DNA of 51,963 nt from contig CAIKAC010000001.1 in assembly GCA_903825305.1 (NCBI GenBank), positions 1 to 51,963 of the forward strand, read 5' to 3'. The notes under the pieces were generated by a model that saw only the letters and a program-made list of their open reading frames with translations, was not told the origin of the DNA and searched no databases. The first letter of the stretch is position 1, and every line of letters starts with the position of its first letter. This DNA is from an uncultured Actinomycetes bacterium. Lineage in GTDB: Bacteria; Actinomycetota; Acidimicrobiia; Acidimicrobiales; RAAP-2. Of this stretch, positions 1-51,963 are shown in pieces. A program made the position numbers and the translations under genes.

Positions 1-412
1 CAGGCGCAAAGTGGTAGCCCATGGGATTGAGCACCTTGGTCAAATCAAGATTCACCACACCAGGCTCAACCCAAGCAACACGATTCTCAAGATCGATCTC
101 AAGAATCTGATTCATCTTCATGGTGGACACCACGATCGGTGCACCGAGAGGAATTGCACCTCCAGCTAAACCAGTCCCTGCTCCGCGAGGCACGATGGCC
201 CGAGCGTACTCATTCGCGATACGCACAATGGCTTGAACCTCTTCTGCGCAGACAGGAAAGCAAACAGGACCGCATGAACCATCTTTAAAGATGGAAGCGT
301 CATGACTGAAGAGCGAGAGTTCGACGCCGTCATCTCGCACCCGTTCTGGACTCAGCGCACCTCGAAGACGAGCAACCAAATCCTGATCGCCCAATGGCGA
401 ACGATAAGTCAC
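1..412 (-). CDS. FAD-linked oxidase, glycolate oxidase GlcD-like (5' part, runs off the left edge)
   Basis: About 137 N-terminal residues are visible, read from a GTG at 412; the rest lies beyond base 1. The residues PRGAGTGLAGGAIP, at about residues 75-90, match the PP-loop of the PCMH-type FAD-binding fold, in which the flavin pyrophosphate is held by a Gly-rich loop. The following IVVSTMKMNQILEID and VEPGV stretches also fit that fold. Family members oxidise 2-hydroxy acids (glycolate, D-lactate) and pass electrons to quinone or a partner subunit; the exact substrate cannot be told from this fragment. No strong ribosome-binding site precedes the GTG. It follows qcrB on the same strand after 135 bases that contain a hairpin. 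Confidence 0.8.
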   Translation of the reverse strand, partial: MTYRSPLGDQDLVARLRGALSPERVRDDGVELSLFSHDASIFKDGSCGPVCFPVCAEEVQAIVRIANEYARAIVPRGAGTGLAGGAIPLGAPIVVSTMKMNQILEIDLENRVAWVEPGVVNLDLTKVLNPMGYHFAP

Positions 413-446
413 GACGGTAAATGGTCGCTGGCGAATTCCCTCATAG

Positions 447-473
447 CCCCGTAGGACTCACGAGGAGTCGGGG
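447..473 (-). terminator. Hairpin after qcrB, possible terminator
   Basis: CCCC-GACTC-CTCGT-GAGTC-CTAC-GGGG (minus-strand reading) forms a five-pair inner stem plus a four-pair outer stem with a small bulge. It sits 75 bases after the qcrB stop codon and before the next minus-strand gene. There is no T-run, so intrinsic termination is uncertain; it may only attenuate. Confidence 0.35.
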
Positions 474-547
474 ACTTCTCCAGGTCGATGTCACCACATT
501 TGATTGGTGAGCGCATGATCATTCCCATTTTCATGCGCCGGCTTTCG

Positions 548-2068
548 CTAGCGAGTGACGACCCGAGATCCCTCAATGGGCTCTTCAGCGCCGGGATCGA
601 GATCAATGAATGTCGGGATCGGCTCTGCGTCAAGTTCGTGGTGTCCGTCGCCAGGTCGAAGGTCGGCCGGAACGGTCTCATAAGCACCTTCGGTGGTACG
701 AATCACCACGTTAGGACGCTTACGCTTACCAGCCCCATCAACTTGTTGAAGCTCCTTGCAGAGAACCAAGGTCACCGGATAGGCGATGAGAGGCACGATG
801 ATCACGAGGACACGCATCAGCCACAGCATGGTGTTGAGCGAAATATGGAAGTAGTTCGCGAGCACGTCGGTAGAACTTGCCACAAAGAGCATGAACAAGA
901 ACGACAACATCGCGACACCGAACGCGGTGCGCTTGGGTCTGTCGCGTGGCCGGTCCAACAAGTTGTGCATGGCTGTGTCGCCGGTGTATTTGGCTTCGAT
1001 CGCCGGCCACACCTGGGCGATCGTGAACACGATGCCCGGGATGATCAGAGCGGGGATGAAGACCTCAAGCGGGATGGTGTGGCCAAAACCAGTCCACTCC
1101 CAAGCTGGGAAGATACGCAAGGCTCCGTCAAGCCAACCCATGTACCAGTCAGGCTGCACGGCATAGGAGATCTTGGCCGCCTCATATGGGCCGAACTGCC
1201 AAATGGGGTTGATCTGCGCGAGTCCGGCGAGCAGCGCGGTCACGCCCGTCACCAAGAAGATGAACCCCGTCGCCTTCGCGGCGAAGATCGGCATCATAGG
1301 AGCACCAACAACGTTGTTCTCGGTGCGACCCTTGCCCTTGAACTGCGTGTGCTTTTGGGTGACCAAGAGCACCAAGTGAGCAGTGACGAGACCCACGATG
1401 ATGGCCGGGATCAACAAGACGTGCAAGGTGTAGAAGCGGCTAATGATCATGGTGCCCGGGAAGTTGCCACCAAAGAGCAAGGTTGCCAAGGTTGAACCAA
1501 CGAGCGGAATGGACTCAACGATGGAGAAGGCAATGCGAAGACCGGTACCCGAGACCAAGTCGTCAGGAAGCGAGTAGCCAAGGAAGCCGTTCACGATCGC
1601 CAGGATCAACAGAATCGAACCAATGAGCCAGTTCGTTTCGCGTGGCTTGCGGAATGCTCCGGTAAAGAACACGCGGGCCATGTGTACCACGATGGCGCCG
1701 ACAAAAATGTCACAGGCCCAGTGGTGCATCTGGCGCATGAGCAACCCAGCTCGAACCGAGAAACTCAAGTCAACTGATGAGGCGTAGGCCTGGCTGACGC
1801 GCACGCCACGCAAGGGCAGGTACGGGCCGTGATAGACGACCAAGGACTGACTTGGCACGTAGTACAGGGTCAAGAAAATACCCGTAGCCAAGAGCACCAT
1901 AAATGAATACAGTGCGATCTCGCCCAGCATGAATGACCAGTGGTCAGGGAAGATCTTGTCCATGAGGGTACGACCCCCACGAGCGACTCCCAGCCGATCA
2001 TCAAGCTCGTTGAGCTTGTCGCCGATCGGGCCGTACGGGCTTTCAGACTTCTTCGTAGTGGAACTCAT
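548..2068 (-). CDS. qcrB: Cytochrome bc complex cytochrome b subunit
   Basis: A 506-residue membrane protein and the quinol-oxidising core of the bc (complex III) part of the actinobacterial bc-aa3 supercomplex. Two His pairs for heme b are visible in helices B and D (MHHWACDIFVGAIVVH and LHVLLIPAIIVGLVTAH). The Qo-site motif appears as PDWY rather than PEWY, as expected for actinobacteria. About eight to nine membrane segments are followed by a hydrophilic C-terminal tail of roughly 60 residues. The start overlaps the qcrA stop by four bases (ATGA), so the two are translationally coupled. It is the last gene of ctaE-qcrC-qcrA-qcrB. Confidence 0.96.
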   Translation of the reverse strand: MSSTTKKSESPYGPIGDKLNELDDRLGVARGGRTLMDKIFPDHWSFMLGEIALYSFMVLLATGIFLTLYYVPSQSLVVYHGPYLPLRGVRVSQAYASSVDLSFSVRAGLLMRQMHHWACDIFVGAIVVHMARVFFTGAFRKPRETNWLIGSILLILAIVNGFLGYSLPDDLVSGTGLRIAFSIVESIPLVGSTLATLLFGGNFPGTMIISRFYTLHVLLIPAIIVGLVTAHLVLLVTQKHTQFKGKGRTENNVVGAPMMPIFAAKATGFIFLVTGVTALLAGLAQINPIWQFGPYEAAKISYAVQPDWYMGWLDGALRIFPAWEWTGFGHTIPLEVFIPALIIPGIVFTIAQVWPAIEAKYTGDTAMHNLLDRPRDRPKRTAFGVAMLSFLFMLFVASSTDVLANYFHISLNTMLWLMRVLVIIVPLIAYPVTLVLCKELQQVDGAGKRKRPNVVIRTTEGAYETVPADLRPGDGHHELDAEPIPTFIDLDPGAEEPIEGSRVVTR

Positions 2069-2997
2069 GAGCGCTCCCAGAATCCCGGGCCAACGGGTTG
2101 GTTATAGCCACCTTGCGACCTGACGTATCCACGGCCATCGACATACAGCGGAAGCTGCGGAAGAGGACGAGGGGCCGGGCCGAAGGTGGGCTCACCACCG
2201 TTGGCGACGCTGAACATTGATTGGTGACAGGGACAGACCAGCATTTCGAGCTGTTGCTCGTAGAGACCAACGGGGCAACCCAAGTGCGTGCACAACTTGG
2301 AATAGGCCACATAGCCAGACGGGCCCCACGATTCTCGACCAGGTCGAGTGGTGAAATCCGTCGTCGCAAGGCGAATCAAGACCGTTTGGTCAACGGCTTG
2401 GCCGTTGTCGGTGTCTTGGTATCCCATGGGGAAGACCGTCACGATGCCACCAACGGCAACGTCGCCAACCTTGACGGGGCGTCCCGTGGAATCCACCAGG
2501 TACGACCCGGCCTTCCAGTCCGTGGTCTTCAGTGAATTCTTGGGAAGTGGCCCGAGCGAGCGGATGAGGGGGAATGCAGCGACAACACCAAAGACACCAA
2601 GTGCTGCACCAGCGAGGCCACCAAGGACCTTGCGACGTCCCAGAATGCCGAGGTTGCGCTCCACAACAGCAGCAGCGAATGCGTTGCGCTGCTCGTCTGA
2701 GCTCGCCACCTTGTGGCGCTCTTCCACAAAGGGACCCTTGGGCATGAGGTACTTGCCCCACGCTGTAACGCCAAATCCAAGGAGCACCATGCCGAGGCCG
2801 AGGGTGACCCCAAAGGTCCATGCCGGCCAGTTCACCCAGTAGGCGAAACCAAACATGACAAACGAAACCAAGCCAAAGAACATGGCTACGGCAATGAGCT
2901 GCTCCATGCGGCGCGGGTTTCGAGCCAGCGGCTGCATGTGGGGATCGTCGATACTCACTGAGGAAATCGACACCGGGGTGTGCTGGTCAGCACTCAC
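2065..2997 (-). CDS. qcrA: Rieske iron-sulfur subunit of the cytochrome bc complex
   Basis: A 310-residue Rieske protein. The 2Fe-2S cluster motifs are CTHLGC at about residue 235 and CPCHQS at about residue 253, giving the expected two Cys and two His ligands and the disulfide Cys pair. Three hydrophobic segments in the N-terminal half (two near residues 35-80 and one near 125-150) match the actinobacterial form, which has three transmembrane helices rather than one. It carries electrons from quinol at QcrB to the QcrC hemes. It overlaps qcrC and qcrB by four bases on each side. Confidence 0.96.
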   Translation of the reverse strand: MSADQHTPVSISSVSIDDPHMQPLARNPRRMEQLIAVAMFFGLVSFVMFGFAYWVNWPAWTFGVTLGLGMVLLGFGVTAWGKYLMPKGPFVEERHKVASSDEQRNAFAAAVVERNLGILGRRKVLGGLAGAALGVFGVVAAFPLIRSLGPLPKNSLKTTDWKAGSYLVDSTGRPVKVGDVAVGGIVTVFPMGYQDTDNGQAVDQTVLIRLATTDFTTRPGRESWGPSGYVAYSKLCTHLGCPVGLYEQQLEMLVCPCHQSMFSVANGGEPTFGPAPRPLPQLPLYVDGRGYVRSQGGYNQPVGPGFWERS

Positions 2998-3956
2998 GAC
3001 CTATCTCCAATCCAGAAGGCAATCAAAGCAAGGATTCCAACGCCAAGGGCAAGACCCACAAAGCCTTCGGCCACAGGGCCCAATCCACCAAGTCCGAAAC
3101 CACCAGGGTTGCTTGGGTGCTGGATGTAGCCAGTGACATAGGCGACGATGTTGCGCACCTGGGCGTCTGAGAGATTTCCGGTAAAGCGCGGCATGTTGCC
3201 CGGGCCCGTACGGATCGCCTCGGCAACTTGAGTGGCTGGAATGTTGCGAAGACTTGGTGCATTCGTACCAGCGGCCAGTGCGTCACCACCACCAGTAATG
3301 GTGTGACATGCGGCGCAGTTCAGCGCAAAGAGCGAGAATCCATCGCTGACACTGGCACTCGAAATCGAGTTGATGTGCGGAATGTAAGGAGTAGCTGGGT
3401 CCAGCGAGTTCACCCACGCAGCGATAGCTAGAGCATCGGTGTGACTGAGGCGAGGTGGGTGGCGTTCTGCTTGAACACTTCGTGGGTCCGCAGCGGGCAT
3501 GCGGCCCGACTCGACCCAGAAGTCAATGGTTGCTGGGCCAAGTCCCCGAAGGTTTGGATAGGCACCAGGCGTGCCATTGGCCGGCACGCCATTTGCTTCG
3601 ACGCCGTGGCACGATGCGCAGTTTTGCATGAACACCGCTTCACCGAGAGGGATCAGCGATGACGATGGTGCAACGTAGGTGATGTTCTTGTTGCCATAGG
3701 CCACCAACTTGCCCGAGCTATTGAACACCTGCACGCTGGAGTTCGCCGTTCCGGCGTTCTCTCGGGTGGTCTGATATGCCGCGTTGGGGACCGTGGTGGT
3801 CGTAGTTGCCGCTTGGGCTTGCGCCACCGTTCCAGCTGCAGTGGTCGGCGTCGTCGATGCTCCCGCGCCGCTGCCTGCAACTACTGAAATCGCTCCGAGG
3901 ACGGCAACCCCAAGGACTGCTGCCGGGGCCAGAGCACGAATAATTCGACGATTCAC
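2994..3956 (-). CDS. qcrC: Di-heme cytochrome c subunit of the bc complex
   Basis: About 320 residues. An N-terminal hydrophobic segment (signal anchor) is followed by a Thr/Ala-rich linker, two cytochrome c domains with CASCH (about residue 110) and CAACH (about 212), and a C-terminal membrane helix. Met-containing segments GRMP and GNMP are probable axial ligands. Two fused c-type hemes replace a mobile cytochrome c in actinobacteria and pass electrons directly to the aa3 oxidase. I chose the GTG at 3956 because GAGG lies six bases upstream. A GTG at 3968 overlapping the ctaE stop, or a start at 4004, are alternatives in the same frame but lack a good ribosome-binding site. Confidence 0.94.
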   Translation of the reverse strand: MNRRIIRALAPAAVLGVAVLGAISVVAGSGAGASTTPTTAAGTVAQAQAATTTTTVPNAAYQTTRENAGTANSSVQVFNSSGKLVAYGNKNITYVAPSSSLIPLGEAVFMQNCASCHGVEANGVPANGTPGAYPNLRGLGPATIDFWVESGRMPAADPRSVQAERHPPRLSHTDALAIAAWVNSLDPATPYIPHINSISSASVSDGFSLFALNCAACHTITGGGDALAAGTNAPSLRNIPATQVAEAIRTGPGNMPRFTGNLSDAQVRNIVAYVTGYIQHPSNPGGFGLGGLGPVAEGFVGLALGVGILALIAFWIGDRS

Positions 3957-3964
3957 CTTGCGCC

Positions 3965-4561
3965 TCACTTGAGCAGGAAGAGGCAGGAGTAAAGACCTAC
4001 CCATACGATGTCAACGAAGTGCCAGTAGTAGCTCACGCCTTGGAAAACGCTGAGCTCACCGGGGTCTCCACCCTTGTCACCACGAAGGCGACCCAAGAGC
4101 AAGATCATGGCCACGATGCCGATGAACACGTGAATACCGTGCAGGCCAGTCGTGATGTAGAAGATGGAGCCATATGAGTTGGTGTACCACCGTGTCTCAA
4201 AGTGCGTCCATTCATAGACTTGGTTCGCCAAGAAAATGGCACCCATGACGATGGATACCACCAGCCAGAACTTTGCCTTCTTGCGCTCGCCACACTCAAA
4301 TCGATAGAGCGCAGCCCACATCGTCCCCGAAGAGGCCACCAAAATGATGGTGAAAATGCCCGCCTGCAAGGTGTCGAGGTGCGTCCCAACTGGGGGCCAC
4401 GAGGTGAGGTGAGCGCGGATGGTAAACAGAGCCGCAAAGAGGCCGGAGAAGAACATCAATTCCGAGCCCAGCCAAATCATCACGCCAATGGCGAGCATGG
4501 GTGGCCGGTCGTGGACGATGCGCTTATTTCCTGCTGGCGGAGACACAGCTGCTTGGGTCAC
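3965..4561 (-). CDS. ctaE: Cytochrome c oxidase subunit III
   Basis: About 199 residues from a GTG at 4561, with AGGA nine bases upstream. A TTG at 4600 or 4639 could extend it, but would exceed the usual actinobacterial length of about 200. Five membrane segments are visible; WLGSELMFFSGLFAALFTIRA and GLHGIHVFIG are typical of subunit III. It is a structural subunit of the aa3 terminal oxidase. The first gene of ctaE-qcrC-qcrA-qcrB, it ends eight bases before the chosen qcrC start. The catalytic subunits I and II (ctaD, ctaC) are not in the window, as is usual where ctaE travels with qcr. Confidence 0.93.
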   Translation of the reverse strand: MTQAAVSPPAGNKRIVHDRPPMLAIGVMIWLGSELMFFSGLFAALFTIRAHLTSWPPVGTHLDTLQAGIFTIILVASSGTMWAALYRFECGERKKAKFWLVVSIVMGAIFLANQVYEWTHFETRWYTNSYGSIFYITTGLHGIHVFIGIVAMILLLGRLRGDKGGDPGELSVFQGVSYYWHFVDIVWVGLYSCLFLLK

Positions 4562-4649
4562 AGAATCAGTTCCTGTTGTGCTCGGGAGGGTCAGATTCAA
4601 CCCTAGTCCGCCCTGACAGGCCCTTATGACAACTCCCAAAGAGGCAGAA

Positions 4650-6890
4650 TCAGAGACTTTCCACCGGGAAGGGTTCAGTGGAGACCACGTGAAGCACCTT
4701 GGTGGGACGGGTCATGGCGACGTAGAGCGTCCGCAGGCCCCGTGGGTTGGGCCGAGCCCCACCAGCTCGGGCAATCAGGCCCGCTTCGACCACAATTGCC
4801 GCATCGAATTCGAGCCCATTAGCTTCATCGGATCGGAGGAGGACGAGCGAATCTTCAAGACCGCCTTCGCCACGTTCGGGGTCAGCAAACGCCACCTGTT
4901 GGGCTCTCAAGGCATCGGCAATCGCTCCGCAGAGTTCAGGTGGGGCCAAAATAACGCCCCGACCTGGGGAAACACTTGCCAAGGCCGCAACGGCTGCACG
5001 GACCACGCTGTTGGCAAGCTCAGTGGCGTCAACCTGTTCGATGATGGGGGCAATCCCCGATCGACGCACTGGCGTCGGGGCGACCAGGCCAGTACCCGAA
5101 GCTGCGAGCACGGGTTCAGAGGCCGCAATCACTTCCGCAGGTGTTCGGTAACTCACCGAGAGTTCCACGTAGGTGGGTTCCTTCTTCGGCGCCAGATGCC
5201 CCAAGACGTCTTGCCAGCCTCCAGGCGTCCACGGTCCAGTGGCTTGGGCCAAGTCACCGACCACCGTCATCGACCCTGAGAGCGACCTGCGTTGCAGCAT
5301 CCTGAGTTGCATCGGGGAGAGGTCCTGCACTTCATCCACCACAATGTGGCCAAAGGACGCAATGTCGTCTTCGCCATGATCGCGACGAGGTTCTTCCGCA
5401 TCGAGACCTGGCCAGGCATCGTGGCGAGGGGCACTCTTTTTCTTGGAAGCTCGACGAGGTCCGAGCAAGGGACGCAACTCATCGATAAGTGCCGCATCGG
5501 CGACCGTCCAGTTCACTTCTTCCAACGTGGCTGAACGGGGGCGAGCCAACAGCTCAACTTCAAAATCATCGAGGAGCCCTGGAGCAGCTGCCTTAATGAG
5601 TGCTGGCGCTCCAAAGAAGTCATGAAGTAATTCGTGGGGACTCAGGCGAGGCCACATGCGGCGCAGCGCTTCCACGATTTCGGGAGTTTGCAGCACCGCG
5701 CGAGCGAATTCGCTTCGATCGAATTCTTCGGCACCTTCTTCAATACCGAGTCGATTTCGATATTGCGTTTCGAGCGTTGCGGCAATTTCTTGTTCAACAA
5801 GACGGCGGCGCGGATTGTGAGGACCACCACGTCGACGAACTCGATTAATGATGTCCTCGGATTTGGCGACGCTCAGGCGAAGCGTCACAGCTCCATAGGG
5901 AATGGCCAAGTCTTGGCGAAGGGCTCGCTGGCGCGTTCTCACCGCTCGCGCCATCACCTGCGCCATGCGAGCATCACCTTTGAGCTTTGCAATCTCGTCG
6001 GCATCTACACCGCGCACCTTCACTTCGGGCACTAAGCCAGCGATCGTCGACAAGGTGACTCCGGTCTCGCCAAGTGAAGGAAGTACTTGCTCGATGTAGG
6101 TCAAAAAGAGCGGGTTGGGCCCAACGACTAAGACACCTTGGCGCTCAAGGGGAAAGCGATAGGTGTAGAGCAAGTAAGCAGCCCGGTGGAGAGCCACCGC
6201 AGTCTTACCCGTTCCTGGGCCTCCCTGTACGAGCAACACACCAGGAAGCGGTGCGCGAATGATTTCGTCTTGTTCGCGCTGAATCGTGCCGATGATGTCG
6301 CCCATGACACCAGTACGGGCTCGGCCCAATGCAGCGAGTAAGGCACCTCGGCCTCCCAGGGCGACACCGGTTTCGATGAGACCCTCGCGCATTTCGATGG
6401 CCCCTTCGTCGCTGGAAGGAACGTGCAGCTCGCCGTCGTCACCAGCGAAATATTCGTCTTCAACGCCAATGACTTCGCGAATGTGGGTAGCGATGTGTCG
6501 ACGACGAACCAGACCCATCGGGTCGAGACCTGTTGCTCGATAGAAGGGTTCGACAATAGGTGCGCGCCAGTCGATGATGAGCGGCTCGCGATGTTCGTCA
6601 GAGACGGCGAGTCGACCGATGTGAAATACCTCAGGCTCTTCATCATCGCCAGTACCGACATCAATGCGACCAAAACACAGGGCTTGGTCGCCGACTTCAA
6701 GTTGCTCTAAACGCGCGAGCGAGGTGCGCACCACGATGTCGCGCTCGGTTCGAGACTGAAAGGTGCCACCTTTCGTGCTGGACAAGACCTCATCCAACAT
6801 GGAGCGCGCTTCGCCTCGCATGAAGTCAAGGGAACGATAGGCATGATCAAGGAACTGCTGCTCCTCAGCAATTTCTCGTTCATGCGACAT
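4650..6890 (-). CDS. HelD-like UvrD/Rep-family helicase (RNA polymerase recycling type)
   Basis: A 746-residue superfamily 1 NTPase. The Walker A motif GGPGTGKTA lies near residue 225, the Walker B region HIVVDEVQD in the second half, motif IV-V SVSYRTPAEVI later, and motif VI YVAMTRPTK close to the C terminus. The N-terminal ~200 residues begin with a helical stretch (EQQFLDHAYRSLDFMRGEA) and a segment with IIDWRAPIVEPFYRA. Both are hallmarks of HelD proteins, in which the N-terminal coiled coil enters the RNA polymerase secondary channel. Known HelD proteins free stalled RNA polymerase, and some relatives protect against rifampicin. It lies upstream of ctaE on the same strand with 88 bases between. 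A role as a DNA helicase cannot be excluded from sequence alone. Confidence 0.9.
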   Translation of the reverse strand: MSHEREIAEEQQFLDHAYRSLDFMRGEARSMLDEVLSSTKGGTFQSRTERDIVVRTSLARLEQLEVGDQALCFGRIDVGTGDDEEPEVFHIGRLAVSDEHREPLIIDWRAPIVEPFYRATGLDPMGLVRRRHIATHIREVIGVEDEYFAGDDGELHVPSSDEGAIEMREGLIETGVALGGRGALLAALGRARTGVMGDIIGTIQREQDEIIRAPLPGVLLVQGGPGTGKTAVALHRAAYLLYTYRFPLERQGVLVVGPNPLFLTYIEQVLPSLGETGVTLSTIAGLVPEVKVRGVDADEIAKLKGDARMAQVMARAVRTRQRALRQDLAIPYGAVTLRLSVAKSEDIINRVRRRGGPHNPRRRLVEQEIAATLETQYRNRLGIEEGAEEFDRSEFARAVLQTPEIVEALRRMWPRLSPHELLHDFFGAPALIKAAAPGLLDDFEVELLARPRSATLEEVNWTVADAALIDELRPLLGPRRASKKKSAPRHDAWPGLDAEEPRRDHGEDDIASFGHIVVDEVQDLSPMQLRMLQRRSLSGSMTVVGDLAQATGPWTPGGWQDVLGHLAPKKEPTYVELSVSYRTPAEVIAASEPVLAASGTGLVAPTPVRRSGIAPIIEQVDATELANSVVRAAVAALASVSPGRGVILAPPELCGAIADALRAQQVAFADPERGEGGLEDSLVLLRSDEANGLEFDAAIVVEAGLIARAGGARPNPRGLRTLYVAMTRPTKVLHVVSTEPFPVESL

Positions 6891-7015
6891 AGGACTAATT
6901 CCCCCAAAACAGGTGAACTGCAGAGTCTAATTGGGGAAAATGAACTTGTTCTGAAGTCTTTGGCTCGGCCCTCCCCCTACGATAGGAACCGCCCTATTGA
7001 GGAGGCCGAATCACC

Positions 7016-8074
7016 GTGACCAAAACGCTAGCCACCGCCCCATTTCTGGCGGCTTGCCGGGGAGAGGAGCCGTCTCGGCTCCCCGTGTGGTTCATGCGCC
7101 AAGCTGGGCGCTCGCTTCCTGAATACCGGGCCTTGCGAGGATCGGGTTCGATTTTGGATGCCATTGCTGATCCCAGCATTTCGGCGGAGGTCACCTTGCA
7201 GCCGGTGCGACGCTACGGCGTGGACGCTGCCGTGCTCTTTAGCGACATCGTGGTTCCGGTCCACGCGGTTGGCTTTGGCATCGACGTGGTCCCTGGACGC
7301 GGCCCCGTCGTCGAGCAGCCCTTTGCCCATGAGCGCGACTTAGAGCGCCTACGTCCACTCAACCCAGAACAAGACATCGCCTACGTAATTGAGACGGTGG
7401 AAAAGGTTGTTGAAGAACTCGATGAAACCACCGCGCTGATCGGGTTCGCTGGTGCACCCTTCACCGTGGCGAGCTACCTCGTTGAGGGAGGTCCCTCGAG
7501 AACCTTCACCAAGGTGAAGGCGCTCATGCACCGAGAACCCGAACTGTGGGCACAACTGGCTGATCGACTCGCCGATTTGGCCATTGCGTTTACAGGGGCG
7601 CAAATTGATGCCGGAGCCGATGCCATTCAACTCTTTGACTCCTGGGCTGGTTCACTGAGCCCCGATGAATACCAGCGCTTTGCCATGCCCGCCACCATCA
7701 AGGTCATGGATGCACTTGCGAGCCGTGGTGTGCCGCGAATTCTCTTTGGGGTGGGCACCGGAGAGCTGCTCAGCTTGATGGCAACCACTGGGGCTGACGT
7801 CATCGGCGTTGACTGGCGCGTGCCGCTCGATGTGGCGACGAAGCGAATTGGGAATCATCCTCTGCAGGGCAACCTCGACCCAGCCCTGCTCTTCGCGGGT
7901 GAAACCGTGATCGCTGATGCCACCCGAGATGTCATCCGAAGGGGTGCCAGCGCACCTGGTCACATCTTTAATCTCGGCCACGGCGTAATGCCAGATATGG
8001 ATCCCGATGCCCTGAAGTTCGTCGTGGATCTGGTCCACACCGAAGGCGTCACTATTGCAAAGGAAGCACAATGA
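7016..8074 (+). CDS. hemE: Uroporphyrinogen decarboxylase
   Basis: 352 residues, the full family length. The substrate-binding WFMRQAGRSLPEYR sits near the N terminus and the catalytic Asp lies in LFSDIVVP; GFAGAPFTVASYL and the C-terminal NLGHGV are also conserved. It removes four acetate carboxyls from uroporphyrinogen III to give coproporphyrinogen III in the cytoplasm. The GTG start is supported by GAGGAGG ten bases upstream (6999-7005). It heads hemE-hemH-hemY, overlapping hemH by four bases. The 125-base gap to the divergent helicase gene must carry its promoter, but I could not pick out clear hexamers. Confidence 0.97.
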   Translation: MTKTLATAPFLAACRGEEPSRLPVWFMRQAGRSLPEYRALRGSGSILDAIADPSISAEVTLQPVRRYGVDAAVLFSDIVVPVHAVGFGIDVVPGRGPVVEQPFAHERDLERLRPLNPEQDIAYVIETVEKVVEELDETTALIGFAGAPFTVASYLVEGGPSRTFTKVKALMHREPELWAQLADRLADLAIAFTGAQIDAGADAIQLFDSWAGSLSPDEYQRFAMPATIKVMDALASRGVPRILFGVGTGELLSLMATTGADVIGVDWRVPLDVATKRIGNHPLQGNLDPALLFAGETVIADATRDVIRRGASAPGHIFNLGHGVMPDMDPDALKFVVDLVHTEGVTIAKEAQ

Positions 8075-8982
8075 GCAAAATCGGCGTACTCGTCATGGCC
8101 TACGGCACCCCCGGGAGCCGAGAAGAGGTTGAGCCCTACTACACGCGTATTCGTCACGGGCGGCCACCCACCCAAGAACAACTCGACGACCTGATCCGAC
8201 GCTACGAGGCCATTGGGGGCATCTCGCCTCTCAACGAGCTCACGCAAGCCCAGGTAGCGGGCATTGCCCAAGGCCTCGAAGAACTCGCCCCGGGTCGTTT
8301 CGATGTGAGGTTTGGTTCGAAATATACGAGTCCCAGCATCGAAGAGACGGCAGCGGCGTTTGTGGCTGATGGCATCACGGAAGTTGTCGGTCTTACCTTG
8401 ACCCCTCATGCAGCCTCCATGGGCTCAGCTGAATACATGGAGCGAGCCAAGACGGCGCTAGGGCCCGACATCGACTTTCACCCGATTATGTATTGGTACG
8501 ACACCCCGGGCTTTCTTGAGATCTTGGCCGACAAAGTAAGGGTTGCGATTGCCTCGCTTCCCACATCGCTACAAGCCAATCCCCTCGTACTCTTCACCGC
8601 GCACTCCCTTCCCGTTCGAATTCTTGAATCGGGCGACACCTATCCCGAGCAGTTGGCTGATAGCGCGCAACGCATTGCCGACCTTGCGGGACTGTCGCGC
8701 CATGAAGTGGCATGGCAGAGTGCTGGGCGTACCCCCGATCCTTGGCTCGGCCCCGACATTCTCGAAGTGATTGCCGCACTTCCGGCGCGAGACGAACACG
8801 CATTGGTCATTTGCCCCGTTGGCTTTGTCGCAGACCACCTTGAAGTGCTCTTTGACGTCGACATCGACGCCCAACGAGTCGCTGCTGAATCTGGCGTTAC
8901 CTTGGCGCGGACCACATCGCTCAATGCCGATCCCGCGTTCACCACTGTTTTGGCCAAGCGGGTCTTACAGGAATGCCCGTGA
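8071..8982 (+). CDS. hemH: Ferrochelatase family (probably coproporphyrin III ferrochelatase)
   Basis: 303 residues. VLVMAYGTPGS opens the fold, YTRIRHGRPP and GGISPLNELT follow, and the metal-inserting His lies in FTAHSLPVRI near residue 178. The distal HALVICPVGFVADHLEVLFDVD contains the conserved Glu/Asp metal channel. In actinobacteria this family inserts iron into coproporphyrin III (CpfC) ahead of decarboxylation by ChdC. That assignment is from the lineage, not from a residue I can see. ATGA overlap with hemE and a ten-base overlap with hemY show one operon. Confidence 0.95.
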   Translation: MSKIGVLVMAYGTPGSREEVEPYYTRIRHGRPPTQEQLDDLIRRYEAIGGISPLNELTQAQVAGIAQGLEELAPGRFDVRFGSKYTSPSIEETAAAFVADGITEVVGLTLTPHAASMGSAEYMERAKTALGPDIDFHPIMYWYDTPGFLEILADKVRVAIASLPTSLQANPLVLFTAHSLPVRILESGDTYPEQLADSAQRIADLAGLSRHEVAWQSAGRTPDPWLGPDILEVIAALPARDEHALVICPVGFVADHLEVLFDVDIDAQRVAAESGVTLARTTSLNADPAFTTVLAKRVLQECP

Positions 8983-10418
8983 AAAACAGCGACGTCATCG
9001 TTATCGGTGGCGGAATAGCAGGGCTTGCAGCCGCCCACCGACTCGCGACCCTTGGCCAGGGGGCAGTGACGGTGCGGGTCCTCGAAGCTGGAGGCCGTGT
9101 AGGGGGACGACTCGACAAGGTGCAGGTCCATGGCGCCACCGTCGACGCAGCTGCCGATGGGGTGCTCGCGCGTCGGCCAGAACTTGTTGCCTTGCTCACC
9201 GAGCTCGGCCATGGTGACGAAACGATGACCATTGCCGCATCAGGGGCACATGTGTTTGCCCGAGGAGCCCTGCGCGAACTCCCTCGAGACTTACAAGTTG
9301 GCATTCCGATGCGGTGGCGTTCACTGGCTGCGTCAAAAACGATGTCCACGCGGGGCTTACTCCGTGCCCTCGTCGACGTCGTCGCTCCACGCACGGTGGG
9401 TCGAGGCCCACTCCAAGATCGCGCCATTGGTTCACTCGTCGAACGCAAGCTCGGCCTCGAGGTCGTGAACACCTTGGTCGATCCCATGCTCGGTGGCATT
9501 GTGGCTGGGCGGGTTCAAGACTTAAGTGCTCAGTCACTCATGCCGCCACTACTTGAGGCAGCCCAGAAGCCAGGCAGTTTGATGAAGGCCATGCGAGACG
9601 CCGTGCCCCCCGCATCTGACACGCCTCCCCCGCCCGCCTTCATCAGTGTTGCCGGTGGCATGTATCGACTTATTGATCTCCTCGACGAAGCCCTTGAGCA
9701 GTTGGGCGTCGAGCGGATTCTCCACGCCGGCGTCACCAATCTCCATCGCCAGCAGGGCTCCGACCCAGCATGGATGGTGGACACCGAAACATCTACCTAT
9801 CGAGCCGATGCGGTGATTGTGGCAACCCCCGCTCACCAAAGCGCCACTTTGTTGGGATCCATCGATCGAGAAATCGCCGAACAACTCGCAGCCATTGATT
9901 ATGCGAGTGTTGGCGTCGTCACCTTGTGCTTGCCTGAATTTGGCGTCACCTTGCCAGAGCATGGAACGGGCATCCTTATCCCTCCCGCCTCAGCCATCCC
10001 CCGAGGACCAGCCAAAGGTCAGCGCTTCTTAACCACTGCGGTTACCTTCTTGGACCGCAAGTGGCCTGTGCTCAAGCAGCCAGGGACGCGGTGGCTACGA
10101 GCATCGGTCGGCCGTATTGACGATGAGCGATTTAGCCGCATGACCGATGACGAGATCATCGCCGTGGTGCTCGACGAGCTCTCCCTCGTGCTCGGACCAA
10201 TCGAAACACCTTTCGATGCAGCGGTTACCCGCTGGATGAAAGCACTGCCGCAATATCGGGTGAACCACCAGGCCAAAATCGCCACCATGGAAAATGCAGT
10301 AGAGCGCCACAAGGGTTTAGCGTTGGCTGGCTCTTATCTAGAAGGCGTCGGTGTGCCAGCGTGTATCGCCTCCGGCCGCCACGCTGCTGAGACCATCATC
10401 AGTCATCAGGATCACTAA
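8973..10418 (+). CDS. hemY: Coproporphyrinogen/protoporphyrinogen oxidase, HemY type
   Basis: 481 residues. The N-terminal dinucleotide motif IVIGGGIAGLAAAHRLA is followed by LEAGGRVGGRLDK, the usual FAD-binding pair. DPMLGGIVAGRVQDLSAQSLMP is typical of oxygen-dependent HemY/CgoX, and a final FAD contact region occurs near GLALAGSYLEGVGVPACI. In the Gram-positive route it oxidises coproporphyrinogen III to coproporphyrin III, the substrate of the ferrochelatase encoded just before it. It overlaps hemH by ten bases; the Lnt-like gene begins three bases after its stop. Confidence 0.94.
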   Translation: MPVKNSDVIVIGGGIAGLAAAHRLATLGQGAVTVRVLEAGGRVGGRLDKVQVHGATVDAAADGVLARRPELVALLTELGHGDETMTIAASGAHVFARGALRELPRDLQVGIPMRWRSLAASKTMSTRGLLRALVDVVAPRTVGRGPLQDRAIGSLVERKLGLEVVNTLVDPMLGGIVAGRVQDLSAQSLMPPLLEAAQKPGSLMKAMRDAVPPASDTPPPPAFISVAGGMYRLIDLLDEALEQLGVERILHAGVTNLHRQQGSDPAWMVDTETSTYRADAVIVATPAHQSATLLGSIDREIAEQLAAIDYASVGVVTLCLPEFGVTLPEHGTGILIPPASAIPRGPAKGQRFLTTAVTFLDRKWPVLKQPGTRWLRASVGRIDDERFSRMTDDEIIAVVLDELSLVLGPIETPFDAAVTRWMKALPQYRVNHQAKIATMENAVERHKGLALAGSYLEGVGVPACIASGRHAAETIISHQDH

Positions 10419-10421
10419 GTC

Positions 10422-11930
10422 TTGCCGGCACCGATCCACAGCACCACCCGGAGCGCCATCGCCATCGGCCTCGGTTTGGTGGCTGGTCTCATTGCTGCTG
10501 CTTCGCTGCCTCCCTTAGCGCTGTGGCCGCTCGGGATTCTGGCCATCGCCATCTTGCTCTTGATGGTGGAAGATGAGTCGCGAGGTTGGCGCTTCACGAT
10601 TGGCTTGGCCTTTGGTCTTGGCCAATTCATCCCCGGACTGTGGTGGGCGCAGCACTTCAGCCTCCCTGGCGCATTCGTCCTCATCGCCGTTGAGGCACTC
10701 TTCGTCGCCGGAGCTTGTGTGGCGATTACACCTCGACGAGGCCGAACGTTAAGCGCCATTGGTGCACTAGTGCTCTTTGAATGGCTCCGCATCTCATGGC
10801 CCCTCGGGGGACTTCCCATTGGTGGTGTGGCCTTGGGTCAGATCAATGGGCCCTTGGCTCCCTTGGCGCGACTTGGCGGCAGCCTGGCCATCATCGCCGG
10901 GGTGGTTATTGCCGGTGCTGGTCTTCGTCACCTCCTCTCGGCATCGGCTTCTCGCAACCAAGGCGATATGAGCGCTGCGCGACGAGCAGTCCTTGGTGGC
11001 GTCATGGTGACCTGTGTTGTTGTCCTGGTACTGGTCGCCATGGTGAGCTCATCAGGCGGACCCGTCGTGAACACCATCCACGTGGCCGCCGTCCAAGGTG
11101 GTGGTAAGCGCGGCACATCGGCGCAACAAACTGATCCAACGGGCGTCACCCTTGCCCAGCTCAAGGCTTTGCGAGAGGTGCCGACGGGCACCAACCTGTG
11201 CGTCTTGCCCGAAGACGTGATCGGTCTCAGCGGACCCTTGGTTGGTTCATGGCAACTCAATGCGCTCTCTGCAGCCGCACGCTCACACCACTGCTATCTC
11301 ACAGCTGGAGTTACCCAGCCCGTGGGCTTCCATCAATTTTTGAATTACGTCGTAGGCATCAACCCATCGGGAAGCATCATCGCTCACGTTGAGAAGGCCC
11401 ACCGCGTGCCCTTCGGTGAATACGTTCCCCTCCGGAGCCTATTGAGCCATGTGGCAAATTTTTCGGGCGTTCCGCGCGACGCCGTCATCGGCCATGGCGT
11501 GGGTACCATGCAACTTGGTACCACTCGACTCGGCGTCTTGATTTCATTTGAAGTGTTCTTCTCCTCGCGTTCCTTGCCACAAATCCGTGACGGAGCCGAG
11601 CTGCTCATCGTCCCCACGAACACCACGTCGTATCCGGGAACCCAGATGCCGAGCGTGGAACTCGCAGCCGCGAGGCTCCAAGCCATGGAGACAGGCCGAA
11701 ACCTTGTTCAAGCGTCACCAACTGGATTTAGCGCCATCATCAGCCCTAATGGCCATGTTGTGGCCAAAAGCTCCCTGAGCAGCCAGGGCGTCGTGAGCGG
11801 AGTCGTGGGTTTGCGAAACGGCCGCACCGTCTATGACGACACTGGGGACCTACCCGTCTTACTCCTCGCCGCGCTCTGCCTTGGCCTTGGATGGGTGCGA
11901 GCGCTTAAGTCGCCGGCTACTTACTCGTAG
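10422..11930 (+). CDS. lnt: Apolipoprotein N-acyltransferase homologue with catalytic Cys replaced by Ser
   Basis: 502 residues from a TTG three bases after hemY (AGGAT 11 bases upstream). The N-terminal half has about six membrane helices and the C-terminal half is a nitrilase-like domain, with one closing helix. In Lnt the triad is Glu-Lys-Cys. Here the Glu is E264 (VLPEDVIG) and the Lys is K325 (VEKAHRVPFGEYVPLR), but the Cys position in the usual ICYE/ICFE motif reads I-S-F-E, with Ser375 (codon TCA, 11544-11546). It may be inactive, a different transferase, or a serine variant. Fold assignment is firm, activity uncertain. Confidence 0.85.
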   Translation: MPAPIHSTTRSAIAIGLGLVAGLIAAASLPPLALWPLGILAIAILLLMVEDESRGWRFTIGLAFGLGQFIPGLWWAQHFSLPGAFVLIAVEALFVAGACVAITPRRGRTLSAIGALVLFEWLRISWPLGGLPIGGVALGQINGPLAPLARLGGSLAIIAGVVIAGAGLRHLLSASASRNQGDMSAARRAVLGGVMVTCVVVLVLVAMVSSSGGPVVNTIHVAAVQGGGKRGTSAQQTDPTGVTLAQLKALREVPTGTNLCVLPEDVIGLSGPLVGSWQLNALSAAARSHHCYLTAGVTQPVGFHQFLNYVVGINPSGSIIAHVEKAHRVPFGEYVPLRSLLSHVANFSGVPRDAVIGHGVGTMQLGTTRLGVLISFEVFFSSRSLPQIRDGAELLIVPTNTTSYPGTQMPSVELAAARLQAMETGRNLVQASPTGFSAIISPNGHVVAKSSLSSQGVVSGVVGLRNGRTVYDDTGDLPVLLLAALCLGLGWVRALKSPATYS

Positions 11931-12415
11931 TACCCCGAGTGGAGGTAGACACAGGGAATGCCTTCGTCGACGTACATCTGGTGGTTCGAAGGGTCATCTT
12001 CAAAGGCCAACAAGATGTCGAAGCCGCGATCACGCAGATCCATGACGACTCCTCGCTTGAAGTCCGTGACCTGTTCGTAGTCATTCCAATTGCGCATGAT
12101 GAGCAAATCCCAGCGCAAGCCATAGCGTTCAAGCCACGCCACCGTCTGTGCTTGTACTCGCTGGGGCCGACCGGTGAGCAAGATGACCTGCAGGCTTTGG
12201 TCTAAGAGCCCCATGAGCGTGGCTATCTCTTCGATGACGGGATCGGAGCCACAGGCTTCAAAGAAGGCCACCCAGTCACGTTGCCCATAATCAAGAAAGT
12301 GTTGGCGACCAGCGGCATCAGAGAGCACGCCATCGATATCGAAGACGACCGCTCGAGATGGCTCAAGCGTACTGTGGTGCTGGAGCCACGCTCCGGTCAG
12401 ATTGGTGTCACTCAT
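11921..12415 (-). CDS. HAD-superfamily phosphatase, polynucleotide-kinase 3'-phosphatase-like
   Basis: 164 residues. The HAD motif I FDIDGVLSD gives nucleophile D26 and acid/base D28, motif II is LLTGRPQ, a conserved Lys lies in DFKRG, and motif III is AFEDDPSN. There is almost no cap domain, so large substrates such as nucleic acid ends or proteins are possible. The spacing resembles the phosphatase half of T4 Pnk; the substrate is unknown. Its 3' end overlaps the convergent lnt-like gene by ten bases, and it diverges from the MprF-like gene with 64 bases between. Confidence 0.82.
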   Translation of the reverse strand: MSDTNLTGAWLQHHSTLEPSRAVVFDIDGVLSDAAGRQHFLDYGQRDWVAFFEACGSDPVIEEIATLMGLLDQSLQVILLTGRPQRVQAQTVAWLERYGLRWDLLIMRNWNDYEQVTDFKRGVVMDLRDRGFDILLAFEDDPSNHQMYVDEGIPCVYLHSGYYE

Positions 12416-12479
12416 GCTCTATCCATCGTAGATGGCGGGTAGCCCTTGCCCGCTCGCTCGGGTGAGAGAATGGGGTCCC

Positions 12480-15400
12480 ATGGTTCTGAGCACTCCTCTC
12501 GAGCACAAACTCGCCATCCCTCTCGGTAGTCGAGTCATGGTGCTTGGATCCCTTGAACTCGGTGCGAGCGCTCATCCCTCGGGTTCCCCTTCTTCGGCCA
12601 TCGTTATTCGTGAGCTCATGCAGTGGGAGGGCCCGGGAGCACTCATCTTGACGGGGCAATTGTTTGGCGACAATGACGTCGATGCCGCCATCGAGCGCCA
12701 TCTCGCCCTCTTTGAGGCCATTCGGAGCTTCGCTTCGCACCCCCATCGATCTGCTTTTTTCGTTCACGATCACGCAGCCGGCCACGAATTTTCGGCAGAG
12801 CGATTGCAAACCTTCAACCTGAACGTGGTCGATCACCTTGAGGTTCGCTGCACCACGGCGACCGGTGAGCGTCGTGTCCTCGTCACGAGCTCAAGCAATC
12901 AGCGCGATGTGAACACGGAGATGATTGAGGGCGCCCCGTGGCTTGAGGGTGCTGAATATCTCGATGAGCCAGGTGCGCTTCGGCGATTCACCCAATCACG
13001 AACCCTTTATCGCCGGCTTTCCAAACTGGTGTGGATCCCGCCCGTAGTCGCCGTGATCGTCGCCTTGCTGTCTGCCACCACCTTGGTGAGCAACTCACTC
13101 AAACGCATCGCCATCCACGCCAAGGGACATCGCAAAGACATCATCACCGAGATCACCAATGCCAATTGGGGCGAGCGCCTCCTCGTCGCGCTTATTGCGG
13201 TCATCGTGGTTGAAGCAATCGTTGGCCTCATTGCCACCTTCTTGGCCCGTCGAGCCTTCGATCACGCCACGCTGATGCCAAGCAATTCCGCTTCCGACAT
13301 CGGTACCGAATCAGCTGATCAAGACCTCATCGCCGATCAAGACTCCCTCGATGAGGTACGGCGTTATCTTGCCGATGGCGGCACGGGGGTCATCACCTGT
13401 GGTGGCCGATCACCTTCGCTGCTGCGCCTTGACGCTGGGTTCTTCGCCACCTTGGGCAGTTCAGGGATGGTCGTCCGAGAACACCAAGGCCGCTTAGGCC
13501 TGCCGCCCGTATTTGTGGCTCACCAGCAAGTTGCGTTCCTTGACCTTGAGACCGGCGCTGATATTCACGTGCGCCTCAGCGCCCAAGATCATGAGCTCCA
13601 AGAGGCAAGTTTGCTCGAGCGCCTTACAACGAGTGACTGCGTGGCGGAGATTCCCCCTCATCGAGGTGCTCCCCAGCTCATTGCCTCGTGGCCAACCGGT
13701 CATTCGTGGCCTCCAGCCTCTGAACAAACTGCTGCCTTTCGCAGCGATCGCCGCATCAAGCGCTTCGCTGCAGCGGCCTTGCTCATCACGGGCTTACTCG
13801 ACGTGCTCGTCGCCATCTCCCCACCGCTGCGCAGTCGCCTCCACGACATCTTGACCTATCTCCCCTTGGGAGCATCCCAGGCCGCTGCCGCGGTCGTTGC
13901 GGTCATCGGCATCTGTCTCGTGATGTTGGCCCGCGGTATTTTGCGAGGACAACGTCGAAGTTGGATTGCTGCGGTGATCTTGCTGGCCTCGTCCATTGTG
14001 TTCCACCTCATCCACGCTGGCTCCCTCGGAGCTGCCAGCGTTTCCATTGCCGTCCTTGTTCTCCTCATCGTGAAGCGTGGGTGCTTTAGCGCCTCGACGG
14101 ATCGACGCAGTCTGGCCACGGCAGCTCCGGCGCTCTTCACCATTGCGGGGGTAGCCATTGCTGCTGGTTTCATCGGCGTGGAACTCTCGGATCTTCGCCA
14201 CCACCACCCCCTGCCTGCTTGGCCGCTCGTCATTGTCGCGGTAGCCGAGCGAATGGTCGGACTCTCCACCATTGCCTTGCCTGATCACATTGATGACTTT
14301 GTCTACCCCACCATGCTCACCGTGGGGATCTGCCTTCTCATTGCCACGCTGTATTTGCTCACTCGGCCGGTGGTGGATCGACGACTCTCTGATCACCATG
14401 GTGCGGCTCAGCGTCGAATTGCCGAAGCGCGCGCTCGCGACATTGTGCAGCGTCACGGTCGAGGAACCCTTGACTTTTTTGCGCTCCGCGACGATAAGCA
14501 GTTTTTCTTTTTTGGTGACTCGGTGGTGGCCTACGCCGTCTTTGGTGGGATCGCGCTGGCGTCTCCCGACCCCATTGGGCCCGAACAAGAGCGAGTCCAA
14601 GTGTGGGCTGCTTTTAAGAGTTTTTGTGATTCCCACGCGTGGACACCAGCGGTGACCGGAGCTGCCGAAGGATGGTTGGAGGTCTACACCGATGCTGGCA
14701 TGCGCCACATCTACCTCGGTGACGAAGCTGTGGTCAATGTCCAAACCTTCAGCCTTGAAGGCGGAAAGATGAAGGGGTTACGCCAGGCCAACACCCGAGT
14801 GGCCCGTAATGGCTACACCGTGGAATTCCTTGACCCAGCCAAGATTGATCCTGCTCGCGTACCCGCCCTCGTCGAACTTATGGAAATGCTGCGACGAGGT
14901 GAGCAAGAGCGCGGCTACTCCATGATGCTTGGTCGGCTCTTCAACCCCAAAGACACCGGGTTGTTGCTTACGGTTGTCTCCGATCCCCAGGGCCACCCCG
15001 TCGCCATGTGTCACTTCGTCCCCTCACCGGCCATCAATGGCTTCAGTCTCGACATGATGAGGCGCGACCCTGGTGATCATCCCAATGGCTTGCTTGATTT
15101 CTGTCTCTGCCAAACCTTTGAGTACCTAAAAGCCCAAGGGGCGACCGGTGTGAGCTTGAACTTTGCCGCCTTCCGATCGATTCTCGACGGCGAACGTGGC
15201 GAAGGCATCACCACCAAGATTGAGCGCTGGGGTCTCAAGCGGATGAGCTCCATTCTCCCTATTGAGTCGCTGTGGCGCTTTAATGAGAAATACAACCCCG
15301 AATGGCTCGCCCGTTACCTCGTCTACGCCGCACCAGAGCAACTCTTGCCAACGGCAGCTGCGGCACTGCGGGCTGAATCGCTTACCGAGATTCCCCTCGT

Positions 15401-15497
15401 TGGTCGCCTGCTGGCATCAGATCCTTCCAACCGGCCAGCAACGGTCGTTCCCGAAGAGCTCTTGGAATCGAGTACCGCTAGCCCAAGCGTCGACTAA
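12480..15497 (+). CDS. MprF/LysX-type lysylphosphatidylglycerol synthase-like protein with an N-terminal pseudo-metallophosphoesterase
   Basis: About 1005 residues. From about residue 660 to 955 it matches the DUF2156 GNAT-like aminoacyl-transferase domain of MprF (DFFALRDDKQFFF, FGDSVVAYAV, GRLFNPKDTGLLL, GVSLNFAAFRSIL). A block of six or seven membrane helices precedes it (about 427-637). Residues 1-180 and 300-400 look like the two halves of a calcineurin-like phosphoesterase, interrupted by two membrane helices (about 183-206 and 234-256). However, the expected D-x-H, GD, GNHD and GHTH ligand motifs read GSLELG, TGQLF, VHDHA and CGGRS, so metal binding is probably lost. MprF-family proteins add Lys to phosphatidylglycerol. 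The ATG at 12480 leaves room for a divergent promoter; an in-frame ATG at 12432 would add 16 residues. Confidence 0.85.
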   Translation: MVLSTPLEHKLAIPLGSRVMVLGSLELGASAHPSGSPSSAIVIRELMQWEGPGALILTGQLFGDNDVDAAIERHLALFEAIRSFASHPHRSAFFVHDHAAGHEFSAERLQTFNLNVVDHLEVRCTTATGERRVLVTSSSNQRDVNTEMIEGAPWLEGAEYLDEPGALRRFTQSRTLYRRLSKLVWIPPVVAVIVALLSATTLVSNSLKRIAIHAKGHRKDIITEITNANWGERLLVALIAVIVVEAIVGLIATFLARRAFDHATLMPSNSASDIGTESADQDLIADQDSLDEVRRYLADGGTGVITCGGRSPSLLRLDAGFFATLGSSGMVVREHQGRLGLPPVFVAHQQVAFLDLETGADIHVRLSAQDHELQEASLLERLTTSDCVAEIPPHRGAPQLIASWPTGHSWPPASEQTAAFRSDRRIKRFAAAALLITGLLDVLVAISPPLRSRLHDILTYLPLGASQAAAAVVAVIGICLVMLARGILRGQRRSWIAAVILLASSIVFHLIHAGSLGAASVSIAVLVLLIVKRGCFSASTDRRSLATAAPALFTIAGVAIAAGFIGVELSDLRHHHPLPAWPLVIVAVAERMVGLSTIALPDHIDDFVYPTMLTVGICLLIATLYLLTRPVVDRRLSDHHGAAQRRIAEARARDIVQRHGRGTLDFFALRDDKQFFFFGDSVVAYAVFGGIALASPDPIGPEQERVQVWAAFKSFCDSHAWTPAVTGAAEGWLEVYTDAGMRHIYLGDEAVVNVQTFSLEGGKMKGLRQANTRVARNGYTVEFLDPAKIDPARVPALVELMEMLRRGEQERGYSMMLGRLFNPKDTGLLLTVVSDPQGHPVAMCHFVPSPAINGFSLDMMRRDPGDHPNGLLDFCLCQTFEYLKAQGATGVSLNFAAFRSILDGERGEGITTKIERWGLKRMSSILPIESLWRFNEKYNPEWLARYLVYAAPEQLLPTAAAALRAESLTEIPLVGRLLASDPSNRPATVVPEELLESSTASPSVD

Positions 15498-16350
15498 GCG
15501 CTTCGACGAACACTTCGGCCGCCGACGGTTCAAAGCCAAGAAACAAACTGGGCTCTGTGGCTTCGAACTCAATCACGACTGGTCCTTGGTCGGTGGGGAC
15601 GAGATCCACCCGGGCATAGAGCAAAGGTGCGCTAAGCCCTAGGTGAGCAACCACGCCAGCGTGAGCAGCCACCGCAACCAGCTGCTGTGCTTCATTGGAA
15701 ACTCGTGCACTGATTTGTTCTTGACGAAAGAGCCGTGAGCGATCCAGAGCGTCAGCTTTCAACATGGGACCTTTCGCGATTGCATGACTGGGCCAGCCAT
15801 CGATGAGAACGACGGCCGTTTCGTGCTCTTGTTCGACCAAGGAGATGTAGGGCTGCACCATGACGACCTTGCCCTCGTCGAGGAGATCATGCGCATGCTT
15901 GCGGGCTCGTAGCTCGTCTCCGGCATCAAAACGCTCGGCGCCCATGGACCCGGCGCCCACACTTGGCTTGAGCACCAAGGCATCGTCGCGAGCAAAGGAG
16001 AAGGCGTCAAGCTCTTCGTGACTGGCCAGATAGGTCGTGGGAATTGTAGGGATGCCCATGGCAGCCAAGTCTTCGAGGTATCGCTTGTCGGTGTTCCATG
16101 CGACTACCGACGCAGGATTGAAAAGGCGCTCGACGCTCTGTGCCCAGGAAAGAAACTCAGCAAGATGGTCAGTGTAGTCCCAGGTGTTTCGAATTACCGT
16201 GACGTCAAAGTTTGACCAATCCACCCCTTCATCGCGCCAATCCTCAAAGCTCAGTGAAATGCCTCGAGCTTCAGCTACTTGGGCAAGGAGTGCGCTATCT
16301 TCATCACCTTCGGGGAATTGCGCACAGGTCGCAATGGCGACAGAACGCAT
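15478..16350 (-). CDS. ATP-grasp ligase-like protein
   Basis: 290 residues. VIRNTWDYTDHLAEFLSW, NTDKRYLEDLAAMGIPTIPT, LVLKPSVGAGSMGAERF and the C-terminal ARVDLV...VVIEFEATEPS are the features of ATP-grasp enzymes. They match in particular the group often annotated as DcsG-like (O-ureido-serine cyclo-ligase-like). K148-type Lys and the metal-binding Glu near the end are present, so it is probably active, forming an amide or ring from a carboxylate with ATP. The substrate is unknown. Its ATG immediately follows the nuoN stop (TAA-ATG, no gap), so it is probably the last gene of the nuo transcript. Its 3' end overlaps the convergent MprF-like gene by 20 bases. Confidence 0.82.
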   Translation of the reverse strand: MRSVAIATCAQFPEGDEDSALLAQVAEARGISLSFEDWRDEGVDWSNFDVTVIRNTWDYTDHLAEFLSWAQSVERLFNPASVVAWNTDKRYLEDLAAMGIPTIPTTYLASHEELDAFSFARDDALVLKPSVGAGSMGAERFDAGDELRARKHAHDLLDEGKVVMVQPYISLVEQEHETAVVLIDGWPSHAIAKGPMLKADALDRSRLFRQEQISARVSNEAQQLVAVAAHAGVVAHLGLSAPLLYARVDLVPTDQGPVVIEFEATEPSLFLGFEPSAAEVFVEALSRRLG

Positions 16351-17946
16351 TTAGCCGAGGAGTGACATCGTCGCGGCATGCGCCAACGACAACAGCGGCC
16401 CAGGCACAATGCCGAAGATGATGGTGAAGGCCGCAGCCAAGGTGACGCCCGTGAGGGCAACGGGAGAAACGCCAACGTGGGCAATTTCGACTTCCGTGGG
16501 CAGTTCTTCTTCGAGCATCAGCGTGGCGCCGAGATGATGCATCGGTGCCGAGACGCCGGTCTCCACGCCAAGTTCATCGACATCGGTGGGTGCGCCAACG
16601 GGTCGAACGCTGATCAAGGTGAGGCGAAGGTACGCAAAGCCAGAAATCACAGCACTCACCATGGCAATCAACGCCAAGGGCCAACTTCCTACCGACACCG
16701 CTGCTGAGAGCACACCCAACTTGGCAAAGAGTCCGGTCGTGAACGGCGCTCCCGCTTGCGCCAGTAGCAACACGACGAGGCACGCACCGAGTAGCGGGCT
16801 CCGACGAAGCAAACCTCGATATGACGCAATGTCCGTGTCGCGATCACCGTTACCTGAAACCAAGGTGATGACACCGAAGACGCCCACCGTCATGATGGCG
16901 TAGGCGAACAGGTAGTACAGCGCAGCTTGAACACCTCTGGTGGTCGCCGCTTCAACACCCAGCAGGATAAAGCCCGCGTGATTGATTGATGAGTACGCCA
17001 TCATGCGCTTGACGTCGCGCTGCACCACCATCAACAACGCGCCCAGCAACAGTGACGCAACCGCAAGGGCGTAGATGATGGGCTGCCAGGTAGCCGCTTG
17101 GGTGCCAAAGGCACTCAGCAATACGCGCAGCAAGGCGGCGAAGCCACCAATCTTGGCCACAGCAGCCATGAAACCGGTGACAGGAGACGGAGCACCTTGG
17201 TAGACGTCGGGCGTCCAGAAGTGGAACGGCACGGCCGCCACCTTGAAGGCAAAGCCAACAATCATGAGGCCGAGGCCGGCGTAGAGGAGTCCTGGGTGCT
17301 GCGCGGTGTTCTGTCCGAGGAAGTCGACGATTTGGGTCAGGTTGGTCGTACCCGTGGCGCCATAGGTCAGTGCGATGCCATAAACAAAGACCGCCGATGA
17401 GAAGCCTCCGAGAATGAAGTACTTCAGCGCCGCCTCTCCAGATTCAGCCCGGCGAGGGTTGAACGCGACCAGCACGTAGAGCGCGATGGAGAGAATTTCG
17501 AGGGCCAAGAAGATGACGACGAGGTCATTGGCTGAGGCCATCAGTACCGCACCGGCTGCTGAGATCAAGGCGAGGATGAGGTACTCAGCGCTCGAGATGT
17601 CTTCTCGCTTGAGATAGTCATGGCCAATCAGCGAGGCCAAGATCACACAGCTCGATACTGCGATAGCCATGAAGACCGAGAAGCCATCCATCACGATGGC
17701 GTGAGCGATCGTGGTCGTCGCCCCTTGGACCAACACGCGGTGCCACTCAACCAAAGAGGAGATGAGTGCCGCCAAGGCCGTGGTGACCGTCATGGCGGTT
17801 GCTACATCACGGCGAAGGCCACCAGGCACCATGGCCGTAATCGCCATGATGAGTACTGCTCCCCCGATGAGGATGAGTACCGGCAAAATGGCGAGGTAGT
17901 CAATCGACGGCATCTTGATCATGGTGGTTGCGAGCTCGGTAATCAC
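16351..17946 (-). CDS. nuoN: NADH-quinone oxidoreductase subunit N
   Basis: 531 residues with about 14 membrane helices, an antiporter-like proton-pumping subunit of complex I. The pump Glu lies in FLALEILSIALYVLVAFNPR. The Lys-rich central helices are visible around GGFSSAVFVYGIAL and VAAVPFHFWTPDVYQGAPSPVTGFMA (split by my spacing here). A hydrophilic insertion before the last helices (about 455-495, VDELGVETGVSAPM) is longer than usual. It overlaps nuoM by four bases. Confidence 0.95.
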   Translation of the reverse strand: MITELATTMIKMPSIDYLAILPVLILIGGAVLIMAITAMVPGGLRRDVATAMTVTTALAALISSLVEWHRVLVQGATTTIAHAIVMDGFSVFMAIAVSSCVILASLIGHDYLKREDISSAEYLILALISAAGAVLMASANDLVVIFLALEILSIALYVLVAFNPRRAESGEAALKYFILGGFSSAVFVYGIALTYGATGTTNLTQIVDFLGQNTAQHPGLLYAGLGLMIVGFAFKVAAVPFHFWTPDVYQGAPSPVTGFMAAVAKIGGFAALLRVLLSAFGTQAATWQPIIYALAVASLLLGALLMVVQRDVKRMMAYSSINHAGFILLGVEAATTRGVQAALYYLFAYAIMTVGVFGVITLVSGNGDRDTDIASYRGLLRRSPLLGACLVVLLLAQAGAPFTTGLFAKLGVLSAAVSVGSWPLALIAMVSAVISGFAYLRLTLISVRPVGAPTDVDELGVETGVSAPMHHLGATLMLEEELPTEVEIAHVGVSPVALTGVTLAAAFTIIFGIVPGPLLSLAHAATMSLLG

Positions 17947-19502
17947 TTGGAACCTCCCATGCTCTGCGTGGCACAGTGAGACCCAACGGCACAGCTATTC
18001 GTTGAGACGTGCGTCAAGGTGTGCCGCACCGATGGCTCGATGCGGTGAAGGATGGGGCCAGGAAAGATACCCAGCACCACGATGAGCAAGATCAGGGGAG
18101 CGATAACCGCGCGCTCACCCCAACTGAGATCCTTGGTCGCTGCGTTGGCGCCCTCAGCCTTGCCATGGAAGACCCGCTGATAGGCCCAAAGCAAGTACAG
18201 GGCAGCGAACACGACCGCAGTGACACCCACCACCGCCCACCAGCGATGGGTGATGAAGGTGCCGATCAAGACGAGGTATTCACTCACAAAGCCGTTGAGG
18301 CCAGGCAGACCAATAGAGGCCAACATGACGATGGTGAAGGTTGCAGCCAGCACAGGCGCTGGGCCTTGGAGGCCGACGAGTTCGCCGGCGTTGGAAGTGC
18401 CTCGACGCTTCACAATCCAGCCAATCAACAAGAAGAAGGCAGCCGTGATGATGCCGTGGTTCACCATCAAGAGCACCGATCCAGTCAGGCCGATGGTTGA
18501 GAAGGAGAAAATACCCAGCACGATGAAGCCCATTTGGGCGAGCGACGAGTACGCAATAATGCGCTTCAAATCACGCTGAGCGCACGCGACAATCGCACCG
18601 TAAATCATGCCGATCACAGCCAAGGTCAACATCACCGGCGCTACCACCCGTGAGGCGTGACCAAAGATGCCAAGGTCGAAACGGATGATGCCATAGGTCC
18701 CGAGCTTGGCCATGATGCCGGACAAGATGATGACCGCACCAATGGGGCTCTCGGCATAGGTGTCAGGCGACCAGGTGTGGAAGGGGAAGATCGGCGCCTT
18801 GATGGCAAAGCCAATCGTGAACGCGCAGAAGAGCAGCACGCCGGCCACACCAGAGAACTTCGTTCCTTCCAATGCTTGGAGCGAGAAGGTGAGCACGTGG
18901 GTTTGTGCTTCGTGAGTGAACGCCACGTAGAGAATGCCCACGAGCATCATCGCTGAACCCAAGAAGGTGTAGAGGAAGAACTTCACGGCAGCCGCGGCGC
19001 GAGCCGGTCCACCCCATCCTGCGATCAAGAAGTACGACGGGATCAAGGTCAACTCGAAGAAGAAGAAAAACAAAATCAGGTCGAGGCTGACAAAGGAGCC
19101 GATGCAGGCAGCCTCCAAGAGCAACAGCCAGGCCGTAAAGGGCTTGGTGCGACGGTGCTCACCTGCGCCAAGAAGCGCCAAAGGCACGAGCAAGGTCGTG
19201 AGCACCACCATAAAGAGGCTGATGCCATCCACCCCCGTCATCCACGAAACACCCAATGAGGTAGCCCAAGAGTGATTAGTGAAGAACTGATACCCATCGT
19301 TCCCGGCCTTAAAGCAAATCGCCATGGCCACGGCAACGCCGAGGCTGACGACGGATACGCCAAGTGCGGTCCAACGAATGGCTTGCTTAGCCTGGCGGGG
19401 CAACAAGGCAAGCACCAAGGCTCCTAGTGCTGGCAAGCCAATGAGAATCCCAATGAAGGGGAAACTGCTCGAAGTCGGCGAAATTGCGACGTGGGTGATC
19501 AT
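17943..19502 (-). CDS. nuoM: NADH-quinone oxidoreductase subunit M
   Basis: 519 residues, an antiporter-like proton-pumping subunit. The conserved Glu in a run of aromatic residues (LFFFFFELTLIPSYFLI) and PIFPFHTWSPDTYAESP are diagnostic, with about 14 helices. The C-terminal tail after the last helix carries two Cys (SCAVGSHC), which is not usual for NuoM. Four-base overlaps with nuoL and nuoN indicate coupled translation. Confidence 0.95.
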   Translation of the reverse strand: MITHVAISPTSSSFPFIGILIGLPALGALVLALLPRQAKQAIRWTALGVSVVSLGVAVAMAICFKAGNDGYQFFTNHSWATSLGVSWMTGVDGISLFMVVLTTLLVPLALLGAGEHRRTKPFTAWLLLLEAACIGSFVSLDLILFFFFFELTLIPSYFLIAGWGGPARAAAAVKFFLYTFLGSAMMLVGILYVAFTHEAQTHVLTFSLQALEGTKFSGVAGVLLFCAFTIGFAIKAPIFPFHTWSPDTYAESPIGAVIILSGIMAKLGTYGIIRFDLGIFGHASRVVAPVMLTLAVIGMIYGAIVACAQRDLKRIIAYSSLAQMGFIVLGIFSFSTIGLTGSVLLMVNHGIITAAFFLLIGWIVKRRGTSNAGELVGLQGPAPVLAATFTIVMLASIGLPGLNGFVSEYLVLIGTFITHRWWAVVGVTAVVFAALYLLWAYQRVFHGKAEGANAATKDLSWGERAVIAPLILLIVVLGIFPGPILHRIEPSVRHTLTHVSTNSCAVGSHCATQSMGGSK

Positions 19503-21388
19503 GGGTGGAAGGCCTTCACGAGGAGGAACACGAGGATGGCGACGAGGCCAGCGGCAATAAAGAGCGCGTAGTGGCGGACTTGGCCGGTTTGAATGCGGCG
19601 CAAGGCCTGAGCGCGCTTAGTGACGACTGCCGCGGCGCCCATGACCGCGCCGTCAATCACCGCAACGTCGGCCCGAGCTGCCTCTTGGGCGAGGCGCTGT
19701 CCAGGACGGCCAATAATCGCGTCGTAGAAGTTGTCCCAGTACCAAACATTGGCCAAGAACTTCGGTTCGAGCTTCGGCCGATCGGGGCCGTTTCTCCAGG
19801 CCACCCAGGCAACGGCGATGCCGATGACCGCCATGATCGCATCAACGGCCGCCAAGATGATCTGGAGGCCACTTGACTCGTTGGGGTCATAGAGGTTGGT
19901 GGTGAACACTGGCTCCAAGAAGGCCTTGAGCGTGTGGGCGTGCATCCAGGGCAAGTCGATGCCAGCGACAAGCAAGGTACCAACAGCCAAGACCACCAGC
20001 GGAATGGTCATGACCTTGGGGCTCTCGTGGGGATCATGGATCGCGGGGCGACCATCAGCCGCCGGCTCATCGAAGCGAGCCTTGCCCGTAAAGACCAAGA
20101 AGAACAGACGACTCATGTAATAGGCCGTCAAGATCGCAGTGATGATGCCAAGGACCCACAGTGCCGGGTAGTGGCGATACACGCTGTCAAGCACGTCGCC
20201 CTTTGACCAGAATGACGCGAAGGGCGGCACACCAGCAATGGCCAACCAGCCAATCAAGAACGTGGCGAAGGTAATGGGCATGAATTTACGCAGTGCGCCC
20301 ATGCGGTCAATGTCCTGCTCGCCATGGAGACCATGGATGACGGAGCCCGAACCGAGAAAGAGCAGCGCCTTGTAGAAGGCGTGACAGATCATCAAGAAGA
20401 TGGCGGCTACGTACGCGCCAGTTCCCACGGCGAGCACCATGAAACCAATCTGCGACACCGTCGAGAACGCCAACACTTTCTTGATGTCACGTTGCGAGGT
20501 GCCAATGGTGGCAGCCACGAACGCAGTCGCGCCACCAATGATGGCGATAACGACTCGTCCGTCTGGCGAGAGGCTGAGCAAGGGATTCATCCGGCAGAGG
20601 AGGTAGACACCAGCGGTCACCATGGTTGCGGCGTGAATCAACGCAGAAACCGGCGTCGGGCCTTCCATGGCATCAGGGAGCCAGTTGAACAGCGGAATCT
20701 GCGCTGACTTACCAGCAGCTGCCAGCATCAAGGCCAGAACGGCCATCGTCGCGGCCAAGGTGGTGAACGAGCCAAGGTGCCCGAAGATATCGAGGTAGTT
20801 CAGCGTGCCGGTCTTGTCGAAAATCAAGAACATGGCCAGCAGCAAGCCAACGTCACCCACGCGGTTGTAGATGAAGGCCTTCTTGCCGGCAGAAGCTGCA
20901 GCATCTTTGTCGAAGTAGTACGAGACGAGCCAGTAGGAGCACACGCCTACGCCTTCCCACCCGACGAAGGTGAGCAGCAGGTTGTTGCCTAAGACCAGCA
21001 CCAGCATGGAGAACACGAAGAGGTTCAGGTATACGAAGAACTTCGTCGCATCACGCTCGCCGTGCATGTAGCCAGTCGAGTACAGGTGAATCAACGCTGA
21101 GATAAAGGTGACGAAGAGACACATGGTGATCGAGAGTGGGTCAACGAGCAGCGCAATGTTGACGTGCAGCGACCCGACCGGAATCCAGGTGTAGAGGTTT
21201 TCGGTGACTTCACGGTTGCTTTGACCAAGCAACCCCAGGAAGGTGATCAAGGCCGCTACAAAGGACAGTCCAATCGCCACGGTGGCAATGGTGCCGCTGG
21301 CCTTTTCTCCCATGCGTCGGCCGAAGGTAACGAGCACCAAGAAGCCCAAGAGCGGGAAGAACAGCATGACGGGAGCGAAGTGGATCAT
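19499..21388 (-). CDS. nuoL: NADH-quinone oxidoreductase subunit L
   Basis: 629 residues, the distal proton-pumping subunit. GWEGVGVCSYWLVSYYFDK contains the conserved Glu, followed by KKAFIYNRVGDVG and IPLFNWLPDAMEGPTPVSAL. The C-terminal part, with a long amphipathic stretch and a final hydrophobic segment (YALFIAAGLVAILVFLLVKAF), fits the lateral helix that clamps NuoM and NuoN. The gene overlaps nuoM by four bases and starts four bases after nuoK. Confidence 0.96.
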   Translation of the reverse strand: MIHFAPVMLFFPLLGFLVLVTFGRRMGEKASGTIATVAIGLSFVAALITFLGLLGQSNREVTENLYTWIPVGSLHVNIALLVDPLSITMCLFVTFISALIHLYSTGYMHGERDATKFFVYLNLFVFSMLVLVLGNNLLLTFVGWEGVGVCSYWLVSYYFDKDAAASAGKKAFIYNRVGDVGLLLAMFLIFDKTGTLNYLDIFGHLGSFTTLAATMAVLALMLAAAGKSAQIPLFNWLPDAMEGPTPVSALIHAATMVTAGVYLLCRMNPLLSLSPDGRVVIAIIGGATAFVAATIGTSQRDIKKVLAFSTVSQIGFMVLAVGTGAYVAAIFLMICHAFYKALLFLGSGSVIHGLHGEQDIDRMGALRKFMPITFATFLIGWLAIAGVPPFASFWSKGDVLDSVYRHYPALWVLGIITAILTAYYMSRLFFLVFTGKARFDEPAADGRPAIHDPHESPKVMTIPLVVLAVGTLLVAGIDLPWMHAHTLKAFLEPVFTTNLYDPNESSGLQIILAAVDAIMAVIGIAVAWVAWRNGPDRPKLEPKFLANVWYWDNFYDAIIGRPGQRLAQEAARADVAVIDGAVMGAAAVVTKRAQALRRIQTGQVRHYALFIAAGLVAILVFLLVKAFHP

Positions 21389-21392
21389 GGGA

Positions 21393-21698
21393 TCAGCCCT
21401 TCATGCTCGAGATGTCGTCAGCCACGGCTGTTGAGCGGCGGCGGAAGATGGATACAACAATGCCGAGACCCACCACTACTTCGGCGGCGGCCACGACCAG
21501 GACAAAGAACACCGCGGCTTGACCGCCAATGTCATTAAGCATGCGCGAGAACGTCACCAAGGTGAGGTTCGCCGCGTTCAACATGAGCTCAACGCACATG
21601 AACATGATGAGTACGTTTCGACGAATGAGTAGACCCAAGGCTCCAATGCCAAACAAGATGGCAGCGAGGATGAGGTACCACTCTCCAGGAATACTCAC
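21393..21698 (-). CDS. nuoK: NADH-quinone oxidoreductase subunit K
   Basis: 101 residues and three membrane helices, the standard NuoK size. The conserved Glu of helix 2 is in [15 protein letters not shown], and the second conserved Glu lies in [20 protein letters not shown]. It forms part of the membrane proton path near the quinone module. ATGA overlap with nuoJ. Confidence 0.96.
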
Positions 21699-22297
21699 GA
21701 GGCCACCTCTTCGTTTTCAGGTTGACCATCAGGTTGTTCTGCATTCGCAGCACCTGAACGACGAGCCAGCACGACCGCACCCACCACAGCAATCACCAAG
21801 AGTGCGGCTGTGGCTTCAAAGGCAAAGAGATAGGTCGTAAATACCGAGCGACCAAGGTTGTACACGTTCTGATACGGACCGCCTGGTACGCCGCTCACGC
21901 TGTGAGGCCCTACGACCCAGTGCGCTTCGGCCCCCAAGGCAATGATGGCGCCTACTGCCATCAGCACAATCACAAAGGCCATCGATCGCTGACCAGCAAG
22001 CGGTTCGGCGTCGAGGTCCTCGTTGCGATCGACGCCAAGGAACATGATGACGAAGAGGAAGAGCACCACAATGGCACCGGCGTAGACGATCACCTGCACG
22101 GCGGCCAAGAAATCGGCTTGCTGCTCGATAAACAGCACGGCAATACCAAAGAGCGTGAGGATCAACGACAGAGCGGCGTGAACGGGGTTGCGAGACGTGA
22201 TGACGCCCAAGGCGCCGATCATGATCATGACTGCTCCCGCGGCGAAGACGATGACGTCGGGTATAGCGACGGTGGTGGCGAGCAGCGAGGTCATCAC
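21695..22297 (-). CDS. nuoJ: NADH-quinone oxidoreductase subunit J
   Basis: 200 residues with five membrane helices. The pi-bulge helix region [20 protein letters not shown], with its conserved Tyr and Gly, marks the subunit. The C-terminal tail (about 25 residues after the last helix) is polar and acidic ([11 protein letters not shown]). It belongs to the membrane arm and links the quinone site to the antiporter subunits. Four-base overlaps with nuoI and nuoK. Confidence 0.94.
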
Positions 22298-23115
22298 GAG
22301 GCCAACTTCTTCGCGGCTTTGGCGTCCTTGCGACGCTGCTTCAGGTCTTGCATCTTGGCTTTGTTGCGCTCAGCGCTGATCTTTGCCCGCCAGATGCGGC
22401 CCTTCATGCCCTTGTGCTCAGCTGGAATGTCGGCAGCGAGCAAGTGGCCTTCGAGTACTTCGCGAATTGGCTTGGTGTGCGTGGCTTCATCGTCTCGAAG
22501 CCCACTTTGACCACCTTCAGCAGCCCGAACGCCATAGCCAAGCTCGCCTGACCACTGCGTCACGCCTTCAAAATCTGCGTTCCCCGCAGGAGAGGTTGCG
22601 CGCATCCATCCTGAGATCATCAAATCTTCGCCCTCGCGCCAGTCTTCCCAGGGAAGCTTCTGGGGCATGCCGTTGTCATCGACCACCAATTCAGCCTTGG
22701 TGTAGATGGCATCGTTGCGGTTGGTGAAGGAGAACTCGAAGAGCTTCGACTCGGTGATGGCTTGGGTGGGGCATGCCTCTACACACATATCGCAGTGGAT
22801 GCACCGCAAGTAGTTGATTTCGTAGACATAGCCATAGCGCTCGCCCGGAGACACGGGGTGGTCCGGCGGGTTATCAAGACCGCGGACATAGATGCAGTCA
22901 GCCGGGCAGACACCGGCGCAGAGTTCGCAACCGATGCACTTCTCCATCCCGTCTTCGTATCGATTGAGAACGTGGCGGCCGTGTTGGCGTGGCTGCTTGG
23001 GCTTCTTTTCAAGGGGATACTGACGCGTAACCCGAGGGCGCGTGAGGTGCTTCGTGGTGAGCACAAAGCCACCAAAGAACGACAACTTCTTCTTCACAGT
23101 CTCTTGGATGCTCAT
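22294..23115 (-). CDS. nuoI: NADH-quinone oxidoreductase subunit I (8-iron ferredoxin-like)
   Basis: 273 residues. Two 4Fe-4S motifs are intact: CIGCELCAGVCPADCI and CIHCDMCVEACPTQAI (clusters N6a and N6b). It carries electrons from NuoG to the N2 cluster in NuoB. After the ferredoxin core (to about residue 170) a further ~100 residues follow, ending in a very basic, Lys/Arg/Ala-rich helix (KISAERNKAKMQDLKQRR). This makes the protein longer than most NuoI of 160-220 residues. ATGA overlaps link it to nuoH and nuoJ. Confidence 0.95.
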   Translation of the reverse strand: MSIQETVKKKLSFFGGFVLTTKHLTRPRVTRQYPLEKKPKQPRQHGRHVLNRYEDGMEKCIGCELCAGVCPADCIYVRGLDNPPDHPVSPGERYGYVYEINYLRCIHCDMCVEACPTQAITESKLFEFSFTNRNDAIYTKAELVVDDNGMPQKLPWEDWREGEDLMISGWMRATSPAGNADFEGVTQWSGELGYGVRAAEGGQSGLRDDEATHTKPIREVLEGHLLAADIPAEHKGMKGRIWRAKISAERNKAKMQDLKQRRKDAKAAKKLAS

Positions 23116-24362
23116 TGCACTCCACCTTGAGGGTCACCATCAGTAAGTCGACGCAAGAGTCGCGGAGGAACTGGCCGACGACCCACGGGGGGCAGCACCG
23201 CCTGGTCGCGGTCCTCGAGATCCGCACCGATCTTGAATGCTCGGGCCAAACCAAAACCAGCAGCAATGACTGCTAGGGCTAGACCCACTCCCCACCATCC
23301 ATTGACCATGAAGCCAGCAACGATGAGCAGCCAACCGAGCGAAACCGGGATGAGGCGCTTCCAGCCCAGATCCATCAACTTGTCGTAACGCATACGAGGC
23401 AAAGCACCACGCAGCCAGACGAAGAAGTAACAGAAGGCAATGGTCTTGACCACAAACCACACGATGGGCATGAAGATCGACCCATAGTGACCGAAGGGGT
23501 TGTAGCCATCGGGGCCACCGAAGAACAGTGTCACGATGACTGCAGACATCGTGATCGTGTTCATGAACTCAGCCAAGTAGAAGAGCGCGAAGCGGATTGA
23601 GGAGTACTCCGTGTTGAATCCACCAACGAGTTCAGATTCGGCTTCGACGACGTCAAATGGGGGTCGGTTCGTCTCGGCAATCACCGCGATGATGAAGATG
23701 ATGGCGGGGATGAAACCTAGGCGAATCAAATTCCAGTGCCAGATCGCGCCAGCTTGAGAATTGACAATGGCCCGCGTCGACAGCGAACCGGTCATCATGA
23801 CCACGGTCACCACGGTCATGCCCAATGCCGCTTCGTAGGAAATCATCTGCGCTGAGGCCCGAACACCCGACAACAGCGGGTACTTCGAACCCGATGCCCA
23901 ACCAGCAAGCATGATGCCGTAGACACCGATGGCAGACATGGCCAACACCAACAAGATGCCGATGGGTGGGTCAGCCACTTGAAGATCGATGCTTCGCCCA
24001 GCGATGGTCACCACGCCACCGAAGGGAACCACGGCAAAAATCACCAGTGCCGGGACGACGGAAAGATAGGGGGCGAGCTTGAAGACGAAACGATCTGACT
24101 GTTCGGGGATCAAGTCTTCTTTGAAGAACAACTTGATACCGTCAGCCAGGGTCTGCAAGAGACCAAAAGGTCCCGCACGGTTTGGTCCAATGCGGCTCTG
24201 CATGTCAGAGATGACTTTGCGTTCGAACCAAATCATCAAGGTAACGGCGCCCATACAGACGGCAAAAGAGAAGATGATCTTGATCAAGACGATCACCAAG
24301 GTGATCCAATTCAACCCGGATGCGTACAGCGGATCTCCTGCGGCGACGAACAGTGACGTCAT
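23112..24362 (-). CDS. nuoH: NADH-quinone oxidoreductase subunit H
   Basis: 416 residues with eight membrane helices, forming the quinone-access chamber with NuoB and NuoD. RIGPNRAGPFGLLQTLADG and ETNRPPFDVVEAESELVGG are canonical, with the acidic loop residues retained. The C-terminal ~35 residues are an additional polar tail after the last helix (RDQAVLPPVGRRPVPPRLL), longer than in E. coli. Four-base overlaps with nuoG and nuoI. Confidence 0.96.
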   Translation of the reverse strand: MTSLFVAAGDPLYASGLNWITLVIVLIKIIFSFAVCMGAVTLMIWFERKVISDMQSRIGPNRAGPFGLLQTLADGIKLFFKEDLIPEQSDRFVFKLAPYLSVVPALVIFAVVPFGGVVTIAGRSIDLQVADPPIGILLVLAMSAIGVYGIMLAGWASGSKYPLLSGVRASAQMISYEAALGMTVVTVVMMTGSLSTRAIVNSQAGAIWHWNLIRLGFIPAIIFIIAVIAETNRPPFDVVEAESELVGGFNTEYSSIRFALFYLAEFMNTITMSAVIVTLFFGGPDGYNPFGHYGSIFMPIVWFVVKTIAFCYFFVWLRGALPRMRYDKLMDLGWKRLIPVSLGWLLIVAGFMVNGWWGVGLALAVIAAGFGLARAFKIGADLEDRDQAVLPPVGRRPVPPRLLRRLTDGDPQGGVQ

Positions 24363-27052
24363 GAAAGCGACTCCATCCGAACGTCGACAACGGCAACTGA
24401 ACTATCAAGCAAGGCCAGCACTGCGTTCGTCGTCTCTCCGGCTTGACCGACGTTGAAGTCAATAGCCACGGTGCCACGCGCCACATGGGCGTCGGACTCC
24501 ACGGCAATGATCATGGTGCCCTTTTGCGAGCGCAAGCGAACCCGGTCACCAGAATGTGCGCCAATGCGATCGAGGTCATACGCATTCACTTTCGCAACCG
24601 CGGGAGCTGCCAAGGCAGCCAAAGCTGGAGAAGCGCTCACCGCGGTGCCAAGGTCATAGAGTTTGCGCCCCGAGACGAGACGCAAGGCATACCCGTCTGG
24701 AACAACAGCGTTCAAAGCACGACGCTCCGGCAACCGCACCTGCGAGAACGCCACCTCGGAGGCCCCTTGGTTGGACTCGCTAGGCGTTTCTGACGTAATC
24801 GATCCCGTAAACGCACCAAGACCAATGTGGTCCGCTGACGCCAAGCCAGGAATGGCCATGGGATCAGCAGCTTTGCGCTCGTGCAGGGTCTCGGTACCCA
24901 ATGGCACCACCACGCCATCGCTTGCTTGTGAAGAAGCCAGCAAGGAAGTGGTGAGGCCGTGGTGGCTTGGTGCATAGACCGCAATGGCATTGGTCACGTC
25001 GTCGAGCGATCCAAAGGGAAGGGTCGTGCCGAGCTCGTGGGCAAGTTCGGTGACCATCATCCAGTCTTCCCATGCATCGCCAGGAGCTACGACCTTTTGG
25101 CCCAAGCGAGATACGCGGCCTTCGAGGTTGGTCGTCGTGCCGCCACGTTCATGAGAAATCGCAGCCGGGAGTACCACCTCTGCAGCAGCCACTGTCGTCG
25201 ATCCATTGCCCGCCACCGCAATGATCGCAGCATCACTGCTCAATGCTCGTTGCACGAGATCAGCGTCGGGAACATCGGCTCCAAGATCGGCGCCAAGCAC
25301 CACGGTCACTCGCTGTGCACCTTGGTCCATGGCACGAAGTTGCTCCAAGGTGGTGCGACCAGTGCTCGTCGGCTTCTTGGTCCACAGTGCTGACAACGAC
25401 GAAGCGGCATCTTCCATCGAAACTCGACCTGGTGCCAAGCCCGGGCTCATGCCCATGTCCAATGCACCATGAACATTGGCGCGTCGCAGTGCAGGCAAGA
25501 AGGTGGCCTTTGGCAGCGCTTGGTGCAAGGCCAGTGCAGCATCTTCCACGAAAGCTGCGTCTTCGGCCAATGAGCTTCGACCAATCACGACAACGACACC
25601 AGTTCCATCGGAACCAACAAGGTGGCGAGCCTTGGCAATTGCGTCAGCATCAAAGGTCGCGCCTTCGGGATGACGAGCAAGCACCTTCATTGCTTCGTCA
25701 TCACCAGTTAACGCGGCAACGACCTGCGGGGCGTCTCCAGGTCGTGCAGGCAAGCGAACAGCAGCGACCTTGTCGAAGCACGAGGATCCGTTACTCAGAT
25801 CAATGATTGACGCCTTCTTGGTTGCGGCGCCTGCGCGGAGGCGCAAGAACAGCACGGGCAATTCTTCCCGCAGGTCACCAGACAAGACAATGAGCGTGCA
25901 AGCGTCAGCCGCTTCATTGATGGTGGCGCGCGGCAAGCCAAGCACGAGCGAAGGGTCAAGACCATCGCCGAGTTGTGCATCCACGGAATCCGTGCCCAGC
26001 ACGCCTTTGAGCAAACTGGTCCATGCGAAGGCGCCCTCGTTGGTCAGGCTCGCACCACCTATGGCACCTACCGACTCGGGGGCTGTCTCGCCCAAGAGCG
26101 AGGCCGCACGACTAATGGCTTCAGACCAACTCACCGCTACGAGTTCGCCATTGGTGCGAACCATGGGCGAGGTAATGCGACGACGGGGATCCGAAAGTTC
26201 GAAATCATCACCGTCGGCGTTCAGCCCCTCAAAGGCAAAGCGGCCCTTGTCACAGAGCCACCCGTGGTTCACCGTGTCGGTGTCGACGCCTAGCAAACGA
26301 GTGACGCGACCTTGGGATGACTGCACGGCAACCCGACATCCTGTGGCACAGCCAGTGCAGGTCGATTCAACTTGGTCAAGGTCCCACGGGCGTGCGGCAA
26401 AGCGATACGGCGTTGCGGTCAGTGCACCAACAGGGCAAATTTGAACGGTGTTGCCTGAGTAGTAGGAGCTAAAAGGTTCGCCTGGGAAGGTAGACACCTC
26501 GACTCGATCACCACGGCCAGCAAAGTCAATCAGGGGTTCGCCGGCGATCTCATCTGCGAAGCGGGTGCAGCGGCCACATTGAATGCAGCGCTCGCGGTCA
26601 AGTAATACCAACTCCGAAAGCGCAATGGGCTTTTCGTAGTGGCGCTTTTCTTCTACAAATCGAGTCTCACCTGGCCCATGAAGCAGGGTCTGGTCCTGCA
26701 AGGGGCACTCGCCACCTTTGTCACACACTGGGCAGTCCAAGGGGTGATTCGACAGCAAGAATTCCAACACACCGTCTTGCGCCTTTTTCACTTTGTCCGA
26801 GTTGGTGCAGACATTCATGCCTTCGCCAGCGGCGACAAAACACGAGGGCATCAAGGTGGACCCTCGGGGGCCCTCCACCTCAACAAGGCACATCCGGCAG
26901 TTACCTGATGCCTCCATGCGCGGGTGATAACAAAAACGAGGAATGTAGGTGCCCGCGCGCTCGGCAGCGGCGATGATCGCCTCACCCTTCTTGGCTACAA
27001 CCTCACGCCCGTCAAGGGTAAAGGTCACGGTTTCGTTCGTCGACTCAGGCAT
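24359..27052 (-). CDS. nuoG: NADH-quinone oxidoreductase subunit G
   Basis: 897 residues from ATG at 27052, eight bases inside the nuoF 3' end; a longer reading frame upstream is only nuoF in another frame. The N-terminal 2Fe-2S domain (CYHPRMEASGNCRMCLVEVEG), HPLDCPVCDKGGECPLQD (N4/N5 region), CIQCGRCTRF, and CTGCATGC plus a distal C in HGWLCDKGRF are all present. The last set would hold the extra N7 cluster found in some bacteria. The remaining part is a molybdopterin-oxidoreductase-like scaffold with no cofactor expected. It is a hydrophilic-arm subunit linking NuoE/F to NuoI. Confidence 0.95.
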   Translation of the reverse strand: MPESTNETVTFTLDGREVVAKKGEAIIAAAERAGTYIPRFCYHPRMEASGNCRMCLVEVEGPRGSTLMPSCFVAAGEGMNVCTNSDKVKKAQDGVLEFLLSNHPLDCPVCDKGGECPLQDQTLLHGPGETRFVEEKRHYEKPIALSELVLLDRERCIQCGRCTRFADEIAGEPLIDFAGRGDRVEVSTFPGEPFSSYYSGNTVQICPVGALTATPYRFAARPWDLDQVESTCTGCATGCRVAVQSSQGRVTRLLGVDTDTVNHGWLCDKGRFAFEGLNADGDDFELSDPRRRITSPMVRTNGELVAVSWSEAISRAASLLGETAPESVGAIGGASLTNEGAFAWTSLLKGVLGTDSVDAQLGDGLDPSLVLGLPRATINEAADACTLIVLSGDLREELPVLFLRLRAGAATKKASIIDLSNGSSCFDKVAAVRLPARPGDAPQVVAALTGDDEAMKVLARHPEGATFDADAIAKARHLVGSDGTGVVVVIGRSSLAEDAAFVEDAALALHQALPKATFLPALRRANVHGALDMGMSPGLAPGRVSMEDAASSLSALWTKKPTSTGRTTLEQLRAMDQGAQRVTVVLGADLGADVPDADLVQRALSSDAAIIAVAGNGSTTVAAAEVVLPAAISHERGGTTTNLEGRVSRLGQKVVAPGDAWEDWMMVTELAHELGTTLPFGSLDDVTNAIAVYAPSHHGLTTSLLASSQASDGVVVPLGTETLHERKAADPMAIPGLASADHIGLGAFTGSITSETPSESNQGASEVAFSQVRLPERRALNAVVPDGYALRLVSGRKLYDLGTAVSASPALAALAAPAVAKVNAYDLDRIGAHSGDRVRLRSQKGTMIIAVESDAHVARGTVAIDFNVGQAGETTNAVLALLDSSVAVVDVRMESLS

Positions 27053-28346
27053 GGGGGCACTTGCCTTGCGTGATGTGGGCGAGGAACTCATCGCGGAAGC
27101 GAGAGATCGCCGAGTGGATAGACGAAGGGATGGAGGGGCCAAGGACGCAAATCGTCGTCTGTTGCGGTGGCCAGCCAAGACCTGGGGCAATGTTGTCGCA
27201 CAAGTCGAGGAGCAAGTCGAGGTCCTCCATGCGGCCTTGACCATTTTCCAAGCGCCACAACACGCGCTCGAGCCAGCCTGAACCTTCACGACACGGCGTG
27301 CACTGACCACAGGATTCGCGTGAGAAGAACTTGGTGATTCGCCATGCGGCGCGCACCATGCAGGTGTTGGTGTCCATCACCACAATGGATCCAGAACCAA
27401 GCATCGATCCCTGCTCAGCTACTTCATCTTGGCCCAAGGGAATGTCGAGTTGTTCGGGGTAGAACCATGGTGCTGACACACCGCCAGGGATAATGGCCTT
27501 GACATCTCCGTTCGGCACGCCACCACCAAGTTCGGGCGAGAAGATCAAGTCTCGAAAGGTGTGCTTGACCATTTCGAGCTCATAGACGCCCGGGTTCCGG
27601 ACGTGGCCAGACAGGGCAAAGAGTCGAGTGCCCGTTGAGCGGCCAGCGCCGAGAGCCGCGAATGCCGCTCCGCCATTAAGCACAATCCATGGCAAGTTCG
27701 ACATGGTCTCTACGTTGTTTACAACCGTTGGTTCGCCGTAGAGACCGATCGCTGCTGGAAAGAATGGCGGCTTGATTCGGGGATAGCCACGCTTGCCTTC
27801 CAATGCCTCAAGTAGCGCCGTCTCTTCACCGCAGATGTAGGCACCAGCACCGGGGTGCACCACGATGTCAAGGCTGAAGCCAGATCCGAAAATATTGGTT
27901 CCCAACGCCCCTGTTTTATAGGCGTCATTGATGGCCTCTTGAACGCGCTCGAGGCCCAGGGCAAATTCACCACGCAAGAAGATGAAAGCTTGATTCACCT
28001 GAAGTGCATAAGAGGCAATCGTCACGCCTTCGACGAGTTGGTGGGCGTCACGCTCAACCAAGAGGTGGTCTTTGAAGGTCGCCGGTTCCGATTCGTCGCC
28101 GTTCACTACGAGATAGGACACGTCGGCTTTGCGCAACATGGCCCACTTGCGACCAGCAGGGAATCCAGCGCCGCCTCGACCGAGCAAAGAAGCGGCGTCC
28201 ACTTCGGCTTGCACGGCTTCTGGAGTCATCGTCAATGCCTTCTTCAAGCCGTCGTTGCCGCCGGTGGCCAAGAAGCGCTCCAAGGTGTGCGAGTCGTCAT
28301 ACTGTGCTCGTGCCGTAATGATCTTGGGGGCGTCAGTCAAACTCAT
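27045..28346 (-). CDS. nuoF: NADH-quinone oxidoreductase subunit F (NADH-binding)
   Basis: 433 residues. The FMN/NADH-binding GRGGAGFPAGRKW near residue 55 and a Gly-rich segment GAYICGEETALLEALEGKRG are followed by the N3 4Fe-4S ligands in ESCGQCTPCREG and a distal Cys (near residue 400). This is the electron entry point, where NADH reduces FMN. The final residues end in CPHA. It overlaps nuoE by four bases and nuoG by eight. Confidence 0.96.
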   Translation of the reverse strand: MSLTDAPKIITARAQYDDSHTLERFLATGGNDGLKKALTMTPEAVQAEVDAASLLGRGGAGFPAGRKWAMLRKADVSYLVVNGDESEPATFKDHLLVERDAHQLVEGVTIASYALQVNQAFIFLRGEFALGLERVQEAINDAYKTGALGTNIFGSGFSLDIVVHPGAGAYICGEETALLEALEGKRGYPRIKPPFFPAAIGLYGEPTVVNNVETMSNLPWIVLNGGAAFAALGAGRSTGTRLFALSGHVRNPGVYELEMVKHTFRDLIFSPELGGGVPNGDVKAIIPGGVSAPWFYPEQLDIPLGQDEVAEQGSMLGSGSIVVMDTNTCMVRAAWRITKFFSRESCGQCTPCREGSGWLERVLWRLENGQGRMEDLDLLLDLCDNIAPGLGWPPQQTTICVLGPSIPSSIHSAISRFRDEFLAHITQGKCPHA

Positions 28347-28948
28347 GATTGGCCCTCTACGGCTGCTCGACGCGCTGCACGCTCTTGGGCGACCAAACCA
28401 GGATCAGCTGCCAAATCAACGTCGCGACGAGTTCGAATCAGGGTGCCGTGAGACGGAATCTCACTCGCTCGACCGCCATCGCGCAACTCAGACACCAAGG
28501 CGTCGAATTGCTCAGGTGTGGTGGTGCGAACGTAGCGGTGATTCACCTGAACACAGGGTGCGATGTTGCAGTCAGCAAGACATTCGGTTTCTTCAAGGGT
28601 GAACAGACCATCTTCAGTGGTGGCCCCTACGCGAACACCAAGGCTGCCTTCAGCGTGTTCAAGCAGTTCAAGACCGCCTGCCAGCAAGCAGGCAATGTTG
28701 GTGCACACACCCACGAGATATTTGCCAACAGGTTCCGTGTGCAACATGTCGTAGAAGGTCGCCGTACCCCGAACTTCAGCGGGAGTTACGCCACACAACT
28801 CAGCAACGGCCACCATGCCCTCTTCGCTCAAGTAGCCGTCTTGCTCTTGCACCAAGTGACACAGCGGAATGAGCGCACTGCGCTGCTCTGGGTAAATCGC
28901 AATGAGCTGTTCAGCCCGAGCTTGGCGACCATCGGTGAAGTAACTCAT
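28343..28948 (-). CDS. nuoE: NADH-quinone oxidoreductase subunit E
   Basis: 201 residues of thioredoxin-like 2Fe-2S protein (cluster N1a). The four Cys ligands are in CTNIAC and CLADCNIAPC; an N-terminal helical domain (YPEQRSALIPLCHLVQEQDGY) precedes them. An approximately 30-residue C-terminal tail rich in Ala and Arg follows the domain. It partners NuoF. ATGA overlaps with nuoD and nuoF. Confidence 0.95.
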   Translation of the reverse strand: MSYFTDGRQARAEQLIAIYPEQRSALIPLCHLVQEQDGYLSEEGMVAVAELCGVTPAEVRGTATFYDMLHTEPVGKYLVGVCTNIACLLAGGLELLEHAEGSLGVRVGATTEDGLFTLEETECLADCNIAPCVQVNHRYVRTTTPEQFDALVSELRDGGRASEIPSHGTLIRTRRDVDLAADPGLVAQERAARRAAVEGQS

Positions 28949-30363
28949 CGGTCCACCTCTCCCATTACGGGATCAACCGAAGAAATCACGGCAACGGCGT
29001 CAGACATCATTCCTCCGCGAAGCAAGAGTGGCAGCGACTGAAGGTTCACAAAACTTGGCCCACGCACGTGCATGCGGAAGGGCTTTGACGATCCGTCAGA
29101 AACCATATAGACACCCAACTCGCCACGCGGAGATTCCACCGCCACGTAGGTTTCACCTTCGGGAACTTTGAAGCCTTCGGTGAAGAGCTTGAAGTGGTGA
29201 ATGAGCGACTCCATCGATTCATCAATGCGACCACGCGGAGGAGGCGTCACCTTCGGGTCTTGGACGCGATAGTCGCCCTTGGGCATCTTGTCGAGAATTT
29301 GGCGCACGATGCGAATGGATTCGCGAATCTCATTAAGGCGAATCGCGTAGCGGTCAAAGTTGTCGCCGTAGGTGCCCACGATGACATCGAAGTCGACCTG
29401 GTCGTAGTTCAAGTACGGCATCGAGCGGCGAAGGTCCCAAGGCACGCCCGTCGAGCGAAGCAGCGGTCCCGTCACCGACAAAGCCAACGCTTCTTCGGCC
29501 GTTAAGTTCCCAACGCCTTCTTGGCGTTCACGGAAGATGGGCTGACCGGTAAGCAAGTCGTCGTACTCGTAGGTGCGCTCAAGAATGGTGTCGCAGATAA
29601 CGGCAATGTCGTCTTCCCAACCATCAGGAAGATCGGCGGCGACACCACCGGGACGAATGTAATTGGTGTTCATGCGAAGACCGGTGGTCTTTTCAAAGAA
29701 GCTGAGCACCATCTCGCGCTCGCGGAAGGCGTAGATCATCATCGACGAGGAGCCCATGTCCATGCCGTTGGTTGCCATCCACACCAGGTGCGACGCCATT
29801 CGGTTCAATTCGCACATCAACATGCGAATCCACGTCGCTCGCTCTGGAATGTCAACGCCGAGCAGTGATTCTGCCGCCAACGAAAACACCAACTCGTTAA
29901 ACAGAGGACTCATGTAGTCCATGCGCGTCACGTTGGTGCAGCCCTGCACGTAAGTCAGCGCCTCGGCTTGTTTTTCCATGCCGGTGTGCAAGTAACCAAT
30001 GATCGGCTTGGTGCGAAGCACGGTTTCGCCGTCGAGTTCGAGCATGAGACGCAACACGCCGTGGGTCGATGGGTGCTGCGGGCCCATGTTGAGAATCATG
30101 GTCTCATCGTCTGGGCGATCAATGTCGATTTGCGTTGGATCAAGAACCGTTCCATCTGCAAGGCGCAGCACTGCTCCGGTTTCGCGACCCAGCTCTTGCG
30201 CTTCCGTCGCATCGCGGCGGCGCAACTCTTGAGCACCTTCAGAGGTTTCACGCGACGACCACGAGGGCCGATGTGCCGTGATGATGTTGTCGGGAACTAC
30301 GTCACCATCGACTTCGACATGATCCAACACAACGTCTTCGTTCATCGTGGTGTCATCGCTCAT
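28945..30363 (-). CDS. nuoD: NADH-quinone oxidoreductase subunit D
   Basis: 472 residues from ATG at 30363, four bases inside nuoC. The hallmark MGPQHPSTHGVLR lies near residue 93, unusually far in. The ~85 residues before it are acidic and Arg-rich (NEDVVLDHVEVDGD and ELRRRDATEAQELGRE) and have no counterpart in short NuoD proteins. YLHTGMEKQAE and the C-terminal DPVMGEVDR complete the quinone-site subunit, whose His and Tyr contact the quinone headgroup. Internal Met codons could give a shorter start, but the overlap with nuoC favours this one. Confidence 0.94.
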   Translation of the reverse strand: MSDDTTMNEDVVLDHVEVDGDVVPDNIITAHRPSWSSRETSEGAQELRRRDATEAQELGRETGAVLRLADGTVLDPTQIDIDRPDDETMILNMGPQHPSTHGVLRLMLELDGETVLRTKPIIGYLHTGMEKQAEALTYVQGCTNVTRMDYMSPLFNELVFSLAAESLLGVDIPERATWIRMLMCELNRMASHLVWMATNGMDMGSSSMMIYAFREREMVLSFFEKTTGLRMNTNYIRPGGVAADLPDGWEDDIAVICDTILERTYEYDDLLTGQPIFRERQEGVGNLTAEEALALSVTGPLLRSTGVPWDLRRSMPYLNYDQVDFDVIVGTYGDNFDRYAIRLNEIRESIRIVRQILDKMPKGDYRVQDPKVTPPPRGRIDESMESLIHHFKLFTEGFKVPEGETYVAVESPRGELGVYMVSDGSSKPFRMHVRGPSFVNLQSLPLLLRGGMMSDAVAVISSVDPVMGEVDR

Positions 30364-30854
30364 CGGGGACCTGGCGTTTCTTTGAACTGCACGGGAACGC
30401 GACCAATGGCGTAGTCCTTGCGCAAGGGGTGGCCTTCCCAATCGTCTGGCATCAAGATGCGCGTGAGGTCAGGGTGGCCATTGAAGCGAATCCCGATGAG
30501 GTCGAAGGCTTCGCGCTCCATAGCTTCACTGCCCGGATAGAGATCGAAAATCGAATCTATCGACGGGCTGGCTTCAGCAATCTGAACACGAACGCGAACG
30601 CGTCGCTTTTGCGAGAGCGACAACAAGTTGACCGCAACTTCAAAGCGTTCGGGAACAATGCCCTCTGGCAACGTGCGACCGGGGTGACCGAGGTAGTCAA
30701 CGCCGCAGAGATCGGCAAGCATTTCAAAGCCGCTCGCACGAAGTGACGCAATCAATGCGTGATACGAAGCTGCATCGGGGAACACCGATTGGGTGCCGTC
30801 AGCACCCGTCGTGGTCGCAAAGCCTTCGAGAGCGCCAATGGCGGTCACGCTCAT
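30360..30854 (-). CDS. nuoC: NADH-quinone oxidoreductase subunit C
   Basis: 164 residues from ATG at 30854, overlapping the nuoB stop by four bases. [21 protein letters not shown] and [14 protein letters not shown] are the diagnostic 30-kDa-subunit motifs; the N-terminal half has [11 protein letters not shown]. It is a hydrophilic-arm scaffold next to NuoD. Compared with many actinobacterial NuoC proteins of 200 or more residues it is short at the N terminus. Confidence 0.95.
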
Positions 30855-31417
30855 CGAGGTGTCCCGATACGAACCGCGGTTGGTTGGGCAGGAACCCAAG
30901 GGCTGTCTGGGGTTTCGACGAGGTGAAGAGGGTTGCCGTCCCGGCGACGCTGGGTAATTTCGCCAGTCTTGATCTTCTCGTGCAGCGTCAAAATCGCGTG
31001 CATGAGGGTTTCTGGACTCGGAGGACACCCCGGGGCGTAAACGTCAACGGGAACGATTTGGTCAACCCCTTGGACGATGGCGTAATTGTTGAACATGCCA
31101 CCCGACGAAGCACACACTCCCATCGAAATCACCCATTTAGGTTCCATCATCTGGTCATAGACCTGACGAAGTACCGGAGCCATCTTTTGGCTCACGCGGC
31201 CGGCCACAATCATGAGGTCGGCTTGGCGAGGCGAGTTCCGGAATACTTCCATGCCAAATCGCGAAAGGTCGTAGTCGGCGGTACCCGCAGCCATCATTTC
31301 AATGGCGCAGCACGCTAGGCCGAAGGTTGCTGGCCAAACACTTGCGCGTCGTGCCCACTTCACGAGGTCTTCGACGCGGGCTGTCAGAAAGTTGTGTTGA
31401 AGATCTTCGAGTCCCAT
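30851..31417 (-). CDS. nuoB: NADH-quinone oxidoreductase subunit B
   Basis: 188 residues. The N2 cluster ligands are present: the tandem Cys in [10 protein letters not shown], the Cys in [12 protein letters not shown], and that in [13 protein letters not shown]2 hands electrons to quinone. ATGA overlap with nuoC; five bases separate it from nuoA. Confidence 0.97.
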
Positions 31418-31422
31418 GAGTC

Positions 31423-31896
31423 CTATGCAGCCTGGTCGGAGGCGGAATCCGCCGTAATTCTGGCAATCGTTGAATCCGAGCTGCGTGACGGCATGCCCTT
31501 GGTCAAGCGCTTGACGGGGCCCCAGGTCAGGGCACCATTCGAAACCAAGAAGACCAAGGAGGCGAACACAACGACGGAGAACACCAGAATTTCAACCAAG
31601 CCGAAGGCGCCAAGCTGGCGGAAGACCACGGCGAAGGGGTACAAAAAGACGACTTCGATGTCGAAGATGATGAAGATCATCGCGACGAGGTAGAAGCGAA
31701 CAGGAAAGCGCTGAGGTGGCTCAACGTCGGCGACAATGCCGCACTCATAGGGCGCAACCTTGGCAGCAGTGGCCTTCTTTCGCGGGGCCAAAAGGCCGGA
31801 TGCGACGAAGGAACCTGCGGCAAACAGGACGCCAAGAATGATTAGGCCAAGAACGGGGAGGTACTGGTCCACGGTCTTTATTTCTACCACCTCCAT
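31423..31896 (-). CDS. nuoA: NADH-quinone oxidoreductase subunit A
   Basis: 157 residues with three membrane helices. [19 protein letters not shown] and [17 protein letters not shown] are the defining motifs. The C-terminal tail after the third helix is longer than usual (about 40 residues). The ATG at 31896 is preceded closely by AAGGGG, a poor spacing, so the exact start is not certain; no better candidate is in frame. It opens a 14-gene operon in the standard A-to-N order and diverges from the MenJ-like gene with 48 bases between. Confidence 0.93.
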
Positions 31897-31944
31897 GGCC
31901 CCTTCATGACCGACCAATGCGGAGCGGCTCATAAGGTGTAAGCC

Positions 31945-33291
31945 ATGCTTGAGGCTTCCTCCCCTATTGCCGATCACTGTTACGACGTTGTCATCGTTGG
32001 CGCTGGACCGTCTGGTGCGGCCTGTGCCCACTGGCTCGCCAAAGCCGGATTTGATGTCATCGCTCTCGAGCGAAAGGTGTTCCCCCGAGAGAAGACCTGC
32101 GGGGATGGGCTAACCCCACGAACTGTGCGCCAGATCCAAGACATGGGTCTTGAAGCCGAGATTGCCAGTGATGGCCACAAATACACGGGATTGCGGAGCT
32201 TTGGCTTTGGCCAGTCACTCGAGATGATCTGGCCGGAGCATCCGAGTTTCCCGAACTACGGCTACTGCCTGCCCCGCAAAGACCTTGATGAGCTCGTCGC
32301 CGCTGGCGCTCAGGCCCAAGGCGCCACGGTCGTGTGTGGCATGGAAGTGGTGGGACTGCTCGATCATGTTCCAGGCAGCAGTCCACGGCTCGGTTCGGTA
32401 TCTGGCGTCATCGCCAAATCAAAGGCCACCGGAGTGACTCAAGAAATTCGAGGTCGCATCGTGGTCGTGGCCGACGGTGCAAATTCACGCATCGGCCGTG
32501 AACTCGGCACCGCACGCCGACGTGATTGGCCGATGGGCATGGCGCTTCGTGGGTACTACAACTCGCCCATGAGCGAGGACTCCTTCATCGAGAGCCACCT
32601 CGACATTCGCAATGCTGACGGTGAAGTGGTCCCCGGTTACGGCTGGATCTTCCCCCTCGGTGATGGGCGCATCAACGTTGGGGTCGGCTTGTTGTCCACT
32701 GATCGTCGCTGGAAAGGCGTCAACACGACGAAGTTGATGGACACCTTCGTGGACTTTGCGCCGGATTATTGGGACATTCGACCAGAAACCGCCTGTGGAC
32801 CAGCTACGGGTGGGCGTCTCCCCATGGGCTTTGCAGTAGGGCCGCGCACCGGCATCAATGTCATTTGTATCGGTGATGCCTCTGGTGCCATTAACCCCTT
32901 CAATGGCGAAGGTATTACCTATGGTTACGAGACCGGCAGACTCGCCGCAGCATCGATTGCCGAGGCCCTCAACGGTGCGAGCACCGCTGCACTCGATGAA
33001 TACAACGAGCGGCTCATGAAGGCCTATGGGCCCTATTACGACGTTGCACGTGCTTTCGTTCGCATTATCTCTGAGCCCAAGCTCATGGCTTTGTGCGTCG
33101 GCGTTGGTATGCGCTCTGAGACCTTGATGAGCGAACTACTCGCCTTGATGGCCAATCTGATGCGCCCTGACGAACTGGGCCCAGCTGAGGTTGGCTACCG
33201 AGCACTGCGACGACTCTCCGCGCTCGTGCCGGAGGTCGCTCTCACCAAGATTTTTGGCGAAGCCAATCCGCTCCTCGCCTCAGTTTCCTAG
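31945..33291 (+). CDS. Geranylgeranyl reductase-family flavoprotein, MenJ-like
   Basis: 448 residues. The N-terminal FAD motif VVIVGAGPSGAACAHWLAKAG is followed by the family motif CGDGLTPRTV (PREKTCGDGL) and GDASGAINPFNGEGITYG in the C-terminal half. It belongs to the PHBH-fold geranylgeranyl reductase family. The mycobacterial relative MenJ saturates one isoprene unit of menaquinone. Placement back-to-back with nuoA suggests it tailors the menaquinone that NuoH/D and QcrB use; that is an inference. Archaeal-type lipid reduction is a less likely alternative here. AAGGTG eight bases upstream supports the ATG. Confidence 0.87.
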   Translation: MLEASSPIADHCYDVVIVGAGPSGAACAHWLAKAGFDVIALERKVFPREKTCGDGLTPRTVRQIQDMGLEAEIASDGHKYTGLRSFGFGQSLEMIWPEHPSFPNYGYCLPRKDLDELVAAGAQAQGATVVCGMEVVGLLDHVPGSSPRLGSVSGVIAKSKATGVTQEIRGRIVVVADGANSRIGRELGTARRRDWPMGMALRGYYNSPMSEDSFIESHLDIRNADGEVVPGYGWIFPLGDGRINVGVGLLSTDRRWKGVNTTKLMDTFVDFAPDYWDIRPETACGPATGGRLPMGFAVGPRTGINVICIGDASGAINPFNGEGITYGYETGRLAAASIAEALNGASTAALDEYNERLMKAYGPYYDVARAFVRIISEPKLMALCVGVGMRSETLMSELLALMANLMRPDELGPAEVGYRALRRLSALVPEVALTKIFGEANPLLASVS

Positions 33292-33303
33292 CATCAGGCG
33301 CCC

Positions 33304-33320
33304 GCCCGACTGAGTTGGGC
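33304..33320. terminator. Short hairpin between convergent genes
   Basis: GCCCGAC-TGA-GTTGGGC is a seven-pair stem (one G-T wobble) filling the 29-base gap between the plus-strand MenJ-like gene and the minus-strand unknown gene, which ends at 33321. It could stop transcription from either side. There is no T-run. Confidence 0.4.
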
Positions 33321-34181
33321 TTAGGCCAGTGATGAGCTGGGGCCCTCTTGGATTTTTTTGGCGAGTTGATTGACAATTTGTTGCGTCTCAGTTGCAGGGA
33401 ATTGGCGGGGGCCAAAGGTATAGAAACTTTGCTCGATATGGCCCTCGATAATCAGCGTGAGACCCAGCCACTCCTTGGAGGATGACGCCGCCCCATTGCC
33501 CGGAAAGGTGAGCTGCGCTTGTGCAGAGCGGATGAACGCACCGTGGCTTTGGGCAATGGTCACTCCATGAGCGGGGATGATGGCTGCAGCAGGATTCGGT
33601 ACTGCTCCGATCATGCTCATGCGACCAATCGCTTGGTCAAGGCACACGGCGTAGCCAGGGATCGCCATCTGCGCTTGATCCTTAGAAACATTGGATGAAT
33701 CGGTGTAGTACTGCGTTGCTGTCCCGGCTTCAAAGGCGGTCGCGCTTGGTGTAGCGAGGAACGATGACGAGGGCACTTGGGCGATGGGTTGCACACCAGC
33801 AGCCCCAAAGGTTCGATCCGTGGCGTTCGACAATCCGATACACGCTTGGAACCGTGCAATGACAGCGCTGTTTTGAACTTTTTCTTGAGGAGTAAGTGCT
33901 GAGCTTGAGCCCGAACCGATGTAGCCCGAAATAGGCGCAGCATTAGCAGGGACACTGATCCAGCCGGGGGGTAATTCATTGAGCGTGAGGTTTACTGCTC
34001 CGGCGTAGGCCGATGCTTGCGCTGCACTTAACGGTGCAGCGCGATGCAACACCCTGGGCACCAAGGCACCCAACGCCATCCCAACGATGAGCGCAATGAC
34101 CACCGGCCAGATGAGTACCTTGAGTCCCTTAGGAGCTTGAGGCGCTTCAGCCATTTCCTCAGGGGCCAGGTCGGAGTCCAT
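33321..34181 (-). CDS. Membrane-anchored protein of unknown function
   Basis: 286 residues that I do not recognise. A short acidic/Pro N terminus is followed by one membrane helix (about 24-45, LIWPVVIALIVGMALGALV), then an outside domain of about 235 residues rich in Ala, Ser, Gly and Thr with two Cys (ACIGLS and VCLDQ) that could form a disulfide. The pattern fits a cell-surface protein of sensor or lipid-binding type, but no motif supports a function. Its ATG overlaps the hemL stop by one base (TAATG), so it is the last gene of the heme run. Confidence 0.75.
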   Translation of the reverse strand: MDSDLAPEEMAEAPQAPKGLKVLIWPVVIALIVGMALGALVPRVLHRAAPLSAAQASAYAGAVNLTLNELPPGWISVPANAAPISGYIGSGSSSALTPQEKVQNSAVIARFQACIGLSNATDRTFGAAGVQPIAQVPSSSFLATPSATAFEAGTATQYYTDSSNVSKDQAQMAIPGYAVCLDQAIGRMSMIGAVPNPAAAIIPAHGVTIAQSHGAFIRSAQAQLTFPGNGAASSSKEWLGLTLIIEGHIEQSFYTFGPRQFPATETQQIVNQLAKKIQEGPSSSLA

Positions 34182-35470
34182 TATCGATGTGATGCTGCCA
34201 CCTCCAACGAGGCTTCTTCCGCGATGGCCACGACCTCGGCCAGAATTTCGTCGGTGTGGCTCATCGAGACAAAGAGAATCTCATAGGCCCCTGGCGCCAT
34301 TGCAACACCGCGTCGCAACATCGCGTGAAAAAACTCTGGATAGATGCCTTCAGCGATGATGGCCTTGGCCTCTTCATAGTTTGTTGGTGTCGAGATGCTT
34401 GCGCTGTGGGCACCCACGTACAGGCCGAGGAGGGGACCAACACTCGCAACACAAGCACTGAGTCCGCCACGGCGAATGGCTGCTTCGAGATCAGCACCGA
34501 ATGCTTGGGCTCGTTGCGTCAAAGTTCCATAGGAGGCGGGCGTGACGCTTTCGAGCACACTTCGTCCCGCAGCCGTTGCTAAGGGATTCCCGGACAAGGT
34601 TCCGGCTTGGTAGACGGGGCCTTGAGGGGCCAGCGCACGAAGTAGCTCAGCCTTGCCACCAAAGGCTCCGACTGGCAATCCGCCACCAATGACTTTGCCA
34701 AAGGTCCACAAGTCGGGAATGACCCCAAAGTATTCAGCGGCACCACCTTGGGCCAATCGGAAGCCGGTGATTACTTCGTCAAAGAGCAACAGCGCACCAA
34801 CGCGATCGCATTCAGCTCGCAGTCCCTCTAAGAACCCTGGAGCCGGAGCCACCAAGTTCATATTCGCGGCAACGGGTTCGACGAGTACGCAAGCGAATGA
34901 ATCATCGAGCGTGGGTACCACGTTGTAGGGAGCCACCACGGTGTCGGCAACTGCCTCTTCGGGTACTCCAGCAGAACCGGGTAAACCGAGCTCTGCCACC
35001 CCTGAGCCACCAGCAACTAGCAGGTGGTCAGCGTGACCGTGGTAGCAACCATCGAACTTGAGAATCTTGGAACGCCCCGTGGCGCCGCGGGCAACTCGTA
35101 CGGCAGACATGACGGCTTCGGTGCCAGAGGACACAAAGCGAACTTGTTCAAGACCTGGCACTCGCGACGTGATGGCTTCAGCGAGGAGCACTTCACCTTT
35201 TGTTGGAGCACCGAAGGTGGTGCCATGTTGTGCGGCTTGGGTGATGGCCTCAATCACGGTCGGATGAGCGTGACCTAGCAAGCTCGCCCCATAGGACTGC
35301 ACGAGGTCGATGTAGTGGCGGCCTTCAACATCAATGACATGGGGACCGTGGCCTTCGACGACCGTATAGGGAACGCCGCCTACCGAAGAAAAGGAACGCA
35401 CCGGCGAATCCACGCCGCCCGGGATAACGACCGTAGCCCGGTCAAACCATGCTTGGTTCGTCTCAGCCAT
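34181..35470 (-). CDS. hemL: Glutamate-1-semialdehyde 2,1-aminomutase
   Basis: 429 residues, a fold-type I PLP enzyme. IPGGVDSPVRSF at the N terminus, the PLP-related FDEVITGFR, and the Schiff-base Lys in TFGKVIGGGLPVGAFGG (near residue 260) are all present. It converts glutamate-1-semialdehyde to 5-aminolevulinate, completing the C5 route begun by HemA in the same operon. It overlaps hemB by eight bases. Confidence 0.97.
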   Translation of the reverse strand: MAETNQAWFDRATVVIPGGVDSPVRSFSSVGGVPYTVVEGHGPHVIDVEGRHYIDLVQSYGASLLGHAHPTVIEAITQAAQHGTTFGAPTKGEVLLAEAITSRVPGLEQVRFVSSGTEAVMSAVRVARGATGRSKILKFDGCYHGHADHLLVAGGSGVAELGLPGSAGVPEEAVADTVVAPYNVVPTLDDSFACVLVEPVAANMNLVAPAPGFLEGLRAECDRVGALLLFDEVITGFRLAQGGAAEYFGVIPDLWTFGKVIGGGLPVGAFGGKAELLRALAPQGPVYQAGTLSGNPLATAAGRSVLESVTPASYGTLTQRAQAFGADLEAAIRRGGLSACVASVGPLLGLYVGAHSASISTPTNYEEAKAIIAEGIYPEFFHAMLRRGVAMAPGAYEILFVSMSHTDEILAEVVAIAEEASLEVAASHR

Positions 35471-36446
35471 CGAGCTTCCCCGCGATCTCTCGTGCGAAGT
35501 AGGTGAGGATCATGTCGGCACCCGCTCGCTTCACTGCCGTGAGTTGCTCTAGGGCGACCGCGTCACCATCGATCCAGCCGCGTTCTGCAGCGGCCTTGAC
35601 CATGGCGTATTCGCCACTGACGTGATACGCGGCGACCGGAACGTCTACGGCAGAAGCAACATCGCTAATCACGTCAAGGTAGGTCAACGCGGGTTTGACC
35701 ATCACAATGTCCGCCCCTTGTTCAACATCGAGCAGAGCTTCGCGCAACGATTCTCGGCGGTTGGCCGGATCTTGTTGATAGGTGCTTCGATTACCACCGC
35801 CCACAATGGACACATCCACAGCTTCTCTGAAGGGCCCAAAGAGTCCCGAGTGATATTTCACCGCATAGGCCAAGATGCCCACGTGAGAAAAGCCAGCACC
35901 ATCGAGCGCATCGCGAATGGCGCCGACTTGCCCGTCCATCATTCCCGACGGCGCAACGAGGTCTGCGCCCGCTTGGGCTTGGGCAACGGCTATCTCTTGA
36001 TAACGCAAAAGTGTGGCGTCGTTGTCAACATCGCCGCGACCGTCAAGCACACCGCAGTGGCCGTGATCGGTAAATTCATCGAGACACAGATCGGGCATCA
36101 GCACGACTTCGTCTCCGAATTCACTGCGAAGCCGCCTCAGAGCAACTTGCAAAATCCCCTGCTCGTCTGATGCCTGACTGCCGTGTGCGTCTTTCATGGC
36201 GGGAAGACCAAAGAGGGTGATTGCCGTCACGCCGGCACCAAGCAAGTCATCCACAGCCGCGACCAAAGAATCGAGGCTGTGCTGGAACTGCCCCGGTAGT
36301 GATGAAATCTTGGCGGGACTGGTCAAGGTCTCCGATACGAAGAGGGGGGCGATCAAGTCACGACGCAGCAAGGTCGTCTCGGCAACAAGCCGACGAAGTG
36401 CTGGCGTGCGGCGCAGGCGACGAGGTCTAATGAGAGGTGATTCCAC
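35463..36446 (-). CDS. hemB: Porphobilinogen synthase
   Basis: 327 residues. Zn or Mg site region DLCLDEFTDHGHCG, the first active-site Lys in AYAVKYHSGLFGPFREA and the second in VMVKPALTYLD are in order. The canonical SAKYAS around the first Lys reads AVKYHS. Condenses two 5-aminolevulinates. GVLDGRGDVDND follows the Cys region as in the metal-binding enzymes. It sits between hemD (gap nine bases) and hemL (overlap eight). Confidence 0.96.
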   Translation of the reverse strand: MESPLIRPRRLRRTPALRRLVAETTLLRRDLIAPLFVSETLTSPAKISSLPGQFQHSLDSLVAAVDDLLGAGVTAITLFGLPAMKDAHGSQASDEQGILQVALRRLRSEFGDEVVLMPDLCLDEFTDHGHCGVLDGRGDVDNDATLLRYQEIAVAQAQAGADLVAPSGMMDGQVGAIRDALDGAGFSHVGILAYAVKYHSGLFGPFREAVDVSIVGGGNRSTYQQDPANRRESLREALLDVEQGADIVMVKPALTYLDVISDVASAVDVPVAAYHVSGEYAMVKAAAERGWIDGDAVALEQLTAVKRAGADMILTYFAREIAGKLDG

Positions 36447-36455
36447 GTTCCCAGC

Positions 36456-37196
36456 CTAGGAGGTTGACTCGAACATCTCCACGCCACGCTCAAGAGCCTC
36501 GATAAGGTCATCAATTGCGGGTGTCGCGGCCTCCACGACTCGAAACCCAGCATCACGCGCCGCTCGACTGGTTGTCGGGCCAGTGGCCACCATCACCAGG
36601 TCGCGCCCCGTGGGACGGTTGTGCAAAGCGGCCACACCAGAAGGTGCCGCTACGACCATGATCTCGGCTGTCTTCACTAACTGAATTTCATCATCATGCA
36701 GATCTCTCGGAACGGTTTGGTAACTCGCCGCCTGCACTACTTCTCGTCCAGCTGCTGTCAGTCGTTCGACGAGTCCTCCTGCTGGAGATTGCGCACCGAC
36801 GAACAGTAAGGGTCCCGAATCGGGTCGCTGCTCGAGTACCAAGTCGGCAAGTTCCACGCCTCCCGTGCCTGACGCGACGATGTCAGCTCGACAACCTCGC
36901 TGCTCAAGAGCCGCTTCGGTGGTGGGGCCAACTACGGCGATGCGTCGAGCTCGTTTCAATTCGGGATGGCTATCGAGTGCGTCAACACCACGAGCAGAAC
37001 TCAACAGGAGCCAATCAAAATCATCGATGCGCTCTGCCGCAGCTCGAAGAGCTTCGCCACCATCTGAAGGCGCCATACTTGTCGTGAGCTCAACGCTCGA
37101 CACCTTCGCCCCCGCTGCACGTAAGCGCTCAAGCAAGGGAGCCGCGCGTTGCGCCGAGCGCGCTACGACAATGCGTCGATCAAGGAAGCTCGACAC
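36456..37196 (-). CDS. hemD: Uroporphyrinogen-III synthase
   Basis: About 246 residues from GTG at 37196, inside the 3' end of hemC by 17 bases, with GAGGAA ten bases upstream. The sequence is divergent, as is normal for HemD. WLLLSSARGVDAL and the C-terminal VMVATGPTTSRAARDAGFRV are the recognisable parts of the two-domain fold. It closes and inverts ring D of hydroxymethylbilane. Position between hemC and hemB supports the call. Confidence 0.9.
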   Translation of the reverse strand: MSSFLDRRIVVARSAQRAAPLLERLRAAGAKVSSVELTTSMAPSDGGEALRAAAERIDDFDWLLLSSARGVDALDSHPELKRARRIAVVGPTTEAALEQRGCRADIVASGTGGVELADLVLEQRPDSGPLLFVGAQSPAGGLVERLTAAGREVVQAASYQTVPRDLHDDEIQLVKTAEIMVVAAPSGVAALHNRPTGRDLVMVATGPTTSRAARDAGFRVVEAATPAIDDLIEALERGVEMFESTS

Positions 37197-38076
37197 GACG
37201 CTGATATTCCTCAAGCACCGTGTTTGCCACGAGCTGACCGAGCAATCTCGGGTCTTGGCCTTGGCGCTCATCTCGAGCCACCACATGGCCATCAAGGTGA
37301 GCGAGCACACCGCGAAGCGTGATCATCCCAGCACTATGCGTTGCCCACGCACCGGCAGGAATCGTGCAGCCACTTCCGAGCGTCTCTTGGAAGGCACGTT
37401 CAGCCAGGACACATTGCTCAACCGAGCTGTCGCCAATGCCGGCGACGAGCTCAGCACTTAGTCCTTCGCGAGTCTCGAGCGCTATGGCTCCTTGTCCTAC
37501 TTGTGGCGTGAAGATTTCGGGTTCAAGGCGCTCCCAGACCTCAGGGACAATCTCAAGCCGCTCGAGTGCTGCAGCTGCTGCCACAATGGCGTCGATCCCA
37601 TTGCTTCCCACCTTGGCGAGCCGGGCAGCCATGTTTCCACGAAGTTCCACCACGTTGAGATCAGGGCGCATCTCCAACAAGAGCGCTCGGCGTCGTGGCG
37701 ATCCCGTTGCCACCGTGGCACCAGGACCGAGACCGGCCAAGGTTGAACCAACGAGCACATCAGCTGCATCGCGACGCTCAGGAATGGCTGCCAACACCAG
37801 GCCTTCAGGGGTAATCGATGGCAAATCCTTCGCTGAGTGGACGGCCACATCGGCGCGTCCTTCTAAGACGGCTAGTTGAATTTGCTTGGCGAAGACGCCC
37901 CGGCCACCCAAAGCGGACAGCGGTGTCTTGAGATCACGGTCACCTTCAGTTTCCACCACGACAATTTCGAAGGTGACTCCTTCATGGCGATCTTGAAGCA
38001 TGGCGGCAACCAATGAGGCTTGGGCCATTGCCAGCGTTGATCCACGCGTTGCGAGTCGAAGGTGTGGTGAACTCAC
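37180..38076 (-). CDS. hemC: Hydroxymethylbilane synthase (porphobilinogen deaminase)
   Basis: 298 residues. LATRGSTLAMAQA, HSAKDLP with the catalytic Asp, and GSGCTIPAGA with the dipyrromethane-attachment Cys are present. The usual RGNVxTRL reads RGNMAARL; both Arg residues are kept. It polymerises four porphobilinogens. It overlaps the hemA stop by four bases and hemD by 17. Confidence 0.96.
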   Translation of the reverse strand: MSSPHLRLATRGSTLAMAQASLVAAMLQDRHEGVTFEIVVVETEGDRDLKTPLSALGGRGVFAKQIQLAVLEGRADVAVHSAKDLPSITPEGLVLAAIPERRDAADVLVGSTLAGLGPGATVATGSPRRRALLLEMRPDLNVVELRGNMAARLAKVGSNGIDAIVAAAAALERLEIVPEVWERLEPEIFTPQVGQGAIALETREGLSAELVAGIGDSSVEQCVLAERAFQETLGSGCTIPAGAWATHSAGMITLRGVLAHLDGHVVARDERQGQDPRLLGQLVANTVLEEYQRRVELP

Positions 38077-39332
38077 AGGTCGAACAGGGAACGGACGGCT
38101 TCGATGAGCCGCTCACCACGCAAGGTCCCGGCCGCATCTTTCAGCGCAACCGTCGGGCCATGCACCAGCTTGGCGAGTAGCGATCGAGTAATCGCGTCCA
38201 CGACCTCTCGTTGCTCATCGCTAAAGGTCGCTAGGTCGTGGTCGCGACGCTGTAACTCAGCCACACGAATTTCCTCAAAGTGTTCGCGCAGCGCCACCAC
38301 CGTCGGTGCGGCTCCCCGGCCTCGCTGGTCTTCAAGAAAACGAGTCACCTCATCAAGCACGATGTGAGCGGCTGCCTCAATTTCACCACGCCGACCTTGC
38401 ATGGCCGCATCAACTTCGCGGCCCAAATCTTCGACGTCCAATAGTGAGCAACTTGGCGAGGAAATCGATGGGGCAACACTTCGTGGCATGCCAAGATCCA
38501 CAATCAAGCGCAGCGTGGAGTCAGCCACCATCTCCTCATCGATGATCACGCCCTCTGCCTCAACCGCAGCAATCAAGACGTCGGCGTCACGCAGTTCTTG
38601 ACTCAAAGCATCAAAGGCGACAGCCCGAGAAACCTGTCCAACCGAGCTCACCAGCGTTTCGGCGGTGGCTAGGGTTCGATTCACCACAACGATGTCGCGC
38701 GGAGCGCTCACGCCGGTGGTGTCCACCAAGGCTTTGACTACCCCTGACCCCAAGGCTCCAGCCCCGAGCACCACTACCTTGCAATTGGCAAACGTGCCGC
38801 CGAGGTGGCGTTGCGCCATAGACACTGATGCTTGCGAGAACGATGTCGTTCCTCGGGCGATGGTGGTCTCACTGCGCACGCGACGTCCCGCTTGAATAGC
38901 ACTGCGAAACAGTGATTCAAGTTGAGGTCCCGCGGTCCCATCATCAAGCGCGCGCTCGATGGATCGGCGAATTTGTCCGAGCACCTCGGTCTCACCTGGC
39001 ACCACGGATTCGAGACCTGCAGCCACGCGGAACAAATGAACTGCTGCTCCGCGATCAAAAAACACCGATTCCAAGGACTCCACGTCCACCTGGTCTTTGC
39101 CAGCTCGACGAGCCAACAGTGCCGTGGCGTCATCGACCGCATCGTGAAAACGATCAGCCACGAGGTAAATCTCGGTGCGAAGACACGTGGAGACCAAGGC
39201 CACTTCTTGAATGTTCTCGTTCGCAATGAGCGAGCGCAAGACTCCCGAGATCTCAGCCTCGTTAATGGTCACCTGTTCAAGCAGATCTAACGGTGCCTTC
39301 GAGTGATCGAGACCAATGACGAGAGTAGGCAC
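38073..39332 (-). CDS. hemA: Glutamyl-tRNA reductase
   Basis: 419 residues from GTG at 39332, with GGGAGGG eight bases upstream. The catalytic Cys is C50 in VSTCLRTEIY; most family members have Asn where this one has Leu51. GLDHSKAPLDLLEQ and the dinucleotide motif VVLGAGALGSGVVKAL are present, followed by a C-terminal dimerisation helix region. It makes glutamate-1-semialdehyde from Glu-tRNA, the committed step to tetrapyrroles. It follows proC by 15 bases and overlaps hemC by four. Confidence 0.95.
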   Translation of the reverse strand: MPTLVIGLDHSKAPLDLLEQVTINEAEISGVLRSLIANENIQEVALVSTCLRTEIYLVADRFHDAVDDATALLARRAGKDQVDVESLESVFFDRGAAVHLFRVAAGLESVVPGETEVLGQIRRSIERALDDGTAGPQLESLFRSAIQAGRRVRSETTIARGTTSFSQASVSMAQRHLGGTFANCKVVVLGAGALGSGVVKALVDTTGVSAPRDIVVVNRTLATAETLVSSVGQVSRAVAFDALSQELRDADVLIAAVEAEGVIIDEEMVADSTLRLIVDLGMPRSVAPSISSPSCSLLDVEDLGREVDAAMQGRRGEIEAAAHIVLDEVTRFLEDQRGRGAAPTVVALREHFEEIRVAELQRRDHDLATFSDEQREVVDAITRSLLAKLVHGPTVALKDAAGTLRGERLIEAVRSLFDL

Positions 39333-39347
39333 TACGCACGCCCTCCC

Positions 39348-40154
39348 TTATCGCCCAAGATTCTTGGAACGCTCAGCCGAGGCCATGACGGCTTCAAAGA
39401 TCGCTGACCGCGCAGCACGAGATTCCAAGGCGCGCAAACCTGCGGCCGTTGTTCCACCAGGACTCGTGACAGCGGCACGAAGCGATTCGGGGGTCTCGCC
39501 GGTTTCCACGAGCATCTTGCCCGCTCCGTAGATTGTTTGTGCGGCCAAGGTGCTCGCGACGTCTCGCGACAATCCAGCTGCGACCCCTGCTTCAATGAGC
39601 GCCTCGGCGACCAAGAACAGATAGGCCGGCCCCGAACCTGACAAACCCGTCACCGCGTCAAGATGGCGCTCGGGCAAGCGAATCACCGCGCCTACCTTGC
39701 TCAAGAGATCCTCGGCCCAGTCCAAGTCATCCTTGGTTACATGGCTCCCGCCAGAAATGACCGTCATCCCAGCACCGACCAGTGCGGGGGTATTGGGCAT
39801 GGCGCGCACCACCGAAATCGGCCCCGGCAAGGTGGCCTCGAGTCGTTGGGCAGATACGCCAGCGACGACCGACAAAATTCGCTGCGCACCAAGACCGCCA
39901 ACCAAGCGACACACCGATTCGGCGATGTCTGGCTTGACCGCGAGCAATACTCCGGTCCTCTCGTCAAGGTGTTCAATCTCAGGGGTGTCAACCACGGTGA
40001 TCCCGGGGAATTCTTCGGCGAGCTCAAAACGTCGCTCGACACCCGGTTCCACCACCACAACGTCCCCAGGCTTTAATGACCCGCTCGCGAAGATGCCACT
40101 GAGCAGGGCTGAGCCCATGCGACCGCCGCCGAGGACCAATAGGGTTGCTGCCAT
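39348..40154 (-). CDS. proC: Pyrroline-5-carboxylate reductase
   Basis: 268 residues. LLVLGGGRMGSALLSGI is the N-terminal NAD(P) motif, VRAMPNTPALVGAGMTVI is central, and GLSGSGPAYLFL and VTSPGGTTAAGLRALE are the C-terminal family signature. It makes proline from pyrroline-5-carboxylate. It lies between the YbjN-like gene (26 bases) and hemA (15 bases), a proC-hemA neighbourhood also seen in other actinobacteria. Confidence 0.96.
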   Translation of the reverse strand: MAATLLVLGGGRMGSALLSGIFASGSLKPGDVVVVEPGVERRFELAEEFPGITVVDTPEIEHLDERTGVLLAVKPDIAESVCRLVGGLGAQRILSVVAGVSAQRLEATLPGPISVVRAMPNTPALVGAGMTVISGGSHVTKDDLDWAEDLLSKVGAVIRLPERHLDAVTGLSGSGPAYLFLVAEALIEAGVAAGLSRDVASTLAAQTIYGAGKMLVETGETPESLRAAVTSPGGTTAAGLRALESRAARSAIFEAVMASAERSKNLGR

Positions 40155-40180
40155 GCTTCAAGGCTACAACTCCTCGCCGA

Positions 40181-40666
40181 TCAGGCCTTTCTGCGCCTAT
40201 ATTTGCCCGGAAAAGCCAAGGCCATCGCGGTGGCGAAATGATCTTCGACATAGGCCAGCATTAAACCGGCAAGATCATCGAGCGTGTCTGAACTCAGAGA
40301 CCGAGCTGAGATGCGCCCCATGAGATAGATGGCTTCTTCTGGGCCTATGGCGAAGGCCATGGCTCGCAGGTGTGCATTTCTCTTCATGAGATAGCTCAAC
40401 ACGGGGGTCTCATTGCCCTCGAGACAGGGCATGAACTGTGTTTCGTATTGCAGAGTCCGCTGATCAAGGGTGAACCAGATGGTGATGTATTCGCGATCAA
40501 TGCCTTCAAAGCGCAGCAGCCATCGATCACGAGCATCGGGGCCACCGGCGGCGATGTACTCATAGCCCACCGCAACTTGGGTTTCCATGAGATCTTCAGC
40601 CCATGCGCACAACGTGGTGACAGCGGCGTGGCGCTCTGCCTCGCTCAGGAGCTCAGCCGCCTCCAC
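40181..40666 (-). CDS. YbjN-domain protein
   Basis: 161 residues from a GTG inside the mshA 3' end region (three bases after the mshA stop). The fold pattern, with LRFEGIDREYITIWFTLDQRTLQYETQF and then a run of helices including YLMKRNAHLRAMAFAI, matches the YbjN / type III secretion chaperone-like family. Such proteins are a constant partner of mshA in actinobacteria (mycobacterial Rv0487). No catalytic residue is visible; a binding or regulatory role is likely. No clear ribosome-binding site precedes the GTG. Confidence 0.8.
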   Translation of the reverse strand: MEAAELLSEAERHAAVTTLCAWAEDLMETQVAVGYEYIAAGGPDARDRWLLRFEGIDREYITIWFTLDQRTLQYETQFMPCLEGNETPVLSYLMKRNAHLRAMAFAIGPEEAIYLMGRISARSLSSDTLDDLAGLMLAYVEDHFATAMALAFPGKYRRRKA

Positions 40667-40669
40667 CGG

Positions 40670-41932
40670 TTATCGGCAACTCACGAGTTGTCGAGAGCAC
40701 AGGCGCTCAAAGAGATCGTCGAGTCGCTCTGCCGCTGCCCTCCACGAGTAACGACGAGCGTCAAGAACCGCAGCGTGAGCCATGGTGTCATACCCATGGC
40801 GGTCCTCAAGAAGTTTTGAGGCCGCAAAGGCGAATGCTCCAGGGTCATGACCCTCGACCAACACGCCAGTCACACCATCTTGAATGACCGTGGTGAGACC
40901 CCCCACGGCTGAAGCAATGGTGGGGGTGCCACAGGTAGCCGATTCCAGAGCCACGAGGCCAAAACTCTCTGAGCGCGATGGACAAATCGTCACATCGGCC
41001 GCGCGGTAATACGAACTCAACAGTTCGTGAGGTTGTGGCGGGCGAAATATCACAGCATCTTCGAGGTGGTGTTGTGCCACGAATTCATGAAGCTGCGCCA
41101 TGGTGGCTTCGCCGTGCACGCCAGAGGGGCCACCAACGATGACCAAGGTCGCACGTTGGCCTTGAGCGCGCAACAGCGCCAAGGCTTCAAGGGCAACGTT
41201 GGCACCTTTTAACGGCTGGATGCGACCGACAAACAAGAGGAGCGGACCAGTGTCGGGCAAATGAAGGGCTCGTCGCGCTTGGGCTCTATTGCCCGGTGCG
41301 AAGAACGCATGGTCCACTCCTGGAGCCACAATTTCAACTTGTTCGGGTCGCGCGCCATACAGGCTCATGAGTTGCTCAGCTTCCACCGAACAAGAAGCCA
41401 ACACCGCATCAGAACAACCAATGATGGTGGTTTCTGCTTCAGCTCTCCAGGGAGCGTCACGCTCTTCGGGTACCGCCTCGGCCTTCACGCGATCCAAGGT
41501 GTGGAAGGTCGAAACCAGTGGCAGGTCCAACTCATGTTTGATGATGTGGCCCGCAAGGCCCGACAGCCAGTAGTTGCCATGAACAATGTCGTAAGGCCCA
41601 CCATCAGCGGCGCTCAAGGGACTGCCCGATGCTGTCGTCATCTGCGACAGCACGCGATCGGTGAATTCCGGCACGACCGCTCCGAGATCTTCTTTCGCCA
41701 TGGGACTTTCAGCGCCAGCGGCAACGTGGTGGACCACAAAACCGGGCTCGAGCACTACTGAGCGAGCGAGATCGGCACTGGTTGACCTGGTGAATACATC
41801 GCAGCGATGTCCCTTGCGAGCCAATGCGGCGGCGAGTTCGCGGACGTAAACGTTCATCCCCCCACCGTCGCCAGTGCCCGGCTGAGCCAGCGGGGAAGTG
41901 TGCATAGAGAGAATCGCGATGCGTTTCGTCAT
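40670..41932 (-). CDS. mshA: D-inositol-3-phosphate glycosyltransferase (mycothiol step 1)
   Basis: 420 residues of GT4 glycosyltransferase. GGGMNVYVRELAAALARKGH near the N terminus, VHGNYWLSGLAG and STFHTLDRVKAEAV, FVGRIQPLKG and the EX7E motif in ESFGLVALESATCGTP match MshA. It joins GlcNAc from UDP-GlcNAc to inositol-3-phosphate, the first reaction of mycothiol synthesis. The ATG overlaps the upstream HTH gene by four bases (ATGA). Confidence 0.94.
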   Translation of the reverse strand: MTKRIAILSMHTSPLAQPGTGDGGGMNVYVRELAAALARKGHRCDVFTRSTSADLARSVVLEPGFVVHHVAAGAESPMAKEDLGAVVPEFTDRVLSQMTTASGSPLSAADGGPYDIVHGNYWLSGLAGHIIKHELDLPLVSTFHTLDRVKAEAVPEERDAPWRAEAETTIIGCSDAVLASCSVEAEQLMSLYGARPEQVEIVAPGVDHAFFAPGNRAQARRALHLPDTGPLLLFVGRIQPLKGANVALEALALLRAQGQRATLVIVGGPSGVHGEATMAQLHEFVAQHHLEDAVIFRPPQPHELLSSYYRAADVTICPSRSESFGLVALESATCGTPTIASAVGGLTTVIQDGVTGVLVEGHDPGAFAFAASKLLEDRHGYDTMAHAAVLDARRYSWRAAAERLDDLFERLCSRQLVSCR

Positions 41933-42321
41933 GCTTGATCGACCTCTACTGACTCTGGTGTTGCTCGGACTTCGGCGTTGCCCACAAAGGATCGATAAAT
42001 CTGAATCAAAGCCTGACGTTGTTCGGCGTTGAGTTTGGGATCACCCAAGATATGTTCCACTAAGTCGCCGGTATCTTCTCGTTCCAAAATGCCCGCCCGT
42101 ACATAGAGCGTTTCAGCGGAAATGGCTAAGCCCCGAGCAATTTGCTGCAGGATCTCTGCACTGGGTCGGCGGAGGCCACGTTCAATCTGAGAAAGGTAGG
42201 GATTGGAAATCCCCGCAACTTCTGAGAGCCGACGCAGGCTCATGCGCGCACTTGATCGTTGTTGGCGAATGAAGTCGCCAAGATCAACGAGACGCTGGGC
42301 GGGGTCGTTGCGCACCATCAC
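41929..42321 (-). CDS. XRE-family HTH regulator (Rv0474-like)
   Basis: 130 residues. A helix-turn-helix of the Cro/CI type spans about residues 27-80, with SLRRLSEVAGISNPYLSQIE as recognition core followed by RGLRRPSAEILQQIARGL. The arrangement RNDPAQRLVDLGDFIRQQR-HTH-SAETLYVRAGIL is very like a conserved actinobacterial regulator near mshA. No ligand domain is evident beyond a ~45-residue helical tail. A GTG at 42321 or ATG at 42318 may start it; an AGG lies closer to the ATG. It starts 10 bases after the peptidase gene, so is probably co-transcribed with it. Confidence 0.86.
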   Translation of the reverse strand: MMVRNDPAQRLVDLGDFIRQQRSSARMSLRRLSEVAGISNPYLSQIERGLRRPSAEILQQIARGLAISAETLYVRAGILEREDTGDLVEHILGDPKLNAEQRQALIQIYRSFVGNAEVRATPESVEVDQA

Positions 42322-42331
42322 AGCCTAGGAC

Positions 42332-42745
42332 CTATGCCCCACCGTGCACCCGGTTGTAGCGCCGAACGAGCTTCCATGGGAGTTGGTTGAGCGCCACGGG
42401 GCCAAAATCACGGCTATCGGTCGATGCCGCGGGGTTGTCACCTCTTACCGTGGCCTCTCCATTGGTGATTGCAGTGATGCGTTTGACGATGAGACGATCC
42501 CCACCAGGCCGAGGGTCATGGAGCGCGACGATTACGCCAACGCTTAAGCCCGAGGGCCGAGTGATGCGACGAAATAACAGTCGGTCCCCGGGCAGCAGGG
42601 TTGGAATCATCGAATTGCCTTCGACTTCAAGCCGCAAGAACCAACGATTCGCCCCGATGCCCAAAACCGCTACCACGGCCGCGAGAATCATTGGGCGTAG
42701 CCAACGACGCGGTGGGGTCGCTAAGGTCTCAGTCACACCATTCAT
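42332..42745 (-). CDS. S26 signal peptidase, Ni-SOD maturation protease (SodX)
   Basis: 137 residues. One N-terminal membrane segment (17-36) is followed by the S26 motifs: Ser45 in GNSMIPTLLPGD and Lys88 in LIVKRI, then RGDNPAASTDSRDFG. The size and layout match the short peptidases paired with nickel superoxide dismutase, which remove the leader so that His becomes the first residue and Ni ligand. It diverges from sodN with 55 bases between, which supports that function. Confidence 0.9.
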   Translation of the reverse strand: MNGVTETLATPPRRWLRPMILAAVVAVLGIGANRWFLRLEVEGNSMIPTLLPGDRLLFRRITRPSGLSVGVIVALHDPRPGGDRLIVKRITAITNGEATVRGDNPAASTDSRDFGPVALNQLPWKLVRRYNRVHGGA

Positions 42746-42775
42746 TATTCACGGTGGCCGTCTCATGGCGAGCGG

Positions 42776-42786
42776 TTGACCGTCAA
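42776..42786. promoter_or_regulatory. 11-base palindrome in the sodX/sodN divergent region, possible operator
   Basis: TTGAC-C-GTCAA sits 14 bases before the sodN ATG, within the 55-base divergent gap. A regulator bound there could repress both genes. The TTGACC also resembles a -35 hexamer for sodN, but no proper -10 lies at 17 bases within the leader, so I favour an operator. AGGAG at six bases from the ATG is the sodN ribosome-binding site. Confidence 0.35.
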
Positions 42787-42800
42787 AGACAGGAGACACG

Positions 42801-43217
42801 ATGCGCCTTATCGACCGAGTACTCACCCTGGCGGACCGGGTCATTGCCCCGGCCACCGTTTCAGCTCACTGCGACCTTCCCTGCGGCGTTTACGACCCAG
42901 CCCAGGCACGCATTGAAGCTCAGAGTGTGAAGGCCACCCAAGAGAAGATCAACGCTTCAGAAGACCACGACTTCATTACCCGTGGCCTCATCATCAAAGA
43001 AGAGCGCGCCGAGATGGTCAAGCACCACCTCTGGGTTCTGTGGACTGACTACTTCAAGCCCGAGCACCTCGAAAAGCACCCCAACCTTCACGACTTGGTC
43101 TGGAAGGCCACGAAGACCGCGGGTGAAACCAAGAAGACGAATGACCCAGCAGTTGGTCAGCGCCTGCTTGACGAAATCGACGCCATTGCTGAGATCTTCT
43201 GGGACACCAAGAAGTAA
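42801..43217 (+). CDS. sodN: Nickel-type superoxide dismutase
   Basis: 138 residues. Ni hook HCDLPCGVYDP begins at residue 23, so cleavage after Ala22 gives a 116-residue mature enzyme whose N-terminal amine, His1, Cys2 and Cys6 bind Ni. The leader (MRLIDRVLTLADRVIAPATV) is not a secretion signal: it is removed in the cytoplasm by the peptidase encoded divergently. The rest is the four-helix bundle with HHLWVLWTDYFKP. It disproportionates superoxide. Nickel dependence implies nickel uptake genes elsewhere. Confidence 0.96.
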   Translation: MRLIDRVLTLADRVIAPATVSAHCDLPCGVYDPAQARIEAQSVKATQEKINASEDHDFITRGLIIKEERAEMVKHHLWVLWTDYFKPEHLEKHPNLHDLVWKATKTAGETKKTNDPAVGQRLLDEIDAIAEIFWDTKK

Positions 43218-43246
43218 CGAATACCGCAATCGTTTTGTCAGCCGAG

Positions 43247-43288
43247 ACGACGGCTGAGTCCTGGCCTCGCTAGCGACTCAGCCGTCGT
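43247..43288. terminator. Strong bidirectional hairpin between sodN and the DksA-like gene
   Basis: ACGACGGCTGAGTC (43247-43260) and GACTCAGCCGTCGT (43275-43288) form a perfect 14-pair inverted repeat around a 14-base loop, followed by TTTCTCGTT on the plus strand. It begins 29 bases after the sodN stop. The minus-strand DksA-like gene ends at 43278, inside the right arm, so its stop codon is part of the hairpin. Confidence 0.85.
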
Positions 43289-43472
43289 TTCTCGTTAAGG
43301 CACAACTCGTGCAGCGAGTAGCGGTGGCATCGACTGACAAGCGCTGGTCATCAATAGCGCTGCCACAAGCCTCGCAACTTCCGTAGCTCCCGTCGTCGAG
43401 TCGAGCCATGGCGGCTTCGACGGCGTCAAGGGTTGCGGTCAGATCATTGAGTTCGCTCACGCTCTCAGACAC
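43278..43472 (-). CDS. Short TraR/DksA-like zinc-finger protein
   Basis: 64 residues from a GTG that shares one base with the stop of the upstream channel gene (TAGTG). An N-terminal helix (LNDLTATLDAVEAAMARLDDG) leads into CEACG and CTSC, four Cys in the C4 zinc finger of TraR/DksA. At about half the usual length it lacks the long coiled coil with its tip Asp residues, so it may bind RNA polymerase differently or not at all. Actinobacterial relatives such as CarD-type regulators are unrelated in sequence. Confidence 0.8.
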   Translation of the reverse strand: MSESVSELNDLTATLDAVEAAMARLDDGSYGSCEACGSAIDDQRLSVDATATRCTSCALTRNDG

Positions 43473-44218
43473 TAGTCATCCTTGAGCGCCCTGGCGCCAA
43501 GCTTGGTGGAACGCGCCACCGCCGCAGCGCCGAGATTACCCACCAAGAGGGCAACCACCGTTACCAAGTAGAGCTGGCCCAGTACGGCTTCACTCACCGA
43601 AAGCGTCCTGCCCAAATTGGCCGCCGCCGTGAAGTCTCCGTAGCCCACGGTGGTCATGGTGGCGAACGAGAAGTAGATGAAGGTGCTTGAAGTCCCCATC
43701 CGGTGGTCAGTGAAAAATGGCGTCCCGCCTGCGCCCTGCACCAATCGGAACAACAAGGCGTAGAACAGGCCAAGCATGATGTACAAACTCAGCGCTGCGA
43801 GCACCGTCTGCATGTTGAGTTGACGCTCGCGAATGACCCCACGAATGATGGCAATGGGACCAACGATTAAGAGCAAGGCGGTGAGGCCAGCCGCCGTGAT
43901 ATCTGCGAGGCGGCCGGTGTAAAAGAGTTGGGCAATGCCGCTGCCAACACCCAAGATGCTCGCCGTCCATGCGGCAATAAACCAAAAATGTTTGGACCCA
44001 GAGGCTTTCAAGGTCATAAGGAGCGTTGTCGACAGCGTCACCGTCATGATGAGGGGAACCCAGCGACTTTGTGGCAGAGCACCCGCCAAGAAAAAGGTCA
44101 GGAGCAACAATCCCAGCACGAAGGAGTACTGATACGTCGCTTCGTGATGGTCACGCAACGACCGGCGACGCGAGTCCTCTTCGTCGCCGTCTTCAATCAT
44201 CGCCACTTCTTCACTCAT
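43472..44218 (-). CDS. Voltage-gated-like potassium channel family protein
   Basis: 248 residues. The selectivity filter TVGYGD lies near residue 187 in a pore loop (FSFATMTTVGYGDFTAAANLG), flanked by pore helices. Before it are about four hydrophobic segments, so the protein has a six-helix layout without an obvious charged S4. A short cytoplasmic tail (ARSTKLGARALKDD) follows. A potassium channel involved in membrane potential or osmotic balance is the natural reading. The acidic N terminus (EEVAMIEDGDEEDS) is polar and probably cytoplasmic. Confidence 0.86.
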   Translation of the reverse strand: MSEEVAMIEDGDEEDSRRRSLRDHHEATYQYSFVLGLLLLTFFLAGALPQSRWVPLIMTVTLSTTLLMTLKASGSKHFWFIAAWTASILGVGSGIAQLFYTGRLADITAAGLTALLLIVGPIAIIRGVIRERQLNMQTVLAALSLYIMLGLFYALLFRLVQGAGGTPFFTDHRMGTSSTFIYFSFATMTTVGYGDFTAAANLGRTLSVSEAVLGQLYLVTVVALLVGNLGAAAVARSTKLGARALKDD

Positions 44219-44282
44219 GCCTAATCTCCTCGACTTCTATGTTCCTAGATTGTCGCTACCATTCGCGCGATAGGTGGGGTCA

Positions 44283-44311
44283 TTGCCTTTCGACCCGCGA
44301 AAAACTAGCGT
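44283..44311 (+). promoter_or_regulatory. Candidate promoter of the lipoprotein gene
   Basis: TTGCCT (44283-44288), 17 bases, TAGCGT (44306-44311). The start of transcription would lie within a few bases of the ATG at 44320, so a leaderless or very short-leader message is likely; this agrees with the absence of a well-spaced ribosome-binding site. Confidence 0.35.
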
Positions 44312-44319
44312 CCGCAGGG

Positions 44320-45060
44320 ATGTTTCGTCGTTTTGCTCCTCTTGTCCTCGTTGCTAGCAGCGCCTTTGTGCTCGGTGGCTGTTTCAGTAGTGGGCCGGCT
44401 CCCACCACCACAACAACCTTTCCGAAATCAGGTTTGGCCACCGAACCGGCAAGCTCCATTCTCTACAAAGCCTGTGGTGCTACTCGGGAACTGACCAGCG
44501 CAACGATGAGCACGACCTTCTTCCACCCCGCACTGTCGAGCAACTATTCATCGGGAACATGGACGGTGGGCCCAGGAGGAAGTTCAGGGACGATTACCAC
44601 CAAGGGATTCGGAACGGTTTCAGTGATCTCTACGCCCTTATCGATTTACCTCAAAGCCAACGCCAAATTCTGGACGAATCTGAGTGCAAGTTTCGCCACT
44701 CATGCCACCACGTTGGCGTCTCAATGGGTTGCCGTGAGCGTCGATAGTCCTTCATTCCCCCTGGTCTCACCACTTGCGGATCTCGGCAGTATGACCAGGG
44801 TCCTCGCAGGTTGCTTCAATCCACCAAACACCGCCGGTATTGGTTCTGCGAACGGCATTCCCCTCGTCTACCTCCACGTCCATGGAGGTTCTGGAACCCA
44901 AGCGCTCGGCGTGGCCCTTCGCGGTGACCCACTCATCATCACCATGACTCAATTCTCCGGGTCCTACACCCTGTCGACTACTACCTTGTCGAATTTCAAT
45001 GCAGCGACGTCGATTAGTGCTCCAAGTTCAGCCGCCCCCATTGCGAGTTTGCTGAAATAA
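44320..45060 (+). CDS. Putative lipoprotein of unknown function
   Basis: 246 residues from ATG at 44320. A signal peptide (MFRRFAPLVLVASSAFVLGGC) ends in the lipobox L-G-G-C, so Cys21 would be lipidated. The mature part begins with a Thr/Pro-rich spacer, then a Ser/Thr/Gly-rich domain of about 200 residues with beta-strand-like alternation and two Cys (KACGAT and AGCFNPP). It resembles the LppX/LprG-type lipoproteins only in general composition; I see no decisive motif. A longer frame upstream to 44071 is the antisense of the channel gene. Confidence 0.78.
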   Translation: MFRRFAPLVLVASSAFVLGGCFSSGPAPTTTTTFPKSGLATEPASSILYKACGATRELTSATMSTTFFHPALSSNYSSGTWTVGPGGSSGTITTKGFGTVSVISTPLSIYLKANAKFWTNLSASFATHATTLASQWVAVSVDSPSFPLVSPLADLGSMTRVLAGCFNPPNTAGIGSANGIPLVYLHVHGGSGTQALGVALRGDPLIITMTQFSGSYTLSTTTLSNFNAATSISAPSSAAPIASLLK

Positions 45061-45093
45061 GCGATTTCCTCTCCGCTCAGTTAGCCTGATTTC

Positions 45094-46311
45094 ATGACAA
45101 CGCGCGGCTGGATTCGACCGCTGCGCGAACGAGACTTCCGCCTTTTCTTTATCGGACAAAGCACCTCACAGTTGGGCAGCACCATGGCCCCGGTGGCGAT
45201 TGCATTCGCAGTACTCGACCACGGCACTGCCACTGACGTCGGCCTCGTCATGGCCTCAGAAACCATCCCGCTGGTTGTTCTCTTGTTAGTCGGTGGCGTG
45301 TTCGGTGATCATATGAACCGGCGAACCTTGATGTTGCGAGCTGATCTCCTCAGAACCTTCGCTGAGTGCAGCTTGGGACTCTGGGTGCTCCTGGGCCACC
45401 CACCGCTGTTGGGCTTCATGGTTTTAGCTGCCCTTCTCGGCATCGGCCAAGCATTCTTTAGCCCGTCACTCACTGGCATCGTGCCCCAACTCCTGAGCGA
45501 CACCTTGCTCCAACAAGGCAACGCGCTCAACAGTTTGTCCTACTCCGGTGGTGCCATTGTGGGTCCAGCCTTCGCTGGCGTGATCATTGCCTCTGCTAAT
45601 CCGGGCTGGGCAATTCTCATTGACGGCATCACCTTCTTCGTGAGTGTCTTGAGTTTGGCAATGATCAAGATTGATTGGGCGCCAATGGAACATAGGGAGT
45701 CATTCACCACGCTGCTCCATGAAGGCTGGCGCGCTCTCTGGGGTAGGACCTGGTTGTGGGTGATCGTCGTTGGGGCCTCGATCGTCAATATGTTCTTTGC
45801 TTTCTATTTCGTCTTAGGGCCCGCTGTAGCCAAGGCATCGCTCGGGGGTGCTCCTGCGTGGGGACTGATCTTGGCGGTTGAAGGCGTGGGGGCAATGGCA
45901 GCTGGCCTCATCATGCTCAAACTCCACCCCCGACGTCCTCTGTTCTTAGCCACAGTCCTACTGCTCGCGGTCCCCCTCCCCCTCTTGTTCTTGAGCGGAC
46001 CAAGTCCACTCTGGGCAATCGCTGCCGCAGCATTTTGCTGTGGCGGGGCCCTCACGGCCTTTACGGTGCAGTGGAACACGACCATGCAGCGTGAAATCGA
46101 ACCCCACCTACTGGCCAGGGTGAGTGCCTATGACTGGTTCGGCTCCTTGGTCTTCATGCCCGTTGGCATGGCCATCGCCGGGCCCACTGCTCGTCTTATC
46201 GGCACCTCATCAGCCCTCGTTCTCGCCGGTGTCGTGATTGCCGTCGTGGTACTTGCGAGTCTTTGTGTGCCGTCCATTCGAAACCTCAGGGCCCCTGCCC
46301 ATCCTGCTTGA
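45094..46311 (+). CDS. MFS transporter
   Basis: 405 residues and about 12 membrane helices. GVFGDHMNRRTLMLRADLLR, with the G-x-x-x-D-x-x-x-R-R loop between helices 2 and 3, is the MFS signature. The opening LRERDFRLFFIGQSTSQLGSTM is typical of the EntS-like/DHA3 exporters. Substrate unknown. A cytoplasmic loop (about 195-215) separates the two six-helix halves. It begins 33 bases after the lipoprotein gene, perhaps in the same transcript. Confidence 0.9.
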   Translation: MTTRGWIRPLRERDFRLFFIGQSTSQLGSTMAPVAIAFAVLDHGTATDVGLVMASETIPLVVLLLVGGVFGDHMNRRTLMLRADLLRTFAECSLGLWVLLGHPPLLGFMVLAALLGIGQAFFSPSLTGIVPQLLSDTLLQQGNALNSLSYSGGAIVGPAFAGVIIASANPGWAILIDGITFFVSVLSLAMIKIDWAPMEHRESFTTLLHEGWRALWGRTWLWVIVVGASIVNMFFAFYFVLGPAVAKASLGGAPAWGLILAVEGVGAMAAGLIMLKLHPRRPLFLATVLLLAVPLPLLFLSGPSPLWAIAAAAFCCGGALTAFTVQWNTTMQREIEPHLLARVSAYDWFGSLVFMPVGMAIAGPTARLIGTSSALVLAGVVIAVVVLASLCVPSIRNLRAPAHPA

Positions 46312-46416
46312 GCCACGATCTCGCGATGTCTTTTATTGGGTGAGAAGATGGCGGTGAATCGCAAAACTTCCTAGACGCCAGACCGGGCGCACCGACCATT
46401 TCCTAAGGACGCCATC

Positions 46417-47196
46417 GTGGAGTTACAACTCAAGGATCATGTCATTTTGATAACGGGCGGCACCGACGGCCTTGGTTTCGCCACTGCTCGTCACCTTGTC
46501 AATGAGGGCGCTCACGTCATCGTGTGTGGTCGCAACCTTGATCGGCTGGCTCATGCCAGCGATGAGCTTTCCAAAGCCGGGACTCGCGTTCTTGGCGTGC
46601 AAGCCGATGTCACTCGAGCAGAAGATATCCATCACCTCATCGAGCGCATCGAGACTGAGTTTGGTCGTCTCGACGGCTTGGTCTCCAATGCTGGAGAAGC
46701 AGCAGCGCTGAAGGTTGAGGAAAGTAGCGATGAGCAATGGCAAGCCGATCTTGATCTCAAATTGATGGCAGCAGTGCGATTGGCACGGACTTGTTTGCCC
46801 TTGCTACGGAAATCTGAAGCGGGCGCCATCGTCAATGTCTTGGCCTTCGCCGCCAAGGCCCCGAGCGCCGCATCAAGTCCGTCTTCAGTAAGCCGTGCCG
46901 CGGGCTTGGCTCTCACCAAGGTGTTGGCCAATGAACTCGGGCCTGATGGTATTCGCGTAAATGCTGTGCTCCCTGGCCTGATCGCCTCGGGGCAGTGGGA
47001 TCGTCGCGCGGAAACAGCCGACGTCGAGGTGGACGAAATCTATGCGGCCATGCTTGCAAGGAACCCCGTACCGCTGGGACGTTTCGGCTTGGCTGACGAA
47101 TTTGCCGACGTGGTGATGTGGCTCTTGTCAGCGAGAGCAAGTTACGTAACAGGTACCGCCATTAATGTCGATGGAGGCTTGAGTCCCGTCTCGTAA
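46417..47196 (+). CDS. SDR-family protein with the YxxxK motif replaced
   Basis: 259 residues from GTG at 46417 (AAGGA seven bases upstream). Rossmann motifs are LITGGTDGLGFATARHL, VCGRNLDRL, LVSNAGEAAAL and NELGPDGIRVNAVLPGLI, so cofactor binding is plausible. The catalytic Tyr and Lys of YxxxK are Ser156 and Arg160 (SSVSR), and the catalytic Ser position is Ala143 (VNVLA). Family recall suggests a set of actinobacterial SDRs with the same SVSRAAG segment, so this is probably not a sequencing artefact. Function may be non-catalytic or use other residues. It ends at 47196, abutting the convergent flavoprotein gene. Confidence 0.85.
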   Translation: MELQLKDHVILITGGTDGLGFATARHLVNEGAHVIVCGRNLDRLAHASDELSKAGTRVLGVQADVTRAEDIHHLIERIETEFGRLDGLVSNAGEAAALKVEESSDEQWQADLDLKLMAAVRLARTCLPLLRKSEAGAIVNVLAFAAKAPSAASSPSSVSRAAGLALTKVLANELGPDGIRVNAVLPGLIASGQWDRRAETADVEVDEIYAAMLARNPVPLGRFGLADEFADVVMWLLSARASYVTGTAINVDGGLSPVS

Positions 47197-48543
47197 TTAT
47201 CGACTTCCACCAATCGCGGACAGCGCCGTGTTGGCTGCTTGGAGCCCATAGGTGAGCGCGAGACAAAGTCCGCCGGCATAGGCGTTGGCAAAGACTCCTC
47301 CAGCATCGGCACCAGCCGCCAGCAACCCGGGGATCACGTGAGCGCCTGCATCAAGAACACGAGCTTGTGGATCGACGGCGAGTCCGGGATAGGTAAAGGT
47401 GACCGCGGGAATCACTTCAATGCAGTAATACGGCGGATGATCGAGTGGCCGAGAGTCAAGAGAGCGAGCCGGTATCGGGCCCGACATGAAGATGGCATCG
47501 TTCATAGTCGCAATGGTGTTCATCACCGCCTCCCCTGGGTATCCCCACTCAGGCGGCAGATAGGCAAACTCTTCAAGATCTTGGGCTACTGCACAGCGGC
47601 CACCACTGCGCAGCGCCAACTCGAATTTGTCCACGGGAGCAATGCCCTCAACGTAGCTGGTGAGTTCCCATTGGTCTCTGGCTTGTTGGTCATAGATCAA
47701 CAAGGCTCGTGCTTCAGGTTGCTCGAGCGTGGCGTTGGCATTCAAGTGATCGCCGATGGTTTCATCACAAAAGCGTTGTCCGTCCACGTTGACCAAGGTG
47801 CCGTGTTCAGAGTGATACGTCGTCTTCAATGCAAATTCGTAAGGATCGCGATATTCAATGTTCGAGGGGATGAGATGGCCATAGAAACCCGCTCCCAGTC
47901 CCGCCATCGCAGCTCCCACCTCTTGACCAAGGCGGAGCCCGTCTCCAACGTTGAGTGGGTGAGAACGTAGCGTCATCGAAGCTGCCTGAGGATGGAGATA
48001 GGTCGCACGCAACGCTTCGTTCGCACTAAACCCACCGGTGGCCAACAGTACAAAGCGGGCACGAATTTCGTGGCGCGTGCCCTCCTGATCACTCACTACC
48101 GCACCGGCCACTGTTCCTGAATTAGTCAGCAAAGATTCCACGGTGGCGTTCGTGATCACCTGGCACCCGGGTGTCATCTCCACAATCTTCTTGCATTGCT
48201 CAAGAAGTCCAGGAAGGTCTACGTGGCAACCCCGGCCATAGCGAAGCACTGCGACGGGATCTCCAACTGCAATGTCCAAGCTGCGCACCCAGGCAAGGGC
48301 TCTCTCATAGCCATCGACGAGCACCTGTGTAAGCGCAGGATCAGCTTCGGGATTCACCTCAGCCATGGCCTCGGCGGTGGGTGTGGTCCAAATGAAACCG
48401 GCATATTGCGCCGATCCACCGACACTTGCTGCCTTCTCTACTAGGGCAACAGACGCTCCGTGCGAAGCGGCGTAGGCCGCTGCACTGCAGCCAGCCATGC
48501 CCCCGCCTATGACCAGAAGATCAATCACATCACGGTCTCGCAT
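47197..48543 (-). CDS. FAD-dependent oxidoreductase, KstD/fumarate-reductase-like
   Basis: 448 residues from ATG at 48543; GGGGGTGG five bases upstream favours it over a GTG at 48552. LLVIGGGMAGCSAAAYAASHG is the FAD-binding motif, then VEKAASVGGSAQYAG and VLLATGGFSANEAL. The C-terminal GLLAAGADAGGVFANAYAGGLCLALTYGLQAA closes the FAD site in this family. Members dehydrogenate steroids or reduce fumarate-like acids; the residues seen do not choose between them. The adjacent SDR and MFS transporter might work on the same small molecule, an inference from position only. Confidence 0.86.
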   Translation of the reverse strand: MRDRDVIDLLVIGGGMAGCSAAAYAASHGASVALVEKAASVGGSAQYAGFIWTTPTAEAMAEVNPEADPALTQVLVDGYERALAWVRSLDIAVGDPVAVLRYGRGCHVDLPGLLEQCKKIVEMTPGCQVITNATVESLLTNSGTVAGAVVSDQEGTRHEIRARFVLLATGGFSANEALRATYLHPQAASMTLRSHPLNVGDGLRLGQEVGAAMAGLGAGFYGHLIPSNIEYRDPYEFALKTTYHSEHGTLVNVDGQRFCDETIGDHLNANATLEQPEARALLIYDQQARDQWELTSYVEGIAPVDKFELALRSGGRCAVAQDLEEFAYLPPEWGYPGEAVMNTIATMNDAIFMSGPIPARSLDSRPLDHPPYYCIEVIPAVTFTYPGLAVDPQARVLDAGAHVIPGLLAAGADAGGVFANAYAGGLCLALTYGLQAANTALSAIGGSR

Positions 48544-48705
48544 CGTGGCCACCCCCTGACCTCAACCTTAGAGACGATTTCACCCATGAACCAATGGTGG
48601 ATATTGATCGGTCGCTCATCGCTATCGGCATATGGATTCTTCGAGGTATGGCTAACAACGCGCTAGGTCATAGCAAGGTGCCGGAAGGTATCATCGAGTA
48701 CCTGC

Positions 48706-48721
48706 GATGTTCTGGAACATC
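48706..48721. promoter_or_regulatory. 16-base palindrome before the secreted protein gene, possible operator
   Basis: GATGTTC-TG-GAACATC is a perfect inverted repeat ending 15 bases before the GTG start at 48737. It lies between a possible -10 (TATCAT, 48689-48694) and the ribosome-binding site, a place where a dimeric repressor could act. It could also be a short hairpin in the 5' leader. Confidence 0.4.
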
Positions 48722-48736
48722 CAGAATGGAGAACCC

Positions 48737-51091
48737 GTGAAACCGTTGAAGCGCTTACTCCTCTCATTGCTCTTGGCGGCCCCTCTTGGCCTTGTTGTTC
48801 CACAAGTGAGCAGTGCGTCGATTATTCGAGTACCCGGCGCTCCCCACATCTCAGCTGTTCGATCAGGCAATGCCACATTCACCGGCCAAGTATTGGAAGC
48901 AAGCCTTTCCGTCAGCGCCCAACCGGGATCAACTGGCGGTGCACCCATTACCAAGATCAAGGTTGTGGCCGGATCTCAATCATGCAGCTACACCCCTTCA
49001 CAAAAGCAGTGCACCTTGAGCGCACTTCCCGTCGGCCAACGCGTTGCTATTTCCGTGCGAGCCGCAAACAAGAAGGGTTACGGAGCCCCAAGTGCTCCGC
49101 TGTCCTTTGTTCCTCGCAGTGAAGCCACGTGGTCCAATTCCACCGGCCACGAAACGATTCCGTCCCCTGAAAGCCCTCGAATTTCAGGGATCGCGGCGAG
49201 TAGCGCCTTTAGTTTCAACCACACGCGTGTCGTAAACATCCGAGTAACTATGACGTCAGGATCAGTTGGCAGCAGTGCCCTTACCGGCCTTGGCGTGATA
49301 ACGAACGTTGCTTCTTGCACTACCCAGGGCGTGAGCCAATCATGCGTCCTTCGCAAAGTTCCTACATCAAAGCGACTGACTATCGCCGCCTATTCCCATA
49401 ACCGTTTCGGCGACAGCCCGCTTTCGCGAAACGTGAGTTTTGTTGATCGTTCACGTGCCACGTGGGTCGCGGGGGATTCAACGACAAACCTGACGAGTGC
49501 TGCACCGATCCTGCCTCTAACGCTCAAGAGCCTGACCCACATTCACGCTCGAACTATTGCTGCGGTCGCAACCACCTCAAGTAGCAGTGCGCATGTGCTC
49601 GGGGTAGGTCAACTCTCGCGAACCGTCCACAGCGCTACGTCGGTGGTTGGCACCTCCCTCATCGCCATCACCAGCGATGGGTCTCAAGTTTCGCTCTATC
49701 AATCGGGCGATGCTTCCATCCTTGACAATCTGCAACATCCCTACCTCACCCCAGACGGACGTCTCCTGCTCTTGTTCAATCAAGGGGTGCCGGTTGTCCC
49801 AACAACACCCACGCTCGTGAGTGGAGGCACCTCTGGCGCCACCGGCATTACGGGAGCCGCTGGCGCGAGCGGCGTAACGGGAGTATCGGGGGTGACGGGC
49901 TCAACAGGCGCGACGGGTGCGTCTGGTTCCACCGGAACCACAGGATCACCAAGCCAGCCCCAGCAGACCGCTACTTGTTTCTTGGCTCAAGTGGATCAAG
50001 CCACCGGTGCCATTAGCTGTCTGTCTACCCTGTTCCCGACCTACCACTTGGGTTGCTACGGCTGTTTGAAGAACATGGAATTTGATTCAGCAGGTGACGC
50101 CTTTATCTCGAGTGTGGACGATGGCTATTACCAAGGTCCGGTTTGGCAGAATCTGTCTGACATCATAAGAATTGCGCCCGACGGAACGGTGAGCCACCTC
50201 ATTCCCCAAGGATTGAACGTTCAATGGTGGCAAGTGCTGCCCAATGGACAGGTATTCGCTAGCGGCTTGTGCGATCAAACGTGCAGCCCCACGGGTTATT
50301 TCACCGACATCATCAACAGCGATGGATCCATCAATCAGATTTCTCAGCAGTACTACACGGCCGCCATGCTCGCCCCCGATGGCGGCGTGCTGCTCGGTGG
50401 GCTCGCTGATGACTCTGCCAACGCAACCATTTATCACTACACCCCAGGCGCGAGCAATGTGGATGCGCAAGCCTGGATTGGCAACAGCGGAGCTCTACTC
50501 AATGAAGCTTTCGTCTGTGATGGAACACAACATTGCGGCTCCGACCCTGCATTTTTCTCTAACGCTGTTTCGATGAACGGCATGACGTTCGCCTTGCCCT
50601 ATGAGTACTACCCGCCACAGTCGCCGGCGATGTCTGGTTCACTGCTTGAGTACGGTCCCAATTTTGCTGCAGCCAACACCTCTGTCATTCAGACGCCTCT
50701 CCTGACTTCTCGACTCGGTGCGAATGACATCGCCATCGCAGGAATTAAGGGGGCGTGCTATCGCGATGTTCCCGATTTTTGGCCCCCTCCCGGTGTTGCG
50801 GATCCGCCGTTCTACCAGTGCGATCCCACGCAATCAGATTTTGAAATTTCCATTTACGACACCTCTGCACAGACTGACACCGCGATAGCGATGCCCGTGC
50901 AAATCCAACCGTTGTTTTTGCAAGGCACCCAAGATGGGTCGACGGTCTACGTTGGTGGCATCGAGCCAGACGGCACTTGCGCCATTGCCAGTATTGATGT
51001 CGCTTCAGGATCAGTCACCGTGACGCCCGTCAGTGGCGATTATCACATGGACGGCACCGCCTTTTCGGCTTTCTTGGTCTTGCCCAATTGA
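48737..51091 (+). CDS. Secreted multidomain protein with collagen-like Gly-X-Thr tract
   Basis: 784 residues from GTG at 48737, with GGAG five bases upstream. Signal peptide (KPLKRLLLSLLLAAPLGLVV) is followed by two fibronectin-III-like domains (about 35-125 and 140-245, each with a Cys pair). Then comes a Gly-X-Y tract of 14 triplets (49826-49951) with Thr or Ser at most Y positions. The C-terminal ~370 residues are a Cys-containing region with repeated IAPDGTV / LAPDGGV / TPDGRL-like blades, as in beta-propellers. No sortase signal is visible at the end (FLVLPN). A surface or matrix protein is likely. A start at 48707 would spoil the signal peptide. Confidence 0.85.
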   Translation: MKPLKRLLLSLLLAAPLGLVVPQVSSASIIRVPGAPHISAVRSGNATFTGQVLEASLSVSAQPGSTGGAPITKIKVVAGSQSCSYTPSQKQCTLSALPVGQRVAISVRAANKKGYGAPSAPLSFVPRSEATWSNSTGHETIPSPESPRISGIAASSAFSFNHTRVVNIRVTMTSGSVGSSALTGLGVITNVASCTTQGVSQSCVLRKVPTSKRLTIAAYSHNRFGDSPLSRNVSFVDRSRATWVAGDSTTNLTSAAPILPLTLKSLTHIHARTIAAVATTSSSSAHVLGVGQLSRTVHSATSVVGTSLIAITSDGSQVSLYQSGDASILDNLQHPYLTPDGRLLLLFNQGVPVVPTTPTLVSGGTSGATGITGAAGASGVTGVSGVTGSTGATGASGSTGTTGSPSQPQQTATCFLAQVDQATGAISCLSTLFPTYHLGCYGCLKNMEFDSAGDAFISSVDDGYYQGPVWQNLSDIIRIAPDGTVSHLIPQGLNVQWWQVLPNGQVFASGLCDQTCSPTGYFTDIINSDGSINQISQQYYTAAMLAPDGGVLLGGLADDSANATIYHYTPGASNVDAQAWIGNSGALLNEAFVCDGTQHCGSDPAFFSNAVSMNGMTFALPYEYYPPQSPAMSGSLLEYGPNFAAANTSVIQTPLLTSRLGANDIAIAGIKGACYRDVPDFWPPPGVADPPFYQCDPTQSDFEISIYDTSAQTDTAIAMPVQIQPLFLQGTQDGSTVYVGGIEPDGTCAIASIDVASGSVTVTPVSGDYHMDGTAFSAFLVLPN
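49826..49951 (+). repeat. Collagen-like Gly-X-Y coding repeat
   Basis: Fourteen consecutive triplets beginning with Gly. Y residues are Thr in eight, Ser in four, Ala in one and Pro in one; X residues are mostly Ala, Val, Ser and Thr. The nine-base DNA period is imperfect, with varied codons, so recent slippage looks unlikely. Thr-rich Y positions resemble the glycosylated collagen-like tracts of Bacillus BclA rather than hydroxyproline-stabilised collagen. Confidence 0.85.
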
Positions 51092-51426
51092 GGACTCGTC
51101 CCTCTCAGCCATATCGGCGGTCTCCGGGTCCCAAGAAGGATTATGGGAGTTGCCTACCCAACGCGAACTACTTTTCGCACTGACCTCGAACGGCACAACG
51201 TGCGATCGCGGATTGCGATGCCGTCAGTCACCTGAGCGCTTCGACTCCAGGGAATGCGAAACTCGCTGCGCTGACACTCCCTGTCAGTTGCCGTTGCTCA
51301 GAATTGATCAAGAGTTCAGGCGATCGCCACGAAGGTAACCGGTATGGCACATGGTCGGCTCAGTACGGTTGAGGCGTGCGACGAGTGCGCACGTGACACG
51401 CCCCCTCCAGAAACGAAGCAACAACC

Positions 51427-51591
51427 ATGATTACGACCAGCGGCGCCATGTATTTTCCTGTGCCATCACCCAAGAAACAGAACCACAACGCGCTTGTAAG
51501 CGATCTTCGACCACGCACCGGTCATCCTGAAATCGACCCCAAGGCGCTGAAGATATCGACCCCCATTGCCGTTTTCTTCCCTAAGCGGTAG
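51427..51591 (+). CDS. Possible small protein of 54 residues, uncertain
   Basis: ATG at 51427 to TAG at 51589. The product is polar, with a Lys/Pro/Asn-rich start (MYFPVPSPKKQNHN) and a mildly hydrophobic end (STPIAVFFPKR). No ribosome-binding site of good quality precedes it and I recognise no family. It may be chance, since the surrounding stretch is non-coding. Confidence 0.15.
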   Translation: MITTSGAMYFPVPSPKKQNHNALVSDLRPRTGHPEIDPKALKISTPIAVFFPKR

Positions 51592-51758
51592 TTCTCACTT
51601 GCGAGCTCGTTAGATCCCGGATCCTGAGTAACCACCCAGGCAAGATTCGCGACCTCGCAGAGCTCGTTCGACCCTGCCTTTTCGATCCTGGTAAATCCAA
51701 CGAATGTTCTCGACCACGCCTGAACGGTGGTGCAAGAGAGGCGACGCACAGAACCAAG

Positions 51759-51788
51759 TTGGGAACCTGTCGGTTCAGCACCTAGAAT
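51759..51788 (+). promoter_or_regulatory. Promoter of tRNA-Lys
   Basis: TTGGGA (51759-51764), 18 bases, TAGAAT (51783-51788). The start point would fall near 51795, next to the tRNA 5' end at 51797. Confidence 0.6.
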
Positions 51789-51796
51789 CTCCTCTC

Positions 51797-51869
51797 GGGC
51801 CGCTAGCTCATCCGGAAGAGCAGGGGACTTTTAATCCCAAGGTGCCGGGATCGAGACCCGGGCGGCCCA
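51797..51869 (+). tRNA. tRNA-Lys (anticodon UUU)
   Basis: 73 nucleotides plus no encoded CCA (CTA follows). Acceptor GGGCCGC pairs with GCGGCCC and position 73 is A. The D arm is GCTC/GAGC, the anticodon loop CTTTTAA gives TTT, and the T arm is CCGGG/CCCGG with loop ATCGAGA. The anticodon stem has one G-A mismatch at its outer pair (27-43). All secondary structure is otherwise intact, and the position just after a clear promoter supports a functional gene. Confidence 0.93.
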
Positions 51870-51874
51870 CTAAA

Positions 51875-51893
51875 ACCCCAGGTGGAAGGGGGT
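51875..51893 (+). terminator. Weak hairpin after tRNA-Lys
   Basis: ACCCC-AGGTGGAAG-GGGGT starts six bases after the tRNA and is followed within 15 bases by TTATTTTCT. It may end the tRNA transcript. The remaining bases to 51963 show no gene. Confidence 0.35.
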
Positions 51894-51963
51894 GCGAGAG
51901 GTTATTTTCTGGCTCCGATGCCCCGTTTGTTTCCAAAGTTGTGGACGCAGGTGGACGAACCTC

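Follow-up and report, generated by a model that had tools for sequence, protein, structure and literature searches.

The gene at 12480..15497 on the + strand of the window (the whole stretch of 51,963 nucleotides analysed here) raises the question of what precedes its lipid-modifying C-terminal half, and whether this front part is a phosphoesterase that no longer works as one. The reading frame is open over its full length of 1005 amino acids, and its start at 12480 is matched by the same Met in a same-genus relative (L002), whose stop-to-stop frame begins two codons before. When the whole protein was searched against Pfam, the only confident call was the C-terminal LPG synthase domain, and residues 1-408 gave no family above its cut-off. 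The predicted architecture is as follows:

12480..15497, + strand: whole coding sequence; predicted pseudo-metallophosphoesterase (pseudo-MPE) with a membrane hairpin, about six transmembrane (TM) helices and an LPG synthase domain
12501..12959, + strand: first half of the predicted pseudo-MPE, residues 8-160 (AlphaFold2 model, LpxH match, alignment)
13326..13694, + strand: second half of the predicted pseudo-MPE, residues 283-405 (AlphaFold2 model, LpxH match)
13740..14399, + strand: membrane domain of the synthase half, about six helices, residues 421-640
14439..15326, + strand: LPG_synthase_C, a GNAT-type aminoacyl-lipid synthase, residues 654-949

The original prediction had placed DUF2156/MprF motifs in the C-terminal half, and this agrees with the Pfam match to LPG_synthase_C (PF09924), which reaches 223.2 bits over residues 654-949 (cut-off 27.5). 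The best NCBIfam score was that of LysX (281 bits, cut-off 742), beginning at residue 421 with the profile match ending at 577 of 1102, and MprF gave 227.7 bits (cut-off 600) from residue 427 with the profile match starting at 323. Relatives found in the PDB by sequence were MprF and aminoacyl-PG synthases. The window protein has the motifs DK (D672, K673) and DxxR (D858, R861), which do not vary across 39 aligned proteins (alignment A4); the KLGE of the Pseudomonas enzyme 4v34 reads YLGD in the window and its FKxK reads FNEK. We presume a correspondence between these motifs and the residue numbers of Staphylococcus aureus MprF. In that enzyme, K547, K621, E624, D731, R734 and K806 are described as essential (available text of PMC2774229).

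The window protein thus resembles MprF in its synthase domain and adjoining membrane helices, but the flippase half of MprF is unmatched in the window and an MPE domain stands in front instead. Among the actinobacterial enzymes, LysX of Corynebacterium and mycobacteria is reported to make lysyl-diacylglycerol, and six TM helices are predicted for both LysX and AlaDAGS, each with a GNAT-like domain (accessible parts of PMC10580965). The window protein, in spite of its best NCBIfam score being for LysX, differs from it in lacking a LysRS domain, in scoring below the equivalog cut-off and in having the extra MPE domain. The synthase domain is reported to be cytoplasmic in MprF and LysX and outside in LysX2 (accessible parts of PMC8974105). 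Judged by its sequence, the window synthase is a probable aminoacylating enzyme of membrane lipids.

To the question of what the front part is, the modelled fold gives the first answer. An AlphaFold2 model of residues 1-420, built with 55 relatives (pLDDT 85.4, pTM 0.84), showed residues ~8-406 as an MPE fold split by a transmembrane hairpin. In a Foldseek search of this model against the PDB, all 22 matches at E 1e-3 or better were LpxH (best E 3.3e-6, probability 1.00), with purple acid phosphatases, Mre11 and other MPEs next in the list; when the list was re-examined, LpxH had Z scores of 14.5-15.7 over 180-205 aligned residues, and then came YfcE, Vps29 and the B-subunits of polymerases delta, epsilon and zeta. 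The full-length model (pLDDT 77.5, pTM 0.72) matched MprF at E 2.4e-23 and LpxH more weakly (best 1.7e-4). By its modelled fold, the front domain belongs to the metallophosphoesterase superfamily. The N-terminal third had been predicted to follow a calcineurin-like phosphoesterase, and a calcineurin-like fold, nearest to LpxH, is what the model of this region returned. Sequence searches of the PDB with the front domain (the A1 profile, the intact relative L022 and A5, an alignment of five standalone intact MPEs) found no MPE; the window protein had no match to the NCBIfam LpxH equivalog at E 1, and L022 reached 26.7 bits against a cut-off of 134. The link to LpxH therefore comes from the fold together with weak NCBIfam matches of intact relatives.

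The two membrane helices that were predicted to divide the phosphoesterase domain are seen in mid-domain in the model, with a conserved arginine-rich motif at their mouth:

12969..13274, + strand: transmembrane hairpin made of helices ~164-209 and 230-265, placed after motif IV and before the former GHTH
12996..13016, + strand: retained SRTLYRR, residues 173-179, at the mouth of the hairpin

In Pseudomonas aeruginosa LpxH, a helical insertion lies between Leu118 and Val174 and thus between the ligands His114 and His195, with lipid X sitting between the catalytic core and the insertion (available text of PMC5016852). The hairpin of the window protein is inserted at the same place in the fold as this membrane-facing insertion of its best structural match. 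However, it is a transmembrane hairpin and not a four-helix domain as in LpxH, and the window protein further differs in lacking the seven Mn ligands, in being fused to a synthase and in having no LpxH family match by sequence. The hairpin is not linked to the loss of ligands, as intact relatives carry it too; SRxxYR is also found in intact relatives, and its residues S173, R174, Y177 and R178 are kept in 96-98% of 106 ligand-less fused domains, in which its role may be purely structural. Regarding topology, we infer it from the two MPE halves forming one fold in the model and from an apparently even number of helices between these halves and the synthase; charge counts flanking the hairpin were not decisive.

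The metal site of LpxH and other MPEs is built from seven ligands in the order D, H, D, N, H, H, H (available text of PMC5016852), and the corresponding places in the window are as follows:

12546..12563, + strand: former motif I (SDLHL in intact relatives), now GSLELG, residues 23-28; D replaced by S, H by E
12651..12665, + strand: former motif II (AGD), now TGQLF, residues 58-62; D replaced by Q
12762..12776, + strand: former motif III (PGNHD), now VHDHA, residues 95-99; the alignment deletes three residues including the Asn ligand
12888..12917, + strand: former motif IV (HGNQLDPYN in L022), now SSSNQRDVNT; His ligand replaced by Ser
13398..13412, + strand: former motif V (GHTH), now CGGRS, residues 307-311; both His gone
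13491..13514, + strand: RLGLPPVF segment, from residue 338, in a form common to intact MPE relatives

None of the seven ligands is kept in the window. Relative to intact relatives, D24 has become S, H26 E, D60 Q, H137 S, H308 G and H310 R, and the Asn is deleted. Read without gaps, motif III would align H98 with the catalytic His and D97 with the Asn ligand; the Asn is missing in either reading. No replacement set of motifs occurs in order in residues 1-420, which contain no GN[HR], no G[HN]xH and no HG[DHN]; the stray motif-like letters in this range are one GD at 63, one DxH at 361 and HxH at 87 and 96. The loss of the metal ligands had been predicted from the strings GSLELG, TGQLF, VHDHA and CGGRS, which are found exactly at the residues given for them, and no alternative set of motifs in residues 1-420 would give the ligands back. 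The likening of a GLGLPPVF-type segment to actinobacterial phosphoesterases also held, since such a form is present in the consensus of the intact relatives (A5). It is almost certain that the window domain is a pseudo-MPE without metal-dependent phosphoesterase activity.

Whether this loss is peculiar to the window was examined in several samples of relatives: 41 kin genomes (27 match the whole protein), 247 genomes of the class (30 match the front-domain profile), 396 genomes of the phylum (40 match this profile; the sample overlaps that of the class) and named loci, here the nearest relatives (best 80 of 247). By title, 77 of these best 80 are actinobacterial, two are from Acidobacteria and one is from Candidatus Saccharibacteria, the last three being taken as mislabelled. 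Removal of 22 duplicates from 152 loci with a front-domain match left a census of 130 distinct front domains, 114 fused to a synthase and 16 standalone. Among the fused domains, all seven ligands are found in six (L022, L036, L037, L038, L060 and L061), four in L044 and five in L059, and the other 106 keep 0-2 (none in 12, one in 86 and two in 8; in L097, L120 and L130 the start is cut by contig ends and early ligands read as gaps). The same-genus relative of the window also has zero ligands, and all 65 distinct new rows from the best 80 of 247 named loci keep 0-2 of 7. The standalone MPEs (L021, L062-L076) show all seven ligands in 11 of 16 cases and five or six in the remaining five, whose matched stretch starts behind motif I so that early motif letters are missing. 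Thus, the alignment of homologues called for by the original prediction places ligand loss in most of the fused relatives found, and on these sequences the front domain is a family-wide pseudoenzyme domain.

Within the class, PF09924 occurs in 58 of 247 genomes, and at least 29 of these 58 carry the MPE fusion (front-domain profile, E 1e-8; a lower bound). Three of the 29 fusions are intact (G228, G243 and G254), one is partial (G145) and 25 are ligand-less; in a further genome (G026) the MPE is intact and stands alone, and PF09924 finds no match at E 1e-15. Three relatives lack the front domain altogether (L025, L026 and L028), and in L024 about half of it is left and the hairpin is lost. A profile of ligand-less rows (A3) was compared with the five standalone intact MPEs (A5) by hhalign, and the two matched at probability 99.8 and E 2.3e-29 over 386 columns spanning the hairpin. 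As this match uses ligand-less rows alone, the homology is independent of the intermediates and of the predicted structure, and by profile comparison the window domain descends from intact MPEs. Pfam Metallophos matched all five intact domains tested (L021, L022 and three standalone ones) and none of the eight ligand-less ones.

The tree of the synthase half was reconstructed from 118 sequences thinned to 49 by identity, of which 10 more were dropped from the careful tree (a quick tree differs in details). In it, the window protein clusters with other ligand-less members of its family. The tree requires 3 changes for the ligand-less rows, which form one clade in 0 of 200 bootstrap trees. A single ligand-less clade was rejected against all 11 other rows (p 0.008) and was not rejected against the 6 intact rows alone (p 0.36). 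The ligands may thus have been lost once or several times.

The pattern of loss bears on what the domain does now. Nine intact rows share 78 near-invariant columns: nine motif columns (those of the seven ligands, of the catalytic His and of the Asp after it) and 69 others. Mean retention in the 106 ligand-less rows was 0.21 for the nine motif columns and 0.52 for the 69 others, a comparison that is partly circular, as the rows were picked by ligand count; a repeat on the full set of 108 fused rows not in the intact core gave 0.22 for ligand columns versus 0.53 for the others (Mann-Whitney p 0.003). Alignment columns are not independent of one another. By column, retention in the 106 rows was 0-0.08 for H2, D3, N4, H7, H8 and H9 and 0.14 for the catalytic His, whereas D1 was kept in 82% and D6 (the last Asp) in 79%. 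The loss was not confined to ligands, since 23 of the 69 non-ligand columns, including much of the motif IV loop, are kept in <25% of rows; another 17 are kept in at least 90%. Beyond the SRxxYR residues, G320, G326, E380 and P411 belong to the set of positions kept in 96-100% of the 106 rows.

We computed dN/dS for 21 pairs, four of which were left out: two intact pairs, L001-L002 (dS saturated, hence no reliable value for the window itself) and the too distant L006-L098 (first half 1.15, second half 0.48, synthase 0.28). In the remaining 17 pairs of ligand-less relatives, values were 0.10-0.59 for the first half of the front domain, 0.02-0.48 for the second and 0.016-0.19 for the synthase, with dS possibly underestimated in these GC-rich genes. 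These values argue that the front domain of ligand-less relatives is under purifying selection, weaker than that on the synthase.

The genes around the window gene were also inspected. Upstream genes encode, by Pfam, uroporphyrinogen decarboxylase, ferrochelatase, a flavin amine oxidase-type protein, an apolipoprotein N-acyltransferase-like protein and a divergent HAD phosphatase; downstream are a convergent gene for a 290-residue protein with no Pfam match at E 1e-3 and genes that by eye look like nuoN and nuoM. Homologues of the HAD gene occur at 70 of the best 80 of 247 named loci and those of the 290-residue protein at 54; the 80 include loci truncated at contig ends. A PF00756 esterase gene adjoins each of the partial fusions (L044 and L059). 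L022, an intact fusion, directly follows a LysRS gene, and no other strong LysRS match occurs in that genome (two further matches are 27-28% identical). This adjacency hinted at lysine as the amino acid, and the claim was dropped because no LysRS was seen next to the window gene, whose genome carries its LysRS on another contig.

Taken together, we read the gene as coding for an aminoacyl-lipid synthase of the LysX/MprF type joined to an LpxH-like MPE domain with a membrane hairpin as insertion, the dead, membrane-inserted lipid-phosphate module being retained as a partner of the synthase in a lipid-binding or structural capacity; the probability of this explanation as a whole is roughly 0.6. 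The ancestral domain would have hydrolysed a membrane lipid phosphate held between the catalytic core and the hairpin, as in LpxH, and the fusion would have placed this lipid-handling domain beside a synthase that uses a lipid (PG or diacylglycerol) as acceptor. In the window lineage, hydrolysis would have been lost and the arginine-rich SRxxYR site at the hairpin mouth kept, which suggests that the present domain, packed against the synthase, binds lipid or holds it in position while cleaving nothing. Between lipid binding or positioning and a purely structural role, the chances of the former are about even. More speculatively, in the intact fusions the hairpin MPE might make the acceptor lipid (e.g. 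PG from PG-phosphate, or diacylglycerol from phosphatidate) and pass it through the membrane to the synthase, and in the window lineage the MPE might serve as a non-catalytic lipid-loading clamp choosing which lipid is aminoacylated; as a joint claim this is distinctly unlikely.

It is possible, if on the unlikely side, that the dead MPE is a regulatory or scaffold domain which engages a partner protein or a ligand and exerts control over the synthase, a reading that overlaps with our preferred explanation and is not exclusive of it. A putative sensor or scaffold role was also part of the original prediction. In Vps29, polymerase B-subunits and similar MPE folds the metal site is reduced or absent and the fold is used non-catalytically, as a scaffold. 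Vps29 and the B-subunits of polymerases delta, epsilon and zeta share the MPE fold with the window domain in the Foldseek list, and conserved positions outside the old metal site would suit such a role. However, these proteins belong to soluble eukaryotic complexes with no membrane hairpin and no lipid enzyme, and no obvious partner is found among the heme, N-acyltransferase-like, HAD phosphatase and nuo genes adjoining the window gene.

We consider it unlikely that the domain is an eroding relic, jobless and tolerated as a folded spacer heading for deletion while the synthase works alone. The stronger constraint on the synthase, with the first half of the front domain evolving several times faster, is what a slowly eroding relic could give, and the mostly lost non-ligand columns fit as well; the reduced L024 and the domain-free L025, L026 and L028 indicate that the synthase can do without it. 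On the other hand, 25 of 29 fused class genomes retain the domain despite missing ligands (in a sample found with the front-domain profile, which under-counts proteins without the domain), none of the 17 pairs reaches a dN/dS of 1, some motifs persist in 96-100% of rows and the model is confident.

That the domain is still an enzyme, using one metal or another mechanism on a lipid headgroup, is very improbable: D1 and D6 persist in most ligand-less relatives, but the window has lost D1 too, along with every other ligand, and has no replacement motif set. An assembly error or the false joining of two adjacent genes, to which the existence of related standalone MPEs might point, is practically negligible, as the same fusion occurs in many assemblies, with the front domain in each of the best 80 of 247 named loci and in 29 of 247 class genomes.

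In the accessible parts of PMC10580965 and PMC8974105, the described architectures of the MprF family are a flippase with a synthase (MprF), a membrane domain and synthase with LysRS (LysX), a membrane domain and synthase without LysRS (AlaDAGS) and LysX2 with an outside-facing domain. Our literature search, whose coverage left out most subscription journals and all bioRxiv preprints, found no description of an MprF-type synthase joined to a metallophosphoesterase. The fusion adds to these architectures an LpxH-like domain placed before the synthase, with its site intact in some lineages and dead in most. The relatives form a natural series, from standalone intact through fused intact and fused dead to absent, which lets one ask how a lipid phosphatase turns into a non-catalytic part of a lipid-modifying enzyme, and the family points to pseudoenzyme domains that escape Pfam.

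Two genes border the fusion in the window, and homologues of both recur among the named loci (the best 80 of 247 relatives):

11921-12415 (-), divergent HAD phosphatase gene (Pfam match), with a homologue in 70 of the 80 loci
15478-16350 (-), gene for a 290-residue protein on the opposite strand; the fusion's 3' end overlaps this gene, which has a homologue in 54 of the 80

The first product matched the PNKP type of HAD phosphatase and, less strongly, the lipin-like LNS2 family. A role as a putative lipid phosphatase would fit this gene. For the 290-residue protein, which looks ATP-grasp-like by eye, a Pfam search returned zero matches at E 1e-3. Outside the window, the same genome encodes a second PF09924 protein, a short one.

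G000:C5:150578-151378, second PF09924 protein (350 aa frame)
L166 (G012:C18) 7618-12278, intact MPE-synthase fusion locus
L167 4585-5736 and L168 4566-6101, PF00756 esterase genes, each adjoining a partially degraded fusion
L159 7846-9018, MGDG synthase-type glycosyltransferase gene adjoining a standalone intact hairpin MPE

Genome G012 carries both fusion types, the intact one and a ligand-less copy (L004), and its only strong LysRS match is encoded immediately upstream of the intact fusion. An esterase neighbour is common to both partially degraded fusions (2/2), and these esterases are possible aminoacyl-lipid hydrolases. Because of the adjoining glycosyltransferase gene, there is a hint that the standalone MPE at L159 acts on a lipid substrate.
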